Below are positions 1 through 64,000 of a stretch of DNA of 64,000 nucleotides, in pieces. Source of the stretch: Mesorhizobium sp. Lineage in GTDB: Bacteria > Pseudomonadota > Alphaproteobacteria > Rhizobiales > Rhizobiaceae. The notes below the pieces were generated by a model that made no database searches, had not been told where the DNA came from, and saw only the letters and a list, made by a program, of their open reading frames with translations. The stretch spans positions 62,001-126,000 of the forward strand of contig NZ_JANJTZ010000042.1 in assembly GCF_024710845.1 (NCBI RefSeq), given 5' to 3'. The position numbers and the translations under genes were made by a program. Within the stretch, counting starts at the first letter, position 1. Each line of letters opens with the position of its first letter.

Positions 1-1
1 A

Positions 2-352
2 CTGGTCGGCACTGCAATCACGAACGCGGTGCGTTGCGTTCCGCCCGGCAACAAGCCGGAGACCAGCGAAATCAATACGTGCCGGGGGTTTCTTTCAGCG
101 ACGATAGAACGCTTTCCTACTCTTCGTGCGATCGTAACGCTGGGTGTGATCGCCCATCAGTCGACGATTAGGGCGCTCGGCGGACGCGTGGCCGCGCATC
201 CGTTCAGACATGGCGCGGCGACGAAGATCGCCGGGCTCAGCGTCTTTTCGAGCTATCACTGCTCGCGATACAACACGAACACAGGCGTGCTGACGGACGA
301 GATGTTTGCAGCGGTGTTCGCAGACGTCGCCCGCACATTGGAAGCCAACTGA
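2..352 (+). CDS. Uracil-DNA glycosylase, family 5 (UdgB-type), 3' part only
   Basis: The reading frame is open at the window edge, so only the last 116 residues are visible. They contain ITNAVRCVPPGNKP and, near the C-terminus, SYHCSRYNTNTG, both typical of family 5 uracil-DNA glycosylases. These enzymes remove uracil and some other deaminated bases from DNA as the first step of base-excision repair. The catalytic N-terminal part and the first Fe-S cysteines lie outside the window. The cysteines in RCVPP, NTCRGF and YHC remain visible and may include cluster ligands. The next gene starts 92 bases downstream on the same strand. Confidence 0.82.
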   Translation: MVGTAITNAVRCVPPGNKPETSEINTCRGFLSATIERFPTLRAIVTLGVIAHQSTIRALGGRVAAHPFRHGAATKIAGLSVFSSYHCSRYNTNTGVLTDEMFAAVFADVARTLEAN

Positions 353-443
353 GGGTCGGCGGCTATTTGCCGGGCGAATTGACGCGGACTTAAGCGCGGC
401 TTACTGCGCTGCGACCAACGGCTTCGGACGAAACCTCATCACC

Positions 444-1325
444 ATGAATGCGCCCAGCCTCCGCGGTCCTCTCTACATGGTCGCCGCGACCTGCTCCTAT
501 GTAATCAACGACACGTTCATGAAGCTCGCCACCGATGGGCTGCCGCCCTACGAGGTGCTGTTCCTGCGCGGTGTGGCGGCGACGCTGTGGAGCGTCCCGA
601 TGGTTCTCCTTCTCGGCTACTGGCGCCATCTGCCGGCGCTGTTCGGGCCGCGCGTGCTTGCACGCAACGTACTCGAACTGTTTGGCGTACTCTGCTTCAT
701 CTTGGCGCTGACCAACATGCCAATCGCCGACGCCACCGCGCTTGGGCAGATCACACCGCTCATCGTGCTGCTGGGCGCGGCCTTCCTGTTCGGCGAGCGG
801 ATCGGTGCAATGCGGCTTGCGCTGATCGCGCTCGGCTTCGTCGGGGCAATCCTGATCGCTCAGCCGACGATGCAGGGGATTTCATTCTACGCGATGCTGG
901 CGCTGGCCAACGCTGCCTTCGCGGCCGCCCGCGATCTCGCCGGGCGGCGCATCGCGGGGCATGTGCCGGGGATGATCGTTGCGACCTCGGCCGCGATCGT
1001 CGTGCTCGCCGGCGCCGGCGCCATGCACTTCGCGACAGAGACCTGGCTGATGCCGAGCCAGCTGCATATTCTGCTGCTGGCCGGCTCGGGGTTCTTCCTC
1101 ATCTTCGGCCACTTCTTCATCTTCATGGCCTACCGGGTTGGCCCGACGGACGTGGTCGCGCCCTTCTACTACTGCTTCACGGTTTGGGCGGTAATTTCAG
1201 GCCTGGTCGTCTTCGGCCACCTGCCTAACCTGATGGCCTCGCTCGGCATCCTGTTGGTGGTGGGCAGCGGGCTGGTCATCGTCGCGATGGACCGTCGCCG
1301 GCGGCGTCCGACGGTCATCGCCTGA
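444..1325 (+). CDS. DMT superfamily (EamA-type) transporter
   Basis: This is an inner-membrane protein of 293 residues, made almost entirely of hydrophobic segments. It reads as about ten helices in two EamA repeats, the usual size and layout of a drug/metabolite exporter. The ATG at 444 was chosen because the protein then begins just before the first membrane helix. An in-frame ATG at 306 would add a soluble 46-residue extension and overlap the glycosylase gene. The C-terminus ends in a positively charged DRRRRRP tail expected on the cytoplasmic side. The substrate cannot be told from sequence. It converges on smpB with 12 bases between the stops. Confidence 0.85.
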   Translation: MNAPSLRGPLYMVAATCSYVINDTFMKLATDGLPPYEVLFLRGVAATLWSVPMVLLLGYWRHLPALFGPRVLARNVLELFGVLCFILALTNMPIADATALGQITPLIVLLGAAFLFGERIGAMRLALIALGFVGAILIAQPTMQGISFYAMLALANAAFAAARDLAGRRIAGHVPGMIVATSAAIVVLAGAGAMHFATETWLMPSQLHILLLAGSGFFLIFGHFFIFMAYRVGPTDVVAPFYYCFTVWAVISGLVVFGHLPNLMASLGILLVVGSGLVIVAMDRRRRRPTVIA

Positions 1326-1337
1326 GCGGCCGCGCGG

Positions 1338-1814
1338 TCAGCCCTTGTCGCGAAGAAGGCGGCCTTTCTCGCGGTTCCAGTCGCGCTCCTTTTCCGTCTG
1401 CCGCTTGTCGTGCAGCTTCTTGCCACGCGCGACGGCGAGCAGGAGTTTCGCCCGACCCTTGTCGTTGAAATAGATCTTCAGCGGGATCAGCGTCATGCCT
1501 TCGCGCTCGACCGACTGGTAGAGGCGTGCGCGCTCGCGCTTGCTGGTGAGCAGCTTGCGGCGCCGGCGCGGCTCATGGTTGAAGCGGTTCGCCTGCAGGT
1601 ATTCCGGCAGGTAGGAGTTGATCAGCCAGAGTTCCCCACCCTCGATCGAGGCATAGGATTCCTGGATGTTCGCCTGCCCCTGGCGCAGCGACTTTACTTC
1701 GGTTCCCGACAGGACCAACCCAGTCTCGAGCGTATCCAACACCTCGTAGGAGAACCGCGCCTTGCGGTTCTCGGCTACGGTCTTGTTGTTGGGATCGTCA
1801 CGTCCTGTCGCCAT
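1338..1814 (-). CDS. smpB: SsrA-binding protein SmpB
   Basis: SmpB is the RNA-binding partner of tmRNA in trans-translation, which rescues stalled ribosomes and tags the nascent peptide. The 158-residue protein matches the family in length and in key segments: [32 protein letters not shown], the [20 protein letters not shown] surface, and the basic tail [19 protein letters not shown] that inserts into the mRNA channel. The start codon shares one base with the dapA stop (TGATG), so the two genes are co-transcribed and probably translationally coupled. The dapA-smpB pairing is familiar in alphaproteobacteria. Confidence 0.97.
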
Positions 1815-2695
1815 CAGTTCAGGAGACCGACACTGCGCATGGCGGCGTCGATCTTCTCCGCCGTCGATGGTTCCACGGTGACAAGCGGCGAGCGCACGAC
1901 ATTGGCGACGCGGCCGAGCTTCGACAGAGCGTATTTCGATCCGGTGACTCCAGCCTCAATGAAGATCGTCTTGTGCAGCGGCATCAGCCGGTCCTGCAGC
2001 TCGAGCGCGCGATTCTTGTCATTCGCCAGCGTCGCGGCCTGGAACTCGGCACAGAGCCGCGGCGCGACGTTGGACGTCACCGAGATGCAGCCGACGCCGC
2101 CATGCGCGTTGAAACCGAGCGCCGAGGCATCCTCGCCGGACAACTGGATGAAGTCCTTGCCGCAGGTGAGCCGCTGCTCGGACACGCGCTCGACCTTGCC
2201 GGTCGCGTCCTTGACGCCGACGATGTTCTTGAAATCGTTGCGCAGGCGTCCCATCGTCTCGGGCGTCATGTCGATGACCGAACGCGGCGGGATGTTATAG
2301 ATGAAGATCGGCAGGGTCGTCGCCCGCGCCACCGCCGCGAAATGCTCATAGAGCCCGCGCTGCGTCGGCTTGTTGTAGTAGGGCGTAACCACCAGCACCG
2401 CATTAGCGCCTGACTTTTCGGCTTCGGTGGCGAGGCTGATCGCTTCGGCAGTGTTGTTGGAACCAGCGCCGGCGATGACAGGCACCCTGCCCTTCGCCGC
2501 CTTGATGCACGCGCGGACAACGGCGTGATGCTCCTCATGCGTAAGCGTCGGCGACTCGCCGGTAGTACCCACCGGAACGAGACCGTTGGTGCCTTCCGCG
2601 ATCTGCCACTCCACGAAGTCGGCAAACGCTTTCTCGTCGACCCCGCCATCGGCGCGAAACGGCGTGACAAGCGCGGTGAACGACCCCTGGAACAT
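1814..2695 (-). CDS. dapA: 4-hydroxy-tetrahydrodipicolinate synthase
   Basis: DapA condenses pyruvate with aspartate semialdehyde in the committed step of lysine and diaminopimelate synthesis. The 293-residue TIM barrel has all expected catalytic residues: Thr44/Thr45 in GTTGESPTL, Tyr133 in FIYNIPPRS and the Schiff-base Lys162 in VGVKDATG. The ATG at 2695 gives the standard N-terminus [14 protein letters not shown] frame extending 63 bases upstream would add an unrelated leader. It overlaps smpB by one base and is divergent from the lytic transglycosylase, with a 210-base intergenic region. Compare the DapA-like gene at 45 kb, which lacks the TTGE motif. Confidence 0.96.
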
Positions 2696-2905
2696 GATCA
2701 ACGGTTCTCCAAAACCCGCGGTTACATCCGCGAAAGCGCGGCAACATAGTCTTGCCACGCGGATGCGGCAAGCAGGTCCCGTGCTCTACTCGAAGACGCG
2801 GCGCGGCGCCATAACCATTCATTCACCAAGTCTTCACGCTCGAACGGTACCGTTGCCGATGCCCACTCCAGATTTTGTCCCGAGTGCTGAAGAGGGATTG
2901 CCGGT

Positions 2906-5065
2906 ATGAGCGGCACCATGTTCCCGTATCGCCTTGCCGTCGGCAGCGCGCTGATCGCGCTGGCGGCCGGCGGCTCTGTAATCTATCCGGACGCGCTGAC
3001 GACGGCTGCCGTTGCCCGGCCGCCCGCGATCGCCGGCGTGGAAGGACCCAGGACGGATCCGGACGGCGCGCGGCTGACGTCTGCCGCTCCGTCCGCGGCC
3101 GTCGTGCCCAGCCTGCCGATACTGCCAGCGCTATCCACCTTTCCGCCGGTAGCTGGTCAACTGCCGCAGACGGCGCGATCCGCTCGCCCGGCAGGCGACA
3201 TCGCTCTCCTGAAGCTCGGGCTCGCCGCGATTGATGCCGGCGAAGTCGCTGGCGCGATCGCCGCTCGCAACCAGTTGCGCTTCGGCTCGCTCGACCACGA
3301 CATCCTGACCTGGGCGATCGCCATCTCGAACCAACCGGCCGTGCCGAGCGGAGAAATCAAGACCGCCACCCGCGTGCTCGCCGGATGGCCCGGCATCGGC
3401 GATCTTAGACGCAATACTGAACGCGCCCTGCTGCGGGAGAACACCGACCCGAAAACAGTCATCGAGGTATTCGGGGGCAGTGCGCCAGAGACAGTCGAGG
3501 GCGCGCGGATTCTCGCACGGACACAGGTGGCGCTCGGCGATGCGAAGGCGGCGCGGGCAACGCTCGCTCCATTCTGGCGGAGCCAGAAGCTCGAAGCCGC
3601 GACCGAGGCGGCGATCCTGAGGGAATTCTCCGACGTTCTGGAGAAGGACGATCACCGCGCACGCATGGAGTTCATGCTCTACAACGATCGGGCGAACTCA
3701 GCGATACGCGTGGCACGCCTTGCCGAGGCCGAAAAGCTCGCTTTTGCCTGGACGGCGGTGATCAAGGGCGACAGGAACGCGCGCAAGCTGCTGAACGACG
3801 TGCCAACGGATCAGAGGAGCGCCGGCTACTTTTTCGCCAGCGCCAAGCAGTTGCGCCGGGCCGGAAAATACAAGGATGCAGCCGCCGAGATGCTCAGGGC
3901 GCCGATGGCCAGGGAGGCGCTTGCCGACCCGGACGCCTGGTGGGTGGAGCGGCGTGTCCTGGTGCGTGAACTGCTCGATATGCGCGACTTCGCCACCGCC
4001 TATAAGCTCGCCGCGGCCCACGCCGCGGAATCTCCGGCCATGGCAGCCGACGCCGAGTTCCATGCCGGATGGGTCGCGCTCAGGATGTTGAACGACCCGA
4101 AGGCCGCCGCGAAGCACTTCGCACGGATCGCCGAGATTGCGGAAGGGCCGATCTCCCGCTCGCGGGCGTACTACTGGCTCGGACGGGCGACTGACGCAGG
4201 CGCACCGGGAGATGCCAAGGCGTATTATGAAATGGCGGCGGAAAACGGCACGGCGTACTACGGCCAGCTCGCAGCGCAGATACTCGGCCGGAAGACGATT
4301 CCCATCGATATGCCCACAGCTACGGACGACGAACGCAATACTTTCGAAGCCCGCGACGCGGTGGCGGCGATCCGGCGCATCGAGGAAGCAGGGTCCGGGG
4401 CCGAAAAGCTCTATCGAGAACTCGCCGGAGAACTCGACAGCGCCGGCGAACTCGCGCTCCTCGCCGGCATGGCCGAGGCGCGCGGCGACCATTATCTGGC
4501 GCTGCGTGTGGGCAAAATCGCTGCCGCGCGCGGCATTGCGATCGGATCGCTGGCGCACCCGACGGGTGCCATTCCGGAGACCGCGAACCTGTCCGGCGCC
4601 GGCAAGGCGCTCGCCTACGCGATTGCCAGGCAAGAGAGCGAATTCAAGGTGAGCGCCGTGTCGGGCGCCGGCGCGCAGGGCCTGCTGCAACTCCTGCCCG
4701 ACACGGCCAAGGAGATGGCGAAGAAAGCCGGCATGCCTTTCTCCAAGCTCCTGCTGACGACCGACCCCGGCTACAACGCGACGCTCGGTTCGGAATTCCT
4801 GTCGGAGCAGCTCGGGCGATTCTCCGGCTCCTATGTGCTGACCTTTGCTGGATATAATGCCGGACCTCGCCGCGCGCAGGACTGGATCAAGCGCTACGGC
4901 GACCCCCGCGGCAAACCCGTCGAGGAGGTCGTCGACTGGGTCGAGCGAATCCCCTTCACCGAGACCCGGCACTATGTGCAGCGGGTGATGGAGAACTATC
5001 AGGTCTACAAGATGCGCCTGACGGGCACGTTCGACATCGTCGCCGACCTGGTCGAGGGCCGCTGA
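2906..5065 (+). CDS. Soluble lytic murein transglycosylase (Slt70-like)
   Basis: This periplasmic enzyme cleaves peptidoglycan between MurNAc and GlcNAc with formation of 1,6-anhydro-MurNAc. The 719-residue protein starts with a signal-like hydrophobic segment (residues about 8-27) and a Pro/Ala/Thr-rich linker. A long alpha-helical superhelical region of TPR-like hairpins (about 80-540) follows, then a C-terminal SLT domain. The catalytic glutamate is Glu577 in ARQESEF, followed by GAQGLLQLLPDTA and FAGYNAGPRRA, the classical family 1 motifs. It is divergent from dapA and is followed by an alpha/beta hydrolase on the same strand after 89 bases. Confidence 0.93.
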   Translation: MSGTMFPYRLAVGSALIALAAGGSVIYPDALTTAAVARPPAIAGVEGPRTDPDGARLTSAAPSAAVVPSLPILPALSTFPPVAGQLPQTARSARPAGDIALLKLGLAAIDAGEVAGAIAARNQLRFGSLDHDILTWAIAISNQPAVPSGEIKTATRVLAGWPGIGDLRRNTERALLRENTDPKTVIEVFGGSAPETVEGARILARTQVALGDAKAARATLAPFWRSQKLEAATEAAILREFSDVLEKDDHRARMEFMLYNDRANSAIRVARLAEAEKLAFAWTAVIKGDRNARKLLNDVPTDQRSAGYFFASAKQLRRAGKYKDAAAEMLRAPMAREALADPDAWWVERRVLVRELLDMRDFATAYKLAAAHAAESPAMAADAEFHAGWVALRMLNDPKAAAKHFARIAEIAEGPISRSRAYYWLGRATDAGAPGDAKAYYEMAAENGTAYYGQLAAQILGRKTIPIDMPTATDDERNTFEARDAVAAIRRIEEAGSGAEKLYRELAGELDSAGELALLAGMAEARGDHYLALRVGKIAAARGIAIGSLAHPTGAIPETANLSGAGKALAYAIARQESEFKVSAVSGAGAQGLLQLLPDTAKEMAKKAGMPFSKLLLTTDPGYNATLGSEFLSEQLGRFSGSYVLTFAGYNAGPRRAQDWIKRYGDPRGKPVEEVVDWVERIPFTETRHYVQRVMENYQVYKMRLTGTFDIVADLVEGR

Positions 5066-5154
5066 CCGGTACCGGATCGCCGCGCGCCGTGTGCAGCTTG
5101 CCTTTGCCTCGCCAGCCTGTATCTCTTCGAATTCAATGGCTTCGGGAGGGATGC

Positions 5155-6042
5155 ATGGCGCAAGCGGACGGTTACGAGGATTTCTATTACACCTCGACCG
5201 ATGGGCTGAGGCTGCATGCGCGGATCTACGGCGAGCGGCATGCGGCGGCCTTTCCCGCGATCTGCCTCCCCGGACTGACCCGCAATGCCGCGGACTTCCA
5301 CGACCTCGCGCTTTTCCTGTCACGCCATCCGCGCGCGCCGCGCCAGGTCGTCGCGTTCGACTATCGCGGCCGCGGCCGCTCGGACCATGACCGCAACTGG
5401 AAGAACTATGACGTCCTTATCGAAAGCGGCGACATCCTCGCCGGACTCGCGGCAATGGGGATCGAGCATGGCGCCTTCATCGGTACCTCACGCGGCGGGG
5501 TGATCATTCATGTTCTCGGGGCAATGCGACCGACTGTGCTGAAGGCGGTCGTGCTGAACGACATCGGTCCGGTGGTCGAAGGTGGGGGACTGGCGCAGAT
5601 CCGCGCCTATCTGGAACGCGCGCCGAAGCCGAAGACCTTTGCGGAAGCGATCGAGATCAGCCGCGCGGCACAGAAGGACAATTTCACGGCGCTCACGGAT
5701 GCCGACTGGGAGCGCATGGCGCGGGCCTACTACCGCGAGGAGAACGGGACGTTGGTCGCCGATTTCGATCCGGCGCTGACCAACACCGTGACGACCGTCG
5801 ACCTCAACAAGCCGCTGCCGCAACTCTGGCCGCAGTTCGAGGGATTGCGCGGCGTGCCGATGCTGGCGATCCGCGGCGAGAACTCAAAGTTGTTCTCGGC
5901 GGAGACGTTGGAAGAGATGGCAAAGCGGCATCCGCAAATCGAGACGATCACGGTCGAGGGGCAAGGCCACGCGCCGCTGCTGGAAACGGGCGACCTGCCG
6001 GCGCGGATCGCGCGATTCCTCGAGAACGCCGAGCGGCGCTGA
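5155..6042 (+). CDS. Alpha/beta hydrolase
   Basis: The 295-residue protein has the alpha/beta-hydrolase fold signature. The nucleophile elbow is GTSRGG with Ser112. The segment FDYRGRGRSD follows an early strand and matches the oxyanion-hole region, and the catalytic histidine is His272 in GQGHAP. There is no signal peptide, so it is probably cytoplasmic. The start at 5155 is supported by a GGGAGGG ribosome-binding sequence six bases upstream; an earlier in-frame start lacks one. The substrate is unknown. Sequence style suggests an esterase or hydrolase of the 3-oxoadipate enol-lactonase/haloperoxidase-like group. Confidence 0.87.
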   Translation: MAQADGYEDFYYTSTDGLRLHARIYGERHAAAFPAICLPGLTRNAADFHDLALFLSRHPRAPRQVVAFDYRGRGRSDHDRNWKNYDVLIESGDILAGLAAMGIEHGAFIGTSRGGVIIHVLGAMRPTVLKAVVLNDIGPVVEGGGLAQIRAYLERAPKPKTFAEAIEISRAAQKDNFTALTDADWERMARAYYREENGTLVADFDPALTNTVTTVDLNKPLPQLWPQFEGLRGVPMLAIRGENSKLFSAETLEEMAKRHPQIETITVEGQGHAPLLETGDLPARIARFLENAERR

Positions 6043-6208
6043 ACGATCTCGGCGATCGCTTTACCCTTCGACATAATTGCCGAACCAACTCTGAGAGCTT
6101 CACGGCGCCCGCCCACCGTTCCACGGTTCAGCTTCACGGCTTCCGCGACGCCATTCCGCCGTGCCGACGCACGTTCTCAGCCCCGCTTTCACCGTCCAAG
6201 GCCTTCCG

Positions 6209-6243
6209 AAAACGAAAAGACCCGGCAGTTGCCCGCCGGGTCT
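6209..6243 (-). terminator. Rho-independent terminator of the porin gene
   Basis: The perfect 9-bp stem AGACCCGGC/GCCGGGTCT at 6218-6226 and 6235-6243 has an 8-base loop. Read on the minus strand it is followed by TTTTCGTTTTC. It lies 26 bases after the porin stop codon. Confidence 0.85.
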
Positions 6244-6268
6244 CTCAAATCAGCTTGTGAGCCGATTA

Positions 6269-7465
6269 TTAGAAGTAACGCGTGAAGCGCAGGAAGCCGG
6301 AGACGGTGCCTTCCGGATTCACGTGCGGGTAGAACGCGTTGGCCGAGACGTCGTCGTAGCGCAGTTCGCCGCGAACTTCGAAATCCTTGACCGGGAACCA
6401 GACCACGGACAGTTCCGCAGCCCAGGCGTCGTTGCCGCGCGAGAAGTCCGTGCCGGCATAGTAGAGGTCGCTGAAGTACTGGAACGCAACCGAGGCACCC
6501 AGCGTTTCGCTGAACTGCTGGTTATACGAAGCCAGGATCGACCACTCCGAACCGCCGTAGAGCGAGGTACCAGCGACGCCGAAGATCGACGGACTGCCGG
6601 TGCTGTAGGAGTGCGAGCCATCAGCGTAGTAGGCGATGACGCGCAGCGACGAGCCGGGCATGTTCGGGATGTTGATCTGGGCGCCGAGCTGAGCAGCAAA
6701 GCCGCCGTCGCTGAAGCCACCAAACAGACCCGGGATGTTCGGGTTCACGGTGTACGGCGTGCCGTCAAACGACTCGTCGTAGGCAACCTTCACCCAGACA
6801 GTGCCCCAACCGCCCGTGTAGCCGAGCTTGGCCACGACGTCCGGCAGATAGCCTTCGCCGGCGAGAGCGTCGTCTTCGAGCGAGATCGCGCCGAAGAACC
6901 CGTTCGACTCGAAGCGATAGCCGATGAGCGCACGCTGCTGGTAGCCGTAGTACATGCCGCTCCAGGAGTGCGAACCCCAGTTGGACGCGCCGCCGTTGTG
7001 GCTGTCGGCCCAGAAGGACTCGGAATAGCCCATGAAGAGACCGCCGAGCGAGATCCAGGCCTGGTCGGCCGCGACAGCGCCGTCGCCCACGCCGTTCCAG
7101 GAGGCCTGGAAGCGGATGTAGGACTGCAGCGTGCCCCATTCGGTCTCCGAACGCGCGTCGAAGTTGACGCGGGCGCGAACGGTCTTGTACCAGCCTTCGC
7201 CAGCAACACCACCAGCCGACGGCAGCGTCTGCAACCCACCGAGCGGATCATAGCTGTTGGCAGCGATCTGGTACCAGACGTAGCCCGAGAGCTTCAGGCA
7301 GGTCTCGGTGCCGGGGATGTAGAAGAAGCCCGCGCCGTAAGCGTCGCAAACGCGGACGTATTCGACCGGCTCGGGCTCCGGCGCCATGACGGCGTCGGCG
7401 GCGCGAGCGCCGGTCACTGCGACGAGAGCCGCAGCGGAGCCGATAAGAAGGCTCTTGATGTTCAT
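6269..7465 (-). CDS. Omp2-type outer-membrane porin
   Basis: This is the general diffusion porin typical of Brucella, Mesorhizobium and relatives. The 398-residue protein begins with a cleavable signal peptide (MNIKSLLIGSAAALVAVTGA, predicted cut after ARA). The mature start contains the conserved block YVRVCDAYGAGFFYIPGTETCLKL with its pair of cysteines. Alternating amphipathic strands follow, and the protein ends with an aromatic terminal strand (FLRFTRYF) recognised by the BAM complex. The ATG at 7465 is preceded by GGAGG. A strong terminator follows the gene. Such porins are often highly expressed and osmotically or stress regulated, but no operator was identified here. Confidence 0.93.
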   Translation of the reverse strand: MNIKSLLIGSAAALVAVTGARAADAVMAPEPEPVEYVRVCDAYGAGFFYIPGTETCLKLSGYVWYQIAANSYDPLGGLQTLPSAGGVAGEGWYKTVRARVNFDARSETEWGTLQSYIRFQASWNGVGDGAVAADQAWISLGGLFMGYSESFWADSHNGGASNWGSHSWSGMYYGYQQRALIGYRFESNGFFGAISLEDDALAGEGYLPDVVAKLGYTGGWGTVWVKVAYDESFDGTPYTVNPNIPGLFGGFSDGGFAAQLGAQINIPNMPGSSLRVIAYYADGSHSYSTGSPSIFGVAGTSLYGGSEWSILASYNQQFSETLGASVAFQYFSDLYYAGTDFSRGNDAWAAELSVVWFPVKDFEVRGELRYDDVSANAFYPHVNPEGTVSGFLRFTRYF

Positions 7466-8037
7466 TTTCTGACCTCCAGTCAAAAGTTAAAAAACGGGTC
7501 TGGGTATTTTTTGCTGAAGGACAGCGTTCCCTGCCCCATCCCCTAGGCGAAAAGTCGCTCCCGAAGTCGCTTCTCTTCCCGACCGACAATTACCGAACCG
7601 ACACGCCAGTTCAACCTTCAACTTGCCCCCGCCGCGATGTGCACACCGCTATGCCCAATTGCTGTTGCACAAATGACACGATTTGCCGGGGGTCCGAAAG
7701 GAAGCGTTAACCGACCCAATTAACGAAGCCCGACTGTGCCCCTGAAACGCCGGGAAACGGCGGATTCGTGCCGTTTGTGCGAGGCGGCTGCGATTGATGT
7801 TCTTTCGGGAAGGAAGCGGTGTGGAGGTCGCGATGCGGCTACCTAGACCAAAGGCGGGTAAGCGCGCGGTCGCCGTTCACCACTTGGGATCGGCTTCCCG
7901 AAAACCCTCGATGTGCCGGAAACGAGAGAATCACCTGCTGATTCTGTCCCTGGCGCGGCGCAGCGCGCAAAGGCGATTGGCATGCGTGGTCTTCGTGACC
8001 GTCGCCCTGCCGCAGACGAAGACACTCAAAAGAGAGA
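7466..8037. other. Intergenic region, porin promoter side
   Basis: About 570 bases lie between the divergent side of the porin gene and the terminator of the next operon. The AT-richer part next to the porin (about 7470-7700) must hold the porin promoter and leader, including the GGAGG ribosome-binding site. No confident -35/-10 pair, RNA gene or conserved protein was found. Short open frames here have no recognisable family and overlap on both strands. Confidence 0.5.
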
Positions 8038-8061
8038 GGCGCCGGATTTCCACCCGGCGCC
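8038..8061. terminator. Hairpin terminator at the end of the module A operon
   Basis: The stem GGCGCCGG/CCGGCGCC has an 8-base loop. It is followed by TTTTACTTT on the plus strand and TCTCTCTTTT on the minus strand, so it can act in both directions. It lies 24 bases beyond the stop of the minus-strand flavin monooxygenase. Confidence 0.8.
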
Positions 8062-8084
8062 TTTTACTTTGACTATCGCTCGCC

Positions 8085-9158
8085 TCAGCCGTTCGCGGCC
8101 TTGAGCGTCACGTCCGCGCCCAGAGCGCGATTCACAGCCGGCATGATCTTCTCGCCCCACAGTTCGATCTGTCGCAGCATGGTCTTATCGTCGAAATCGC
8201 CGAGTTGGGTCTGGATTGCGATCTGATCGCATTTGAGAACCTCGATCTCCTCGAGCAGCCGGTCGATGACGCGGTTGACGCTGCCGACCGGTAGATTCGC
8301 GCGCATCGTGTCGAAGGACAGATCCTGCTGGGTCGGGGTCTCCTGCAGCATATAGCCGTCCTGGCTTTGCTGGCGCCGCTGGTGCAGTGCCTCGGACAGG
8401 CGACGCTGATAGCGGGCGTTGTCGAGATAGCTCTCGATCTCACGCTCGCTGTCGCTGGCATAGGCGCAGCGCAGCAGCGCGATCTTTGCGTTGGACGCAT
8501 TCTTGCCTTCGGCTGCGGCCGCCCCTTCGATCGTGGTGCGGAGGTTCCTGATCGCGTCGAGGCCGCCGTGGAGTGCCGTGACGAACAGATTGTGCCCCTC
8601 GCGATAGCCGCGGCCCATCGACCGGGCCGAACCGGCCGCGATCCAGATCGGCGGGGTCGGCTTCTGCACGGCCCGTACAGAGATCGCGGTCGACGGCAGT
8701 TTCAGGTAGGTGCCCTGATGCTCGAAAATCTTCTGGTTAAGGCCCTTAAGGATAATGTCGAGATATTCGGAGAAGACCTTCGGCGCGTCGTCGACGTTGA
8801 CCCCGAAGCGGTCGAACTCGAACTGCTGGTAGCCGGAGCCGACGCCGAGTTCGAGGCGGCCGCCCGACACGATGTCGGCGAAGCCGATCTCGGAGAGAAG
8901 CCGCTGCGGCTGGTAAAGCGGCAGAACGCACACGGCGGTGCCGAGGCGGATCGTCTTCGTCACGCCCGAGCAAGCGGCGACCATCATCAGCGGCGACGGA
9001 ACGAGGCTGTAATTGTTGAAGTGGTGCTCGGCGAACCAGGCCGTGTCGAATCCGGCCTTCTCGGACGCGATCGCCTGATCGATCGAATGGCGGATGACCT
9101 GCTCCGAGGTCTGGTGATAGCCGCGCTGGGCGGCGAGAATGAATGTTCCGAATTCCAT
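8085..9158 (-). CDS. LLM-class (luciferase-like) flavin-dependent monooxygenase
   Basis: The 357-residue TIM-barrel protein belongs to the bacterial-luciferase-like family, which uses reduced FMN supplied by a separate reductase. Visible features are WFAEHHF at residues 41-47, the LGVGSGYQQFEFDRFG segment near 105-120, and a C-terminal helical part. It is the last gene of a ten-gene minus-strand operon that also encodes a flavin reductase and a second LLM enzyme, which fits a two-component oxygenase. The exact reaction (hydroxylation, Baeyer-Villiger oxidation or C-S cleavage) cannot be assigned from sequence. Confidence 0.88.
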   Translation of the reverse strand: MEFGTFILAAQRGYHQTSEQVIRHSIDQAIASEKAGFDTAWFAEHHFNNYSLVPSPLMMVAACSGVTKTIRLGTAVCVLPLYQPQRLLSEIGFADIVSGGRLELGVGSGYQQFEFDRFGVNVDDAPKVFSEYLDIILKGLNQKIFEHQGTYLKLPSTAISVRAVQKPTPPIWIAAGSARSMGRGYREGHNLFVTALHGGLDAIRNLRTTIEGAAAAEGKNASNAKIALLRCAYASDSEREIESYLDNARYQRRLSEALHQRRQQSQDGYMLQETPTQQDLSFDTMRANLPVGSVNRVIDRLLEEIEVLKCDQIAIQTQLGDFDDKTMLRQIELWGEKIMPAVNRALGADVTLKAANG

Positions 9159-9192
9159 CGTTCAGTCCTCGATATGCTTGACTTGGGGTGAT

Positions 9193-9486
9193 TCAGGAAG
9201 CGCGCTCGACATGCGCGCGAATTGAGCTGGTCGCCGTGTCGATCCAGCCCTTCTTCGCGGCGTAGTCGACCATCGCGCGATAGCCGGCCATCCATTCGGC
9301 CGTGCGGGGCGCGCCGGGCAGAGTTGGCACGAGATCGACGCCGATCAGCACGTTGGCGTCGTCGACGAAGGTGACGCCGCCGATTGCAGGCCTTGCCTCG
9401 GAACCCGCAATGCGCAGCTTGAAGCCCTTGAAGTCGTCGGCCTCGAGGAGAGAGAGCCCCTTGGACGGAGCGTAGTCGACGATCAT
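9193..9486 (-). CDS. Small conserved-looking protein of unknown function
   Basis: This 97-residue acidic protein (MIVDYAPSKGLSLL at the start) was not recognised. It has no signal peptide or membrane segment. It contains a strand-rich middle (FKLRIAG, VTFVDDANVLIGVDLVPTLPG) and a helical C-terminal half with AEWMAGYRAMVDYAAKKGWID. The start overlaps the end of the upstream SDR-fusion gene by four bases (ATGA), so it is probably translationally coupled and a real gene of the operon. It may be an accessory subunit or a small ligand-binding protein of the pathway. No function is claimed. Confidence 0.6.
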   Translation of the reverse strand: MIVDYAPSKGLSLLEADDFKGFKLRIAGSEARPAIGGVTFVDDANVLIGVDLVPTLPGAPRTAEWMAGYRAMVDYAAKKGWIDTATSSIRAHVERAS

Positions 9487-11084
9487 TCCGCTGCCTCCGA
9501 AGCCGTTTCATCCGAAAAGTCGCTGGCGAAGCCGGCATTGCCGAACGAGGTCCAGCCGCCATCGACATAGAGGATCGAGCCGTTGATGTAGGAGGCTTCT
9601 TCGGACGCAAGGAAAAGCGTCGCGTCGGCGATGTCTTCCGGACGGCCGAGGTCGCCCATCGGGATGCGGCGGCGGATCGCGGCGGCGTCGATGCGGCCGG
9701 ACTGTTCGAGCGCGGCGACGCCGGGCGTGCGGATGTATCCGGGCGCGACCGTCGCGATGCGTATTCCGACGGGTCCGAGTTCGGCCGCCATGCAGCGGGT
9801 CAGGATGTCGATGCCCGCCTTCGACGCGCCATAGGCGTGACGCGGGGCGAAAGGCAGGAACGTGTTGATCGAGCCGGTATTGACGATGACGCCGCCCGAT
9901 CGCATCGACTTCACCGCCTCGCGGGCGCAGAGGAAGGCGCCGGTAAGATTTATGTCCAGCACCTTCTCAAGATCTGCGGCGGTCTGCTCAATCGCCGGAA
10001 CGAACACGTCCGAGATCGCGGCATTGTTGGCCAATATGTCGAGGCCGCCGAAGCGCTGGCGGATCATCGCGAACAGGGCGACGACCTCCGCCTCGGACGA
10101 GACATCAAAAGCATGCGCGAGATGCGCGGGGCCAAGCGATTCCGCGACGGCCGCCGCTCCGTTTCCGTCGCGGTCCGCCACGATGACCGTGTCGCCGTTG
10201 GCGGCGAATTTGCGCGCGACGGCCTCGCCGATGCCCTTCGCGCCGCCGGTCACCAGAACGACGCGCGCCGCCTTCGATGCGGCGGGCCGGTTGAGTTCGA
10301 GGTCGGGCGTGCCGTCTACCGGCGGATGCGCATCGCCCGGCTGGTTGAACGACATCCAGCCGCCGTCGACCGCGAGAACCGAGCCGGTGATGTAGCGGGC
10401 GCGGCTGGACGCCAGGAAATGCAGCGCGGCGGCCATCTCGTCGGGCCTGCCCATACGGCCCATCGGCACGCGGCGGCGCACGGCGGCGAGATCGGCCTTT
10501 CCGGTGCGCTCCAGTTCGGCGACCATCGGCGTGCGGACGTAACCCGGCGCGACGGCGCAGACCCGGATGTCCTTCGAGGCCCATTCGCAGGCCAGCGACT
10601 TGGTGAAGGAGATCAGCCCGGCCTTGGACGCCGAGTAGGCATTGCGGCGGGGATTGCCCAATACGCCGGCGAGCGATGCAGTGTTCACGATCGCGCCGCC
10701 GTGCGGCATGCGCTTCGCGGCCTCGCGCGCCATCACGAATGGGCCGATCAGATTGACCGAGAGCGTGCGGCGGAACAGATCGACGCCGGTGTCGACCGTC
10801 GGAGTCATCGTCGGGCCGAGCGCGGCGTTATTGATCAGCACGTCGACACGGCCATAACGCGCCGAGATCCGGTCGAACATCGCCACGATCTGGGCTTCGC
10901 TGCCGATGTCACACTCCTCGCCGCTATGTGCAGCGCCAATGGAGGCGGCGAGTTCCTGCACGCCGGAGCCCGCCTGGTCCACGGCGATGATCGTGTCACC
11001 GTCGCGCAGGAAGGCGGCGACGAGTTCGCGGCCGATGCCGCCGGCCGCTCCGGTAATGACGACAACGCGTCCCGATCTGTCCAT
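9483..11084 (-). CDS. Two-domain short-chain dehydrogenase/reductase fusion
   Basis: The 533-residue protein consists of two complete classical SDR domains in tandem, each the length of a normal SDR. The first (about 1-250) has TGAAGGIG at 11-18, NNAA at 85-88, Asn111, Ser137 and the YSASK pair Tyr150/Lys154. The second (about 272-520) has TGGAKGIG at 279-286, NNAA at 353-356, Ser405 and Tyr418/Lys422 in YGASK. Both catalytic sets are intact, so each half should be an active NAD(P)-dependent dehydrogenase. About 20 Pro/Asp-rich residues link them. It sits between the flavin reductase and the small unknown gene in one operon. The fusion could couple two successive alcohol oxidations. Confidence 0.92.
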   Translation of the reverse strand: MDRSGRVVVITGAAGGIGRELVAAFLRDGDTIIAVDQAGSGVQELAASIGAAHSGEECDIGSEAQIVAMFDRISARYGRVDVLINNAALGPTMTPTVDTGVDLFRRTLSVNLIGPFVMAREAAKRMPHGGAIVNTASLAGVLGNPRRNAYSASKAGLISFTKSLACEWASKDIRVCAVAPGYVRTPMVAELERTGKADLAAVRRRVPMGRMGRPDEMAAALHFLASSRARYITGSVLAVDGGWMSFNQPGDAHPPVDGTPDLELNRPAASKAARVVLVTGGAKGIGEAVARKFAANGDTVIVADRDGNGAAAVAESLGPAHLAHAFDVSSEAEVVALFAMIRQRFGGLDILANNAAISDVFVPAIEQTAADLEKVLDINLTGAFLCAREAVKSMRSGGVIVNTGSINTFLPFAPRHAYGASKAGIDILTRCMAAELGPVGIRIATVAPGYIRTPGVAALEQSGRIDAAAIRRRIPMGDLGRPEDIADATLFLASEEASYINGSILYVDGGWTSFGNAGFASDFSDETASEAAE

Positions 11085-11129
11085 GTGCAGCTCCTCCCGG
11101 GGGTCGGCGAATTCATAGCGATTGAAGGC

Positions 11130-11630
11130 TCAGCCGATCGCGGCGAGCCGCCGGAACGAGCCGTCGCGATAGAGCAAGGCTTCCTCGTCGAGCGACGTGA
11201 CCCCGACGACACGGCCGAAATAGATGTGATGCGTTCCGGAAGGCACCTTTTCGATGACCCGGCAATCGAAGGTCGCCACGGCACCGTCGAGCACGGGCGA
11301 GCCCGTCGCCAGCGAGATCCATCGGCCGTCGGCGAAGCGCTCCTCGGGGCTCAGTTTCGATGTCGAGAAAAGGCGTGCGACCTTGTGCTGTTCGTCCGCC
11401 AGGAAATTGATCGCAAACGCGCCGCTCTCGTCGATCAGGCCATCGGCCGTGGCACTGCGATTGATGCACACGAGCATCGTCGGCGGCTCGGCGGACACCG
11501 AGCAGACCGCTGTCGCCGTCAGCCCGTTGCGCGCCCTGCCGGACCGTGCCGTGATTACGGCCACCGACGAAGTCACCTGCCGCATCGCCGTCTTGAAATC
11601 GGCCTCATTGACGCTGTCGGAAGCAGGCAT
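11130..11630 (-). CDS. Flavin reductase (HpaC-like), partner of the LLM oxygenases
   Basis: This NAD(P)H:flavin oxidoreductase of the split-barrel family would supply free reduced FMN to the neighbouring luciferase-like enzymes. The core begins FKTAMRQVTSSVAVIT, continues with NGLTATAVCSVSAEPPTMLVCI and AFAINFLADEQ, and ends with HHIYFGRVVGV, all family landmarks. With the ATG at 11630 (GGAGG eight bases upstream) the protein is 166 residues, normal for the family. An alternative ATG at 11726, also with a GGAG, would add 32 low-complexity residues. It lies in the ten-gene operon between the NTF2-like gene and the SDR fusion. Confidence 0.88.
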   Translation of the reverse strand: MPASDSVNEADFKTAMRQVTSSVAVITARSGRARNGLTATAVCSVSAEPPTMLVCINRSATADGLIDESGAFAINFLADEQHKVARLFSTSKLSPEERFADGRWISLATGSPVLDGAVATFDCRVIEKVPSGTHHIYFGRVVGVTSLDEEALLYRDGSFRRLAAIG

Positions 11631-11851
11631 CTCCGTGACCTCCGAACTGCGCTCAGCGCCATGCGCGAGCGAGCGCGCCTGCACTGGAGAATGAGGGACC
11701 GGAAGCGCGTTGTGGGCGGTGGCCATGGTCGAACTCCGTCGCGGGAACGCGAAACCCTTCGCCTGTCCGCCTCGAGAGCATTGTGGCCGACGACCTGTCG
11801 CGTTCAAGCAATACAATCATGTGACGGCAACATTCATATTCTTGAATAGCA

Positions 11852-12373
11852 TCAGTCTTTTAGAAGCGCGTAGACGGGATCGTTCGGGTACGCCGCACCG
11901 ACAGGCTGGCGAAGCCCGAAACGCTCGGCATCCGATCCTTCGGGCGGCGTCTGCTCCTCGACCCAATCGTAGACGACCGTTCGCTGTGCGACCCGCCATT
12001 CCCCGCCCCGCTTCTGGAAGGCATCGCAATAGCGCCCCACGAGCAGGAACTGTCGAACGACGCCGTCCTTGGCCGGGCCGCGCTGCAAGGCGTTGAAGTA
12101 GGTCTCGACGCGTGCGTCGGTTGCGCCGCGGAACTCGATCAGGATGTTGGAAACCTGATGGATGTTGCGCGGGTTGGTCTTGAAAACGCCGAGCGCCATC
12201 TGAATGAAGCCCTCGACCGGTCCCGAATAGGCGCCGTGTCGGTCGGTTGCGTCGGGCCAGTAGGAACTGCGAAGCGCCGCCTCGTCGCCACGGTCGATGC
12301 CGCGGCAATAGCGGTAGAGGCAGTCACGGATCGCTTCGCGGTCGAGCAGTTCCGTCAGTCGAGCCTCGTCCAT
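11852..12373 (-). CDS. NTF2-like (SnoaL-type) family protein
   Basis: This 173-residue cone-shaped alpha+beta barrel protein begins with [28 protein letters not shown], typical of SnoaL_4 domain proteins. The block [19 protein letters not shown] follows, and the strand [23 protein letters not shown] closes the barrel. Members include dehydratases, isomerases and dioxygenase small-subunit-like proteins in aromatic, terpene and steroid catabolism. Tyr, Asp and His residues in the N-terminal part could form a pocket, but no reaction can be assigned. It is 10 bases from the acyl-CoA synthetase gene in the same operon. Confidence 0.75.
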
Positions 12374-12383
12374 CTTTCTCTCC

Positions 12384-14498
12384 TTAAGCCTCGCGGCGGG
12401 CCGGCACGATCAGGGCGTCGAGGGCAATGACGCCCTTGCCCTTCTCCATCACCCGAACCGGATTGAGGTCGATGCTCTCGACCGTATCGGCATTGGCGGC
12501 CGCGAAGGCCGACAGGGCCGACAGCATTCTCGCAAGCGCATCAATGTCGGATGGAGGGGCTCCGCGTACGCCTTCCAGCATCGCGAAGCCGCGGATCTCG
12601 CGGATCATGCGATGAGCTTCGGCCACGTCGAAGGGAGCGGCGCGGAAGGTGACGTCCTTCAACACCTCCACAAACACGCCGCCCAGGCCGAACATCACGA
12701 CCGGTCCGAAGGCCGGATCGCGCACGACGCCCGCGATGATCTCGACGCCGCCCGAGATCATCGGTGAAACCAGGATTCCCTCGATGCGGGCGTCGGGCCG
12801 CTTCTCCCGGGCGCGGGCGAAGATCGTTGCGGCGGCCTCGCGCGCCTCGGCTTCGTCCTTCACCCCGACGATGACGCCACCGATCTCGGTCTTGTGGGCA
12901 ATGTCGGGCGACGAGATCTTGAGCACGACCGGGAAGCCGACCGAGGCGGCGACTTTTCCGGCGTCGTCGCCTTGCCTAACTAGCCCCTCCTTCGGGAAGG
13001 TGACGCCCGCGGACGCCAGGATTGGCTTGGCTTCGCGCTCGCTGAGCGCCTCGCCCGAAAGCGCAACCTTCTTTCCCGGCGCAAGGTCGGACCGGCTGGC
13101 CGCGGCGCGGTCGAAGCTCTCCTTGAAGTGCACCATCGCGCCGAGCGTCTTCATCAGCGCCGAACCGTCCTGGGCGACGATGAAGCCCTTGTCCTCGTAG
13201 GTGCGGACGATCTCGTCGGGCGCGGTCATGGTCAGCGCCATGATCGTGTCGCGCGAGGCGGCGGCCGCCGTCTCCAGCGCCTGCCGCAGCTTGCCGGAGA
13301 AGGTGGGGCTCGCCGGCCCGCTGCCGAAGATGCCGGCGAAGAAGCCGTAGTCGCCCTTCTCGAGCATGGCCGATATGAAGCTCGTCATCAGCGGCAGGTC
13401 GGTGACGGCCTGGGCCGTGGCGTCGACGGGATTGACCGGCGAGGCATAGGGCAGCATCGCCTTCAACTCCTGCTGCGCCTTTTCCGGCATCGGCTTGACG
13501 TCGAGCCCGGCGGTCTCCGCGTCGTCGGCCATCTGGATGCCAAAGCCGCCGGACATGGTGAAGATGCCGAGCGAATTGCTCTTCGGATAAACGCCGCGCG
13601 AGCAAGCGGCTGCGATGTCGATCTGTTCGGCTGTCGTGGAGGCGCGCCAGACGCCGTATTGGCGGAACACGGCGTCGAAGACCGCGTCGGAACCGGCCAA
13701 TGCCGCGGTGTGCGAACTGACCGCATGCGCGCCGACCTCGGAGCGGCCGACCTTCATGAACACGATCGCCTTGCGGCGCTCGCGTGCGATCTCCAGCGCT
13801 TCGATAAAGGTGTCCCGGTCGCGGATGCCCTCGGCGTAGGCCATGACGACGTTGACGTCCGGCTGCTCGACCATCCAGCGCAACGCTTCCGCGACATTGA
13901 TGTCACACTCGTTGCCGGTGGTGACGAGGTAGTTCATGCCGAGGCCGCGCAAGCGGGCGAGATACATGAGATGCGAGCCGTAGGCGCCGCTCTGCGAGAC
14001 GATACCGATCGGGCCCGGGGTGACGAGGCCGCTGTCCAGCATGGCCGAGAAGGTGCCGTAGAAACCGATCGAGGAGTTGAAGACGCCGAGGCAATTGGGG
14101 CCGAGAAGCCGCATGCCGGAGGCGCGCGCGATGCCCACCAACTCGTCCTGCATCGCCCGGCCGGCCTCGTCGGTCTCCGCGAAGCCCGCCGAGAAGACGA
14201 TCGCCGCCTTGACGCCCCGCTCGGCGCAATCGCGCACCGCCTGGACGGTGGCGGCCGCCGGCACGGCAAGGATCGCAACATCGGGCGCGGCGGGAAGATC
14301 TCCGAGGGAGGCGTACGCCTTCACGCCCTGCACGGTCTCGCGCTTCGGGTTGACCGGATAGATGCCGCCAGCGAACCCGCTCTCGCGCAGGTAACGAAGC
14401 GGGCGTCCGCCGATGCGGGTGACGTCGTCGGATGCGCCGACGAGGGCCACCGACTTCGGCGACAGCAGGGCGGAGATGGAACCGGTGCGCGTCAGCAT
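12384..14498 (-). CDS. ADP/NDP-forming acyl-CoA synthetase (acetate--CoA ligase family)
   Basis: The 704-residue protein fuses the alpha- and beta-type domains of ADP-forming acyl-CoA synthetases. It has an N-terminal CoA-binding Rossmann domain ([19 protein letters not shown]), succinyl-CoA-ligase-like domains with the phosphohistidine loop [11 protein letters not shown], and a C-terminal ATP-grasp domain (about 480-700) including [21 protein letters not shown]. It would convert a carboxylic acid plus CoA and ATP to an acyl-CoA. In this cluster it probably activates a ring-opened acid for beta-oxidation. Its start directly abuts the stop of the lactonase-like gene, indicating tight coupling. 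Confidence 0.92.
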
Positions 14499-15407
14499 TC
14501 AGGCGATTTCCGTCTTGTTGCTCTCAAGCGCGGATTGTCCGAAGCGGGCTTCGGGAAGCCCACGGACGCCGAGCCCGTCGATGGCGAAGAGCATGCCGCC
14601 CTCGGGGTGCTTCGATATCGCCCGGCCGGAGCCGGAATCCTTGATCGACGTGACGAAGAGCGTGGAAAGATCCGCCCCGCCGAAGGCAATGCAGGACGGC
14701 ATGTCGGTCGGCGCATCGATCATCCGGTCAAGCGAGCCGTCGGGCAGGAAGCGGGCGATCTTGCCGGTCTGAATGAGGCAGACCCAGATACCGCCCTCGG
14801 CGTCGACCGTGGCACCGTCGGGACCGGACCCATACGGCTCGGTGTCGATCAGGACGCGGTAGCCCTTCAGCGGCGCGTCGTCGGTCGAATAGTCGTATGC
14901 GCGGATCTTCCGTTCGAGACTGTCGGCGAAATACATGGTCGCGCCATCCGGGCTGAAGCAGAGCGCATTGGAGATACGGATGCCTGTGGCAAATGCGTCG
15001 GCGCGCCCGGTCGCGTCGACACGGTAGAGCCTGCCGAGCGGATCGGCGTGGATACCCATCGAGCCGCACAGGAACCGCCCTTGCCGGTCGTTCTTGCCGT
15101 CGTTGAAACGCACTGCAGGATCAACCGGGTCGGGCCGGAATACAGGCGAGAAGGTACCTGTCCCGAGGTCAAGACGATAAATACCGTCGACCAGCCCCGC
15201 GACGAGCGTATCGCCGGCGCCAAGCGCTATCGAGCCCACGGTGGACGGACATTGCCAGGAATGGAAAGCGCCGGTCTCTGGATCATGCGCGCGGATCAGA
15301 CGCGAGACGCCATCGACCCAGTAGAGGCGCTGGCGCCGGCCGTCCCATACTGGGCTTTCGCCCAGAAGGTCCGCCTTGGCCGAGACACGGCTCACTCGAA
15401 ACGACAT
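14499..15407 (-). CDS. SMP-30/gluconolactonase-like lactonase
   Basis: The 302-residue six-bladed beta-propeller belongs to the SMP-30/LRE family, whose members hydrolyse sugar and other lactones with one divalent metal. Candidate metal ligands are visible in the standard places: Glu in GESPVWD near residue 17, Asn in RFNDGKND, Asn in ISNALCFSPDG and the following Asp. No signal peptide is present, so it acts in the cytoplasm. The neighbours suggest hydrolysis of a lactone produced by a Baeyer-Villiger-type oxygenase, which is inference. The gene follows an intra-operon terminator after the binding-protein gene. Confidence 0.85.
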   Translation of the reverse strand: MSFRVSRVSAKADLLGESPVWDGRRQRLYWVDGVSRLIRAHDPETGAFHSWQCPSTVGSIALGAGDTLVAGLVDGIYRLDLGTGTFSPVFRPDPVDPAVRFNDGKNDRQGRFLCGSMGIHADPLGRLYRVDATGRADAFATGIRISNALCFSPDGATMYFADSLERKIRAYDYSTDDAPLKGYRVLIDTEPYGSGPDGATVDAEGGIWVCLIQTGKIARFLPDGSLDRMIDAPTDMPSCIAFGGADLSTLFVTSIKDSGSGRAISKHPEGGMLFAIDGLGVRGLPEARFGQSALESNKTEIA

Positions 15408-15434
15408 CCGCCGGGGCCTTTCGATCGATGCGTT

Positions 15435-15473
15435 GGAAAAAGAGCGGCGGAGAGGCCAAAACCCCTCCGCCGC
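15435..15473 (-). terminator. Intra-operon terminator after the binding-protein gene
   Basis: The stem GCGGCGGAG/CTCCGCCGC (15444-15452 with 15465-15473) has a 12-base loop. On the minus strand it is followed by TCTTTTTCC. It lies 13 bases downstream of the solute-binding-protein stop and upstream of the lactonase gene. It should make the binding protein more abundant than the downstream enzymes. Confidence 0.75.
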
Positions 15474-15485
15474 AGGCTTGGGAGC

Positions 15486-16712
15486 TTACTTGACGAGCGG
15501 GCAAGCGCTTTCGGCAACCGGCCGCCAGACGTCTTCGGCCGGGATGGTGGCCGTGACGGTGTAGTAGTCGTAGGGCTGCTTGACGTCCGCCGGCGCCTTG
15601 ATGGTCACGGCATACATCGGACGCATCACCTGGCCGTCGGCGCGGATCTTGACGTCCTTCATCTGGAAGTCGTTGACCGGCAACTCGTGCATCTTGGCGA
15701 CGACCTTCTCGCCGTCGTCGGTACCGGTCTCCTTGACCGACTTCAGGTAGTGCGTGATCGCGCTGTAGGTACCCGACATGGTCTCGTTCGGGATACGGTC
15801 GCGGAAGCGCTTCTTGAATTTGTCGGCGAAGGCGCGGGTCTCGTCGTTCAGGTCCCAGTAGCCGGGGGTGACGATCGACATGCCCTTTACGGCCTCGAGG
15901 CCGATGCCGTGGACCTGGTTGATCTGCAGGCCGAGCGCGACGACCTTCTGGCCGCCTGCCTGGATGCCGAATTCTTGCGCCTGCTTCACCGCGTTGGCGA
16001 AGTCAGAGCCCGAATTCGCCAGCACGATCACCTTGGCGCCGCTCGCCTGGGCTTGAAGCAGGTATGACGAGAAGTCGTTGGAGTTCAGCGGATGTAGCAC
16101 CGAGCCCAGCACCTTGCCGCCGCCTGCTTCGATGAACTTGGTCGCGTCGGCCTGCCAGGTCTTGCCGAAGGTGTAGTCGACGGTGATGAAGTAGAAGGAG
16201 TCGTTTCCAGCCGCGAGCATCGACTTGATGACGCCCTTGGCGAGCGAATAGGTGTCGAGAACCCACTGCGTTCCCATCGGCGAGCAGGCATCGTCGGTCA
16301 GCGCCGAGGAGGCGGTGCCGGCCAGCATGTAGGGCTTCTTCTTCTCGGCCATGATCTTCTGGATGGCGAGCGCGATCGACGAGGCCGAGCCGCCGACGAT
16401 GGCGTCGACGCCTTCCTGGTCAACCCACTTCTGCGCGATCGCCGCGCCGATGTCGGGCTTGTTCTGGTCGTCTGCGATGACCAGTTCGATCTTCTTGCCG
16501 TTGACCTCGCCGCCGAAGTCCTCGATCGCCATCTTGGCGGCCTCGACCGTGCCCGGGCCACCATTGTCGGCGTAGGGGCCGGACTGGTCGTTCATCACGC
16601 CGATCTTGACGACATCGCCGGAGATCTCCTGGGCAAGGACTGCCCCCGCCGACAGGATGGTCGAGGCGGCGAGCAATGCCCCCACGACCGCGAAACGACT
16701 GGATTTCTGCAT
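15486..16712 (-). CDS. ABC transporter substrate-binding protein, Liv (branched-chain amino acid) type
   Basis: This periplasmic binding protein has 408 residues including a signal peptide (MQKSSRFAVVGALLAASTIL, cleavage near VLAQ). The mature protein begins with ISGDVVKIGVMNDQSGPYAD, the normal start of Peripla_BP_6 proteins. The ATG at 16712 follows GGAGGAAATCAC. Proteins of this group in catabolic clusters often bind aromatic or alicyclic acids rather than amino acids. No binding protein accompanies the Liv permeases and ATPases at 19.9-23.3 kb, so this one very probably serves them. A terminator follows the gene. Confidence 0.93.
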   Translation of the reverse strand: MQKSSRFAVVGALLAASTILSAGAVLAQEISGDVVKIGVMNDQSGPYADNGGPGTVEAAKMAIEDFGGEVNGKKIELVIADDQNKPDIGAAIAQKWVDQEGVDAIVGGSASSIALAIQKIMAEKKKPYMLAGTASSALTDDACSPMGTQWVLDTYSLAKGVIKSMLAAGNDSFYFITVDYTFGKTWQADATKFIEAGGGKVLGSVLHPLNSNDFSSYLLQAQASGAKVIVLANSGSDFANAVKQAQEFGIQAGGQKVVALGLQINQVHGIGLEAVKGMSIVTPGYWDLNDETRAFADKFKKRFRDRIPNETMSGTYSAITHYLKSVKETGTDDGEKVVAKMHELPVNDFQMKDVKIRADGQVMRPMYAVTIKAPADVKQPYDYYTVTATIPAEDVWRPVAESACPLVK

Positions 16713-16797
16713 GTGATTTCCTCCACTTGCGCTCCCCGGGGTCATTTTCCCGCCCCCTGAAGCTGGTTGCACACCCGGCGCCTGCCGCCGGCTGATC

Positions 16798-17556
16798 TCA
16801 CGAAAATGCGAACGTCATCGCGCCGTCGACGAGCATCATGTCGCCGCTGATCCAGCTCGATTCATTGCCGGCCAGGAAGACCGCGGCGTTGGCGATGTCC
16901 TCGGGCTCGCCGAGCCGTCCGAGCGGCACCTTCTGGCGCCGCCGCTCCCAGCCGGCCTCGTCGACCACGAGATTGGCGCCGTCTGTGCGAGTCGACCCCG
17001 GCGCGATGGCGTTGACGCGGATATTCAGCGGGCCGAACTCGGCGGCGGCCGAGCGGGTCGAGGCCTGGACCGCCGCCTTCACGGAGCTGTACATGATACC
17101 GTTCTTGAACGCGATCAGGGCCGCCGGCGAGGCGATGTTGATGATCGAGCCGCCACCGGCCTTCTCCATCTGCGGCACGATCGCCTGGTAGCCCCAGATG
17201 ACGCCCTTGAAGCCGACGTCGATCATCAGGCCGATCGTCTTCTCATCCTGCTCCAGCAGCGAGCCGTAGCGGTTGAACATCGCGTTGTTGACCAGGATGG
17301 TCGTCGGGCCGAATGCCTCCTTCAGCTTCGCCGCCGCTGCGAAGACATCCTCGCGCTTGCCGACATTGCCGACGAGCGGGATCGCCCTGCCCCCGGCTGT
17401 TTTGATCGCATCCGCGGCTTCCGCTGAGATTTCGGGCTTCAGGTCGAGCACGCCGACGGCGGCTCCTTCGCGGGCGAATGCCTCGGAGATCGCCCGGCCT
17501 ATGCCGCGGCCTCCGCCGGTCACCAGCGCGACGCGCCCTTCGAGCCTTCCACCCAT
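16798..17556 (-). CDS. Short-chain dehydrogenase/reductase
   Basis: This classical 252-residue SDR has the cofactor motif TGGGRGIG near residues 13-20, NNAMF, the serine in INIASPAAL, and the YSSVK catalytic pair. It ends in DGAMTFAFS. The start at 17556 has the strong ribosome-binding sequence GGAAGGGAAG. The Asp in GVLDLKPE after the second strand suggests a preference for NAD(H). It sits between an LLM monooxygenase and the binding protein in one operon, consistent with oxidation of an alcohol intermediate. The substrate is unknown. Confidence 0.9.
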   Translation of the reverse strand: MGGRLEGRVALVTGGGRGIGRAISEAFAREGAAVGVLDLKPEISAEAADAIKTAGGRAIPLVGNVGKREDVFAAAAKLKEAFGPTTILVNNAMFNRYGSLLEQDEKTIGLMIDVGFKGVIWGYQAIVPQMEKAGGGSIINIASPAALIAFKNGIMYSSVKAAVQASTRSAAAEFGPLNIRVNAIAPGSTRTDGANLVVDEAGWERRRQKVPLGRLGEPEDIANAAVFLAGNESSWISGDMMLVDGAMTFAFS

Positions 17557-17594
17557 GAACTTCCCTTCCAAAACTGCGTCGTGGTTCTATGCGC

Positions 17595-18908
17595 TCAGCC
17601 GGCCTTGGCCGCCTTGGCGAAGGTTTCGCGCGAGGCCATCGGGATGGCGCCGCCGCGCGTCGGATCGGCATAGGTCCCGCCGGCCGCGGCGTAGTCCTTG
17701 CCGGCGCGCCGCTCGAGGACGATGCCGATGGATTCGACGTTGGGGACGTCCTGCGGCGCGAGCTCGGCCATGCGCGACTTGCGCGCCAGCGCCTTCTCGA
17801 TGAAGGGGGCGAGTTCCTCGTCCTTCTTCTGGACGCGCTCGTCCTCGCGCTCCTTCAGCACCGGCATGACCTCGCTGGCGAAGAGTTCAAGCGACTCGCA
17901 GATATGCTCGTGCCTGTTCATCCCGGACTGCTGGATGAAGATCATCTGGTCGATGCCGACATCCGCATAGCTCTTCAGGTGCTCGCGCACGCTCGCCGGC
18001 GTGCCGATCGAGCCGGAGCCGGGCGTCTCCTTCATGTCGTCCTTGATGGTGAGGAAGCGCTTCCACAGGTTGGTCACGCCCGGCTTGTGCTCGCCGTAGA
18101 CCGCATAGTGGGCGATCGAGTAGCCGAAGAAGCGGAAGCCATCGAGGCCGCGGCGGATCGCCTCGTCATGGTTCTCATGCACCATCATGCCGTTGAGCGT
18201 GGCGAAGTTGGCGTTGACCGCGTGGCCGATCGGCACGCACTCGTCGGATTTGATGAGGGCGTAGTATTCGTCGCGCCAGAGCTTCGCCTGGCTCGCCTCG
18301 ACGAAGCCGAAGACCAGCGCGCCGACGCCGTGGCGGGCGGCGCGCAGGATGCTTTCGCGGCGCGAGCAGGCCATCCAGATCGGCGGATGCGGCTTCTGCA
18401 CCGGCTTCGGCACGACGTTTCGCACCGGCATCGAGAAGAACTGCCCCTCGTACCCCGGATACGGGCGCATCGACATCATGTTGGCAGTCTGCTCGACGCC
18501 TTCGCGCCACATCGCCGTCTTCTGCTCCGGCTCAATGCCGAAGCCGTGCATCTCGATCAGGGAGCCGGATTCGCCCGTGCCCCATTCGACGCGGCCGCCG
18601 GACACGAGATCGAGCGTCGCAAGGCGCTCGGCGACGCGGGCGGGATGATTGTATTTCGGCGATGACAGGCAGATGCCGTGGCCGATGCGCATGTTCTTCG
18701 TGCGCTGCGAGACCGCGCCCAGAAAAACCTCCGGAGCCGAGGAGTGCGAATACTCTTCGAGAAAGTGGTGTTCGACCTCCCACATGTGGTCGAAGCCGAG
18801 CCTGTCGGCGAGCTCGATCTGGTCCAGCGCATCGTTGAAAAGCTTGAGTTCGCTCCCCTCCTCCCAAGGCTGGGGGAGCTGATGTTCGTAGAACACTCCG
18901 AGCTTCAT
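17595..18908 (-). CDS. LLM-class flavin-dependent monooxygenase, first gene of the ten-gene operon
   Basis: The 437-residue luciferase-like protein begins MKLGVFYEHQLPQPW and has the family's VEHHF segment at about 45-49. GHGICLSSPKYNHPARVAERLATLD and GRVEWGTGESG follow, lining the flavin site. It is longer than the paralogue at 8.1 kb and only distantly similar to it. A C-terminal charged helix (DERVQKKDEELAPF) extends beyond the barrel. The ATG at 18908 has a GGAGGAAACC upstream; a longer in-frame extension lacks family similarity. It heads the operon and faces the IclR gene across 190 bases that contain an inverted repeat. Confidence 0.9.
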   Translation of the reverse strand: MKLGVFYEHQLPQPWEEGSELKLFNDALDQIELADRLGFDHMWEVEHHFLEEYSHSSAPEVFLGAVSQRTKNMRIGHGICLSSPKYNHPARVAERLATLDLVSGGRVEWGTGESGSLIEMHGFGIEPEQKTAMWREGVEQTANMMSMRPYPGYEGQFFSMPVRNVVPKPVQKPHPPIWMACSRRESILRAARHGVGALVFGFVEASQAKLWRDEYYALIKSDECVPIGHAVNANFATLNGMMVHENHDEAIRRGLDGFRFFGYSIAHYAVYGEHKPGVTNLWKRFLTIKDDMKETPGSGSIGTPASVREHLKSYADVGIDQMIFIQQSGMNRHEHICESLELFASEVMPVLKEREDERVQKKDEELAPFIEKALARKSRMAELAPQDVPNVESIGIVLERRAGKDYAAAGGTYADPTRGGAIPMASRETFAKAAKAG

Positions 18909-19057
18909 GGTTTCCTCCGGAACGCGGGCGATCCCTGTCGGGTCGCCCGTCTTGTTCTTGCGTCGAGCCGTCGCATTCGAGGCGCCGGACTTGACTGCGG
19001 GCACCATGTCATGCGCAGTCTTTCGAGGCCATAAGCATTGCGTACGTGCTGCGCAGT

Positions 19058-19071
19058 TTCACCAGTGTGAA
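19058..19071. promoter_or_regulatory. Candidate IclR operator 1, TTCAC-N4-GTGAA
   Basis: The perfect inverted repeat TTCACCAGTGTGAA lies 27 bases before the iclR start and about 150 bases before the divergent LLM operon. The same pattern is at 26543 and 28302. A CTGCGCAG palindrome lies immediately beside it at 19049-19056. Confidence 0.6.
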
Positions 19072-19098
19072 TAACGCGAGAGCCGGGAGGAGCGGACA

Positions 19099-19878
19099 AT
19101 GCTGACGTCACAGGTCAAGTCGGCGACCCGAGCGATCGAAATACTCGAATATTTCAAGACAGTTAGGCAGCCGCGGTCGATGTCGGAGATCGCGCTGGCG
19201 CTTGGCTATCCGCAGTCGAGCAGCACGGTGCTGCTGAAAACGCTCGTCACGCTCGGCTACCTCAATTACGACCGGCGCGGCAGGCTCTATTTCCCGACCC
19301 CGAAAGTGACGTCACTCGGCGACTGGATTCCGCGCGCGCTGTTCGGCAACAGCCGGGTCCTCGAAGCGATGCACGATGTGCACGCGGCCACCGGCGAAAC
19401 GGTTTCGATCGGCACCAAGAACGACGTCTATCTGCAATATGTGCAGATCATACAGTCGATCCACGCACTGCGTTTCCATGTCGACGAAGGCACGCTCAGG
19501 CCGCTGACGCAGTCGGCCGTCGGCTGGACGCTGATGTCCACCCTGCCCGACGACAAGATCGACAACATCGTGCGCCGGGCAAACATCGCGACCGAGAAGG
19601 CGTCCGACCGGGTGAAGGTTCCCGATATGATGGCGAAGGTCCGGGAGATCCGCGAGAAGGGCTACTGCTCGGCAGAGAACGTGCCGTTCCTCGGCGGCGG
19701 GACGATCTGCATGCTTTTGCCGATCACCATCCAGGGACAGCCCGTGGTGCTCGGTCTCGGCGGTGCCGCGGAGCGGATCCGCGCCAACCACGACCGCTAC
19801 CTCGCGACGCTGCGCCGGGCGGTGAAATCGGTCCAGCCGAACGACCCCTTCGAACAGCCGATCGACATTGAGTTCTGA
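19099..19878 (+). CDS. IclR-family transcriptional regulator
   Basis: The 259-residue regulator has an N-terminal winged helix-turn-helix (about residues 5-65) with ATRAIEILEYFKTV and MSEIALALGYPQSSSTVLLKTLVTLGYL. A C-terminal effector-binding GAF-like domain (about 80-250) contains GETVSIGTKNDVYLQYV and ICMLLPITIQGQPVVLGLGG. A GGAGGAGCGG ribosome-binding site precedes the ATG. It is divergent from the ten-gene operon and convergent with the Liv operon, so it sits at the centre of module A. It is the likely regulator through the TTCAC-N4-GTGAA sites. The effector is probably a pathway substrate or intermediate. Confidence 0.92.
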   Translation: MLTSQVKSATRAIEILEYFKTVRQPRSMSEIALALGYPQSSSTVLLKTLVTLGYLNYDRRGRLYFPTPKVTSLGDWIPRALFGNSRVLEAMHDVHAATGETVSIGTKNDVYLQYVQIIQSIHALRFHVDEGTLRPLTQSAVGWTLMSTLPDDKIDNIVRRANIATEKASDRVKVPDMMAKVREIREKGYCSAENVPFLGGGTICMLLPITIQGQPVVLGLGGAAERIRANHDRYLATLRRAVKSVQPNDPFEQPIDIEF

Positions 19879-19895
19879 CGTTCAGTTCCCGACAT

Positions 19896-19915
19896 GCGGC
19901 GCGTTTTCGCGCCGC
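19896..19915. terminator. Bidirectional hairpin between iclR and the Liv operon
   Basis: The perfect 8-bp stem GCGGCGCG/CGCGCCGC has a TTTT loop and lies between two convergent stop codons. No U-run follows, so termination may be imperfect. Confidence 0.5.
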
Positions 19916-19918
19916 GCG

Positions 19919-20893
19919 TCAGTGGCCCGACGTCGCAGCGGCGGGCTGAGCGGCTGGCGCTTCCGTGCGATTGCGGCGGCGCAGGTAGCGGACCAGCGCC
20001 GACAGTTCGCCTACGATACCGCGGCGGAAGAACACGATGACCACCAGCAGGATGACGCCCTGCGAAACCAGCGCCCATTCGCCGAAGCCGGCGAGATAGT
20101 CGTTGAGCAGGATGATGCCCGCAGCGCCGAACACCGGGCCGACCAGCGTGCCGAGACCGCCCAGCAGCGTCATCAGGATGACTTCACCCGAAATCGGCCA
20201 GGACGCGTCGGTCAGCGTCGCGAACTGGTAGACCACTGCCTTCATGCCCCCGGCCACGCCCGCCATCGACGCGGAGATGATGAAGGCCACGAGCTTGATC
20301 TTCTCGGGATCGAAGCCGAGCGACTCGACGCGGGGCTGGTTGTCGCGCACCGCCTTCAGCACCTCGCCATAGGGCGAGTGGACGACGCGGTAGTAGACGA
20401 AAACGCACAGCGCCGTGATCGCCAGCACGACGTAATAGAGGGTGGAGTTCGACGTAATGTCGACGAAGCCGAACAGGTCGTTGCGCGGGATCGCCTGCAT
20501 GCCGTCTTCGCCGCCGGTGAACGGCGCCTGGAGGAAGATGAAGTAGATGAATTGCGAGAAGGCGAGCGTGATCATCGCGAACTGGATGCCCTGGCGGCGC
20601 ATCGTCAGATAGCCGATGACGAGGCCGAGCAGGCCTGCCGCCGCGCCGCCACCCAGGATCGCCAGTTCGGTTGAGATCGGCGTGGCCTTCAGGATCTGCC
20701 CGGTGATGTAGGCCCCGCCGCCGAAGAACATGGCATGGCCGAAGCAGAGCAGGCCAGTGTAGCCCAAGAGCAGGTTGAACGAGCAGGCGAAGATGACGAA
20801 GCACATGACCGTCATCAGCGTCACGGAGTAGAAATAGAACGGTGCGGCGATCGCCAGCACGGCCACGACGGCCAGGAGGAGCAGCCGAACCAT
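19919..20893 (-). CDS. ABC transporter permease, LivM type
   Basis: This 324-residue inner-membrane permease is the last gene of the Liv operon. It starts MVRLLLLAVVAVLAIAAPFYFYS and has the conserved LLLGYTGLLCFGHAMFFGGGAY and VVHSPYGEVLKAVRDNQPRVESLGF segments, the latter being the cytoplasmic coupling loop. The tail after the last helix is basic and then Ala/Pro-rich. The start shares one base with the livH-type stop (TGATG). With the LivH-type partner it forms the membrane pore of the importer. Confidence 0.93.
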   Translation of the reverse strand: MVRLLLLAVVAVLAIAAPFYFYSVTLMTVMCFVIFACSFNLLLGYTGLLCFGHAMFFGGGAYITGQILKATPISTELAILGGGAAAGLLGLVIGYLTMRRQGIQFAMITLAFSQFIYFIFLQAPFTGGEDGMQAIPRNDLFGFVDITSNSTLYYVVLAITALCVFVYYRVVHSPYGEVLKAVRDNQPRVESLGFDPEKIKLVAFIISASMAGVAGGMKAVVYQFATLTDASWPISGEVILMTLLGGLGTLVGPVFGAAGIILLNDYLAGFGEWALVSQGVILLVVIVFFRRGIVGELSALVRYLRRRNRTEAPAAQPAAATSGH

Positions 20894-21774
20894 CAGACGG
20901 ACTCCTTGTCGGCGAAGATGCCGGCCGGGCGCAGGTAGAGCGAGATGATCATGAACATGAAGATCACGACGCTCGCCGCTTCGGGATAGAACACCTTGGT
21001 GAGGCCCTCGACCAGGCCGAGCATGTAGCCGGTGATGGCGGCGCCGACGATCGAACCCATGCCGCCGATCACGACCACCGCGAAGACGACGATCATCAGG
21101 CTGGAGCCCATCGAGGGCGAGACCTGGTAGATCGGCGCGGCGAGCACGCCGGAGAGGCCCGCCAGGCCGACGCCGAAGCCGTAGGTGAGCGTCATCATCT
21201 TGGGCACGTTGATGCCGAAGGCCTCGACGATCTGCGGCTTCTCGTTGGCGGCGCGCAGGTAGGCGCCGAGCTTGGTGTGCTCGATCAGGAGCCAGGTGCC
21301 GACGCAGGTGACCAGCGAGAACACCACCACCCACAGGCGGTAGTAGGGCAGGAACATGAAACCGAGATTGATGCCACCGGGCATCGGATTGTCGTAGGGC
21401 AGGCCCGTCGAGCCGTATTTGTAGCGGACAAGGCCTTCGACGATGAGCGCGACAGCGTAGGTTGCGAGCAGCCCGTAGAGGTGGTCGAGGCCCTGCAGCG
21501 GCCTGAGGAGCAGGCGCTCCAACACCATACCGCTGATCGCCACCAGCACCGGCGCGAGGACCAGCGACGGCCAGTAGCCGATGCCGAGGTAGTTCAGGAG
21601 CAGCCACGCGATGAAGGCGCCGAGCATGTACTGGGCGCCGTGCGTGAAGTTCACGACGCTCATCAGGCCGAAGATGATGGCAAGCCCCATCGACAGCATC
21701 GCGTAGAACGAGCCGTTGATGAGGCCGAGCAGGACCTGCCCGAAGAGCAGTTGGGTACTGATACCTTCGAACAT
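20893..21774 (-). CDS. ABC transporter permease, LivH type
   Basis: This 293-residue permease has about eight membrane segments. It begins with FGQVLLGLINGSFYAMLSMGLAIIFGLM followed by NFTHGAQYMLGAF, the standard LivH start. The coupling segment HTKLGAYLRAANEKPQIVEAFGI contacts the ATPases. It lies three bases downstream of the LivF-type ATPase gene and overlaps the LivM-type gene by one base. Confidence 0.93.
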   Translation of the reverse strand: MFEGISTQLLFGQVLLGLINGSFYAMLSMGLAIIFGLMSVVNFTHGAQYMLGAFIAWLLLNYLGIGYWPSLVLAPVLVAISGMVLERLLLRPLQGLDHLYGLLATYAVALIVEGLVRYKYGSTGLPYDNPMPGGINLGFMFLPYYRLWVVVFSLVTCVGTWLLIEHTKLGAYLRAANEKPQIVEAFGINVPKMMTLTYGFGVGLAGLSGVLAAPIYQVSPSMGSSLMIVVFAVVVIGGMGSIVGAAITGYMLGLVEGLTKVFYPEAASVVIFMFMIISLYLRPAGIFADKESV

Positions 21775-21777
21775 GGC

Positions 21778-22524
21778 TCACACCCCCAGGTAGGATTTGA
21801 CGCGGCCCATGTCGGCCTCGAGTTCGGCGTTGGTCAGGATGTCGACGACTTTGCCGTTCTCGACGACGACGTGTCGGTCGGCGACCATTCGCGCGAAGCG
21901 CAGGTTCTGCTCGACCAGGACGATGGTGAACCCCTGCGCCTTCAGCCGCTGGATGATCTCGCCGATCTCCTTGACGACAACCGGCGCCAGCCCCTCGCTC
22001 GGCTCGTCCAGCAGCAGCAGGCGCGAGCCGGTGCGCAGGATGCGGGCGATGGCCAGCATCTGCTGCTCGCCCCCCGATAGCTTCGTTCCCTGGCTGCCGG
22101 CGCGCGCCTTGAGGTTCGGGAAGGTGGCGTAGAGCTGTTCGTCGGTCATGCCGCCTTCGCGCAGGACCGGCGGCAGGAACAGGTTCTCCCGCACCGAGAG
22201 CGAGGAGAAGATCGCGCGCTCCTCGGGGCAATAGCCGATGCCGAGGCGCGCGATCTGGAAGGTGCGCTTGCCGACCAGTTCCTCGTCGCGGAAGCGGATC
22301 GAGCCGGTGCGCTTCTGGACGATGCCCATGATCGAACGCAGCGTCGTGGTCTTGCCCGCGCCGTTGCGGCCGATGAGGGTGAGAAGTTCGCCTTCGCGCA
22401 CGTCGAAGGACATGCCGTGCAGGACCTTCGATTCCGCGTACCAGGCGCTGAGATTGTCGACCTTCAGCATCACCGCCGCGAAAGCGGCAGCGGCGGGCTC
22501 CCGCGCCATCGCAAGACTATTCAT
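21778..22524 (-). CDS. ABC transporter ATP-binding protein, LivF type
   Basis: This 248-residue ATPase has Walker A GRNGAGKTT at 52-60, signature KLSGGEQQML and Walker B LLLLDEPSEGLAP, the typical LivF form. A 20-residue Ala-rich leader precedes the domain. The start at 22524 is favoured because GGGAGG lies upstream and because it overlaps the LivG-type stop by eight bases, a normal coupling distance. An internal ATG (MLKVDNLS) is the alternative. Confidence 0.93.
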   Translation of the reverse strand: MNSLAMAREPAAAAFAAVMLKVDNLSAWYAESKVLHGMSFDVREGELLTLIGRNGAGKTTTLRSIMGIVQKRTGSIRFRDEELVGKRTFQIARLGIGYCPEERAIFSSLSVRENLFLPPVLREGGMTDEQLYATFPNLKARAGSQGTKLSGGEQQMLAIARILRTGSRLLLLDEPSEGLAPVVVKEIGEIIQRLKAQGFTIVLVEQNLRFARMVADRHVVVENGKVVDILTNAELEADMGRVKSYLGV

Positions 22525-23314
22525 CGACGCCTCCCATATAGGCGGTCACCACCGCGGGGTTCTTCGAAACCTCGGCGTAGTTGCCCTCGGCAAGGACCTC
22601 GCCATGCTGAAGGACGGTGATGCGGTCGCACAGCGTCGAGACGACCGACAGATTGTGTTCGACCAGAAGCACGGTCCGTCCCACCGCCGCTTGTTTGATC
22701 AGTTCAGTGATCGGGCCCACATCCTCGTGGCCCATGCCGGCCGTCGGCTCGTCGAGCAACATGACGCGCGGCTCGAGCGCCAGCGTCGTGGCGATCTCCA
22801 ACGCGCGCTTCTTGCCGTAGGAGAGTTCGGCGGCCGTCACGTCGCGGCTGCCGGCGAGGCCGACCTGCTCGAGCAGTTCGTCGGCGCGGGCATTGAGCGG
22901 TGCGACCGCGCGCAGCGAGCGCCAGAAATGATAGGCCGTGCCGTACTTGGACTGCAGCGCGACGCGGACATTCTCGCGGGCGGTCAGATGCGGAAAGGTC
23001 GCGGAAATCTGGAACGACCGCACCATACCGCGCCGCGCCACCTCGGAGGTGCGCAGCCGCGAAATGTCCTCGCCGTCGAATACGATGCTTCCCCTGGTCG
23101 GCGCCAGCGTCTTCGTCAGCAGGTTGAAGCAGGTGGTCTTGCCGGCGCCGTTCGGACCGATGAGAGCATGGATCGACCCCCGCCTGACGGCGAGGTTCAC
23201 ATCCTTGACCGCGGCGAATCCGGCGAACTCCTTGGTGAGCCCCTTGGCCACCAGCACATTGTCCGCATCCCGTGCGGTCTCGGTCCTGGACAGGACTGCA
23301 GCGCTTGTCGCCAT
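22517..23314 (-). CDS. ABC transporter ATP-binding protein, LivG type
   Basis: This 265-residue ATPase has Walker A GPNGAGKT at 53-60, signature ELSYGKKRALEIA and Walker B VMLLDEPTAGMG followed by HNLSVVSTLCDRITVL. The 'LSYG' signature and length are typical of LivG. The ATG at 23314 has GGGAGGAGA upstream. It follows the FadE-like gene by 60 bases in one operon, so uptake and beta-oxidation genes are co-expressed. Confidence 0.93.
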   Translation of the reverse strand: MATSAAVLSRTETARDADNVLVAKGLTKEFAGFAAVKDVNLAVRRGSIHALIGPNGAGKTTCFNLLTKTLAPTRGSIVFDGEDISRLRTSEVARRGMVRSFQISATFPHLTARENVRVALQSKYGTAYHFWRSLRAVAPLNARADELLEQVGLAGSRDVTAAELSYGKKRALEIATTLALEPRVMLLDEPTAGMGHEDVGPITELIKQAAVGRTVLLVEHNLSVVSTLCDRITVLQHGEVLAEGNYAEVSKNPAVVTAYMGGVDE

Positions 23315-23374
23315 GTCTCCTCCCGTCGATCGTGCTCGCCTCCACGGCAAGCCGGTCGCTTTCTTGGGCTTCTC

Positions 23375-24532
23375 TCAGCTCGGCAGGCCGAGAACCGCCT
23401 TGGCAAGAATGTTCTTCTGGATCTCGTTGGAACCGCCGAAGATCGCCGGCGCGCGCGAATCCAGGAACAGGTTCATCGCATCGACCTCGCCGTTGCCGGC
23501 TTCGATGTCGTCGAAGTAGCGGGCATCTTCCCCGGCCAGCAACAGCATCTCCTCGGTGATCCGCTGGTAAAGCTCCGTCGTGAAGATCTTCAGCAACGAG
23601 ACATCCGCGCCAAGCTCCCCGCCTTCGCGCAGCACCTTGGCGAAACGCTCGAAGGCCGAGCCCAGATCATACAGGTCGAGCCGGTGTTTCGCATAGCGCG
23701 AACGGAAGGCCGGATCGTCGAAAGCGCCGCGGGCGCGGGCAAGCTTGTCGAGCCGCTCCATCGCGATCTCGGGCCGCGTCGGCGCGCCGAGGAAGATGCG
23801 CTCGTGACCGAGCACCGACTTGGCGACGTTCCAGCCCTGGTCCACCTCGCCCACGAGGTTCTCGACGGGAACCCGGACATTGTCGAAGAACACTTCGCAG
23901 AAGTCGGTCTCGCCGCGCAGATTGGCGATCGGGCGCACCTTGACGCCCGGAGTCGTCATGTCGATCAGGAGGACGGTGATGCCCTTCTGGCGAACCTTCT
24001 CGTCACGCGAGGTGCGCACCAGAGCGAAGATCCAGTTGGCGCAATGCGCCAGCGTCGTCCAGATCTTCTGGCCGTTGACGACGAAATGGTCGCCGTCGCG
24101 GACGGCCGCGGTGCGCAGGCTGGCGAGGTCGGAGCCGGAGTTCGGCTCGGAATAGCCCTGGCACCAGACATGCTCGCCGGACAGGATCTTCGGAAGGTAA
24201 TAAGCCTTCTGCTCCTCCGTGCCGAACGCAAGCAGCAGCGGGCCGATGAGCCCCAGCCCGTGGTCGGGGATGCGCGGGCAACCGAGGCGGCCCCACTCCT
24301 CGACATAGATCATGTGCTTGGCCGGGTTGAGCCCCATGCCGCCATATTCCACGGACCAGACCGGGGACAGCCAGCCTTCCTCGTTCAGCGCGTGATACCA
24401 GACGGCGACCTCGTCGAAGAGCGGCCGCTGCTTGCGCATGAAGCGCAGTTCGGCCGGCAGACGCCGCTCGACCAGGTCGCGGAAAGCGGCCCGGAAGTCG
24501 TCGTCCGACATCGCATTCCAGTCGGTTGCCAT
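23375..24532 (-). CDS. Acyl-CoA dehydrogenase (large partner)
   Basis: This FAD enzyme oxidises an acyl-CoA to the 2,3-enoyl-CoA. The 385-residue protein has the N-terminal helical domain, the flavin-contact segment CQGYSEPNSGSDLASLRT, the middle beta-domain IWTTLAHCANWIFALVRT and the C-terminal helical domain ending GGSNEIQKNILAKAVLGLPS. The GGSNEIQ end is typical of catalytically complete members. The start at 24532 shares one base with the enoyl-CoA hydratase stop. It is probably the catalytic partner of the second, more divergent acyl-CoA dehydrogenase in the operon. Confidence 0.92.
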   Translation of the reverse strand: MATDWNAMSDDDFRAAFRDLVERRLPAELRFMRKQRPLFDEVAVWYHALNEEGWLSPVWSVEYGGMGLNPAKHMIYVEEWGRLGCPRIPDHGLGLIGPLLLAFGTEEQKAYYLPKILSGEHVWCQGYSEPNSGSDLASLRTAAVRDGDHFVVNGQKIWTTLAHCANWIFALVRTSRDEKVRQKGITVLLIDMTTPGVKVRPIANLRGETDFCEVFFDNVRVPVENLVGEVDQGWNVAKSVLGHERIFLGAPTRPEIAMERLDKLARARGAFDDPAFRSRYAKHRLDLYDLGSAFERFAKVLREGGELGADVSLLKIFTTELYQRITEEMLLLAGEDARYFDDIEAGNGEVDAMNLFLDSRAPAIFGGSNEIQKNILAKAVLGLPS

Positions 24533-25308
24533 CAGATCGTGTCCTTGAACTCGGCCGGGCGCTTCTCGACGAAGGCGCGCATGGCTTCCTTGGAGTCCTC
24601 GTGGCGGGTCATTTCGACGGTCAGGTTCTGCTCGAAGCGGTAGCCGTCGCGCAGCGGCATGTGCTCGACCGTGTTGATGGCGCGCTTGGCCAGGCTCAGC
24701 GCCTTCGGGCTCTTGGAGGCGATCGAGCGCGCGATCTTCATCGCCTCGTCCATCAGATCTTCCAGCGGCACGCAGGCTTCGATGATGCCGCGGCGATAGG
24801 CTTCGGCGGCCGGGACGCGATAGCCGGTCAGGATCATGCGGCGCGCGAGCGATTTGGGGAAGAGGCTCATCGTATGCCGCGCGCCACCCATCAGGCCGAT
24901 GTCGATCTCGGGAAGCCCGAACACGGCATTGTCGGAGGCGAGGATGATGTCGGCGGCGACGATCGGCCCCATGCCGGCGCCCAGCGCCGGGCCGTTGACG
25001 GCGGCGATGACCGCCTTGCCGCATTCCATGATGCAGTTCGAGACCTCGCGGGTGCGTCGCAGGTGGCGGTAGGTCTCGCCCTTGATGTCACCGACCGACT
25101 GGCGGTTCTTGATGTCGGCGCCGGCCGAGAAGATCTTGCCGCGGCCGGTGACAACGATGCAGCGCACCTCCGGCGTGTCGTTGAGCTCGTCGAAGACCTC
25201 GATCAGCTCTTCCGCGAATTCCTTCGAGTAGGCGTTGACCGGGGGGTTGTCGAGCGTGACGACGGCCACCTTGTCGGCGATGTCGACCTTGATGAGCTTG
25301 TTCTGCAT
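24532..25308 (-). CDS. Enoyl-CoA hydratase/isomerase family protein
   Basis: The 258-residue crotonase-fold protein has the oxyanion-hole segments AGADIKNR and NGPALGAGMGPIVAADIILASDNAVFGLPEIDIGLMGG. The Glu in LPEIDIG matches one of the usual catalytic positions. The position expected to hold the first catalytic Glu reads as Met/Gly-rich, so isomerase or dehydrogenation-product hydration are both possible. It lies between two acyl-CoA dehydrogenases in one operon, so it most probably acts on their product. Confidence 0.9.
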   Translation of the reverse strand: MQNKLIKVDIADKVAVVTLDNPPVNAYSKEFAEELIEVFDELNDTPEVRCIVVTGRGKIFSAGADIKNRQSVGDIKGETYRHLRRTREVSNCIMECGKAVIAAVNGPALGAGMGPIVAADIILASDNAVFGLPEIDIGLMGGARHTMSLFPKSLARRMILTGYRVPAAEAYRRGIIEACVPLEDLMDEAMKIARSIASKSPKALSLAKRAINTVEHMPLRDGYRFEQNLTVEMTRHEDSKEAMRAFVEKRPAEFKDTI

Positions 25309-25324
25309 GTTCTTCCTCCCGCGA

Positions 25325-26458
25325 TCAGGCCGCGTGTTCCAGTTCGACGAATTCGAGGCGCATCGCCTCCGGCTGGCCGAGCGTCGCGCTGAGCGCGATT
25401 GCCCGTTTCAGGTAGAGGCCGATGTCGTGCTCGTCGGTGAAGCCCATAGCGCCGTGGAGATGCACGGCGCGGCGGCAGATCGATGTGGCGGCGTCGCCGC
25501 AGCGCGCCTTGGCGGCGAGGACGGCGAGATGCGCCGCCTTGTCGTCGCCTTCGGATTGCTTCACCACCGCATTGACGACCGAGGCGCAGGCGAATTCCGC
25601 GTCGCTCCACATCTCGACCAGACGGTGCTGCACCGCCTGGAAACTGGCGATCGGCCTGCCGAACTGCACGCGGTCCTTGGTGTAAGCGATCGTCATCTCG
25701 ACGGCCTTGCTGGCGATGCCCGCGAGTTCGGCGGCGATGGCGATCCGCGCGTTGGTCACGGCGTTTTCGACAAGCGCTTCGATACTCGGTCCGCGCGCGA
25801 CGACACGGTTCGCCCCGACGCTGCAGCGCTCGAAGGCCACCCGGCCTATAGCTGATCCATCGACGCCCGCCTTCTCCGACACGGAAATCCCTGACCTGCC
25901 TGCGGGCACGGAAACGACCAAAGCCTCGCGGCCGGCGTCCACGACGACGAGGAAGTCGCTCGCCGATGTCGCGCCGTCGACAAAGTGCCGGTCGCCGGTG
26001 AGGATGAAGCCGTCGCCGTCGACCATCGCCTTGAGCGCTGCTCCGTGCGAATGGCGGGACGGATCCTGCCAGGCCGGCGAAACGAGCAGTTCACCCGAAG
26101 CGAGACCGGCGGCGAGGCGGTCGCGTTCGGCGGAGGCCGGCGCGTCGCGCAGCAGCGTGGAAGCGAAGACCGCGCCCGCGCCGACCGGCTCTGCAATCAG
26201 GGCACGGCCCAGCGCCTCGGAGAGCACCGCCTGCTCAGCAAGACCTAGCCCGGCGCCGCCGAGATCCTCGGGAAGCAAAAGACCGAGCCAGCCGGCTTCG
26301 GCCATGGAAGTCCACAGATCGCGGTCGATATCCGCCGACCCCGCGCGCTTGGCGCGCAGCGAGGCCGGGCCCGGCCGGCGCGACGCCAGCGTCGCCGCGC
26401 TGTCGCGCAGCATCGAGAGCGTGCCGTCAGGATCGTCGAAAATAGTCTGCGGCATCAT
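25325..26458 (-). CDS. Acyl-CoA dehydrogenase, divergent (second partner)
   Basis: This 377-residue acyl-CoA dehydrogenase-fold protein is the first gene of the operon. The N-terminal region contains [33 protein letters not shown]. The middle domain is shortened and the flavin loop reads [13 protein letters not shown] instead of the usual TEP.aGSD. The C-terminal domain has [20 protein letters not shown] and [21 protein letters not shown]. Pairs of one canonical and one degenerate gene form heterotetramers in bacterial steroid and alicyclic-acid degradation, and the same may hold here with the gene at 23.4 kb. Two adjacent ATGs make the start uncertain by one codon. Confidence 0.88.
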
Positions 26459-26542
26459 TCCTCCCGGATGGGCCGAACCTTTGCGCCAAGGCTAGGCGAT
26501 CGGTCGGCGAGTCACAATTGCTGCATCGATGTGCAGGTTACA

Positions 26543-26556
26543 TTCACGGATGTGAA
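26543..26556. promoter_or_regulatory. Candidate IclR operator 2, TTCAC-N4-GTGAA
   Basis: The perfect inverted repeat TTCACGGATGTGAA lies 84 bases upstream of the acyl-CoA dehydrogenase that begins the Liv/beta-oxidation operon. It is just past the stop of the AMP-ligase gene. The spacer differs from sites 1 and 3 but the arms are the same. Confidence 0.6.
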
Positions 26557-26561
26557 ACGGA

Positions 26562-28193
26562 TCAGGCCGGCAGCGTGTGGTTCCTGAACTGCTCGCGCAA
26601 CTTCGTCTTCAGCAACTTGCCGGTCGCAGTATGGGGCAGTTCATCGACGAAGGCGACATCGTCGGGCAGCCACCATTTGGCGACGCGATCGGAGAGGAAG
26701 GCCAGCAGTTCCTCCCGCGACGCCTGCGCGCCGGGCTTGCGGACGATGATCAGCAGCGGGCGTTCCTGCCATTTCGGGTGCGGCAGGCCGATCACCGCCG
26801 CCTCTTGCACAGCCGGATGGCCGACCGCGGCGTTTTCCAGGTCGATCGACGAGATCCACTCGCCGCCGGACTTGATCACGTCCTTCGAGCGGTCGGTGAG
26901 CTGGACATAACCCTCGGCATCGATCTTGGCGACGTCGCCGGTGGCGAACCAGCCCTCCTCGTCGAGGACATGACCGCCCTCGCCCCGGAAATAGCCGCTC
27001 GTGACCCACGGACCGCGAACCTTGAGATCGCCGGACACTGAGCCGTCCATCGGCAGGTCGGAGCCGTCCTCACCCGTGATTTTGATGTCAATGCCGTAGA
27101 CCGGCCTCCCCTGCCTGGTCTGGATGTCGATCTGCCCCTCCTCGGGCAGGTTGCGATGCGCCGGCAGCAAGTTGCCGATCGTTGCGACAGGGCTGGTCTC
27201 GCTCATGCCCCATGCATGCAGAACGAAGACGCCGTGGTCGCGGCGGAACCGCTCGATGATCGCCCGAGGCGCAGCCGAACCGCCAACCACCACGCGTTCG
27301 AGCTTGAGCTTCGACGTGTCGAGACCCGGCGTATCGTCGATATGCTTGAAGAATCCGAGCCAGACGGTGGGCACGCCCAGCGAGAAGGTGCACTCTTCCT
27401 CGACCGCGAGCTCGAACAGGCTCTTGCCGTCGAGCTTTGGCCCCGGCAGCACCAGCTTCGCGCCGCACATCGCCGAGGCGTAGGGAATACCCCAGGCGTT
27501 GACGTGGAACAGCGGCACCACGAGCAGCACGCTGTCGGCGCGGGCGAGCCTGAAACCGTCGGCCGTGCAGACCATGAAGGAATGCAGGATGGTCGAGCGG
27601 TGCGAATAGAGCACGCCCTTCGGATTGCCGGTCGTGCCGGACGTGTAGCAGAGCGACGAGGCCGTACGCTCGTCGAACTCCGGCCAGGCGATGTCCGCGG
27701 TCTCGGCCGACAGGAGGTCTTCATAGGCGGCGGCGCCATCGACCTCCTTCGGCAGATGCACCGCGTCGGTCAGCGCCACGAAGCGCTCGACGGTCGCAAG
27801 CTTCGGCTTCAGGTCGGCGACCAGGCCGGAGAAGGTGATGTCGAAGAACAGGACGCGGTTTTCCGCGTGGTTGACGATGTAGTCGATCTGCTCCGGAAAC
27901 AGGCGCGGATTGACCGTGTTCAGCACCGCGCCGATGCCCGAGACGGCGAAATAGAGCTCCATGTGCCGATGCGTGTTCCAGGCGAGCGAGGCGACGCGGT
28001 CGCCCGGCTTGATGCCCATGCGCAGCAGTGCGTTGGCAAGCTTGGCCGCCCGCGCCCGCAGGCCCGAATAGGTCAGGCGTACCGTCGGGCCTTCGCACGT
28101 GCGGCTGACGATCTCGGAATGCGGATGGAAGCGCGCCGCATGTTCGATAAGCGACGAGATCAGCAGCGGCTGGTCCTGCATCAAGCCTAGCAT
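26562..28193 (-). CDS. AMP-forming acyl-CoA synthetase (long/medium-chain fatty acid--CoA ligase family)
   Basis: The 543-residue adenylate-forming enzyme has the P-loop [11 protein letters not shown], the aromatic-Gly motif MSETSP, the hinge segment [26 protein letters not shown], and the catalytic lysine in [14 protein letters not shown] near the C-terminus. It activates a carboxylic acid to its CoA thioester through an acyl-AMP. The start at 28193 follows CGGAGGAACCCC; a much longer open frame upstream has no family similarity. It is transcribed alone, divergent from the old-yellow-enzyme gene, with a candidate IclR site between them. The cluster thus has two acid-activating enzymes of different chemistry. 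Confidence 0.92.
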
Positions 28194-28301
28194 GGGGTTC
28201 CTCCGTTGCGGCCGCCGTGTTTCGCGCAGCCACTTGTTTTGCGGCGGAAAATCCAGAGCGCGGGCGGTCAAGTCAATTCCAACTCGAATGCGAAGGACAG
28301 T

Positions 28302-28315
28302 TTCACATGCGTGAT
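28302..28315. promoter_or_regulatory. Candidate IclR operator 3, TTCAC-N4-GTGAT
   Basis: TTCACATGCGTGAT, with one mismatch to the perfect repeat, lies between the divergent ligase (start 28193) and old-yellow-enzyme (start 28409) genes. From there it could control both. Confidence 0.5.
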
Positions 28316-28408
28316 AATCCGGCCCGTCGGCCGGCGCGCATTTGCAAGCCGGTGAAGGTTCGGGAACAAGCTGGGAAAACGAGAATATGAACGACGGAGG
28401 AGACCAGA

Positions 28409-29605
28409 ATGAGCGCGCTGTTTTCGCAAGGCCGGCTGGGCGGTCTCGACTTCGACAATCGCATCGTCGTGTCGCCGATGTGCCAGTACAGCGGCGTCGG
28501 CGGCGTGGCGCAGCCATGGCACCTCATCCACATCGGCAATCTGATGATGTCGGGCGCCGGCCTCGTTATCATGGAGGCGACCTCGGTCGAGGCGGCCGGT
28601 CTCGGCACCCATGGCTGCCTCGGCCTCTACACCGACGCGCAGGAAGAGGCGCTGTCGCGGCTGGTCGCGGAGGCGCGGAAACTGTCCTCGGCGAAACTCG
28701 GCCTGCAGTTGACCCATACCGGCCGCAAGGCCGCAACGCGGACCATTCCCGAGCGCTGGCGCGGCGAGCCCTTGCCGCCGGAGGAAGGCGCGTGGAAGCC
28801 CGTCGCACCCTCCCCGATCGCCTATGACGAAGGCTGGCAGGAGCCGGAGGAACTCACCGAGGACGGAATCTGGCGGATCGTCCGGGCGTTCGCCGATGCG
28901 GCCGTGCGGGCTGACCGCGCGGGGTTCGACCTGATCGAGATCCACGGCGCGCACGGCTATCTGATCCACTCATTCCTGTCGCCGATCACCAACCGGCGCA
29001 CCGATGGCTGGGGCGGATCGACGGCAAGGCGCAACCGTTTCGCGATCGAGATCGTCCGCGCGGTGCGGGCGGTCTGGCCGCGCGACAAGGCGCTGGGCTT
29101 CCGGATGAACAGTACAGACTGGACGGCGGAAGGTTCGACGCTCGACGACGCGGTCGATCTTGCGAATTCGCTGGAAGCGGAAGGGCTCGACTATGTCGTG
29201 ATGTCGTCCGGCAACATCAGGCCGGGCATCGCGATCCCGCCGGCGATGCCGGGGCACCAGGTGCCCTTCGCCGCGGCGATCAAGAAGGGAACCGGCCTTG
29301 CCGCGATGGCGGTCGGCATGATCGCGCAGCCCGAACAGGCAGACGCGATCGTCGCGTCCGGCGATGCCGACTTTGTCGCGCTGGCGCGGCCGATGCTCGA
29401 CAATCCGCGCTGGGGCCTGCATGCGGCGGCGGCCCTTGGCGAAGATATCCGCTACCCGCCGCAATATATACGCGCCCGGCCGAACAACTGGCTCGGCTTC
29501 GGCTTCGTCCATCCCGACGCGAAGCCGCCGGCGACGACGCTGCAGCTCGACCGGCCGAAGAGCGTATCGTCCTGGGACCGCCCCGCGGCGCCGAAAGCCT
29601 CCTGA
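28409..29605 (+). CDS. NADH:flavin oxidoreductase, old yellow enzyme (YqjM-like)
   Basis: The 398-residue FMN-dependent TIM-barrel protein has the YqjM-type signature SPMCQYS with Cys25 and Tyr27, the substrate-binding pair in IHGAHGYLIHSFLSP, NRRTDGWGGS and the phosphate-binding end FVALARPML. Such enzymes reduce the C=C bond of alpha,beta-unsaturated ketones and aldehydes. In a terpene-like pathway this would saturate an enone before ring oxygenation. A GGAGG lies upstream of the ATG. It is the only plus-strand enzyme gene of module A. Confidence 0.92.
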   Translation: MSALFSQGRLGGLDFDNRIVVSPMCQYSGVGGVAQPWHLIHIGNLMMSGAGLVIMEATSVEAAGLGTHGCLGLYTDAQEEALSRLVAEARKLSSAKLGLQLTHTGRKAATRTIPERWRGEPLPPEEGAWKPVAPSPIAYDEGWQEPEELTEDGIWRIVRAFADAAVRADRAGFDLIEIHGAHGYLIHSFLSPITNRRTDGWGGSTARRNRFAIEIVRAVRAVWPRDKALGFRMNSTDWTAEGSTLDDAVDLANSLEAEGLDYVVMSSGNIRPGIAIPPAMPGHQVPFAAAIKKGTGLAAMAVGMIAQPEQADAIVASGDADFVALARPMLDNPRWGLHAAAALGEDIRYPPQYIRARPNNWLGFGFVHPDAKPPATTLQLDRPKSVSSWDRPAAPKAS

Positions 29606-29622
29606 TCGGCCGCGACTGACCG

Positions 29623-29883
29623 GTGAGCGGCGCGTTCATCGTCGCCGGCATCGACGCCATCCTCGGCCGCGGAAGCCTTGGGCCCGGCTACAGGTTCCCG
29701 ATCAAGAAGTTGAGGACCGACTTGGTCTGCCTTGTCGCCGCGCACGAGGCGGCCGCGGCGACGCTGCCGACCGAGGATCGCGACAACATCTTCTGGAACA
29801 CGGCCGAGCGCGTCTACCGTCCAGCCTGGAGGCCGGGCATCCGCCGACGCGAAACGCTGCCTATCGATCCCGCAGCAGCCTGA
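29623..29883 (+). pseudogene. Fragment resembling the C-terminus of an amidohydrolase
   Basis: An 86-codon frame begins with GTG 17 bases after the old-yellow-enzyme stop. Its second half, AATLPTEDRDNIFWNTAERVYRP, closely resembles the end of amidohydrolase_2-family TIM-barrel enzymes (usually ending LP...IFW.NA.R.Y). There is no metal-binding or barrel sequence before it, so it is most likely a truncated remnant. Its end overlaps the opposite-strand dehydrogenase gene by 23 bases. Whether the fragment is translated is unknown. Confidence 0.45.
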
Positions 29884-30736
29884 TCGCCTCCGGCACGAAG
29901 GCCTGGCCCTCGCCGCGTTCGACCAGTCCCTCCAGCGTCCCGGACACGCCTTGGGCGACCAGGTCCGCCGCGCCGAGATCCTCTGCGAGCTGGCGGTAGT
30001 AGGACAGGTCCTTCGCCGCATTGGCGATGGAGAAGCGCAACAGAGACGTGTCACCGCTGACGATGGCGGGCCTCAGCCGCTCCAGCGCGACGCCGCCGCC
30101 GCCGCCCTTGGCCAGGCATTCCACCAGCGCATCCATCGACACGCCGCCCCTGGCCGCGCAGGCGACGGCCTCGGCGATCAGCGTCATGGTTCCGAGCGAG
30201 ACGAAATTGTGCAGGAGCTTCAGCTGGTGTCCTGTCCCGACGCCGCCGGCCTCGAAGATGTTCTCGGCAAAGGCGGAGAGCAGCGGCCTGACCCTGGCGA
30301 CGACCGCAGGTTCGCCGCCTACCAGCAAGTTCAGCCTCCCCTCCTCCGCCTCCTTCGGCGTGCGGGTCATGGCGGCGTCGACGAAATGCGCGCCCTTTTC
30401 CGTAACCTTTGCCGCGAGCGACACGGTCGATGTCGGATTGGCCGTCGAGCAGTCGACCACCACCATGCCCGGCCGCAGCGCCTCCAGCACCCGTCCGCTG
30501 CCAAGCAGCACGTCCTCGACCTGGGGAGACCCGGTCACGCACAGGACGAGGATGTCGCTCGCACCTGTGAGTTCGGCCGCCGTGTCGCAGCCCTGCGCGC
30601 CGGCGCGGTTAAGATCGTCCGTCGGCTGGTTGCCGGGATGACGCAGATAGCCGAGGCTCCAGCCCTTCAGCGCGATGTTCTTGGCGATGCCGTGGCCCAT
30701 GAGGCCCACGCCGATCATGCCGACCCGTTCGTTCAT
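29861..30736 (-). CDS. NAD(P)-dependent oxidoreductase, 3-hydroxyisobutyrate dehydrogenase family (copy 1)
   Basis: The 291-residue beta-hydroxyacid dehydrogenase has an N-terminal Rossmann motif GMIGVGLMGHGIAKN at 6-20 and the catalytic lysine Lys173 in HQLKLLHNFVSLG. The substrate loop is unusual: instead of DAPVSGG it reads DAAMTRTPKEAEEG. The ATG at 30736 was chosen, with GGGAG eight bases upstream; a second ATG lies two codons earlier. It is divergent from a clear paralogue at 30993. Family members oxidise 3-hydroxy acids such as tartronate semialdehyde, 3-hydroxyisobutyrate or gamma-hydroxybutyrate. Confidence 0.88.
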   Translation of the reverse strand: MNERVGMIGVGLMGHGIAKNIALKGWSLGYLRHPGNQPTDDLNRAGAQGCDTAAELTGASDILVLCVTGSPQVEDVLLGSGRVLEALRPGMVVVDCSTANPTSTVSLAAKVTEKGAHFVDAAMTRTPKEAEEGRLNLLVGGEPAVVARVRPLLSAFAENIFEAGGVGTGHQLKLLHNFVSLGTMTLIAEAVACAARGGVSMDALVECLAKGGGGGVALERLRPAIVSGDTSLLRFSIANAAKDLSYYRQLAEDLGAADLVAQGVSGTLEGLVERGEGQAFVPEAIRLLRDR

Positions 30737-30992
30737 TCGCATGGCTCCCGTACCAGGCACCCCGTACGCCCAAGAGGATGCCGTGCGACCTATGCTGGGC
30801 AAGCCACGCCGAGGCAAGGCCCAGGCCGCGCGCCGAATGGGTACAGAAAGGAAAAGCGCTGCGGCTGCCGCATCGCGTTTTCGCCTGCGCGCGGCGCCGA
30901 GTTCGCCTATGGTCTGCGGAGGAAGCCGGTCGTCCGCCGTCCGGACGGCAGGCGCGTTCGGGGCAATTTTCCAGGCATAGGAGGATTCGGAC

Positions 30993-31940
30993 ATGGCGGA
31001 CACGGAGGAGACGGTCGGATTCATCGGTCTCGGGCTGATGGGACATGGCATGGCGAAGAACGTGGTGGAGAAAGGCTTTGCGCTCACTGCCTTCGCCCAT
31101 CGCAACCGCAAGCCGCTTGAGGATCTCGTCGGCCGGGGCGCTCGCGAGGCGGCCACAGCGCAGGAGGTCGCGGAGCGTTCCTCGGTGGTCGTCCTGTGCG
31201 TGACCGGCTCGCGCGAGGTCGAGACGATCGTGCGCGGCGAAAAAGGGCTCGCGAACGGGCTCAAGCCGGGGTCGGTCGTCATCGACTGCTCGACTTCCGA
31301 TCCGAACTCCACCATCGCGCTGGCCGAGTTCCTGGCGGACCGCGGGGTCGATTACGTCGATGCGCCGCTGTCGCGCACGCCGAAGGAAGCGTGGGAGGGA
31401 ACGCTCGACACGATGGTCGGCGCCGAGCCCGCCGTGTTCGCCCGGGTCCGGCCGGTTATTGCGACTTGGGCGGCGAAGATCGTCCATGTCGGCGGCATCG
31501 GCGACGGGCACAGGATGAAGCTCCTGAACAATTTCGTCTCCCTCGGCTACGCCGCCATCTATGCCGAGGCGCTGGTGCTGGCGGAAAAGGTCGGCATTTC
31601 GCCGCAGCGCTTCGACGCGGTGATCCGCGGCGGCCGCATGGACTGCGGCTTCTACCAGACCTTCATGGGCTACACGATCGACGGCAACCGCGAGGCGCAC
31701 CGCTTTACGCTGAGCAATGCCCTGAAGGACCTGACTTACCTGGAATCGATGGCTGATGCTGCGCGTGTCGCCAACCCGCTCGGCAACGCGACCAAGAACG
31801 CGTTCGCCATGGCGGTCTCCGGCGGCGGCGGGCCGGAGGACTATGTCCCCCATCTCGTCGACCATGTCGCGCGCCTCAACGGCGCCGGCCCCGACGGACT
31901 GCCGGGCAAGGGCGGCAAGTCCGGCTCGGGAGGCCGATGA
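30993..31940 (+). CDS. NAD(P)-dependent oxidoreductase, 3-hydroxyisobutyrate dehydrogenase family (copy 2)
   Basis: The 315-residue paralogue of the divergent neighbour has GFIGLGLMGHGMAKN at 9-23 and the catalytic lysine Lys176 in HRMKLLNNFVSLG. It shares the loop DAPLSRTPKEAWEG, again RTPKEA in place of the usual Gly-rich substrate loop. The C-terminus has a Gly/Lys-rich extension absent from copy 1. The start follows AGGAGGATTCGGAC. The two genes are separated by 256 bases of non-coding DNA with no recognised operator. Confidence 0.88.
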   Translation: MADTEETVGFIGLGLMGHGMAKNVVEKGFALTAFAHRNRKPLEDLVGRGAREAATAQEVAERSSVVVLCVTGSREVETIVRGEKGLANGLKPGSVVIDCSTSDPNSTIALAEFLADRGVDYVDAPLSRTPKEAWEGTLDTMVGAEPAVFARVRPVIATWAAKIVHVGGIGDGHRMKLLNNFVSLGYAAIYAEALVLAEKVGISPQRFDAVIRGGRMDCGFYQTFMGYTIDGNREAHRFTLSNALKDLTYLESMADAARVANPLGNATKNAFAMAVSGGGGPEDYVPHLVDHVARLNGAGPDGLPGKGGKSGSGGR

Positions 31941-31983
31941 GACGAGCTCTGCGATAGCCGCCGACCGATGCGCTTAAGGCCAG

Positions 31984-32853
31984 TCAGGCGGTTGGGCCTT
32001 TTCCAGCCGCGACGGCGCCGAGAGCTGCGAGCGCCGCCGCCGGCAGATCGAGTTCGGCGGCAGCGAGATTCTGGCGCAGGTGTTCAATGGACGAAGTGCC
32101 CGGAATGGGCAGAACGTTCGGGGCGCGGAAGAGGAGCCAGGCCAGCGCGACTTGCATTGGCGTCGCGCTCGGTTCCATCGCGACGTCGGACAGGGCGGAG
32201 GACTGGAGCGGGTTGAACCCGCCAAGGGGAAAGAACGGCACGTAGGCTATTCCCCTCGCCGCAAGGTCGTCGATCAGATCATCGTCCTGGCGATGCGCGA
32301 GGTTGTAGCGATTCTGGACGCAGACGATCGGGCACATCGATATCCCCTCGGCAATCTGCGCGGGTGTGACGTTGCTGAGGCCGATGTGCCTGATCAGTCC
32401 CTGCTGCCGAAGCTCCGCCAGCACGCCGAGCGGCGCTTCTATCGAGCCTTCCGCCGGGCCGTGCGGGGCGAACATGATGCGGAGATAGACCACATCCAGC
32501 GTGTCGAGGCCGAGGTTTTTCAGATTGTCATGCACTGCCCGAATGAGGTCGTCGCGCGAGAGAGCCGCGTCCCATGAACCGCCCTCTCCGCGTCGGGCGC
32601 CGACCTTGGTGGCGATGACAAGGTCATCCGGATAGGGGTGCAACGCCTCGCATATCAGCCGGTTGGTGATGTGCGGCCCGTAGAAGTCGCTGGTATCGAT
32701 ATGATTCACCCCGCCTGCGACGGCCTCGCGCAACACAGTCAGCGCAGCCTCGCGGTCTCTGGGTGGCCCGAACGCTCCGGGGCCGGCAAGTTGCATCGCG
32801 CCATAGCCGATGCGCCTGACCTTGAGGTCGCCCAGATTGAATGTGTCGGTCAT
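31984..32853 (-). CDS. Aldo/keto reductase (PdxI/YdbC-like)
   Basis: The 289-residue NADPH-dependent aldo/keto reductase has the catalytic Asp and Tyr in HIDTSDFYGPH and the Lys in LVIATKVGAR. The segment LDVVYLRIMFAPHGPAEGS, with Met where classical members have the catalytic His, resembles the E. coli YdbC/PdxI subfamily (LRRMGxPH). So do IVCVQNRYNLAHRQDDDLIDDLAARGIAYVPFFPLGGF and IPGTSSIEHLRQNLAA. Those enzymes reduce pyridoxal, but the true substrate here is unknown. The ATG at 32853 was chosen over a longer frame. It is divergent from a TetR gene only 71 bases away. Confidence 0.88.
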   Translation of the reverse strand: MTDTFNLGDLKVRRIGYGAMQLAGPGAFGPPRDREAALTVLREAVAGGVNHIDTSDFYGPHITNRLICEALHPYPDDLVIATKVGARRGEGGSWDAALSRDDLIRAVHDNLKNLGLDTLDVVYLRIMFAPHGPAEGSIEAPLGVLAELRQQGLIRHIGLSNVTPAQIAEGISMCPIVCVQNRYNLAHRQDDDLIDDLAARGIAYVPFFPLGGFNPLQSSALSDVAMEPSATPMQVALAWLLFRAPNVLPIPGTSSIEHLRQNLAAAELDLPAAALAALGAVAAGKGPTA

Positions 32854-32901
32854 CAGCCAGATCCTTGCCTCAAATCTCTCCGGCGAGTATGTGAGGGATC
32901 G

Positions 32902-32914
32902 TTCAGTTTCTGAA
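32902..32914. promoter_or_regulatory. Candidate TetR operator, TTCAG-N3-CTGAA
   Basis: The perfect inverted repeat TTCAGTTTCTGAA lies in the 71-base divergent gap between the aldo/keto reductase and the TetR gene, ten bases before the tetR start. The position suits autoregulation and control of the reductase. Confidence 0.55.
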
Positions 32915-32924
32915 TTCGCATTCC

Positions 32925-33590
32925 ATGAGCACGGTCGCAGCCCTATTGACGCCAAGGAAATCCCCGGTTCAGGCGCGCTCCGCGGTGACCGTAGGGGCGC
33001 TCCACACGGCCGCCATTCAGGTTTTGGTCCGCGAAGGCTTGAGTCGCTGCACGACCACTCGCATTGCCGAACGCGCGGGCACGTCTATCGGCAGCCTCTA
33101 TCAGTACTATCCGAACCGGGATGCGCTGCTGGTAGCCGTTCTCGAGAGGCACCTGACGGGCATCTCCACCGCCGTCGAGCAGGTTTGTCGGGAACAGCGG
33201 GGCAGACGGATAGATGTCATGGCCGCTGCGCTAGTCCGTCGTTTTCTGGCTGCGAAATTGCGGGATCCTGAAGAGGCGAAGGCGCTCTATGCGGTTGCGG
33301 AGGAGCGCGGCGGCGTGCTGCTCGCCGCCCGCATGCGCGAGCGCACGGTCGCGGCCGTCGCAGCCATGCTGGGGAGCGCGTCCGACGCCCGATTCGACGA
33401 TGTTTGCCTGGTCGCCACGATGGCGCTCGGCGCCATGTTCGGGCCGACCCAGACGATGCTCAGAGGAGCCGCACCGTCTGAATCCGGCGCGTGTTTCGAA
33501 AGGGAGCTGGTTCTGCTCGTGACGGCATATTGGCGGGCATATCAGTCGGCACCTGACCGCGTCGGCGACACGCCAACCGGCACCGCCTGA
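32925..33590 (+). CDS. TetR/AcrR-family transcriptional regulator
   Basis: The 221-residue repressor has an N-terminal helix-turn-helix (about 20-75) reading ALHTAAIQVLVREGLSRCTTTRIAERAGTSIGSLYQYYPNRDALL, the typical TetR DNA-binding domain. A variable helical ligand-binding domain (about 80-210) follows. It is divergent from the aldo/keto reductase and probably controls it. The N-terminal extension of about 18 residues (LLTPRKSPVQARS) is basic. No ligand can be inferred. Confidence 0.9.
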   Translation: MSTVAALLTPRKSPVQARSAVTVGALHTAAIQVLVREGLSRCTTTRIAERAGTSIGSLYQYYPNRDALLVAVLERHLTGISTAVEQVCREQRGRRIDVMAAALVRRFLAAKLRDPEEAKALYAVAEERGGVLLAARMRERTVAAVAAMLGSASDARFDDVCLVATMALGAMFGPTQTMLRGAAPSESGACFERELVLLVTAYWRAYQSAPDRVGDTPTGTA

Positions 33591-34450
33591 AGACTTGGCG
33601 TCGGATGGGTGGACTGGACGAAAGGGGTGGCTGGCGGGCCATGAACGTAGGAAATGGGCACTTCAGTTTCACTATTCCCCTCTGAGGCCGCTGGCACTCG
33701 CAGAAACCACAATCCTATTCGGACGGGTTTGTTGACGAAGTCCCGTCCGCCGGGATCTTCGAGTAGATATCTTCAACGTGGCGGACTGACGACGACGTCC
33801 ACATTTCCGCATACGGACGGCAGCTTTGCGCCCAATTGTCGCCATTCAGATTGCCGCTGGCGGATCCCGCAAGCTGCCATTCGTTCATATCGCGAAGGCA
33901 TCAGTGAACAGCTGGCATCAGAACTTTGGATACGGGCCAATCCGGCTCCAATATAATATCGGCTGGTCTTCCGTTACGGTGCCGACAAGAACCACCCCAG
34001 CCTTGAGGCGAGGTAATTCTGAGGACGCAATGGACGTTGAAGGTCAGCAAGTTATCAATCGCGAATTCTTGCGGGATCAAATCGGCGACGCCGATCTTCC
34101 CCGGGCATGCAGTGCTGATCGCAACATCGGCAAGTCCACCGGGTTCGAGGCGATCGATCTTGTGCTTGGACCGGATAGGCTCAATCCGCGACCGTCAGTC
34201 GGTGAACACGATTTCCAGCTCGGCAAATATCTCTCCACCAAGCCTTCCGCTATAGACGGTACCGATACGCCTGGTTGGTATGGCCGGAACCCCGCGTTGC
34301 TGTACGTCGGGAGAGCAAAACGCTTGATGACGGTTAGGTCCCATGCTTCAGCAAATTGTGCACGGCGCGAGTGAGGTATGAGCACGACGCAACATCCGCC
34401 TGAAGCCCTCCTAAAGGGACACCTCCGCCTCTATCTTTATACCCGGTAGA
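33591..34450. other. Long non-coding gap, probable module boundary
   Basis: About 860 bases lie between the TetR gene and the module B promoter. Frames on both strands are short, interrupted and give no recognisable domain. The longest plus-strand frame (33826-34374) lacks a ribosome-binding site. A minus-strand stretch around 34030-34340 looks protein-like (ADVAISTACPGKIGVADLIP) but carries internal stops, so it may be a decayed gene. No repeat, tRNA or transposase was seen. Confidence 0.4.
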
Positions 34451-34492
34451 AACCAACTGGTTAGTTGACAGCTGCCGTTGGAGTGATACTTT
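34451..34492 (+). promoter_or_regulatory. Module B operator plus promoter in front of the GMC oxidoreductase
   Basis: The palindrome AACCAACTGGTTAGTT is at 34451-34466. Its last two bases form the start of a -35 box TTGACA (34465-34470), followed after 16 bases by TACTTT as -10. A repressor bound here would block the promoter. The GMC start codon is 61 bases downstream of the palindrome. Related sites are at 44056, 44877, 46087 and 53041. Confidence 0.75.
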
Positions 34493-34527
34493 GACTGAAT
34501 TAGTGGGCGCCAGGAAAAGTCGGGAAA

Positions 34528-36123
34528 ATGAGCAGCAGCGGGTATGATGTGATTATCGTCGGTGCAGGAGCAGCGGGTTGCGTCCTGGCCAACCGATTGA
34601 GCGCAGATCCTGCTTGCCGGGTATTGCTTATGGAGGCTGGTCCGGCGGACATGCCGCTCGGTGCAAGGATGCCGGGCGCCTGGATAAGTCTGATCGATAC
34701 CGAATACGACTGGAAGTATCACACGGTGCCGCAGGCCCGCTGTTTCGGGCGCCGAATCGCCTGGCCACGCGGCAGGCTGCTCGGTGGATCAGGCTCGACC
34801 AACGCACTTGTTTATATGCGCGGCGCGCGCTCCGACTACGACCGTTGGCGCGATAGGGGCAACGCCGGCTGGGGCTGGAGCGACGTGCTGCCCTGGTTTC
34901 GCAAGTCAGAAGCTAATCCGCGCCTCGCCGGTTCGCCTATGCATGGCGACAGCGGCGAGCTTCCGGTCGTCGACGTGCCGAGCCACGATTCAGCGGAAAA
35001 GCTGTGGGTCGAGGCAGCCCGGGAATACGGGCTGCCGTTCAACGACGACTTCAATAGCGGCGACCAGTATGGCTGTGGCTTCTTCCAAGTCTTCATGAAG
35101 GATGGCGAGCGCTGCGGCCCGGCGACGGCCTTCCTCGATCCGGCGCTGTCGCGGTCGAACCTGACGCTGATCACTTCGGCCATGGCCACGCGCATCCTGG
35201 TCGAGAGCGGCAAGGCACGGGGCGTCGAGTATTTGCACTTCGGCAGGTTGGAGACCGCCTATGCGGATGGCGACGTCGTGCTGGCAGGCGGCACGGTAAA
35301 CAGCGCGCATTTGCTTCTTCTGTCAGGCATCGGGCCTGCCGACGAGCTCAAGGCTGCCGGTGTCACTGCCGTGCATGATCTGAAGGGTGTCGGACGATCG
35401 ATGCAGGACCATTTGAACTGCGTCGTCACTTTCTCGACGCACGAGAAATTCGGCATCGGTGGCATCAGCGAGTCGGAATGGACGGACGCAGTCGGCGAGT
35501 GGAGCGACAAGCGTACCGGCGCTATGGCAAATCCGTGGTCGACAAGCGGCGGGCAGGCCAAGTCGCGCCCGGACCTTGTCGAGCCTGATCTGCAGATCTA
35601 CGGCATTGCGACGGCCCATCGTGATCATGCGCGCTACATGTCGATTGTGCCGGGCATTTCGATGTTCACCGTGCTGCAGCGGCCGAAGAGCGTCGGCGCG
35701 CTGACATTGCGTTCCGCCGATCCCCTGATGCATCCGGCCATCGACCCGAAATATCTGTCCGATCCGGAAGACAGCGACCTCACAACACTTATCGATGCGG
35801 TGAGACTGAGCCGCGGCATAGGTGGAACAAGGACCTTGGCCCATCTTGGCCTGCGCGAAACATCGCCATCTTCGGACGCTGTAAACCGCGAGGAAATCGC
35901 GACTTTTGTGCGTGCGCAATGCCAGTCGATCTACCACCCGACAAGCACATGCCGGATGGGAACGGACGAAGAATCGGTGGTCGATCCGGCGACACTGAAG
36001 GTGCATGGCCTGGAGGGACTGCGTATCTGTGATGCCTCCGTGTTCCCTGACGTGGTGGCGAGCAACATCATGGCGACCGTCATAATGATCGCCGAGCGCG
36101 GGGCGGATTTCATCCGGAATTGA
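34528..36123 (+). CDS. GMC-family FAD oxidoreductase (choline dehydrogenase-like)
   Basis: The 531-residue flavoprotein has the N-terminal FAD-binding motif VGAGAAGCVLANRL (residues 11-24), the GMC signature GRLLGGSGSTNALVYMRGA, and ends with the active-site region YHPTSTCRMGTDEESVVDPATLKVHGLEGLRICDAS then SNIMATVIMIAERGAD. The His of YHPTSTCRMG and the Asn of SNIMATV are the expected catalytic pair. It oxidises a primary or secondary alcohol group. It is the first gene of a four-gene operon with an amidase, an epimerase-like protein and a GNAT protein. Expression probably depends on the TetR regulator at 44.2 kb. Confidence 0.93.
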   Translation: MSSSGYDVIIVGAGAAGCVLANRLSADPACRVLLMEAGPADMPLGARMPGAWISLIDTEYDWKYHTVPQARCFGRRIAWPRGRLLGGSGSTNALVYMRGARSDYDRWRDRGNAGWGWSDVLPWFRKSEANPRLAGSPMHGDSGELPVVDVPSHDSAEKLWVEAAREYGLPFNDDFNSGDQYGCGFFQVFMKDGERCGPATAFLDPALSRSNLTLITSAMATRILVESGKARGVEYLHFGRLETAYADGDVVLAGGTVNSAHLLLLSGIGPADELKAAGVTAVHDLKGVGRSMQDHLNCVVTFSTHEKFGIGGISESEWTDAVGEWSDKRTGAMANPWSTSGGQAKSRPDLVEPDLQIYGIATAHRDHARYMSIVPGISMFTVLQRPKSVGALTLRSADPLMHPAIDPKYLSDPEDSDLTTLIDAVRLSRGIGGTRTLAHLGLRETSPSSDAVNREEIATFVRAQCQSIYHPTSTCRMGTDEESVVDPATLKVHGLEGLRICDASVFPDVVASNIMATVIMIAERGADFIRN

Positions 36124-36134
36124 ATGGGAGGACA

Positions 36135-37577
36135 ATGATGGCAATCACGGACAGTCTGCTGCGGACCTACGCCGAATCGGACGGCTTGGGACTCGGCGAA
36201 CTGGTGCATAAGGGCGAGGTCGCGCCCATCGAGCTGGTGGAAGCCGCGGTCGTCACCATCGAGAAGCTCAACCCTGCCCTGAACGCCGTCATCCACAAGC
36301 TCTACGACATGGGCCGCGAGGCCGCGGGCGCTGTCGATCGACAAGCGTCTTTTGCCGGCGTACCCTATCTTCTCAAGGAACTGGCGACGTCCTGGAAGGG
36401 CGCACCGAACACCAACTCGTCCTTTTACCTGAAGGATGTCGTCGCGGATTTCGACGCCGAGGTCGTGACGCGCCTGAAGAAGGCGGGATTCCTGCTTGTC
36501 GGCAAATCAAATGCGCCGGAGAACGGCTGGTCGATCTCGACCGAACCAACGCTCTATGGCGCGACCGTCAATCCATGGAAGGCAGACGTGACCGCCGGCG
36601 GATCCAGCGGCGGCTCCTGCGCGGCGGTGGCCTCCCGCATGGTTCCTATAGCCGAATCCAGCGACGCCGCCGGCTCCATTCGCGTCCCGGCCTCCTGCTG
36701 CGGTGTGCTGGGTTTGAAACCGTCGCGCGGCCGCATCACTATGGCGCCCTTCGCCGATGTCTGGCATGGCGGCGCGTATTTCCTGGCGAACACCCGTACC
36801 GTTCGCGACACGGCGGCCTATCTCGACGCGGTGGCCGGCGCGCTGCCCGGCGATCCCTATCAGCCGCCAGTGCCGGAGAAGAGCTGGCTCGACCTGTCGC
36901 GGCAGGCGCCGAAGAAGCTGCTGATCGGTTTCAGCGTGACGGCACCTGACGGCCGCGCCATCGATCCGGAGGTCAGGCAGACCCTGCTGGACACGATCAA
37001 AGTCCTCGAAGGACTGGGCCATGATGTCGAGGAGCGCAACATGGCGCTCGATGCCGACAGCGCCTGGAAGACCTACACGCATATGAGCTGCGTGCAGACC
37101 GCAGCCATTTACGAGTGGCTGTCCGCAACAGTCGGCCGCCCGGCGACGAAGGATGATGTCGAGCCAGTCACCTGGGCGATCATCGAGCGCGGGCGTGGCA
37201 CGAGCGGGATCCGGCACATTTCGGATGTCGAGGCGGTGCGCCAACTGGGCCGCGCGATCGCGCTCGATCTCGACGCCTACGACATCTATCTGACGCCGAC
37301 ACTGACGCAACTGCCACGGCCGGTCGGCTTCTACGATATGTCGATGACAGACCTCGACGCCTACAACGATTTGTGGTCGGACGGTGTCTTCACCTTCCCA
37401 TTCAACATGTCGGGCCAGCCGGCCATGTCGATCCCTCTCGGCATGTCGAAGAGCGGTGTGCCGATCGGCGTGCAGGCGGTGGGGCGGTATGGCGACGAGG
37501 CCACTATATTGGCGCTGGCGACAGTGCTTGAGCAGGAAATGCCCTGGAAGCAGAGGCAACCGGCGGTCACCGCTTAA
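36135..37577 (+). CDS. Amidase (amidase-signature family)
   Basis: The 480-residue amide hydrolase has the Ser-cisSer-Lys triad: Lys81 in LLKELATS, Ser157/Ser158 in AGGSSGGSCAA, and nucleophile Ser181 in DAAGSIRVPAS. The nucleophile loop reads DAAGS where most family members have DGGGS or DTGGS, a mild deviation. The ATG at 36135 follows GGGAGGACA. It lies 11 bases after the GMC gene. A urea/amide-type importer in the same regulon suggests it hydrolyses an imported amide. Aryl, fatty-acid or small aliphatic amides cannot be distinguished. Confidence 0.92.
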   Translation: MMAITDSLLRTYAESDGLGLGELVHKGEVAPIELVEAAVVTIEKLNPALNAVIHKLYDMGREAAGAVDRQASFAGVPYLLKELATSWKGAPNTNSSFYLKDVVADFDAEVVTRLKKAGFLLVGKSNAPENGWSISTEPTLYGATVNPWKADVTAGGSSGGSCAAVASRMVPIAESSDAAGSIRVPASCCGVLGLKPSRGRITMAPFADVWHGGAYFLANTRTVRDTAAYLDAVAGALPGDPYQPPVPEKSWLDLSRQAPKKLLIGFSVTAPDGRAIDPEVRQTLLDTIKVLEGLGHDVEERNMALDADSAWKTYTHMSCVQTAAIYEWLSATVGRPATKDDVEPVTWAIIERGRGTSGIRHISDVEAVRQLGRAIALDLDAYDIYLTPTLTQLPRPVGFYDMSMTDLDAYNDLWSDGVFTFPFNMSGQPAMSIPLGMSKSGVPIGVQAVGRYGDEATILALATVLEQEMPWKQRQPAVTA

Positions 37578-37648
37578 GACAGGCATTTCGCATTCGTCGC
37601 AGCTTCGTCGGGCGGCGAAAACGCAAGAACAATTGACAGGATAGCGGC

Positions 37649-38683
37649 ATGTCCAGCAACAGTCAGATTCCAGGATCCATCGAGAGCGAAGCGCAACTCG
37701 ACGATTTTATGTCGTCGCCATCGCAGAAACTTGTACGCGACCTGGAGAACGTTCCTGGCGAAATCATGATCCTTGGTGTCGGTGGCAAGATGGGGCCGAC
37801 ATTGGCACGCATGGCCAAGCGCGCAGCTCCCTCCAAGCGCATCATCGCCGTCGCCCGCTTTACGTCGGCGGGCCTGCGTGAAGAACTGGAAGAGGATGGG
37901 ATCGATACGATTGCGTGCGATCTTCTCGATCCCGAGGCGGTGAAAGGGCTGCCGCGTGCGGAAAACATCATTTTCATGGCGGGCTTCAAGTTCGGAGCGC
38001 AGACGGATCCCGGCCAAACCTGGGCGATGAACGTGCAGGTGCCGGCCACTGTCGCCGACACCTTTCGGACGTCGCGTATCGTCGCCTTCTCTACCGGCTG
38101 CGTTTATCCATTTGCCACTGTCCGCGAAGGGGGCAGTACCGAGGACGTCCCGCCGAACCCTCCGGGGGAATATGCCATCACCTGCCTTGGCCGCGAGCGG
38201 ATGTTCCAGCATTATTCGAACGTTCATGGCACGCCCGGCGTCCTGTTCAGGCTGAATTACGCGATCGACCTGCGCTACGGCGTGCTCCACGACATTGCCA
38301 GGAACATTGTTGACGACAAGCCGATCGATGTTTCGATGGGGCATGTGAATATCATCTGGCAGGGCGATGCCTGCTCGCAGGCTTTGCGCTGCCTGGCGCA
38401 TTGCTCGGCCCCGCCCATGCCGATAAATGTCAGCGGCCCCGAAATATTGTCCGTGCGCTGGCTGGCTGTCGAACTCGGCAAACGGCTGGGCAAGGTGCCG
38501 ACCATTGTCGGCGAAGAGGCGGACCGCTCCTGGCTGACCAACACGGCCCGTGCCTCGCAGCTTTTCGGCTACCCGACAGTGTCGGCCTTGACGATGATGG
38601 ACTGGGTGGCCGGCTGGGTCTCTTCGGGCCGCCGGAGCTTCGGCAAGCCGACGAAATTCGAGGTCAGAAGTGGTTCCTACTGA
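37649..38683 (+). CDS. NAD-dependent epimerase/dehydratase family protein lacking the catalytic Lys
   Basis: The 344-residue extended-SDR-like protein has a Rossmann motif GVGGKMGPTLARMA after strand 1 (EIMILGVG), a CDLLD segment and the STGCVYPF region that carries the catalytic Ser/Thr. The usual YxxxK is YAITC followed by LGRERMF, so the Lys position is Cys. The enzyme may have altered chemistry or act as a binding protein. An N-terminal extension of about 35 residues precedes the fold. It lies 71 bases after the amidase gene and overlaps the GNAT gene by 14 bases. A sugar- or lactone-like substrate is possible but unproven. Confidence 0.85.
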   Translation: MSSNSQIPGSIESEAQLDDFMSSPSQKLVRDLENVPGEIMILGVGGKMGPTLARMAKRAAPSKRIIAVARFTSAGLREELEEDGIDTIACDLLDPEAVKGLPRAENIIFMAGFKFGAQTDPGQTWAMNVQVPATVADTFRTSRIVAFSTGCVYPFATVREGGSTEDVPPNPPGEYAITCLGRERMFQHYSNVHGTPGVLFRLNYAIDLRYGVLHDIARNIVDDKPIDVSMGHVNIIWQGDACSQALRCLAHCSAPPMPINVSGPEILSVRWLAVELGKRLGKVPTIVGEEADRSWLTNTARASQLFGYPTVSALTMMDWVAGWVSSGRRSFGKPTKFEVRSGSY

Positions 38684-39500
38684 GTCGGTGGAAAGCGTCG
38701 TCCTCGGCATTGCCGATATCGACGATGCGCTGCTGCTGTCCGACGAAGCGCGCTGGAACCAGACCGCGGCCGACTGGGCGGTGTTCATGACCCACGGCGA
38801 ATGTTACGGCGTGCGGGCCGACGGACGCTTGTTATCGTCTGCTGCGATCCTGCCGTTCAGCGGTGGTTTCGGCTGGATTTCGATGGTGCTGGTCACCGCC
38901 GATTATCGCCGCCGTGGCCTTGCCTCGCAACTGATGAACCGCTGTATCGACGCATTGCGGGCGCGGGGTTGCGCCTCGCTGCTCGACGCGACGCCCGAGG
39001 GCGCGCTCGTCTACCGCCAGCTCGGTTTTCGGAGCCAATGCGGCATGTCGCGGTGGCGTGGCATGGGTCTGCATTCAAGCGCCCGGTTGTCGCAGATCGG
39101 GCCTGAACCCGATCGCGCGGCAATCTTTGCGGCTGACGCCGACGCCTTCGGTGGCGACCGGCGCTTCCTAGTCGAGGATTTTCTGGACAGACCGGGAAGC
39201 CGTGTCATTGGTGATGCAAGAAATTTTATCGTCCTGCGCGCGGGCCGAAACGCCACGCAGATCGGCCCTCTTGTAGCCGAGGATGGTGGACGGGCGCAGG
39301 CACTTCTCGAAACGGCGCTGGCAAATATTTCCGGCGCCGTGATCCTCGATGTGCTCGACGCCGGCGCGTGCTTGCAGCCGGTTCTTGTCAAGCAGGGCTT
39401 CGCGGCTTTCCGCACGTTCGAGCGCATGGTGCTCGACCGAGAAAATCTTCCCGGTCTTCCGTCGAAGCTGATGGTCGCAGCCGGTCCGGAGTTCGGATAG
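38670..39500 (+). CDS. GNAT-family N-acetyltransferase with C-terminal second domain
   Basis: The 276-residue protein starts at GTG, with GAGG six bases upstream, inside the end of the epimerase gene (14-base overlap), so it is coupled to it. The N-terminal half has the acetyl-CoA motif VTADYRRRGLASQLMNRCIDALRARG. The C-terminal half (RNATQIGPLVAEDGGRAQALLETA and LVKQGFAAFRTFERMVL) resembles the Acetyltransf_18 domain found in YitH-like proteins. It may acetylate an amine released by the amidase. The gene converges with the sugar ATPase gene with only three bases between stops. Confidence 0.85.
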   Translation: MVPTESVESVVLGIADIDDALLLSDEARWNQTAADWAVFMTHGECYGVRADGRLLSSAAILPFSGGFGWISMVLVTADYRRRGLASQLMNRCIDALRARGCASLLDATPEGALVYRQLGFRSQCGMSRWRGMGLHSSARLSQIGPEPDRAAIFAADADAFGGDRRFLVEDFLDRPGSRVIGDARNFIVLRAGRNATQIGPLVAEDGGRAQALLETALANISGAVILDVLDAGACLQPVLVKQGFAAFRTFERMVLDRENLPGLPSKLMVAAGPEFG

Positions 39501-39503
39501 CGC

Positions 39504-40994
39504 CTATTGCGCCGCTTGATATTCGCCAGCCCCCGTCGCGGCCACGAGCAGCGCATGCTCGTCCAACCCAACATTGTCCATGATTGCCGAAATGCGCCCG
39601 TGGCGCACGACGGCGATGTGATGGCTGAGCGCAAGTATCTCGTTCAGCTCCGATGAGATCAGGATGATCGCGACGCCTTCGGTGGCGATGCGGCGCAGGA
39701 CCGCATATATCTCTTCCTTGGCGCCGACGTCGACGCCGCGTGTTGGCTCGTCGCAGATCAGAACCTTTGGCCGCGAAAGCAAAGCGCGTGCGAACAATAC
39801 TTTCTGCTGGTTTCCCCCGGACAGCGACCCAATCGGGGTCTCAAGCGAGGCAGAGACGAGGCGCAATCCACGCAGCACGTCTCCGGCTTCGGTCCGCTCG
39901 TGGCGCAGCCGCAGAAAGCCGCCAAGCGAAAAGCGGTCGAGAGAAGCGGCTGACGCGTTGGCGGTCACTGCGAGAGGGCCAAAGATACCGTCGCGCTTGC
40001 GGTCTTCGGTCATGTAGACGACGCCCGCTGCCAGGGCCTTGGCCGGATCGTCGGGCAAGGGTATGCCGCCCAGCATGGCCGAAAATCCGTCACGGCGGCG
40101 CAGGGCGGCGATGCGGTGAGCGATCGAAGTGCGCCCTGCCCCGACCAGTCCGGCAAGCCCGAGGATCTGGCCTTCCCGCAATTCGAGACGGGTCCCATCC
40201 TCGGCAAGGCCATCGAGCGTCAGCGTGGTCCTGCGATCATTTCGGACGGAGGCTGGAACGGTATTCCCGGCAATCTCGCGCCCGGTCATCAGCCGTACCA
40301 GTTCCGCGGATGAGAGTGTCGACTTTTCGCGGGTCGCAACCAGAGTGCCATCGCGCATGACCGAAACCCTGTCGGCGATGGCAAAAATCTCTTCGAGCCG
40401 GTGGGAGATGTAGAGAACGAGCAGCCCTTTTTCGCGCAGGGTCCGGATGACCACGAAGAGCTTTTCCTGCTCGGAGAGCGACAGGACGGCAGTCGGCTCA
40501 TCCAGGATGAGGATGCGAGCGTCTGTGGAAAGCGCGCGCGCAAGTTCGACAAGCTGCCGGTCGGCGACGCTGAGCGTGCCGACATATGTGTCGGGCGCCA
40601 GCGCGATGCCGTAGCGGTGAAGCAGATCGGCTGCCGCCTCCGAAGCCGCGCGGCGGTCGACCATGCCGAAGCGGCCGCGGAACTCGCGGCCAAGATAGAT
40701 GTTGTCGGCGACCGTCAGCTCGGCGATCGAGCTGAATTCCTGATAGACGATAGCGACTCCGGCATCGAGGGCATTTGCAGGCGATGCGAAGGAGACGGTC
40801 CGGCCTGCGATGGAAATCGTGCCGGAACTCGGGCGAATGGTGCCCGAGAGGATGTTCATCAAGGTCGACTTGCCGGCTCCATTGGCGCCGCAGACGGCAT
40901 GGACCTCGCCGCTTTCGGCGGCGAAGTCGACTTGGTCGAGCGCCAACACGCCGGGGAACCGGCGTGTCAGAGCATGAGTCTGGAGCAGCGGCAT
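39504..40994 (-). CDS. Sugar-type ABC transporter ATP-binding protein (RbsA/MglA-like)
   Basis: This 496-residue duplicated ATPase drives a ribose/galactose-type importer. The first domain has Walker A GANGAGKST at 36-44 and Walker B ARILILDEPTAVLS, with a degenerate signature (LSVADRQ). The second has a degenerate Walker A (GLVGAGRTS) and an intact signature LSGGNQQKVLFARAL. This asymmetry is normal for RbsA-type proteins. It is the last gene of the minus-strand operon permease-permease-binding protein-ATPase. The order is unusual in that the ATPase is last. Confidence 0.94.
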   Translation of the reverse strand: MPLLQTHALTRRFPGVLALDQVDFAAESGEVHAVCGANGAGKSTLMNILSGTIRPSSGTISIAGRTVSFASPANALDAGVAIVYQEFSSIAELTVADNIYLGREFRGRFGMVDRRAASEAAADLLHRYGIALAPDTYVGTLSVADRQLVELARALSTDARILILDEPTAVLSLSEQEKLFVVIRTLREKGLLVLYISHRLEEIFAIADRVSVMRDGTLVATREKSTLSSAELVRLMTGREIAGNTVPASVRNDRRTTLTLDGLAEDGTRLELREGQILGLAGLVGAGRTSIAHRIAALRRRDGFSAMLGGIPLPDDPAKALAAGVVYMTEDRKRDGIFGPLAVTANASAASLDRFSLGGFLRLRHERTEAGDVLRGLRLVSASLETPIGSLSGGNQQKVLFARALLSRPKVLICDEPTRGVDVGAKEEIYAVLRRIATEGVAIILISSELNEILALSHHIAVVRHGRISAIMDNVGLDEHALLVAATGAGEYQAAQ

Positions 40995-41004
40995 CGTCCG
41001 TCGA

Positions 41005-42075
41005 TTACTGCGGCAGGAACTCGGTCGGCAGGTCCGTCTTGAACCAATCGTCCGGACGATCCGCCTCGTTGAGCTTCGCCGCTTCGGCCGGGGCGAGGTA
41101 GCGGGTCGGGACCACGACGGCCGTCGTGGTCGGCTTGCCGGTCAGGATGCTGACAGCCTGCTTGACGGCCTCGCGGCCGACTTCCAGACCGCTTGTCACC
41201 GAACCCCACTTGCCTTCCTTTGCCACAAGCTTGGCCCAGCCATTGTAGTCGTCGCCGGGCGAAAGTGTCAGCTCGCCGAGACGGCCGGCCTCGTCGAAGG
41301 CTTCATAGATGCCCATCGACATCTGCCCAGCGGGCGAAAAGGCGCCGTCGATCTCGGGGAAGCGCTGCAGCAGGTTTTCGGCCAGCTGTTTTGCCTTGGC
41401 GCGGTCCCAGTCGCCGTATTCCGAACTGATGAGTTCCATCTCGGGATAGCCTTTCAGGACCTCCTGCAGGACGGCAAGCTGGACGACGGCGGCTGACGAG
41501 CCGGCGATCGGCAGCATGGCGAAGACCTTGCCCTTGCCGTTCAACGATTTTGCGAACTCCGTCGCCACCTGCTCGGAATAGGTCCACTGGTTCACGTAGG
41601 CGTTCGAGGTGACAGCCGGGTCGCGCATGAAGTTGTAACCGATGTTGATGGTCACGACGCCCTTCTCATGCGCCTTCTGCAGCACTGGCAGGATCGCCTT
41701 TTCGTCGACCGGCCAGAACAGGATCGCGTCGACGCCGCTGGTCAGCAGATCTTCGATGTCGGCGGCCTGCTTGGTCGGGTTGAAGGCCGCGTCGGTGACC
41801 TTCACCTCCTTGATCTCGGGATGCAGCGATGCTTCGTATTTCACCGATTGAGCGGTGAAGTTGATCCACGCGTTGCTGAGGTAACCGGCGGAGAGGCCGA
41901 TGCGGAGGTCGCCCTCCTTCTTGTAATTGGACGTGTCGAGCGGCTCCTTCGCCCAGGTCATGATCTGGTCGTAGGTTTCCTTCTTGGTCAGATCCATTTC
42001 CTGTGCCACCACGGCGCCGGTGACACAGGTGCCGACTATCGCCGTTGCAACGAAAAGCTTGAGATACTGGCGCAT
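41005..42075 (-). CDS. Sugar-type ABC transporter substrate-binding protein
   Basis: This 356-residue periplasmic protein of the Peripla_BP_4 (ribose-binding) group has a signal peptide (MRQYLKLFVATAIVGTCVTGAVVA, cut before QEMD). The mature protein has LRIGLSAGYLSNAWINFTAQSVKYEA at the first strand, DAAFNPTKQAADIEDLLTSGVDAILFWPVDEKA, and GAFSPAGQMSMGIYEAFDEAG. The N-terminal 40-residue segment before the first strand is longer than in RbsB. It is co-transcribed with two permeases upstream and the ATPase downstream. Confidence 0.92.
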   Translation of the reverse strand: MRQYLKLFVATAIVGTCVTGAVVAQEMDLTKKETYDQIMTWAKEPLDTSNYKKEGDLRIGLSAGYLSNAWINFTAQSVKYEASLHPEIKEVKVTDAAFNPTKQAADIEDLLTSGVDAILFWPVDEKAILPVLQKAHEKGVVTINIGYNFMRDPAVTSNAYVNQWTYSEQVATEFAKSLNGKGKVFAMLPIAGSSAAVVQLAVLQEVLKGYPEMELISSEYGDWDRAKAKQLAENLLQRFPEIDGAFSPAGQMSMGIYEAFDEAGRLGELTLSPGDDYNGWAKLVAKEGKWGSVTSGLEVGREAVKQAVSILTGKPTTTAVVVPTRYLAPAEAAKLNEADRPDDWFKTDLPTEFLPQ

Positions 42076-42104
42076 TTTTTTATCCCTTTTAGTAGTGATC
42101 AGTC

Positions 42105-43085
42105 TTAGCTACGACCACCGCTACGGCTGCCGATCCATGAATGGGCGGCCGAAGCTGCGATGATGATAAGGCCCTTGATGATGAGCTGCGCCGCAAACGG
42201 CATCCCAGCCACATTGGCCAGATTGAGTGCGATGAAAAGCACCATGACGCCGGCAAACGTCCCGCCGACACTGCCACGGCCGCCGGCGAAGGTAGCACCG
42301 CCGAGCACCACGGCAGCCAGCACGTCGAACTCCATGCCGGCGCCTGGATTGGTGCCGGAGACGCCGGTGCGGGCAAGCAACGCCAAGCCACCGAGCCCGG
42401 CGAACAGGCCGGAAACGATATAGGCGATAACTGTCACGCGGTTCACCGGTAGGCCTGCCAGACGCGCGGCTTCCGGATTTGCGCCGATCAGATACGCACT
42501 GCGGCCGAAGCGGGTGCGCGACTGCAGGAATACGCCGAACGAGACAGCGACGAGCAGGCATATGACCAGCACCGGCAGCACACCGCCGATGCGGCTGTTC
42601 AAGGTTTCGCGGAAGCCCGGCGACACGATCCCCCGCGCGGTGCCGCCGGTGCCCATCTGGACGAGCCCATAGACGACAATCGACATGCCGAGCGTCATGA
42701 TGAAGGACGAAACCTTGCCATGCGCGATCAGGATGCCGTTGGCGAGGCCGATTAACGCGCCGCAGGCGCTTGCGGCAAGAATGCCGAGCCAGAGATTTTC
42801 GGGCTTGCCATCCATGACCAGCGCGCAAGCCACCGCGCTCATGGATACGATGGCGCCGACTGACAGATCGACTCCCCGCAGGAGCATGACAAAGGTGACG
42901 CCCACGGCCGTGATGCCGACCGGCGCTGCCTGGCGCACGAGGTTGGTCAGGTAGTTCAGCTTGAAGAATGCGTCCGACGTCAGGCCGGCGAGGAGCAGAA
43001 GTGCGGCCAGCACGATCCAGACCGCCGCTTCCTCCAACGAGGGAAGACGGGTCGGACGCCAAAGCGAGTCGGTCATGGTGCTCAT
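42105..43085 (-). CDS. Sugar-type ABC transporter permease (RbsC-like), second
   Basis: This 326-residue permease has about nine to ten membrane helices. It contains GVTFVMLLRGVDLSVGAIVSMSAVACA, LTSD..LNYLTNLVRQAAPVGI, and the coupling segment RTRFGRSAYLIGANPEAARLAGLPVNR. The start at 43085 overlaps the preceding permease stop by four bases (ATGA). The two permeases differ markedly, implying a heterodimeric channel. A longer upstream open frame is out-of-family sequence and was discarded. Confidence 0.92.
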   Translation of the reverse strand: MSTMTDSLWRPTRLPSLEEAAVWIVLAALLLLAGLTSDAFFKLNYLTNLVRQAAPVGITAVGVTFVMLLRGVDLSVGAIVSMSAVACALVMDGKPENLWLGILAASACGALIGLANGILIAHGKVSSFIMTLGMSIVVYGLVQMGTGGTARGIVSPGFRETLNSRIGGVLPVLVICLLVAVSFGVFLQSRTRFGRSAYLIGANPEAARLAGLPVNRVTVIAYIVSGLFAGLGGLALLARTGVSGTNPGAGMEFDVLAAVVLGGATFAGGRGSVGGTFAGVMVLFIALNLANVAGMPFAAQLIIKGLIIIAASAAHSWIGSRSGGRS

Positions 43086-44035
43086 GCCGGTCGCACAACC
43101 CGACCGGGACGATCGGCAAGAGTGGCGGTGATGACAATCAAACCCTTCACTACGATCTGGGTGAAGGCGGGCACCTGCATCAGGTTCAGCAGATTGTTTA
43201 GGACGCCGAGAAACAGCACCGCGCCCAGTATGCCCGCAACGCTGACGCGGCCACCCTTCAGGGGCGTTCCGCCGAGCACAACGGCCACGATGGCGTCGAG
43301 TTCCAACCCGTTGCCCGCATTCGGAAAGCCGGTGCCGAGGCGACCGGCGACGAGCAGCCCGGCGATGCCGGCGCACAGGCCCGACACGAGGAAGGCGAAG
43401 CGGGTCAGCGAAAACAGGTTGAGGCCCGCCTTGCGGGCGGAATCGGCGCTGTTGCCCATAGCCAGCAAATGCCAACCGAAAACCGAACGCTGCAAAACAT
43501 AGTAAGCGGCCGCAGCGACAATGGCGACCAGCAGAAGCGACGCAGGAACACCAAGGACGCGCCCATTGCTCAGAAAAGCTATCGCCGGCGCGACCTGACC
43601 CACGCTTCGGTCGGTCAGCACGAAAATGCAGCCTTGCAGGACGCTCAGCATGCCGAAAGTCAGGATCAGGGGCGGCATGCGCAGGCGATTGATCAGTTCG
43701 CCGTTGATCAGCCCGACCAATGCCGCCAGCGCGATACAGCCGACGATAACGAGGAGGCTCATGCCGGGAAACGCGTCGAACATCATGCAAGCGACGACGG
43801 TGATCAGTCCGACCAACTGGCCGACAGACAAGTCGATCATGCCGCCGGCGATGACGAAGGCCTGACCAAGTGCAAGCACGGCGAGCACCGCCGATTGATC
43901 GAGGATATTGGCGAGGTTCGACAGCGTGCGGAACTGCGGGCCAGTGGCTACTCCGATCAGAATTAGGGCGATCAACGCCCAGTAGATGCGGGGAAGCTCC
44001 TGGTAAACCAAAGCTGCAGTGCCCCGAGGCCGCAT
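43082..44035 (-). CDS. Sugar-type ABC transporter permease (RbsC-like), first gene of operon
   Basis: This 317-residue permease of the ribose/xylose/arabinose group has LGQAFVIAGGMIDLSVGQLVGLITVVACM, PPLILTFGMLSVLQGCIFVL and the coupling segment RSVFGWHLLAMGNSADSARKAGLNLFSLT. It opens the four-gene importer operon. A promoter with a palindromic operator sits directly upstream (44056-44096), so the importer is under the same control as the GMC, lyase and aldehyde dehydrogenase genes. Confidence 0.92.
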   Translation of the reverse strand: MRPRGTAALVYQELPRIYWALIALILIGVATGPQFRTLSNLANILDQSAVLAVLALGQAFVIAGGMIDLSVGQLVGLITVVACMMFDAFPGMSLLVIVGCIALAALVGLINGELINRLRMPPLILTFGMLSVLQGCIFVLTDRSVGQVAPAIAFLSNGRVLGVPASLLLVAIVAAAAYYVLQRSVFGWHLLAMGNSADSARKAGLNLFSLTRFAFLVSGLCAGIAGLLVAGRLGTGFPNAGNGLELDAIVAVVLGGTPLKGGRVSVAGILGAVLFLGVLNNLLNLMQVPAFTQIVVKGLIVITATLADRPGRVVRPA

Positions 44036-44055
44036 TTGCGTTCCATCCTAAAAGT

Positions 44056-44096
44056 AACTAAGTAGTTGGTTATCATGGGTGTGGATTGCCGGTCAA
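44056..44096 (-). promoter_or_regulatory. Module B promoter plus operator for the sugar-type importer
   Basis: Read on the minus strand, TTGACC (44091-44096) and GATAAC (44069-44074) are separated by 16 bases. The operator AACTAAGTAGTTGGTT (plus strand, 44056-44071) starts within the -10 box and covers the probable transcription start. It lies 20 bases before the permease start codon. The divergent tetR gene begins 139 bases away, so autoregulation is possible. Confidence 0.7.
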
Positions 44097-44210
44097 CTGG
44101 CAATGCCTGCTCTGGACGAAAGCCGCGCAATAGCGTGTGATCGAGACGCATCATCGGGCGAAACGCCGTGGTGCGGCAGATTCCGTAAGTCGACAGTGGG
44201 AGGGAAACCG

Positions 44211-44894
44211 ATGGCCGGACAAGCGACGCGATTGGCGGCGGTGAAAGGCGAGGCCCCGCGCCAACCGAGGCAGCGCGACTCCGCGGCGACGCGGGCGGCA
44301 CTGCTGTCTACTGCGATAAGCGAATTCGCCGACAAGGGCTTTGCCGGCGCGCGGGTCGACGAGATCGCCAACCGCGCCGGCGTCAACAAGCAATTGCTCT
44401 ACCACCATTTCGGCAACAAGGACGATCTTTACAGGGTAGCGCTAGAAACAGTCTATTCGGAAATTCGGAACAAAGAGAGGGCGCTCCATCTGAGCGACCT
44501 GACACCCCTGGAGGCGATGCGCACGCTCGTCGGCTATTCCTTTGACTATCTCGTCGATCACCCCGAATTCATCAAGCTCGTCAGCGACGAGAACGCCCAG
44601 GGCGCGCCGCATGCGGCGAAGTCGGACGAGCTGACCGAGATGCATTGGCCGCTGGTCGAGCTGCTGACCGAAACGCTGAGGCGCGGCGCACTCGAGGGCA
44701 CTTTCCGCGACGACATGGATCCGATCAACGTCTACATTTCCATCGCCGGCATCTCCTACTTCTACTTCTCTAACAATCCGACCCTGTCCGCAATTTTCGG
44801 CAAGAAGTTAAGCTCGGCTGAAGCGATCGCCCTCCGGCGCAAGCACGTTATCGAGTTCGCATTGGCGGCATTAAGAAACCAACCAGTTAGTTGA
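44211..44894 (+). CDS. TetR-family regulator, proposed master regulator of module B
   Basis: The 227-residue regulator has a helix-turn-helix (about 20-70) reading ALLSTAISEFADKGFAGARVDEIANRAGVNKQLLYHHFGNKDDLYR. A C-terminal ligand domain contains LRRGALEGTFRDDMDPINVYISIAGISYFYFSNNPTLSAIFG, resembling the TetR_C_15/RutR-like group. RutR is a pyrimidine-responsive regulator, but this link is only suggestive. The ATG at 44211 has GTGGGAGGGAAACCG upstream. It lies between the two main divergent halves of the regulon. The palindrome at 44877 overlaps its last codons and stop. Confidence 0.9.
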   Translation: MAGQATRLAAVKGEAPRQPRQRDSAATRAALLSTAISEFADKGFAGARVDEIANRAGVNKQLLYHHFGNKDDLYRVALETVYSEIRNKERALHLSDLTPLEAMRTLVGYSFDYLVDHPEFIKLVSDENAQGAPHAAKSDELTEMHWPLVELLTETLRRGALEGTFRDDMDPINVYISIAGISYFYFSNNPTLSAIFGKKLSSAEAIALRRKHVIEFALAALRNQPVS

Positions 44895-44918
44895 CAGCGC
44901 TCGGATGCCTGATAAGAT
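44877..44918 (+). promoter_or_regulatory. Module B operator plus promoter for the DapA-like gene
   Basis: AACCAACCAGTTAGTT (44877-44892) runs into the -35 box TTGACA (44891-44896). The -10 box TAAGAT (44913-44918) follows after 16 bases. The operator overlaps the end and stop codon of tetR. The lyase start is at 44982. Confidence 0.8.
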
Positions 44919-44981
44919 TGACGATCAGGCGCTGGGAGCATCGAACCTTCGCAGCGCAACATCGACCGGAGCGAGGGTTGT

Positions 44982-46061
44982 ATGGGACTGCATCGCAGCG
45001 AACTGCCCGAGGATGTGACGAGGCTGCTGCGCGAGGGCACCGTCATTCCGGCTCAGCCACTGGCACTGACAGCGGCGAGGCAATTCGATCCAACACGTCA
45101 ACGAGCACTGACGCGCTACTATATCGACGCAGGCGCGGGCGGACTGGCGGTTGGCGTCCACACGACGCAGTTCGAGATCCGTGACGTCGGGCTCCATGAG
45201 CCGGTGCTCTCGCAGGCGATGGAGGCGGCGCGCGGTTGGACAGATCGTCCTCTGGTCATGATCGCCGGCGTCATCGGTCGCACCGAGCAGGCCATTCGCG
45301 AAGCACGTATCGCAGTCGGCCTAGGTTATCACGCCGGTCTGCTCAGCCTTGCCGCGTTCAAGGGCGTTTCGGAAGACGAGATCATCGAACATTGCCGTCG
45401 CATTGCCGACGAGATCCCGCTGATCGGCTTCTATCTCCAGCCAGCCGTCGGCGGTCTACCGCTGGATGCGGGTTTTTGGAAACGCTTCTGCGAGATTGAC
45501 AATGTCGTGGCGATTAAGGCCGCGCCGTTCAACCGTTACCGCACCATCGACGTCGTGCGCGGCATGGTCGACGCGCGGGCTGAAGATCGCATCACCCTCT
45601 ATACCGGCAATGACGACCACATCGTCCTCGACCTCGCGGTCCCTTTTCCGGTCATGCGCGATGGCGCTCCGGTGACCGTACGTTTCCGCGGCGGTTTGCT
45701 TGGGCATTGGTCGGTCTGGACGCACGGCGCGGTGAAACTGTTCGACCGCATAAAGGCTGCCGTGGCGGCGGGCGCGATCCCGGACGAGATATTGGCGCTC
45801 GACGCGCGTGTCACCGATTGCAACGCAGCCTTTTTCGACGTCGCTAACAACTTTCATGGCTGCATCGCGGGATGCCACGAAGTTCTGCGCCGTCAAGGCC
45901 TGCTCGAAGGCATCTGGTGCCTCAATCCGCAAGAGACGCTAAGTCCTGGCCAGGCCGAGGCGATCGACCGAGTCTGCGCCATTAATTTGGACCTCTCGGA
46001 CGACGCTTTCGTGAAGGCAAATCTGCAACGCTGGCTGTCCGCAAACGCGTCCGCCGCTTGA
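44982..46061 (+). CDS. Dihydrodipicolinate synthase/N-acetylneuraminate lyase family protein
   Basis: The 359-residue class I aldolase-type TIM barrel is longer than DapA (293). The Schiff-base lysine is Lys179 in VVAIKAAPFNRYRT and the catalytic tyrosine is Tyr151 in LIGFYLQP. The TTGE motif of true DapA is replaced by HTTQFEIRD at 60-68, so lysine synthesis is unlikely. It probably catalyses a pyruvate-dependent aldol cleavage, dehydration or decarboxylation of a sugar acid or related compound. It has its own operator and promoter just upstream and is followed by an aldehyde dehydrogenase that would take an aldehyde product. Confidence 0.86.
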   Translation: MGLHRSELPEDVTRLLREGTVIPAQPLALTAARQFDPTRQRALTRYYIDAGAGGLAVGVHTTQFEIRDVGLHEPVLSQAMEAARGWTDRPLVMIAGVIGRTEQAIREARIAVGLGYHAGLLSLAAFKGVSEDEIIEHCRRIADEIPLIGFYLQPAVGGLPLDAGFWKRFCEIDNVVAIKAAPFNRYRTIDVVRGMVDARAEDRITLYTGNDDHIVLDLAVPFPVMRDGAPVTVRFRGGLLGHWSVWTHGAVKLFDRIKAAVAAGAIPDEILALDARVTDCNAAFFDVANNFHGCIAGCHEVLRRQGLLEGIWCLNPQETLSPGQAEAIDRVCAINLDLSDDAFVKANLQRWLSANASAA

Positions 46062-46102
46062 CAGGCGACGGCGCGCGCATAAGATCAAATAACTGGTTAG
46101 TT
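46058..46102 (+). promoter_or_regulatory. Module B promoter plus operator for the aldehyde dehydrogenase operon
   Basis: TTGACA (46058-46063, overlapping the upstream stop codon) and TAAGAT (46080-46085) are 16 bases apart. The operator AAATAACTGGTTAGTT begins two bases after the -10, covering the transcription start. The aldehyde dehydrogenase starts at 46206, leaving a leader of about 110 bases with no recognised structure. Confidence 0.75.
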
Positions 46103-46205
46103 GATTTCTCCTGCAACGATTGAGCGAGCCCCTGAGCGGGCGCGCGGTGGATTATGTATCCGGCGAGCGCCCCGCCATGTCAGCTCGAAACAACAGGGAA
46201 CTCTT

Positions 46206-47705
46206 ATGGATCTCTCGAACGTACCGTCTCTGATCAGCCATTCGGTGTCGCGCTTCCTGGCGCAGAAACACAAGCTCCATATCGGCGGCGAATGGGTCGA
46301 CGCGCAGTCCGGTGCGACCTTCCCGGTGGAAGATCCCGCGACCGGGCTGCAGCTGGCGATCGTACCGGCCGCCGACAAGGCGGATGTCGACAAGGCGGTC
46401 GCTGCCGCGCGCAAGGCATTCGAGAGCGGCCCGTGGCCGAAGATGAGCCCGATCGAGCGCGGCAAGCTGATCACAAGACTGGCGTTCCGCATCGAGGAAC
46501 TGGCCGACGAACTAGCCGAGATCGAGGCGATCGACGGCGGCAAGCCGCTGCCGTTCGCGCGGCACAGCGACATGGTGCAGACCAGCGTCACCTACCACTA
46601 CATGGCGGGCTGGGCGAGCAAGCTCAATGGTGAGCAGATCCAGCTCACCGGCGGCGGCGATTTCCACGCCTATACACTGCGTCAGCCGATTGGCGTGGCC
46701 GGCCTGATCCTGCCCTGGAACTTTCCGCAGATTTTGCTGTCCTACAAGCTGGCGCCGGCTCTGGCTGCTGGTTGTACCGTGGTCATCAAGCCGGCCGAGC
46801 AGACGCCGCTCAGCACCATCCGGCTCATGCAGATCATCGAGGAAGTCGGCTTCCCGCCCGGCGTCGTCAACCTCGTCACCGGCATGGGCGAGACGGCGGG
46901 TGCCGCGATCGCCGAGCATATGGATGTCGACAAGGTCGCCTTTACCGGCTCGACCGAGGTCGGCAAGATCGTAGCGCGCGCCGCGCTCGGCAATATGAAG
47001 CGGCTGACACTGGAGCTTGGCGGCAAGTCGCCAATGATCGTTTTCCCGGACGCTGACCTGGAACGCACCATTCCGGGGATCGCCGGTGCCGGCTTCTATC
47101 ATCAGGGACAGGTCTGTACGGCTGGCACTCGCATCTATGCGCACAAGTCGATTCACGACAGGCTGCTCGACGGTATCGCCGAACACGGCGCCAAGATGAC
47201 GCCGGGCCATCCGCTGCAACCCGGCACGTTGCTCGGCCCGCTGATTTCCAACGAGCAGCTTCAGCGTGTTTCGGGCTTCGTCGACGAAGGCCGCAAGGCG
47301 GGCGCGGACTTGTGGAGCGGTGGCAAGCGCATCGGCAATGCCGGATACTTCATCGAGCCGACGATCCTCGCCAACACCAACCATTCCATGTCGGTGGTGA
47401 AGGAGGAGATCTTCGGACCGGTTCTCTGCGCCATGTCGTTCGAAGACGACGATCTCGACACCATCGCCAAGGCGGCAAACGACACGCCCTACGGGCTGGG
47501 TGCCTCGATCTGGACGACAAACCTGAGCATCGCCCACAAGATGTCGAGCCGCGTCAAGGCCGGCAATGTGTGGATCAACACCCACAGCGCGTTCGACTCC
47601 GCCTTGCCGTTTGGCGGCGCGAAGCAATCCGGCTGGGGCCGGGAGTGCGGCTTCGAGGCGATGCGCGCCTACACGGAAATCAAGGCGGTCTGCGCCGCCC
47701 TCTAG
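46206..47705 (+). CDS. NAD(P)-dependent aldehyde dehydrogenase
   Basis: The 499-residue enzyme has catalytic Cys304 in GQVCTAGTR and general-base Glu270 in LELGGKSP, with the cofactor Asn in LILPWNFPQ and the FTGSTEVGK glycine turn. It oxidises an aldehyde to the acid. The ATG at 46206 has AGGGAA upstream. An open extension to 46101 runs through the operator and is unlikely to be translated. It is the first gene of a six-gene operon with the urea/amide-type importer. Betaine-, phenylacetaldehyde- or sugar-aldehyde activity is possible. Confidence 0.93.
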   Translation: MDLSNVPSLISHSVSRFLAQKHKLHIGGEWVDAQSGATFPVEDPATGLQLAIVPAADKADVDKAVAAARKAFESGPWPKMSPIERGKLITRLAFRIEELADELAEIEAIDGGKPLPFARHSDMVQTSVTYHYMAGWASKLNGEQIQLTGGGDFHAYTLRQPIGVAGLILPWNFPQILLSYKLAPALAAGCTVVIKPAEQTPLSTIRLMQIIEEVGFPPGVVNLVTGMGETAGAAIAEHMDVDKVAFTGSTEVGKIVARAALGNMKRLTLELGGKSPMIVFPDADLERTIPGIAGAGFYHQGQVCTAGTRIYAHKSIHDRLLDGIAEHGAKMTPGHPLQPGTLLGPLISNEQLQRVSGFVDEGRKAGADLWSGGKRIGNAGYFIEPTILANTNHSMSVVKEEIFGPVLCAMSFEDDDLDTIAKAANDTPYGLGASIWTTNLSIAHKMSSRVKAGNVWINTHSAFDSALPFGGAKQSGWGRECGFEAMRAYTEIKAVCAAL

Positions 47706-47757
47706 GTTGCGCATGTGCCGATTCTGAACAGACCCGGCGAAGAGCCGGGGCGCGAAA

Positions 47758-48621
47758 ATGCCGGTGAAGGGATTCGCTGTGTACTTTGAGTTGGTCCTGA
47801 ACATTGCGACGACTGTCAGCGTCCTCATGCTGATCGCGCTTGGGCTCGCCATCGTTTTCGGGCTGATGAATATCCTCAATATGGCGCATGGCGAACTGGT
47901 CACCGTCGGTGCGTTCACCGTGTCGCTCGTTCAGGTGAATGGCGGCAGTTTTTGGCTTGGCGTCGTAGCGGCGATGGCGGTCGGCGCGGCCCTTGGTGTC
48001 CTGCTGGAGCGCGGGTTGATCCGCTTCCTCTACGACCGACCGATGGGTGTCATCCTTGTCACCTGGGGCGTCAGCCTGATCATCCAGCAGGGACTGTTGC
48101 TGTCTTTCGGGCCGAGCCCGCAGATCGTCTACACGCCGGTCGAAGGCTCGATCGAATTCTTCGACAGCGCCTATCCGCGCTATCGCCTCGTCCTCATCGT
48201 CGCCGCGTTTCTGACGGTAGCGGTGACCGGCCTTATCATGGCGCGCACGCGCTTCGGCCTCGACCTTCGGACCGTCATCCAGAACCGCGAGGTGGCGGAG
48301 ATTCTCGGCATTGACACACGCCGCGTCTTCATGATCGCATTTGCCGGATCGTCAGCGCTCGCCGCACTCGCCGGCGCGCTGGTCGCGCCAATGACCAAGA
48401 TCGTGCCGACGATGGGCGCAGAATATCTTGCCCCGTCCTTCTTCGTGGTCATCGTCGGTGGCGCCGGCAGCCTTGCCGGCACCGTTGCCGGCAGCACGCT
48501 CATTGGTGGCCTGCGCACGGTTCTCGACTACCAGGTTCCGAGCACCCTGTCGCAGGCGCTAGTGCTCATCGCCGCCGTCCTGGTTGTGCGCTTGCGTCCG
48601 CGCGGTCTGGTGCCGGCATGA
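47758..48621 (+). CDS. ABC transporter permease, LivH/UrtB type
   Basis: This 287-residue permease contains IALGLAIVFGLMNILNMAHGELVTVGAF, the coupling loop RTRFGLDLRTVIQNREVAEILGIDTRR and VPTMGAEYLAPSFFVVIVGGAGSLAGTVAGS. The last matches the urea/amide (UrtB) branch better than amino acid LivH. It lies 52 bases after the aldehyde dehydrogenase gene. Its stop overlaps the next gene's start by four bases (ATGA). Confidence 0.9.
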   Translation: MPVKGFAVYFELVLNIATTVSVLMLIALGLAIVFGLMNILNMAHGELVTVGAFTVSLVQVNGGSFWLGVVAAMAVGAALGVLLERGLIRFLYDRPMGVILVTWGVSLIIQQGLLLSFGPSPQIVYTPVEGSIEFFDSAYPRYRLVLIVAAFLTVAVTGLIMARTRFGLDLRTVIQNREVAEILGIDTRRVFMIAFAGSSALAALAGALVAPMTKIVPTMGAEYLAPSFFVVIVGGAGSLAGTVAGSTLIGGLRTVLDYQVPSTLSQALVLIAAVLVVRLRPRGLVPA

Positions 48622-49652
48622 CCGAGACAGCGACCGCCGTGCCCCTACGGGTTGGCGCCGGTGCCTCGCGTACCAGCACGCGATCCATCATTTCTTTCAT
48701 GGTGATTGCAGCGCTTTTCGCCTATCCGCTGGTGCTGTCGCCCTATCAGATGGACGTCGCGCGTGACGCGCTGATCTTCGCCTTGCTCGCGCTGTCGCTC
48801 GATTTTCTCTGGGGTAAAGCGGGAATCCTGTCATTCGGGCAGGCGGCGTATTTCGGCATTGGCGCTTATGCGGTGGCGATCGTCGGCCCGATGATCCCGA
48901 ACGACAATGCGGCCCTGGCCGGCATGGTGGCCGGCATCGCGACGGCCGTGCTGGTTGCGGCCATCGTCGGCTATTTCCTGATCTATGGAGGCGTTCGCGG
49001 CGCGTATCTCACTATCGTGACGCTGGCGCTGACGTTGATCGCCCGCAACATCGCGACATCATGGGCAAGTGTCACCGGCGGCGAGGCCGGTCTGATCGGT
49101 GCCCCTCCGCCGGGCATCGCCATCGGAGACTGGAGCATCGTCGCTTCAGATTCCATCAGCCTCTATCTGCTCGTGGCGATCATCCTCGCTGTCGCCTTGT
49201 TGGCAGTCTGGACAGTTTGCAACGGCCGCTATGGGCGCGTGCTGATCGCGATCCAGGACGACGAGGCAAAGGCGCGGGCCTTGGGATACAACACGTCTGG
49301 GCACCTGCTGCTGGTGTTCGTCCTGTCTGCCGGCCTTGCAGCCCTTGCCGGCGGGCTGTACGCCTCGGTAGCGGGATATGTGGCACCGGACCTCGTCGGC
49401 TTGCTTCTGTCGACGCAGGCCATCGTGCACGTCGCGCTCGGCGGCCGCGGCTCATTGATCGGACCGGTCGTCGCGACCGTCGTGGTCATCCGGCTGCAGC
49501 AGGAAGTGTCGAGTTACAGCTATGCGCTTTGGCCGCTGATGCTCGGCGCTTTTTTCATCGCGATGGTGTTCCTGTTTCCGAACGGCCTGCTGCCGCTCTT
49601 CACTCGGCTTGCCGACAGTATCTTCGGGCGCAGCGACGGAGGCCGGACTTGA
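48618..49652 (+). CDS. ABC transporter permease, LivM/UrtC type
   Basis: This 344-residue permease starts with an unusual Thr/Arg-rich cytoplasmic leader (about 30 residues) before the first helix. It has FLWGKAGILSFGQAAYFGIGAYA, GGVRGAYLTIVTLALT, the coupling loop RYGRVLIAIQDDEAKARALGYNTS and LGGRGSLIGPV. It overlaps its neighbours by four bases on both sides, so the permeases and the ATPase are translationally coupled. Confidence 0.9.
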   Translation: MTETATAVPLRVGAGASRTSTRSIISFMVIAALFAYPLVLSPYQMDVARDALIFALLALSLDFLWGKAGILSFGQAAYFGIGAYAVAIVGPMIPNDNAALAGMVAGIATAVLVAAIVGYFLIYGGVRGAYLTIVTLALTLIARNIATSWASVTGGEAGLIGAPPPGIAIGDWSIVASDSISLYLLVAIILAVALLAVWTVCNGRYGRVLIAIQDDEAKARALGYNTSGHLLLVFVLSAGLAALAGGLYASVAGYVAPDLVGLLLSTQAIVHVALGGRGSLIGPVVATVVVIRLQQEVSSYSYALWPLMLGAFFIAMVFLFPNGLLPLFTRLADSIFGRSDGGRT

Positions 49653-50350
49653 CCGCGCCGCTGATCGAAGCACGCGACATTGCCGTACGCTTCGGCGGCC
49701 TGGTGGCTGTGGCCGGCGTCAGTCTGACGATCCAGCCGGGCGATATCTGCTGTATCGTCGGCCCCAATGGCGCCGGCAAGAGCACGTTCTTCAATGTGCT
49801 TACCGGCACGGTCAAGCCGACTTCGGGCGAGATACGTCTCGGCGGCGAAGATTTTACCGGTCGCCCGATCCATGCCTTTGCCCGGAATGGCGTTGCCCGA
49901 AAATTCCAGGTGCCGAGCGTTTTCCCGTCGCTCAGCGTCGCCGATAATCTGCGTGTCGCGCAGCGCCGTGGCGCCGATGAGATGGCGCTGGCTGATGTCC
50001 TTGACCTTCTCGGGCTGACGCAGGACGCCGAGCGGCCTGCCGGCATTCTCGCTCATGGCCAGAAGCAATGGCTGGAGATCGGCATGGCGCTGGCCACCGA
50101 GCCGAAGGTGCTTCTGCTCGACGAGCCGACTGCCGGGATGGGACCGGAGGAGACGCAGCGAACCGTGCGGCTGATACGCGAGATCGGATCGCGCTCGGCG
50201 GTCGCCGTCATCGAGCACGACATGGAGTTCGTGCGGGCCCTGGGTGTCCGCACGCTGGTTCTTCACCAGGGCCGCGTCATCGCGGAAGGCTCCTTCGAGG
50301 TGGTTGCCTCTGACGAACGCGTGCGCGATGTCTATCTGGGGCGCGGCTGA
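49649..50350 (+). CDS. ABC transporter ATP-binding protein, LivG/UrtD type, TTG start
   Basis: This 233-residue ATPase has Walker A GPNGAGKST at 38-46 and Walker B VLLLDEPTAGMGPEET. The signature is AHGQKQWLEIGMAL instead of LSGGQ, which is characteristic of urea-transporter UrtD proteins. It starts at TTG, six bases after GGAGG, with a four-base TTGA overlap with the permease stop. The next gene's ATG shares one base with its stop. The frame stays open upstream, but that sequence belongs to the permease gene. Confidence 0.9.
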   Translation: MTAPLIEARDIAVRFGGLVAVAGVSLTIQPGDICCIVGPNGAGKSTFFNVLTGTVKPTSGEIRLGGEDFTGRPIHAFARNGVARKFQVPSVFPSLSVADNLRVAQRRGADEMALADVLDLLGLTQDAERPAGILAHGQKQWLEIGMALATEPKVLLLDEPTAGMGPEETQRTVRLIREIGSRSAVAVIEHDMEFVRALGVRTLVLHQGRVIAEGSFEVVASDERVRDVYLGRG

Positions 50351-51048
50351 TGCTGTCGGTCGAAACCCTCAACGCTTCATACGGCACCGTGCCCGTTCTG
50401 GAAGACGTCTCGTTTGCGCTGGAGCCCGGCGAGGTTGTCGCACTGCTTGGCCGCAATGGCGTTGGCAAGACGACCCTGCTGCGCGCACTTATGGGGTTGA
50501 TCCCATCGCGTGAGGGCAAGGTCCATCTCGACGGAACGTCCATTGGCAGCGCCCCGGCGCATGCGATCGCCCGGCTCGGCATGGCACTGGTGCCGCAAGG
50601 TCGCGGCATCCTCGGAAAGCTTTCGGTTGCCGACAACATCCGCGCCGGTACACGGGCTGCAGGTGCGCGTGAAGCGTTGTCAATCGACGACGCAATCGCG
50701 CCTTTTCCGATGTTGAAGGAAAAGCTGGCAGAGCGAGCCGTTACGCTGTCCGGCGGGCAGCAACAGCAGTTGGCCATCGCCCGGGCTCTGGTCTGTCGGC
50801 CGAAGGTCATGCTGCTCGACGAGCCGTCGGAAGGGGTGCAGCCGAACATTGTCACCGAGATCGGCAAACTCATCCGTGAGCTGAGTGACCGAACGAAGCT
50901 CGCCGTCCTGCTGGTCGAGCAGAACATCGGACTCGCATTGGCCACCGCCGACCGGTGTCTTGTGATGGAGAAGGGCCGGCTCGTTCACGCGGGTCCGGCC
51001 GACGAATTCAGAAACGATGCGGTTCTGAAGCGGTATCTCGCCCTCTAG
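50350..51048 (+). CDS. ABC transporter ATP-binding protein, LivF/UrtE type
   Basis: This 232-residue ATPase has Walker A GRNGVGKTT at 34-42, signature LSGGQQQQLAIARAL and Walker B VMLLDEPSEGVQPNI. The GVGKTT loop and EGVQP end match the UrtE branch. The start shares one base with the upstream stop. The binding-protein gene follows after 47 bases. Confidence 0.92.
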   Translation: MLSVETLNASYGTVPVLEDVSFALEPGEVVALLGRNGVGKTTLLRALMGLIPSREGKVHLDGTSIGSAPAHAIARLGMALVPQGRGILGKLSVADNIRAGTRAAGAREALSIDDAIAPFPMLKEKLAERAVTLSGGQQQQLAIARALVCRPKVMLLDEPSEGVQPNIVTEIGKLIRELSDRTKLAVLLVEQNIGLALATADRCLVMEKGRLVHAGPADEFRNDAVLKRYLAL

Positions 51049-51095
51049 CGGATGCCGTCTCATGGAAAGTGTCCAAAACCAAAGGGGAAAATGTC

Positions 51096-52265
51096 ATGTC
51101 CAAACTGCACATTACCAGACGCACCGCGCTCAAGGGGTTCGGGGCCGCCGCCGGAACCCTCGCTATGCCGTCGATTCTGAGGGCCGCCGACCAGGTCAAG
51201 ATCGGCTTCATCGCGCCGTTGACCGGGTCCGAGGCTATCCTCGGCATCGTCCAGTTGCAATGCTACCAGCTCGCCATCGATCATCTCAATGCGGCGGGCG
51301 GCATTGGCGGTCGTGAGATCATCTCGCTCACCGAGGACGACGAAACAAACGCGAAGTCGACTATCGACAAAACGCGCAAACTCGTCGCCGACGACAATGT
51401 CGACCTGGTGCTTGGCACGCTCGCAAGTTTTGAACGCACCGCGGCCCTCAGCGTGACGTCGCGTGCCAAGAAACTGTTCATCTACCCGACCTATTACGAG
51501 GGTGGCGACTGCTCCCCGCTGCTGGTCAATACGGGGCAGGTGCCCAACCAGCAGATCGACCCGCTAGCCGAATATTTGACCGCCAATGTCGGCAAGAGCG
51601 TCTACGTCATCGGCCACGACTATATCTGGCCGCGTGGCAGCACTGAGCAGCTGAAGGCCGGTCTGGAGGCCCGTGGCGGCTCACTGGCGGGGGCGGAGTT
51701 CGTGCCCTTCGGCATGACTGATTTCGGCCCGTCCTTCGCCAAGATCAAGGCGGCCAATCCCGACATCGTGTCGTTCATGCTGGTGGCCGACGATGCAATT
51801 ACGGCGGTCAAGCAATATCACAGCTTCGGCATGAAGCAGCCGCTGGTCTTCCATGCCTGGGACGAGGTCTCGCTTGGCGCGGTCACGCCGGCGGAGCAGG
51901 CGGGCATCCTGTCGTCGCAGGGCTATTTCCAGCAGATCGACTCGCCGGCCAACAACGCCTTCACCAAGGCGTTTGCGGAGAAATTCGGGGCAGACAAGCC
52001 GATCAACTATATCGGCGTTTCGGTCTATCAGACCGCCATGCTTTACGCGAAAGCGGTGGAGAAGGCCGGCAGCGTCGAGCCAGAAAAGGTTGTCGCCGCG
52101 ATCAGCCAGGTCGAGGTCGACGGGCCGATCGGCGTGATGAGGGTCGAGGCCGGCAACAATCACGCCGTCCTGCCGAACTATCTTGCCAAGGTGAACGACA
52201 GCGCAAAGCTGGAGATCCTGCAGAAGAACGAGCCCAAGCCTCCGGTCACCAGCTGCAGTCTTTGA
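51096..52265 (+). CDS. ABC transporter substrate-binding protein, urea/short-chain amide (UrtA/AmiC) type, Tat signal
   Basis: The 389-residue periplasmic protein has a twin-arginine signal (TRRTALKGFGAAAGTLAMP, cut near LRAAD). The mature protein has VKIGFIAPLTGSEAILG, FIYPTYYEGGDCSP and the NTGQVPNQQIDPLAEYL motif that marks UrtA/AmiC-type binding proteins. An amide, urea or similar ligand is therefore likelier than an amino acid. Tat export suggests folding, possibly with a metal, before export. It is the last gene of its operon and ends at a strong bidirectional terminator. Confidence 0.9.
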   Translation: MSKLHITRRTALKGFGAAAGTLAMPSILRAADQVKIGFIAPLTGSEAILGIVQLQCYQLAIDHLNAAGGIGGREIISLTEDDETNAKSTIDKTRKLVADDNVDLVLGTLASFERTAALSVTSRAKKLFIYPTYYEGGDCSPLLVNTGQVPNQQIDPLAEYLTANVGKSVYVIGHDYIWPRGSTEQLKAGLEARGGSLAGAEFVPFGMTDFGPSFAKIKAANPDIVSFMLVADDAITAVKQYHSFGMKQPLVFHAWDEVSLGAVTPAEQAGILSSQGYFQQIDSPANNAFTKAFAEKFGADKPINYIGVSVYQTAMLYAKAVEKAGSVEPEKVVAAISQVEVDGPIGVMRVEAGNNHAVLPNYLAKVNDSAKLEILQKNEPKPPVTSCSL

Positions 52266-52276
52266 GTGTGAACATG

Positions 52277-52307
52277 AGAAGCGGCGGCTCTCGCAGCCGC
52301 CGCTTCT
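52277..52307. terminator. Bidirectional terminator between convergent module B genes
   Basis: The perfect 13-bp stem AGAAGCGGCGGCT/AGCCGCCGCTTCT has a five-base loop. It lies 11 bases after the binding-protein stop and overlaps the isochorismatase stop codon at 52306-52308. Confidence 0.85.
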
Positions 52308-52974
52308 AACCCGCCTTGCGCATCCGGCCACTCTCCGCCTGTCGCAACCATGCCAGCGCCGTTTCGCTGTCTGCCACCCAGCCGAACTTCATGGCGAAGT
52401 TCTTCAGTGTCGCCGCCTTCAGTTCTGCATCGAAGGACGAGACACCATCGGATATCATGGTCGTGCGATAACCGTGGTGATAGGCTTCGCGTGCCGTCTC
52501 CTCCACGCAAATCTGGGCGACCGTTCCGGTTACGATCAGGGAGGCGACGCCAAGCCCCTTCAACCGTGCGTCGAGGTCAGTATTGTGGAATGAGCCGTAG
52601 CCGTACTTGTCGACGACGGGATCACCGGGCAGCGGCGTTAGTTCGTCGATGACGGCGATGCAGTGGAGTTCGCCGACCGCGTCATCATAGCGACGGCTGA
52701 AGCCCTGCCAGCAGCATTTTACCTCCGGCTGGCATTGCGGCGACCACAGCCACATCAGGCTGTCCGACTGCTCGGCTAGGAAACGCGTGTAGATGACCGG
52801 TCGCCCCAGCGCCCGAAAGCCGTCAATCAGCTGACGGATCCGCAAAATGGTTTCGCGCGCCTCAACCACCTCGAGGGGAGCTCCCCGGCGCACGAAATCA
52901 TTCTGCATGTCGACAACGAGCAGAGCGGCATCGGTAGCGCGCTCGGCGAGCGGGATATCAGCTGCAGTCTTCAC
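52306..52974 (-). CDS. Isochorismatase-fold hydrolase (cysteine amidohydrolase type)
   Basis: The 222-residue cysteine hydrolase has the Asp-Lys-Cys triad of the family: Asp22 in VVDMQNDF, Lys123 in VDKYGYGSF and Cys156 in GTVAQICVEETAREAYHHGY. With Cys156 it belongs with nicotinamidases, N-carbamoylsarcosine amidases and biuret/ureide hydrolases rather than true isochorismatases. The GTG at 52974, behind AGGTG, starts just before the first strand; an upstream extension contains no family sequence. It is convergent with the amide-type importer, and a weak copy of the module B operator lies 66 bases upstream. Confidence 0.87.
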   Translation of the reverse strand: MKTAADIPLAERATDAALLVVDMQNDFVRRGAPLEVVEARETILRIRQLIDGFRALGRPVIYTRFLAEQSDSLMWLWSPQCQPEVKCCWQGFSRRYDDAVGELHCIAVIDELTPLPGDPVVDKYGYGSFHNTDLDARLKGLGVASLIVTGTVAQICVEETAREAYHHGYRTTMISDGVSSFDAELKAATLKNFAMKFGWVADSETALAWLRQAESGRMRKAG

Positions 52975-53040
52975 TATTACACCTATCGAACAGTCTCCCA
53001 CGCACACTAGATGCCGGTGCTCATGCCGTCGATAGACTCC

Positions 53041-53056
53041 AACCAATCAGTTGGGA
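53041..53056 (-). promoter_or_regulatory. Weak module B operator upstream of the isochorismatase gene
   Basis: AACCAATCAGTTGGGA matches the palindrome in its left arm and centre but not at the right end. No good promoter hexamers were found next to it. Confidence 0.4.
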
Positions 53057-53356
53057 AATCAGGACGGAGGACTTGATAGTAATCCACGGACCAAAAGCTA
53101 GATGCTTGTAATGGCGCCATGTGACAAGGAAAATCGTCCAACGGTCGGCGAAGCGGATACGAGGCGGCAGATGTGACTTGACCCCATGCAACTGGTTGCT
53201 TGGTGCAAAGAACCTGGTCCTAGGCGGCGTTTCTGATCTGGAAGGGGTGATCACCCGCGGCGAGCGGCTCCCGACCTGGGGCGAAATGGGCTGGGCGACC
53301 TTCGATGCGGTAATCCTCGTCGGGGGCATAGGCGCCGCGGTCACCCGCATAACCAT
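53057..53356. other. Non-coding or decayed gap between modules B and C
   Basis: About 300 bases lie here with no intact gene. A plus-strand frame (53121-53459) contains a membrane-like stretch, GEMGWATFDAVILVGGIGAAVTRI, but it overlaps the opposite-strand M20 gene and matches no family I recognise. It may be the tail of a lost gene. Confidence 0.35.
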
Positions 53357-54679
53357 TCAACCGGATAGTTCAATCTCCAATGCGGCTCCGATGGCCGCCG
53401 AAGCGAAAAGTACTCCGCGCGAAAGGACGCTCTCGTCAAAGTCAAAATGCGGGGTATGATGCCCATCGCTCAGATCAGAGCCAAGGACAATAATCCCAGC
53501 GGCGCCGCCGTGACGCACGACCTCGTTGGCCAAGACCGTCGCATCTTCGCTTGCTCCGAAGGAATGGTCCAGGAGACAATCCCCGAACGCGTTCACGGCG
53601 CTGTTGACTGTCGCGGCCCAAGAGACCACCGCGGCTGGGTTCCTCCAGCTTTCTGCTGCGCCCCGTAAGCTGATCGTGCTGTTCACTTCATGTGCTGCGG
53701 CCGTCATCTCAACCATTGTGCGACAACGTCGGTCCAATGATTCTAAACCGGCCATCTCGGCGGCGCGTATCTCGAATTCGAGCAGCGCTTGATCCGGCAC
53801 GACGTTGAGGGTCGTTCCGGCCCTCATTACACCGACATTGACCCTGACGCCTGGCTCGCTTGACTGCGCCAGTCCATGTAGCCCTAAGGCCGCTTGGCAG
53901 GCCGCAAGTAGCGCGTTGCGGCCGTTTTCAGGCGATTTTCCCGCGTGAGCGGAACGGCCGGCGAGATCGACCGAGAATTTACGAGTTGCGAGGAAGCCAT
54001 CGACCCCCACCGCCACAGTATTGGAGGGGACTCCGAGACCTATGTGAACAGCCAGTAGCAAATCGATACCTGCCATCCAACCGGCGTCGACAACGGCTTG
54101 AGCCCCACGGCCCCCTTCCTCCGCAGGCTGGAACAAGATCAACAATTTTCCGTTTGCGGAATCGAGAAGCGGTGCGAGTGTCCGCGCTACCCCGAGTCCG
54201 ATCGCAATGTGACCGTCATGGCCACAAGCATGCATGACGCCTTGGGTGCGTGATGCAAATCCCCCGACAGCCGGACGGTGGCCGCTCTCCGCTTCGCGAA
54301 TCGGCAGGGCGTCGATATCGACCCTCAGGCAAACCGTGGGCCCGGCACGGCCAGTGTCGAAGGAGGCGATGCAGCCGGTGTCTCCCTCGCCCGGAATCGG
54401 ATCGCTGCTCATTCCACGTCGGTTTGCATCACCAAGCAGTTCGCGGCCCGAAACCACGCGAAAGCCCAACTCCTGCAGTTCGCGCACAATATACCGGGTA
54501 GTCTCGATCTCCCGCCAGCCGAGTTCGGGATGGCGATGCAGTTCGCGCCGCGTCTCGATCAGCCAAGGCTCGAGGGAAGGGACGTCGGCAACCAAACGCG
54601 TGATCAACCCCGCGCTTGGTATGCGAAGCAGGCGAGTGAGCGAGGAAGGATCAGCCTCTAAGCCCATGGGCTCCGCCAT
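53357..54679 (-). CDS. M20-family amidohydrolase (hippurate/IAA-amino acid hydrolase-like)
   Basis: The 440-residue metallopeptidase-fold enzyme cleaves an N-acyl amide. Metal-binding motifs are visible: RVDIDALPI, HACGHDGHIAIGLG, LFQPAEEGGRGA and, near the C-terminus, HHTPHFDFDE. A dimerisation domain with GRSAHAGKSPENGRNAL lies in the middle. The order ELHRHPELGWREIET at the N-terminus is typical of the M20D group. The ATG at 54679 was chosen; a GTG six codons earlier is possible. It overlaps the aldehyde dehydrogenase end by 22 bases and is the last gene of the module C operon. Confidence 0.92.
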   Translation of the reverse strand: MAEPMGLEADPSSLTRLLRIPSAGLITRLVADVPSLEPWLIETRRELHRHPELGWREIETTRYIVRELQELGFRVVSGRELLGDANRRGMSSDPIPGEGDTGCIASFDTGRAGPTVCLRVDIDALPIREAESGHRPAVGGFASRTQGVMHACGHDGHIAIGLGVARTLAPLLDSANGKLLILFQPAEEGGRGAQAVVDAGWMAGIDLLLAVHIGLGVPSNTVAVGVDGFLATRKFSVDLAGRSAHAGKSPENGRNALLAACQAALGLHGLAQSSEPGVRVNVGVMRAGTTLNVVPDQALLEFEIRAAEMAGLESLDRRCRTMVEMTAAAHEVNSTISLRGAAESWRNPAAVVSWAATVNSAVNAFGDCLLDHSFGASEDATVLANEVVRHGGAAGIIVLGSDLSDGHHTPHFDFDESVLSRGVLFASAAIGAALEIELSG

Positions 54680-56220
54680 GACCCGTCGTTTATCCACACA
54701 CTTTTGCTTTTCATGTGATTGCGGACGGCCTCCTCGCCCATCTCAACTCCCATCCCGCTATCCTTGTGGCCGCCGTACGGAGAGCCGGGATACAGGCTGT
54801 GGACGGTATTGACCCAGACGATGCCTGATCGGGCTTGGCGCGCGATGCGACCCGCTGTCATCACACTGCCGGTCCAGACCGTAGTGGCCAATCCATATCT
54901 GGTGCCATTTGCGATGGCGATTGCCTCGTCAATGTCGGAGAAAGGGGTCACTGCCACAACAGGCCCGAACACCTCCTCCTGGGCGACGGCGTGCGCTGGA
55001 TCAACGTCGAGGAATACCGTCGGCGCCAGATAATAGCCCTCGGCCGGCAGCGGAAACCTCGCCATGGCGAGACGTCGGATACCGTCGCGGTCGGCATCGG
55101 CGATCCGCCTGAGAACGTCATCCTTTTGGCGCGCCGAGATCGCGGGGCCGAACTGTGTGTCAGGATCAAGCGGGTCGCCGATGCGCAGTAGACTAAGCCG
55201 CGACACTATCATTTCCGCGAAACGTTCCGCCACCGCAGCTTCGACAAGCAGACGAGATCCCGCCGTGCAGGTTTGACCAACATTGTTGAACGCCGAGTAG
55301 ACGAGCGCGTCGGCGGCGCGCTCTAGATCAGCATCAGCAAAAACCATGAAGCCTGTCTTGCCACCGAGTTCAAGTGTCACGGACTTCAAAAGCCCGCCAG
55401 CGATACCGCCTATTCGCCGACCGACGCTCGTCGAGCCCGTGAAGTTTATCTTGCCAATCAAAGGATGCCGAACAATGGCCTCACCGATAAGTTCGCCGGG
55501 GCCGTTAAGTACGCAGAGAAGGCCGGCAGGCAATCCCGCCTGATGAGCGATCCAAGCCAGAAGCAGTGCCGAAAGGGGCGAATCCTCCGCCGGTTTCAAG
55601 ATCACTGCATTGCCGGTCGCAAGCGCCGGCGCGATCTTGCCGGCCGCGTTGGTCATCGGATAGTTCCAAGGGGTGATAGCGCCGACGATCCCTATCGGTT
55701 CGTATTCGATATAATTGGTTGATCCCGGCTGCACCGGAATAAAGGATCCTCGCAGCCGATCAGTCGACCCAGCAAAGAACTCAAAGATTCGCGCCGCTCG
55801 CTCTGCATCGCGTGTCGCTGTGTCGCGAATCGGCCGACCCGCATCGAGCGTGTCGAGCGTTCCCAGGGCAAGGGCGTGCGCTCGAATACCATCCGCTATT
55901 CCGCGCAATACCCGAGCGCGATCCTGACCGTCCATAAGCCACCAGCCCGCTTGCGCTCGGGTTGCGAATTCGACTGCCTTTTCTAGGTCCTCCGACGCAG
56001 CGGTCGCCACGTCCACCAGGGGTCTGCCCCAAGTGGGATCCATGGTTGGATGCGAGGTTCCAGCAGCGCCCGGCGTCCAGGCGCCGTTGATCCAAAGCGG
56101 GACCGGCCTTCCGATACCGGGCGGAAACGCGGAGTCGAGGCGGTCCCGTCGCGCGCTCAGTGGGATTGGCTCCCGGCTGGCAACGGGATGAGATGATCTT
56201 AGCCTATGCTCTCGAGCCAT
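54658..56220 (-). CDS. NAD(P)-dependent aldehyde dehydrogenase
   Basis: The 520-residue enzyme has catalytic Cys318 in VGQTCTAGSR, Glu284 in LELGGKTGF, and the cofactor segment ITPWNYPMTNAAGKIAPAL. An N-terminal extension of about 40 residues precedes the usual start. The ATG at 56220, behind GGAGAGGTCGAGGC, lies within the end of the alcohol dehydrogenase gene (22-base overlap). The pair probably converts an alcohol to an acid through the aldehyde. It is only moderately similar to the aldehyde dehydrogenase of module B. Confidence 0.92.
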   Translation of the reverse strand: MAREHRLRSSHPVASREPIPLSARRDRLDSAFPPGIGRPVPLWINGAWTPGAAGTSHPTMDPTWGRPLVDVATAASEDLEKAVEFATRAQAGWWLMDGQDRARVLRGIADGIRAHALALGTLDTLDAGRPIRDTATRDAERAARIFEFFAGSTDRLRGSFIPVQPGSTNYIEYEPIGIVGAITPWNYPMTNAAGKIAPALATGNAVILKPAEDSPLSALLLAWIAHQAGLPAGLLCVLNGPGELIGEAIVRHPLIGKINFTGSTSVGRRIGGIAGGLLKSVTLELGGKTGFMVFADADLERAADALVYSAFNNVGQTCTAGSRLLVEAAVAERFAEMIVSRLSLLRIGDPLDPDTQFGPAISARQKDDVLRRIADADRDGIRRLAMARFPLPAEGYYLAPTVFLDVDPAHAVAQEEVFGPVVAVTPFSDIDEAIAIANGTRYGLATTVWTGSVMTAGRIARQARSGIVWVNTVHSLYPGSPYGGHKDSGMGVEMGEEAVRNHMKSKSVWINDGSWRSPWA

Positions 56221-57380
56221 GCCTCGACCTCTCCAACGTCCGTCGCTCGCGGGTTCCAATAGGTTTGCGGATCGCGCATGACGTCTTGAGCGATCTGACC
56301 AAATTGACCGGGGGGAAGGTCGATAGCTGAAAGCGACCGTGGCATCTCCAGCTTGTCCGCCATGGATTCTATCGCGGACAACAAGTCGCGGGCTGCTGCG
56401 TGTTCATCTGTGGAATTCGTTACTCCTACGCTGCGGGCGACATACGCAAGGCGCGCGCGCGCTGCGTCGAAGTTGAATCGTGCGCTGTGAATTACCATCA
56501 CGGCATTGGCCAGACCGTGCGACAGGCCGTAGCGACCGCCGAGACTGTGGCAGACGGAATGGCCTATCCCGAGCCATGAATTTGCGTAGGTTAGGCCTGA
56601 CATCGACGCCGCATTCAAGGCCGCCTGATGGACGGCTAGGGTAGGAGTCGACGCTGAAGGTGAGTAGAAGGGAAGGTTAGTGAGCAGCCCGCGCAACGCT
56701 GCAATCGCCAAGGCATCGGTAATCGGCTGGGCGCCCTTCGAGTAACAGGCTTCTAAGCAGTGGTGGATCGCGTTCATACCGCTGGCAGCAAGAATTGCCG
56801 CCGGGGTAGTTGCCACGACTTCCGCGTCCAGGAACACCGCAGCGGGAGTAAGCTTCGGATGCACGAAGATAAGCTTTTCGCCCTGCGCAGTGTCGGTGAC
56901 GGCACCGCCGCCAACAACGTCTGCCGCCGAAAACGTGCTGGGGACGGTCAGCACCGGCAGAGGGTCGACGTCGACGTCCATGGCGTGAAACGTTGACGGT
57001 GGCTCGAAGCGGCTTACAAAGTCCACAATGCTGCGGCCGCTTGGCACCATTAAGGCGATCGCCTTAGCCATGTCGTGAACCGCGCCACCGCCAAGTGATA
57101 AGATTGCGTCGGGATGTAACGGCGCGACATGTTCGACCACCCGATGGACGGACGCCACCGGCGTATTGGCCTCCACGCGGTCGATAACGGCTGCAACCCG
57201 GGATCCGAGGGCTGCCTCCAGCTCGCCGACAAACGGCGTGCCAGACCTAAGCCTCTGCCCACAGACAATAACGATTTTCAACGCATCGCGCCGGTCGAGT
57301 TCAGCAACTATTCCGAGACGACTGCCAGGCCCGCTGACGATAAGTTCCGGTATGGCTTTGCCGTTAAAGCGATGGATCAT
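56199..57380 (-). CDS. Iron-containing alcohol dehydrogenase (maleylacetate reductase-like)
   Basis: The 393-residue group III dehydrogenase has the nucleotide motif SLGGGAVHDMAKAIAL, the PSTFSAADVVGGGAVTD segment, and metal-site residues in SGMNAIHHCLEACYS and GIGHSVCHSLGGRYGLSHGLANAVM. The SGMNAIHH and LSHG histidines are the expected iron ligands. It oxidises an alcohol or reduces an aldehyde or maleylacetate-like ketoacid with NAD(H). The gene lies between the importer genes and the aldehyde dehydrogenase and is read after a terminator. Confidence 0.9.
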   Translation of the reverse strand: MIHRFNGKAIPELIVSGPGSRLGIVAELDRRDALKIVIVCGQRLRSGTPFVGELEAALGSRVAAVIDRVEANTPVASVHRVVEHVAPLHPDAILSLGGGAVHDMAKAIALMVPSGRSIVDFVSRFEPPSTFHAMDVDVDPLPVLTVPSTFSAADVVGGGAVTDTAQGEKLIFVHPKLTPAAVFLDAEVVATTPAAILAASGMNAIHHCLEACYSKGAQPITDALAIAALRGLLTNLPFYSPSASTPTLAVHQAALNAASMSGLTYANSWLGIGHSVCHSLGGRYGLSHGLANAVMVIHSARFNFDAARARLAYVARSVGVTNSTDEHAAARDLLSAIESMADKLEMPRSLSAIDLPPGQFGQIAQDVMRDPQTYWNPRATDVGEVEAWLESIG

Positions 57381-57397
57381 GAGCCGGATTCCCTTGA

Positions 57398-57430
57398 AAG
57401 AAATGTGGCGGCGGCTCTATGGCCGCCGCC
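57398..57430 (-). terminator. Intra-operon terminator after the module C binding protein
   Basis: The stem GGCGGCGGC/GCCGCCGCC (57407-57415 with 57422-57430) has a six-base loop. On the minus strand it is followed by ACATTTCTTTC. It lies nine bases after the binding-protein stop and before the alcohol dehydrogenase. Confidence 0.7.
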
Positions 57431-57438
57431 TGGTTTAC

Positions 57439-58410
57439 TTATTGGGCTCCGACCGGGACCGTCTGACCTGATAGGTCAACGTTTCCGACGGTCGACTTGG
57501 TGATCATGCTAGCTTGCGTCAGGCTTTCCTTAGGGATCGCCTTCCCTTCGGCCGCTTCAATGGCGCGCTGTACGGCAAGTCTCGCCATCGTAACGGGCTG
57601 GCTCACTACGGTTGCTTGGATCCAACCTTCCTCGATCAAGCGCTTGGTCTCCTCTTCCATGTCGGTGGTGAGAACCAAGACGTCGCCAGGCTGTTTGCCT
57701 GCGGCGCGCAAAGCTTGCACCGCGCCAATGGCAATCGGGCCATTGAACGCATAAATCGCCTTCACATTGGGCTGAGCCTGCAGGAAATCCTGCATAGTGG
57801 TGAGAGCCTCGGCGGTCGCAGTCGATCCGAACTTCTCGGCCACGACCTTCATGCCGGGAAACTTGGCGATGTAGTCCTTAAACCCATCTACCCGGAACTG
57901 AGTCAGATCAAGGCCGCTCGGACCAGCCAGCAGCACGACATCGCCGGTGCCGCCAAGCTTGTCGACCGCGTATGCCGCCAGAAGCTCGGTCATCACATAG
58001 GAGGGCTCTCCCACGAAGCCCGTAATCTTGTCGGTCTTGGTAGCGATGCCGTCATTGACGACCGGGATGCCTGCAGCGATAGCCTTTTCGACGACCGGTA
58101 CCGTACCATCCGAACTGGCGGGGACGAGCACAATGCCGGCGACCTTGCGCTGTATCACGTCCTCGATCTGGGATACCTGCTTCTGTAGATTTCCGTATCC
58201 GCCGGCGTCATAGATATTGACCGTGTAGCCGAGTTTCTTGCCTTCATCGATATAGCCGAAGGCTTTCATTTTGAAGTACGGGTCGCCGGCAGCCGGCAGC
58301 ATCACCGCGATTTCCTTCTCCTGCGCAAAGGCAGATCCGGCAAGGCCAGCTGCGCACGTAAGGGAGGCTATGGCCACCGCGGCGCCTAAAAGAAAAGATC
58401 TTGTCCTCAT
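57439..58410 (-). CDS. Ribose-type ABC transporter substrate-binding protein
   Basis: This 323-residue periplasmic protein has a signal peptide (MRTRSFLLGAAVAIASLTCA, cut near SAFAQ). The mature start EIAVMLPAAGDPYFKMKAFGYIDEGKKLGY, the segment QVSQIEDVIQRKVAGIVLVPASSDGTVPVVEKAIAAGIPVV and the end GNVDLSGQTVP are typical of Peripla_BP_4 binding proteins. A GAGGAGTTGAAA ribosome-binding site precedes the ATG. It is followed by a terminator, so it should be more abundant than the downstream enzymes. Confidence 0.93.
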   Translation of the reverse strand: MRTRSFLLGAAVAIASLTCAAGLAGSAFAQEKEIAVMLPAAGDPYFKMKAFGYIDEGKKLGYTVNIYDAGGYGNLQKQVSQIEDVIQRKVAGIVLVPASSDGTVPVVEKAIAAGIPVVNDGIATKTDKITGFVGEPSYVMTELLAAYAVDKLGGTGDVVLLAGPSGLDLTQFRVDGFKDYIAKFPGMKVVAEKFGSTATAEALTTMQDFLQAQPNVKAIYAFNGPIAIGAVQALRAAGKQPGDVLVLTTDMEEETKRLIEEGWIQATVVSQPVTMARLAVQRAIEAAEGKAIPKESLTQASMITKSTVGNVDLSGQTVPVGAQ

Positions 58411-58467
58411 TTTCAACTCCTCCTGTTTTCCCGCCCGGCAGCGCCAGGCCCGGGATTCTTGATCCAC

Positions 58468-59451
58468 TCAGCGCGAGCGGCGAAGCGCATTGGCCCAGGC
58501 CGATAGGATGATGATCGCCCCGACGATCACCTGCTGGGTGAAGGTGGAAATGGCGAGCAGATTGAGCCCGTTGACCATAAAAGCGATGACGAGTACGCCG
58601 AGAAGTGTGCGCAATACCCCACCGCTGCCTCCAAAAATGCTCGTCCCGCCGATGATGACGGCGCCGATTGATTGCAGCAGGAGGTCGCCCGACCCCAGCA
58701 AAGGTTGCCCGGAAATCACCCGGCCGCTCAGCATGAAGCCGCTGATTGCCGCAAATGTACCGCTGACCGCATAGATGAAGATCTTAGTGCGTCCGACATC
58801 GATGCCCGACATGATCGCAACCTGTTCGTTGCCGCCAATAGCGTAGACGTGCCGGCCGATGGGGGTGCGTGTCAGCACCAGATAGGCAACCCCAAGTAGC
58901 AGCGCCGCGATGAGGACCGGCACCGGCAGGGGGCCGATGAAGCCGCCGCCAAACCAGAAGAAGATGTCAACGTCCGGCCTGGGCAGGCCAAAGACCGTCG
59001 ACCCTCCGGAGATGACAAGAGCGGCTCCCGCGATCATGTAGAGCATGCCCAAGGTGACTATGAAGGGCTGGATGCGCGCGCGGCCGATCAGGACGCCATT
59101 AAGCACCCCAACGAGGATGCCTGAGCCAATGCCGACGATGGCAGCCGGTGCGATGCCGTAATTGAGCATAACAGTCGCGGTAACCACGCTCACCAGGCTC
59201 ATGATCGAACCCTGCGACAGGTCAAGGCCACCCATTAGCAGCGCAAAAGTCTGCCCCGTTGCCAAGATGAGGAGCGGCGAACTTTGTACCAGGACGTTTG
59301 TAATGTTTTGAGTCGTCAGGAAATGCGGGCTGGATAACGAATACACGACGAACATGCCGAGAAGCGCCAGGCCCGGTCCAAACAGCGCCGGATCGATCCG
59401 TGAAGCCGCGCCTCGCGTAGAGAGGGTGGGGAGGGTGCCTTTGTACTTCAT
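58468..59451 (-). CDS. Ribose-type ABC transporter permease (RbsC-like)
   Basis: This 327-residue inner-membrane permease has GQTFALLMGGLDLSQGSIMSLVSVVTATVM, QPFIVTLGMLYMIAGAALVISGGSTVFG and the coupling segment RTPIGRHVYAIGGNEQVAIMSGIDVGR. Only one permease gene is present, so a homodimeric channel is likely, unlike module B. It overlaps the ATPase stop by four bases. Confidence 0.93.
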   Translation of the reverse strand: MKYKGTLPTLSTRGAASRIDPALFGPGLALLGMFVVYSLSSPHFLTTQNITNVLVQSSPLLILATGQTFALLMGGLDLSQGSIMSLVSVVTATVMLNYGIAPAAIVGIGSGILVGVLNGVLIGRARIQPFIVTLGMLYMIAGAALVISGGSTVFGLPRPDVDIFFWFGGGFIGPLPVPVLIAALLLGVAYLVLTRTPIGRHVYAIGGNEQVAIMSGIDVGRTKIFIYAVSGTFAAISGFMLSGRVISGQPLLGSGDLLLQSIGAVIIGGTSIFGGSGGVLRTLLGVLVIAFMVNGLNLLAISTFTQQVIVGAIIILSAWANALRRSR

Positions 59452-60989
59452 CGTTCTGATCCGTGTGTTATAGCGTCCAGAATTCGGCTCGCCGAAATTG
59501 CTTGGCCGATGAATTCGCCAACGATGATGCCGGCTCGCATCGCGAGCACGCGGTCTGCGATCGCGAGAACTTCCTCGAGGTCTGAGGAAACGACTAGTAT
59601 CGCTCGTCCCTCGGCTGCCAATTGATCGATGAGACCATAGATCTCATCCTTTGCGCCAACGTCGACGCCTTGGGTCGGCTCATCAAACAGCAGGACCCTA
59701 GAGTCAGTCGACAGCCATTTCGCCAGCACCACCTTTTGCTGGTTACCGCCGGAAAGAGCGCCTGCCGCCACGCGCGGACCGGGTGTGCGGATGTTTATCA
59801 GTCGGATCATCGTTTCCGCATGAGCGATCTGAAGGCGCTTACGAAGGCCGAAGCTGCCCACGAACCGGGAGAGAATCGGTAACGCGATGTTTTCGAATAT
59901 TGACATTGTGATCGAAATGCCTTGGCCGCGACGGTCCTCTGGGATCAATGCTACGCCCCCGGCAATCGCTTCGCGCGCGTTCCGGAATGAGACGGGCTTT
60001 CCATCAATCTTGATTTCGCCGCGATCGGCTGTACGGACGCCAAAAATTGTCTCGAGGAGTTCTGTTCGGCCGGCCCCGACCAGTCCAGTCAGGACGACGA
60101 CCTCGCCCGATCGTACGACGAAACTCACATCCTCGTATTCGCCGGCCCGGCTAAGCCCTCGCACTTCCAGCAGAGCCCCAGCCGCCTTAGTCGAAGGAGA
60201 TCGCGCGATACGAACAGAATGCCGTTCCTGCCCGGTAATCAGAGATACGATTCTCGCCCGATCAAGAGCATTGGCCGGGAACGTCCCCGCAGAAAGGCCG
60301 TCTCGCAGCACCGTCACCCTGTCCACCAACGGGGCAATCTCGTCTAGCCTATGACTGACATAGACGATCCCAACCCCAGCGGCCGCCAATTCGCGAACGA
60401 GCTGGAACAGGCGCTCGGACTCGGAATGGCTAAGGGAAGCGGTCGGCTCATCGAGGATGAGCAACTTGGCTTCGCTACGCAGCGCCTTGGCGATTTCAAC
60501 CAGCTGTCGCTGACCCGGGCCAAGTTCGGAGACCAGCGTTGTGGTGGGAAAGAGCGCGCCGATCCGGTCGCAAAGCTGACGCGCCGCGGCATGGGTGGCT
60601 GCCCAGTCAACCAGACCAAGCGCTCCCCGTTTCTCGCTTCCAAGAAAAATGTTCTCGGCGATGCTCAGTTGGGGAACGAGTGCGGAATCTTGGTAGATGA
60701 CGCTCACCCCAGACTGCATGGCATCCGTAGTTGTGGCGAAATCGACGAGTTCGCCATCGATATAGATCTCACCCACGTCCGGACGGTAGAGCCCGGCTAT
60801 CACCTTGATCAGAGTGCTTTTGCCGGCGCCGTTTGCTCCCAGAAGCGCGTGCACTTCGCCCCGCCGAACGTCAAAATCGACGCCGCCGAGCGCGATCACG
60901 CCAGGAAACGTCTTTCGTAGCCCGGCCACCGAGAGTATCTCACGGACCTGTCCGGCATGTTCAGCGAGCGGGTCTGAAGACGCGCTCAT
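59448..60989 (-). CDS. Ribose-type ABC transporter ATP-binding protein (RbsA-like)
   Basis: This 513-residue duplicated ATPase has Walker A GANGAGKST at 51-59, a first signature LGPGQRQLVEIAKAL and Walker B LLILDEPTASLS. In the second half, the Walker A is degenerate (LVGAGRTELLETI) but the signature LSGGNQQKVVLAKWLS is intact. An N-terminal extension of about 15 residues precedes the fold. The start overlaps the GntR stop by four bases. Confidence 0.94.
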   Translation of the reverse strand: MSASSDPLAEHAGQVREILSVAGLRKTFPGVIALGGVDFDVRRGEVHALLGANGAGKSTLIKVIAGLYRPDVGEIYIDGELVDFATTTDAMQSGVSVIYQDSALVPQLSIAENIFLGSEKRGALGLVDWAATHAAARQLCDRIGALFPTTTLVSELGPGQRQLVEIAKALRSEAKLLILDEPTASLSHSESERLFQLVRELAAAGVGIVYVSHRLDEIAPLVDRVTVLRDGLSAGTFPANALDRARIVSLITGQERHSVRIARSPSTKAAGALLEVRGLSRAGEYEDVSFVVRSGEVVVLTGLVGAGRTELLETIFGVRTADRGEIKIDGKPVSFRNAREAIAGGVALIPEDRRGQGISITMSIFENIALPILSRFVGSFGLRKRLQIAHAETMIRLINIRTPGPRVAAGALSGGNQQKVVLAKWLSTDSRVLLFDEPTQGVDVGAKDEIYGLIDQLAAEGRAILVVSSDLEEVLAIADRVLAMRAGIIVGEFIGQAISASRILDAITHGSER

Positions 60990-61771
60990 CTCAGGAAACC
61001 GGAATCCGATATTGCCCGCGCGTCACCCAAAAACCGCGTCTCCACGATCGCCTCAAGATCGGCAACGTGGCACGAGCATTGCCTCATATGGCGCGACATT
61101 GACTGATGAACTCGGTCGCGATCGCCCGCCCGGTAGGCTTCGAGAAGTTCAGAATGCGCCGCGTGGTTCTCCCGGTCGATGTGTTCCTGCCGATCCAGGT
61201 ACATCCGCTTGTAGACAACTTGGTCCGCCAGAACCTTATTGACAAATTGGCAGGCGAACGAGAATAGCGGGTTTGGGCAACAAGCGGCGAGCACATTGTG
61301 AAACTCAAGCTCGTCGAGCCGTTGTCGCCTGCGCGCATCAGGGGTATCCTCAACGCAAGCGCAGGATTCGATTAGTTCCTCCAGCCGGCGGAAGTCTGTC
61401 TCCGCAAGGCGGCCGACGACCTCCGCAGCCATTTCAGGCTCAATCAGCTGTCGAAATTCATAGATTTCCTTGGCCAAAAGCTTCTTAAAATAAAAGTAGT
61501 TCCCGAGCAGGTTGGCAGCAGTTTCGTAGCCGACCTCGGCGACAACTGCGCCGCCAAAGCGGCCGGTCGCAACTCGGACGACCCCTTGCACCTCCAGCGC
61601 CTTGAGAGCTTCACGAATCGTTCCGCGGCTTACACCCAGGAGACTCATCAGCTCCTTTTCCTGCGGTAGTCGATCCCCGGGCTGCATGCGCTCCGTCATG
61701 AGCCAATGCTTGATCCGGTCGACAACCTGGTCGGATAATTTGCGTCTTTTGAGTCCGGAACCGCGCAGCAT
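60986..61771 (-). CDS. GntR-family regulator, FadR/FCD type
   Basis: The 261-residue regulator has a winged helix-turn-helix (about 8-75) reading LSDQVVDRIKHWLMTERMQPGDRLPQEKELMSLLGVSRGTIREALKALEVQGVVRV. An FCD ligand domain (about 95-245) has the metal-site pattern Asp/His...His...His: LDELEFHNVL, HAAHSELLEAY and HMRQCSCHV. It is the first gene of the module C operon, so it is autoregulated with the importer and enzymes. The ATG at 61771 has GGAGAATTTG upstream. A good promoter and palindrome lie just before it. Confidence 0.92.
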   Translation of the reverse strand: MLRGSGLKRRKLSDQVVDRIKHWLMTERMQPGDRLPQEKELMSLLGVSRGTIREALKALEVQGVVRVATGRFGGAVVAEVGYETAANLLGNYFYFKKLLAKEIYEFRQLIEPEMAAEVVGRLAETDFRRLEELIESCACVEDTPDARRRQRLDELEFHNVLAACCPNPLFSFACQFVNKVLADQVVYKRMYLDRQEHIDRENHAAHSELLEAYRAGDRDRVHQSMSRHMRQCSCHVADLEAIVETRFLGDARAISDSGFLR

Positions 61772-61783
61772 CAAATTCTCCTT

Positions 61784-61819
61784 ATAGTACGAATTATCAT
61801 CATAGTTAGCGCTCGTCAA
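61784..61819 (-). promoter_or_regulatory. Module C promoter and candidate GntR operator
   Basis: On the minus strand, TTGACG (61814-61819) and TAATTC (61791-61796) are 17 bases apart. The imperfect palindrome ATAGTACGAATTAT at 61784-61797 overlaps the -10 box and the likely start point. The gntR start codon is 12 bases further. This position suits autorepression. Confidence 0.6.
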
Positions 61820-61882
61820 TAATCGCGCCGATTAGGTTTAGGCAACGCACATGGAATGCGTTAATGCAGTCTGAGGGGCACT

Positions 61883-62128
61883 TTAGGCATCGGAGGATCG
61901 CCGGCCAAGGCGCGCGAATGTGGGCGCATGAACCTCGGTCAGCAAACCAAGTTCGACCTCGTCAAGCGTTTCCTTTTCAAGCAATCGACGAGCAGTGGTT
62001 TCAAGAAGCGCGCGCCGCTCGGTAAGCAGCTTGACCGAACGATCGAAGGCCTTCTCGACGATCCCGCGCACTTCCGCGTCGATCCCGTCGGCGATCGCCT
62101 CGCCGTAGTCGCGCTCCTGAGTGTACCG
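61883..62128 (-). pseudogene. Fragment of FtsH protease, C-terminal end only
   Basis: The minus-strand frame reads TQERDYGEAIADGIDAEVRGIVEKAFDRSVKLL in two stretches (with TERRALLETTARRLLEKETLDEVEL after it). This is the typical C-terminal helical region of the FtsH peptidase domain. The AAA and zinc-protease parts are absent and a TGA stop lies directly upstream in frame, so it is a truncated remnant. It adjoins a second gene remnant. A full ftsH must be elsewhere in the genome. Confidence 0.7.
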
Positions 62129-62368
62129 AACTCATCCTTCCACCAGTCGGCATCGATCGCACCGCCGACGACGCCCGAGTGCGCCACAGGTCAAGGCGCC
62201 TGCCGCCACGGCGCTGCCGGCTACTGCCGCGCTTGCCTCCGCGGTAAACGGAGCGGGAAGCAGGCCTCCGATCAGCGATCCCCAGAAGAGACCCCAGCCC
62301 GCTCCTTCGCCGGCGGTCATCCAGGCGCTCTGTGACGGCATGAAAGCGGTCTTCGACAGTCTGATCGC
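62125..62368 (-). pseudogene. Frameshifted remnant of a DUF1269-type glycine-rich membrane protein
   Basis: The first frame reads WMTAGEGAGWGLFWGSLIGGLLPAPFTAEASAAVAGSAVAAGALT, given here as the run from 62341 to about 62200. The continuation GVVGGAIDADWWKDEFG is found in a different frame (about 62175-62125). Together they match the glycine-zipper membrane part and tail of DUF1269 proteins, so one frameshift breaks the gene. The 5' half is missing: a stop codon lies just upstream of 62368. It runs directly into the FtsH fragment. Confidence 0.6.
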
Positions 62369-62533
62369 CTAAGTGGAGGAACCTAAGTGGAGGAAAAGGT
62401 ATCTGCGCTCACCGCGCCGATCACCGGCGTTGTCGACCGAGTCTGGAACCTCTTTGGCGGCGGCGTACCACCCCGTCCGCGATCACCCCGCCTTCCGGCC
62501 GGACATCGGTTGGCGGCGTCGTCCGGGTTTCCG
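62369..62533. other. Short gap with no confident gene
   Basis: A small plus-strand frame at 62387-62590 follows GTGGAGGAA but overlaps the marR gene and matches no family. Two copies of TAAGTGGAGGAA lie close together here. No promoter was assigned. Confidence 0.35.
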
Positions 62534-63016
62534 TCAGTCTGTATCCATGACCGAGGAACAGAGAAGCTTCTGCCCGCTCGCGACCTTTAGCGCGAGTTCA
62601 AAGAACGTCCCGCGCTCGTCCTCCGAGAGAGGAGCCAGCAATTCGGCCTGCCGCCTACGGGATGTCTCAACAAGGTCAACCAGAAGCGCCTTGCCGCCTT
62701 CTGTCGCATAAAGGCGTTTTTCGCGCCCGTCGGTTTCGGATGTTTCCTGGAAGATGTAGTTCCGCTCCTCCAGAAGCGAAACCGCACGGCTGATCGTGTT
62801 CTGCGGCCGCGGAAAGATCTGCTTGATTTCCTTGGCGCGGATGCCTGGGAACCGGTCGATCGCGTAGAGTGCCGACCAGGCCTGCACCGGCATGCGAAAA
62901 CGGCGTTCTATGAAGCGGCTGGTAACCGCGTTGTTGCCCAGGACGATGTAACTGATCACCATCAGTTCGCGGAGTTCCCCGGAAAAAATCTCGTCCAGCA
63001 GTCTGTTAACGCCCAT
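62534..63016 (-). CDS. MarR-family transcriptional regulator
   Basis: The 160-residue dimeric winged-helix regulator has the recognition region FPGIRAKEIKQIFPRPQNTISRAVSLLEERNYIFQETSETDGREKRLYATEGGKALL, here in consecutive stretches of residues about 55-110. An N-terminal helix and a C-terminal helix form the dimer. The ATG at 63016 has GGGGGAGGCGGCG upstream; a longer frame upstream would cross the operator region. It is divergent from the hydantoinase-type gene. Two similar palindromes between them are its likely binding sites. Confidence 0.88.
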   Translation of the reverse strand: MGVNRLLDEIFSGELRELMVISYIVLGNNAVTSRFIERRFRMPVQAWSALYAIDRFPGIRAKEIKQIFPRPQNTISRAVSLLEERNYIFQETSETDGREKRLYATEGGKALLVDLVETSRRRQAELLAPLSEDERGTFFELALKVASGQKLLCSSVMDTD

Positions 63017-63102
63017 CGCCGCCTCCCCCCTTCGAACCACGCTCCTTCCCGGTGCACCTTGCTCCAGGGTCCGTTCACATGCCCTGCCTTGCCTACAATT
63101 CA

Positions 63103-63143
63103 AACCATATGGATTCAACTTGCCAATTCGATCCATATGGATC
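63103..63143. promoter_or_regulatory. Two candidate MarR operators centred on CCATATGG
   Basis: GATCCATATGGATC at 63130-63143 is a perfect 14-bp palindrome. AACCATATGGATT at 63103-63115 is an imperfect copy. Their centres are 28 bases apart, nearly three DNA turns, in the 158-base gap between marR and the hydantoinase-type gene. Confidence 0.7.
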
Positions 63144-63174
63144 AATGTTGCCCCGTTCGCATTTGGAGGCTGGA

Positions 63175-64000
63175 ATGATTGCACTGGGCGTCGATGTCGG
63201 GGGGACGTTCACGGACCTGATCCTGGCAGATCTCGAAAAGGGATCGGTGACGATCCACAAGACGCCGTCGACCCCTGCCAATCCGGCGCTGGGCGTCGTC
63301 GAGGGCATCCGCGAAATCTGCGAGATCGCACAGGTGACACCGGGGCAGATCGAAGCCGTGTTTCACGGCACGACCGTCGGCACCAACGCGATGCTCGTCC
63401 ATGACGGCTCGGTGACCGGGATGATCACCAATGAGGGCTTCCGGGACATCCTCCACATCGGACGCCACCAGCGGCCGCAGCACTATTCGATCATGCAGGA
63501 CCTGCCGTGGCAGAGCCGCCCTCTGATACGTCGCCGTTTTCGCAAGACAGTGGCAGGGCGCCTCGATGCGAAAGGCGCCGAACTCGTCGCCCTCGACGAA
63601 GACGCCGTGGCAACGGTCGCGCGGGAACTCGGTGACGCGGGCGTCGAGGCGATTCTTGTCGGGTTCCTGTTCTCCTACGTGAACCCGATGCACGAGAAGC
63701 GCGCAGCCGAGATCGTGCGCAACATCCTGCCGGACGTCTTCGTCACGACGTCCGCGGAGGTCTCGCCTCAGTTCCGCGAGTTCGAGCGTTTCACCACGGC
63801 AGCCATGTCGGCTTTCATCGGACCGAAGGTGCGCCGCTACGTCAGCAATCTGAGTGACGAGTTGCGCAAGCTCGGCGTCACCGGCGAGTTGCGGGTCATG
63901 ACCTCGAGCGGCGGTCTAGCGACGCCAGAGATGATTGCCGAACGCCCGGCAACGACATTGCTGTCTGGTCTCGTGGCAGGCGTGCGCGGCGGCGCATGGG
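63175..64000 (+). CDS. Hydantoinase/oxoprolinase family protein, HyuA-type, 5' part only
   Basis: The first 275 residues are visible and the gene runs off the window. It starts IALGVDVGGTFTDLILADLEKG, the ATP-binding motif of Hydant_A_N proteins, then has FHGTTVGTNAMLVHDGSVTGMITNEGFRDILHIGR and the junction VSPQFREFERFTTAAMSAFIGPKVRRYV that begins the Hydantoinase_A domain. Such subunits act with a HyuB partner in ATP-dependent opening of oxoproline, hydantoin or, in acetone-carboxylase-like members, related substrates. A GGAGG precedes the ATG. Control by the divergent MarR is likely. HyuB should follow outside the window. Confidence 0.93.
   Translation, partial: MIALGVDVGGTFTDLILADLEKGSVTIHKTPSTPANPALGVVEGIREICEIAQVTPGQIEAVFHGTTVGTNAMLVHDGSVTGMITNEGFRDILHIGRHQRPQHYSIMQDLPWQSRPLIRRRFRKTVAGRLDAKGAELVALDEDAVATVARELGDAGVEAILVGFLFSYVNPMHEKRAAEIVRNILPDVFVTTSAEVSPQFREFERFTTAAMSAFIGPKVRRYVSNLSDELRKLGVTGELRVMTSSGGLATPEMIAERPATTLLSGLVAGVRGGAW

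Follow-up and report, generated by a model that had tools for sequence, protein, structure and literature searches.

Among described tandem SDRs, those nearest in predicted fold to the protein reported here are the yeast MFE-2 dehydrogenase and malonyl-CoA reductase. MFE-2, a peroxisomal enzyme that as a whole is fused to a hydratase, possesses two SDR domains which are both catalytic, and the two halves of its tandem dehydrogenase catalyse reactions of one kind on related substrates. Malonyl-CoA reductase is an NADPH-dependent reductive enzyme, whose SDR2 domain is described as non-catalytic in the accessible part of the source (PMC10470521). With respect to the Baeyer-Villiger oxidations that will be considered below, the available text on Caenibius tardaugens reports that a luciferase-like (LLM-class) monooxygenase and a Baeyer-Villiger monooxygenase (BVMO) of one cluster both carry out this step on progesterone (PMC12239570). 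A further tandem-SDR family is curated as NF005067/PRK06484, a name that gives no function.

The window analysed here is a stretch of 64,000 nt of contig NZ_JANJTZ010000042.1 from Mesorhizobium sp. GCF_024710845.1. On its minus strand, a single open reading frame (positions 11084 to 9483, ATG to TGA), preceded immediately 5' of the ATG by GGAGG and overlapping with its stop the ATG of a downstream 97-aa gene, encodes a tandem SDR-SDR protein of 533 residues, which is composed of half 1 (approximately residues 1-246), a conserved linker (approximately 247-271) and half 2 (approximately 272-514). Two PF13561 (adh_short_C2) and two PF00106 (adh_short) stretches were found by Pfam, which together with the open frame confirms the original prediction of two full classical SDR domains in one protein. 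Named bacterial and archaeal genomes were scanned with a 10-sequence profile, and the best-matching 80 of 105 relative-encoding loci were kept; the scan patterns sit in half 2, so that lone N-terminal halves are undetectable. Of these 80 loci, 78 encode the relative in one ORF of 500 aa or more, the exceptions being a broken copy (L101) and a locus cut at a contig end (L107). In an alignment of 48 rows (the window protein with relatives from 47 of these 80 loci; near copies and L067, L075, L101 and L107 were excluded), linker residues N247, Q248, G250, A252 and E263 are invariant, and the joint between the halves is therefore itself conserved. The uninterrupted frames in 78 of 80 loci reject a missed stop and restart between the halves, the finding that according to the original prediction would have overturned the fusion; together with the invariant linker, they leave practically no room for two separate genes having been merged by a sequencing or assembly error.

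The protein matches the NCBIfam model NF005067.0 (PRK06484.1, 'short chain dehydrogenase') with 725.5 bits against a cut-off of 713, residues 3-523 aligning with model positions 7-523 of 524 and both domains being covered. The margin over this cut-off is small. Among 14 control genomes, that of Caulobacter vibrioides also passes it. The SDR-SDR protein belongs to a tandem-SDR family already known, within which it is uncharacterised, and its architecture is not new. The family is sparse: in a sample of 289 genomes of the class, the only one with a match at E 1e-120 was the Mesorhizobium genome itself. A match at E 1e-60 was obtained in 11 of 61 relatives; 10 of these matches (this genome included) were full length with 67-100% identity, and the eleventh showed 38% identity and an internal stop. 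In a plasmid collection, 73 records match at least 80% of the SDR-SDR protein, several of them in two or three pieces, so that not all are intact; 68 of the 73 belong to Rhizobium, Sinorhizobium or Mesorhizobium. Within the Mesorhizobium genome the tandem form is rare, as among the 80 PF13561 matches listed it is the only adjacent pair sharing one open frame (548 aa). The view that such a fusion is unusual therefore holds within this one genome and fails as a claim of novelty, given the curated family, the plasmid records and the solved tandem SDRs. A literature search, with most subscription papers outside its scope, returned no paper on PRK06484 and none whose title or abstract concerned this tandem or fused SDR family; nothing relevant was found either under y4vG to y4vJ, NGR234-style names for this gene set.

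Both halves are derived from the same stock. When each was compared with the Mesorhizobium genome (78 and 79 places found), the best match was the other half (48%; 231.4 and 233.2 bits), followed by next-best matches of 153.8 and 144.6 bits. In a tree of 19 N-terminal halves, 19 C-terminal halves and 20 single-SDR rows (two of which are the same gene), the single SDRs being taken from this genome alone, the N-terminal halves form one clade (100/98), the C-terminal halves form another (100/99), and the two are joined at 95/83. A fusion of two unrelated SDRs was rejected, because the halves are mutual best matches and sister clades. The simplest reading of these relationships is that one duplication and fusion preceded the spread of the gene among Rhizobiales, Paracoccaceae, Acinetobacter and Pseudomonas; closer single-domain relatives of either half possibly exist outside the Mesorhizobium genome.

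The classical SDR signature (TGxxxGxG and the Asn-Ser-Tyr-Lys tetrad) is complete in all 48 rows for half 1, and is kept in 43-48 of the 48 rows, depending on the position, for half 2, as was anticipated from the cofactor motif, Ser, Tyr and Lys of the window protein. In half 1, T11, G12, G16, G18, D36, N86, N111, S137, Y150 and K154 are found in every row and N85 in 47; in half 2, G280, G286, D304, N353, Y418 and K422 are found in every row, N379 and S405 in 47, T279 in 46 and G284 in 43, while only 24 rows have Asn at residue 354. Across the 48 homologues both active sites are retained, with half 2 slightly looser, which lends support to the idea of two active halves. In SDRs, use of NAD(H) is indicated when beta-2 ends in an acidic residue; D36 and D304, which occupy this position, point to NAD(H) as the probable cofactor of both halves.

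An AlphaFold single-chain model built from the 48 sequences (pLDDT 88.7) reached a pTM of 0.89, which for a two-domain chain suggests a defined arrangement of the domains. The top seven Foldseek matches were tandem SDR chains, with 2et6 first (TM 0.72 by query). In the VIA-align comparison, in whose list the absence of a family carries no weight, 8hi6 ranked first (Z 33.7, 2.7 A, 453 residues) and 2et6 fifth (Z 30.8, 3.3 A, 438 residues, model residues 2-509); single SDR chains reached up to Z 30.7 over one half only (approximately 240 residues). By sequence, the best PDB match was the single-domain SDR 4ni5, and each of the 60 best PDB matches covers at most one half. The proposal of a pseudo-dimer, for which a prediction of the packing had been suggested as a check, is thus favoured by the model through its pTM and its near-full-length matches to solved tandem SDRs. 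Such packing would bar the halves from mixing with other SDRs of the cell. Channelling of two oxidations between the halves, the other idea of the original prediction, is a putative function.

The SDR-SDR gene is set in a conserved catabolic operon. On the minus strand of the window, the order is a single-domain SDR (PF13561; 16798-17571), an ABC transporter substrate-binding protein (PF13458; 15486-16772), an SMP-30/gluconolactonase-type protein (PF08450; 14499-15407), putatively a lactone or ester hydrolase, a CoA ligase of the ADP-forming acyl-CoA ligase type (CoA_binding_2, Succ_CoA_lig, ATP-grasp_5; 12384-14498), a SnoaL/NTF2-like protein (PF13577; 11852-12373), a flavin reductase (PF01613; 11130-11816), which matches the RutF and HpaC models under their cut-offs, the SDR-SDR protein (9483-11084), the 97-aa protein (9193-9486), for which no Pfam or NCBIfam match was found, and an LLM-class monooxygenase (PF00296; 8085-9158), which may be a type II Baeyer-Villiger monooxygenase supplied with FMNH2 by the flavin reductase. 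To the 5' side of the operon are a second LLM-class gene (PF00296; minus strand, 17595-19007) and a divergent IclR-type regulator (PF01614, PF09339; plus strand, 19099-19878); an IclR gene opposite the single SDR is also present in L066 and L104. Farther up, all on the minus strand, are an ABC permease and two ABC ATPases (PF02653, PF00005; 20893-23350), with a second permease domain inside the ORF at 19919-22231, two acyl-CoA dehydrogenases and an enoyl-CoA hydratase (23375-26458), and an AMP-forming acyl-CoA ligase (PF00501; 26562-28517) that scores 806.9 against the PRK07008 cut-off of 822. The Rfam search of the window gave no match. As to nitrogen fixation, a role in the window's own organism was rejected, its best nifH match being 25.9 bits against a cut-off of 394.35.

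The original prediction had called for a search for the same domain pair and its neighbours, and among the 80 loci kept, the neighbours split into catabolic and symbiotic sets. The 80 named loci were sorted by tblastn of the window proteins with set thresholds into 33 catabolic loci, defined by the single SDR and SMP-30, 44 symbiotic loci, defined by nif/nod neighbours, and three others (L029, L100 and L107), of which L029, cut at one end, has the CoA ligase, SnoaL, flavin reductase, 97-aa protein and LLM. The catabolic loci contain, besides the SDR and SMP-30 (33/33 each), the substrate-binding protein (30/33), CoA ligase (29/33), flavin reductase (28/33), SnoaL (27/33) and LLM (9/33), and in tblastn showed neither P450 (0/33) nor nif/nod genes (0/33). 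The small 97-aa protein was detected in 11 of the 33 catabolic and 2 of the 44 symbiotic loci.

From this synteny, we infer a pathway in which some alcohol or ketone would be broken down by two NAD-linked oxidations, one on either side of a Baeyer-Villiger step. The explanation that we favour, with roughly even confidence, is that the SDR-SDR protein is a duplicated and fused NF005067/PRK06484 SDR, a built-in dimer that serves as an alcohol dehydrogenase acting twice around the monooxygenase of a catabolic operon. Its halves would fold on each other, each with an NAD-type active site. One half would oxidise an alcohol to a ketone, from which the LLM and flavin reductase here, and a type I BVMO elsewhere, would form an ester or lactone. 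This product would be opened by the SMP-30 protein or a different hydrolase, the other half would oxidise the freed hydroxyl to a carbonyl, and the CoA ligases and acyl-CoA dehydrogenases would take over through CoA ligation and beta-oxidation. The order of these reactions, the division of labour between the halves and the nature of the substrate are putative. Several points count against this explanation: the other SDR of the operon could perform one of the two oxidations, the Z score of 2et6 is tied with those of single SDR chains aligned over one half only, and the top PDB sequence match is single-domain.

The nature of the central step is suggested by the oxygenases. An FMO-like protein is encoded in four loci that lack an LLM (L066, L069, L085 and L088). 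The three of these proteins that were scanned against NCBIfam score 271-286 bits with the PtlE Baeyer-Villiger model, far below its cut-off of 1100, and that of L066 matches phenylacetone monooxygenase over its length (E 3.4e-174) and also steroid monooxygenase (1.8e-161). Within the fetched flanks of the 33 catabolic loci, nine have an LLM, 17 a type I BVMO, none both and seven neither, one of the latter (L086) having a 31% LLM match 5' of the single SDR. The chance of zero overlap is 0.0003 if the loci are independent, which related loci are not. The LLM and the BVMO differ in fold, and their mutual exclusion around a single operon suggests that they perform one reaction; the enzyme of the two whose reaction is known is a Baeyer-Villiger enzyme. 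Type I BVMOs work without a separate reductase, and all five catabolic loci without flavin reductase carry a BVMO; all five are Bradyrhizobium and hence not independent, which counts against the favoured explanation, as does the retention of the flavin reductase in 12 of the 17 BVMO loci. In nine of the 17 loci the BVMO gene lies 3' of the SDR-SDR gene, in the same orientation and no more than approximately 2 kb away; in five it is on the opposite strand before the operon and in three approximately 8 kb downstream, and thus not always in the place of the LLM, which lowered our confidence in the favoured explanation. The BVMO fingerprint motif carries a His. Of the three proteins checked for this motif, L069 is regular and L066 and L088 have Arg instead, so that two of three are atypical. 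Further points on the same side are that the LLM occurs in only nine of 33 loci and neither oxygenase in seven, and that the window LLM falls below every NCBIfam cut-off shown.

Another possibility, which we consider unlikely, is that the LLM is an ordinary FMNH2-dependent hydroxylase whose product is oxidised by the SDR-SDR protein. The LLM class is diverse, and the best solved sequence matches of the window LLM are bacterial luciferase-type chains, none of the 11 listed being named as a Baeyer-Villiger enzyme; the mutual exclusion of LLM and type I BVMO in the same operon family over 33 loci argues against a plain hydroxylation. A somewhat stronger competitor, although still on the unlikely side, is that the halves share one reaction type and act on related substrates, which might for instance differ in stereochemistry or in chain length, in the manner of the tandem dehydrogenase of MFE-2. 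The segments most alike between the halves are indeed the substrate loop (22/36 identical) and the C-terminal part (19/32), compared with the cofactor part (52/127) and the catalytic part (20/48), and the substrate loop of the N-terminal half shares only 8-19 of 36 residues with 24 single-domain loci of the Mesorhizobium genome (some of them repeats). Successive intermediates may, however, also resemble each other, and the stretch preceding the catalytic Tyr shows a conserved difference between the halves, SLAGVLGNPRRNAY versus SINTFLPFAPRHAY, which suggests different pockets.

That one half is a non-catalytic scaffold stabilising the other, comparable to SDR2 and SDR4 of malonyl-CoA reductase, seems improbable. 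Malonyl-CoA reductase is among the closest folds and its SDR2 is given as non-catalytic in the available text (PMC10470521), and half 2 varies at residue 354 (Asn in 24/48) and G284 (43/48), where half 1 does not; on the other hand, N379, S405, Y418 and K422 of half 2 are kept in 47-48 of the 48 rows. The neighbourhood offers the functionally undescribed NF005067 family a testable job.

The 44 symbiotic loci, many of which are near copies from Mesorhizobium, have a different composition: SnoaL and LLM in all 44, NifQ and RpoN2 in 42 each, P450 and ferredoxin in 38 each, flavin reductase in one, and SDR, SMP-30 and CoA ligase in none. On plasmids of R. tropici, M. loti and S. fredii, the SDR-SDR gene is located between SnoaL and LLM, beside nif and rpoN; nod genes or nodD-like regulators are present in two of these three plasmids, and the P450 and ferredoxin pair, which forms the head of the symbiotic module, in the latter two. 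In a full-length tree, constructed by a quick method with a midpoint root, 13 symbiotic rows form one clade (SH-aLRT 100) within the catabolic rows, the branch to the nearest of these reaching only 86. In M. albiziae (L035), SnoaL and SDR-SDR are separated by the remnant of a flavin reductase gene with a broken frame, a trace of the catabolic gene order. Decay of the module was also seen: S. meliloti ml66 has SnoaL, LLM and a P450 remnant with no SDR-SDR recognisable by tblastn, and in R. leguminosarum TA1 SDR-SDR is accompanied by a remnant of the P450.

For the promoters of this module, a strict sigma-54 pattern gave no match up to 4500 bases 5' of the SDR-SDR gene in any scanned locus, and the same pattern also misses nifH promoters. 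A scan allowing one mismatch before the first gene of the module and before nifH yielded candidates, after which the pattern was widened to [CT]GG and TG[CA]. With this pattern, a -24/-12-like box precedes the first gene of the module in 17 of 22 symbiotic-type loci, which were hand-picked from 48 (the 44 symbiotic loci, L100 and L014-L016), and is accompanied in 15 of 22 by a TGT-N10-ACA element 85-125 bases 5' of the box (13/19 after merging identical upstreams); shuffles gave 0.14 for the box and 0.0 for box and element. The catabolic loci and the shuffles had no part in choosing the pattern, and catabolic upstreams gave 0/31 before the single SDR and 0/20 before SDR-SDR (31 and 20 of the 33 loci scanned); nifH upstreams gave 4/5, which is no independent control since the pattern was chosen after seeing the module and nifH sites. 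The box-element pair was not found in seven of the 22 loci (L014, L015, L067, L071, L081, L096 and L101). Up to 1500 bases upstream in L014, L096, L015, L067, L081 and the additional loci L137-L140 (L137 with only 75 bases), one box was added, in L081 at -964, with no element at the right spacing, and none was found in L138, L139 and L140. On the basis of these patterns, the putative symbiotic promoters are NifA/sigma-54-like.

CYP127A is presumably the name of a rhizobial P450. It is applied to Mesorhizobium japonicum, and CYP127A3 of rhizobial type is listed with testosterone hydroxylation, in the accessible part of PMC8197338. The available texts further describe a NifA-controlled P450 gene, cpx (PMC4999443), other P450 genes that are strongly up in bean bacteroids (PMC6421345), and, in M. 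loti R7A, msi332-331 (P450 and ferredoxin), which has a NifA/RpoN promoter among nif genes and a bacteroid expression of 446.6 units in the wild type versus 14.6 without nifA2; the strain used kept an intact copy of the gene, so that loss of function was not assessed there (PMC3538637). In the parts of these sources available, nodule oxidative metabolism is thus raised for P450s, ferredoxins and other oxidases, and not for a tandem SDR (PMC3538637, PMC4999443, PMC6421345). Nodule bacteria appear to have reused the tandem SDR enzyme. Tentatively, and with less confidence than we place in the catabolic explanation, we suggest that a catabolic Baeyer-Villiger pathway, acting on an alcohol of alicyclic, aryl or steroid-like type, was reduced on a single occasion to its SnoaL, tandem SDR and LLM genes; these would have been combined with P450 and ferredoxin, placed under NifA/sigma-54 control and carried on symbiosis plasmids and islands, where they would allow bacteroids to remodel a specific nodule compound with the tandem SDR as central dehydrogenase; the later loci without the promoter pair lowered our estimate of this reading. 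The symbiotic copies offer an approach to the question of which oxidative metabolism accompanies nitrogen fixation in nodule rhizobia.

In comparison with known systems, the R7A genes msi332-331 are the same kind of P450 and ferredoxin pair as heads the symbiotic module, a likeness by description and not by sequence; the table in the available text names only these two genes (PMC3538637), and the window operon has neither. In the progesterone pdc cluster the LLM performs the reaction, and the four genes described in the accessible text (BVMO, LLM and two regulators) include no tandem SDR (PMC12239570). The N-terminal part of malonyl-CoA reductase (PDB 8hi6, 8aew, 6k8v) is a tandem SDR pair like the SDR-SDR protein, but the whole enzyme has four SDR domains of which only SDR1 and SDR3 are catalytic, whereas the SDR-SDR protein has two domains with catalytic residues in both. 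The tandem (3R)-hydroxyacyl-CoA dehydrogenase of yeast MFE-2 (2et6) likewise has two SDR domains per chain, with 26% identity over the aligned part, and the predicted model shows an MFE-2-type arrangement between its domains; since Pfam found no hydratase domain, the SDR-SDR protein was not assigned to the MFE-2 type. Finally, as in type II Baeyer-Villiger systems, which are composed of an LLM and a flavin reductase, both components (PF00296 and PF01613) are encoded in the window operon.

The stop codon of the tandem short-chain dehydrogenase gene (SDR-SDR) is overlapped by a gene for a 97-aa protein (window 9193-9486), which matched no family in Pfam or NCBIfam and for which tblastn found matches in 11 of the 33 catabolic loci, versus 2 of the 44 symbiotic ones. 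In Acinetobacter baylyi (L104, 11406-12710), a single ORF with an uncertain start codon spans, in one frame, both the region corresponding to this small protein and a domain of the enoyl-CoA hydratase type.

Another LLM-class protein is encoded ahead of the single SDR gene (window 17595-19007), and several relatives carry, at the same position, matches of approximately 30% to the first LLM-class monooxygenase. In catabolic loci lacking this LLM, a type I Baeyer-Villiger monooxygenase was located close to the SDR-SDR operon in L066 (11743-13485) and in 16 others of the 33 catabolic loci. Of three such enzymes checked, two carry Arg where the fingerprint motif has His.

On a Sinorhizobium meliloti plasmid (L138, 5033-7056), SnoaL and the LLM are retained, the P450 is a remnant, and no SDR-SDR gene was recognisable by tblastn. 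The symbiotic module of Mesorhizobium albiziae (L035) contains a frame-broken flavin reductase remnant (9400-10000), which is a trace of the catabolic operon.
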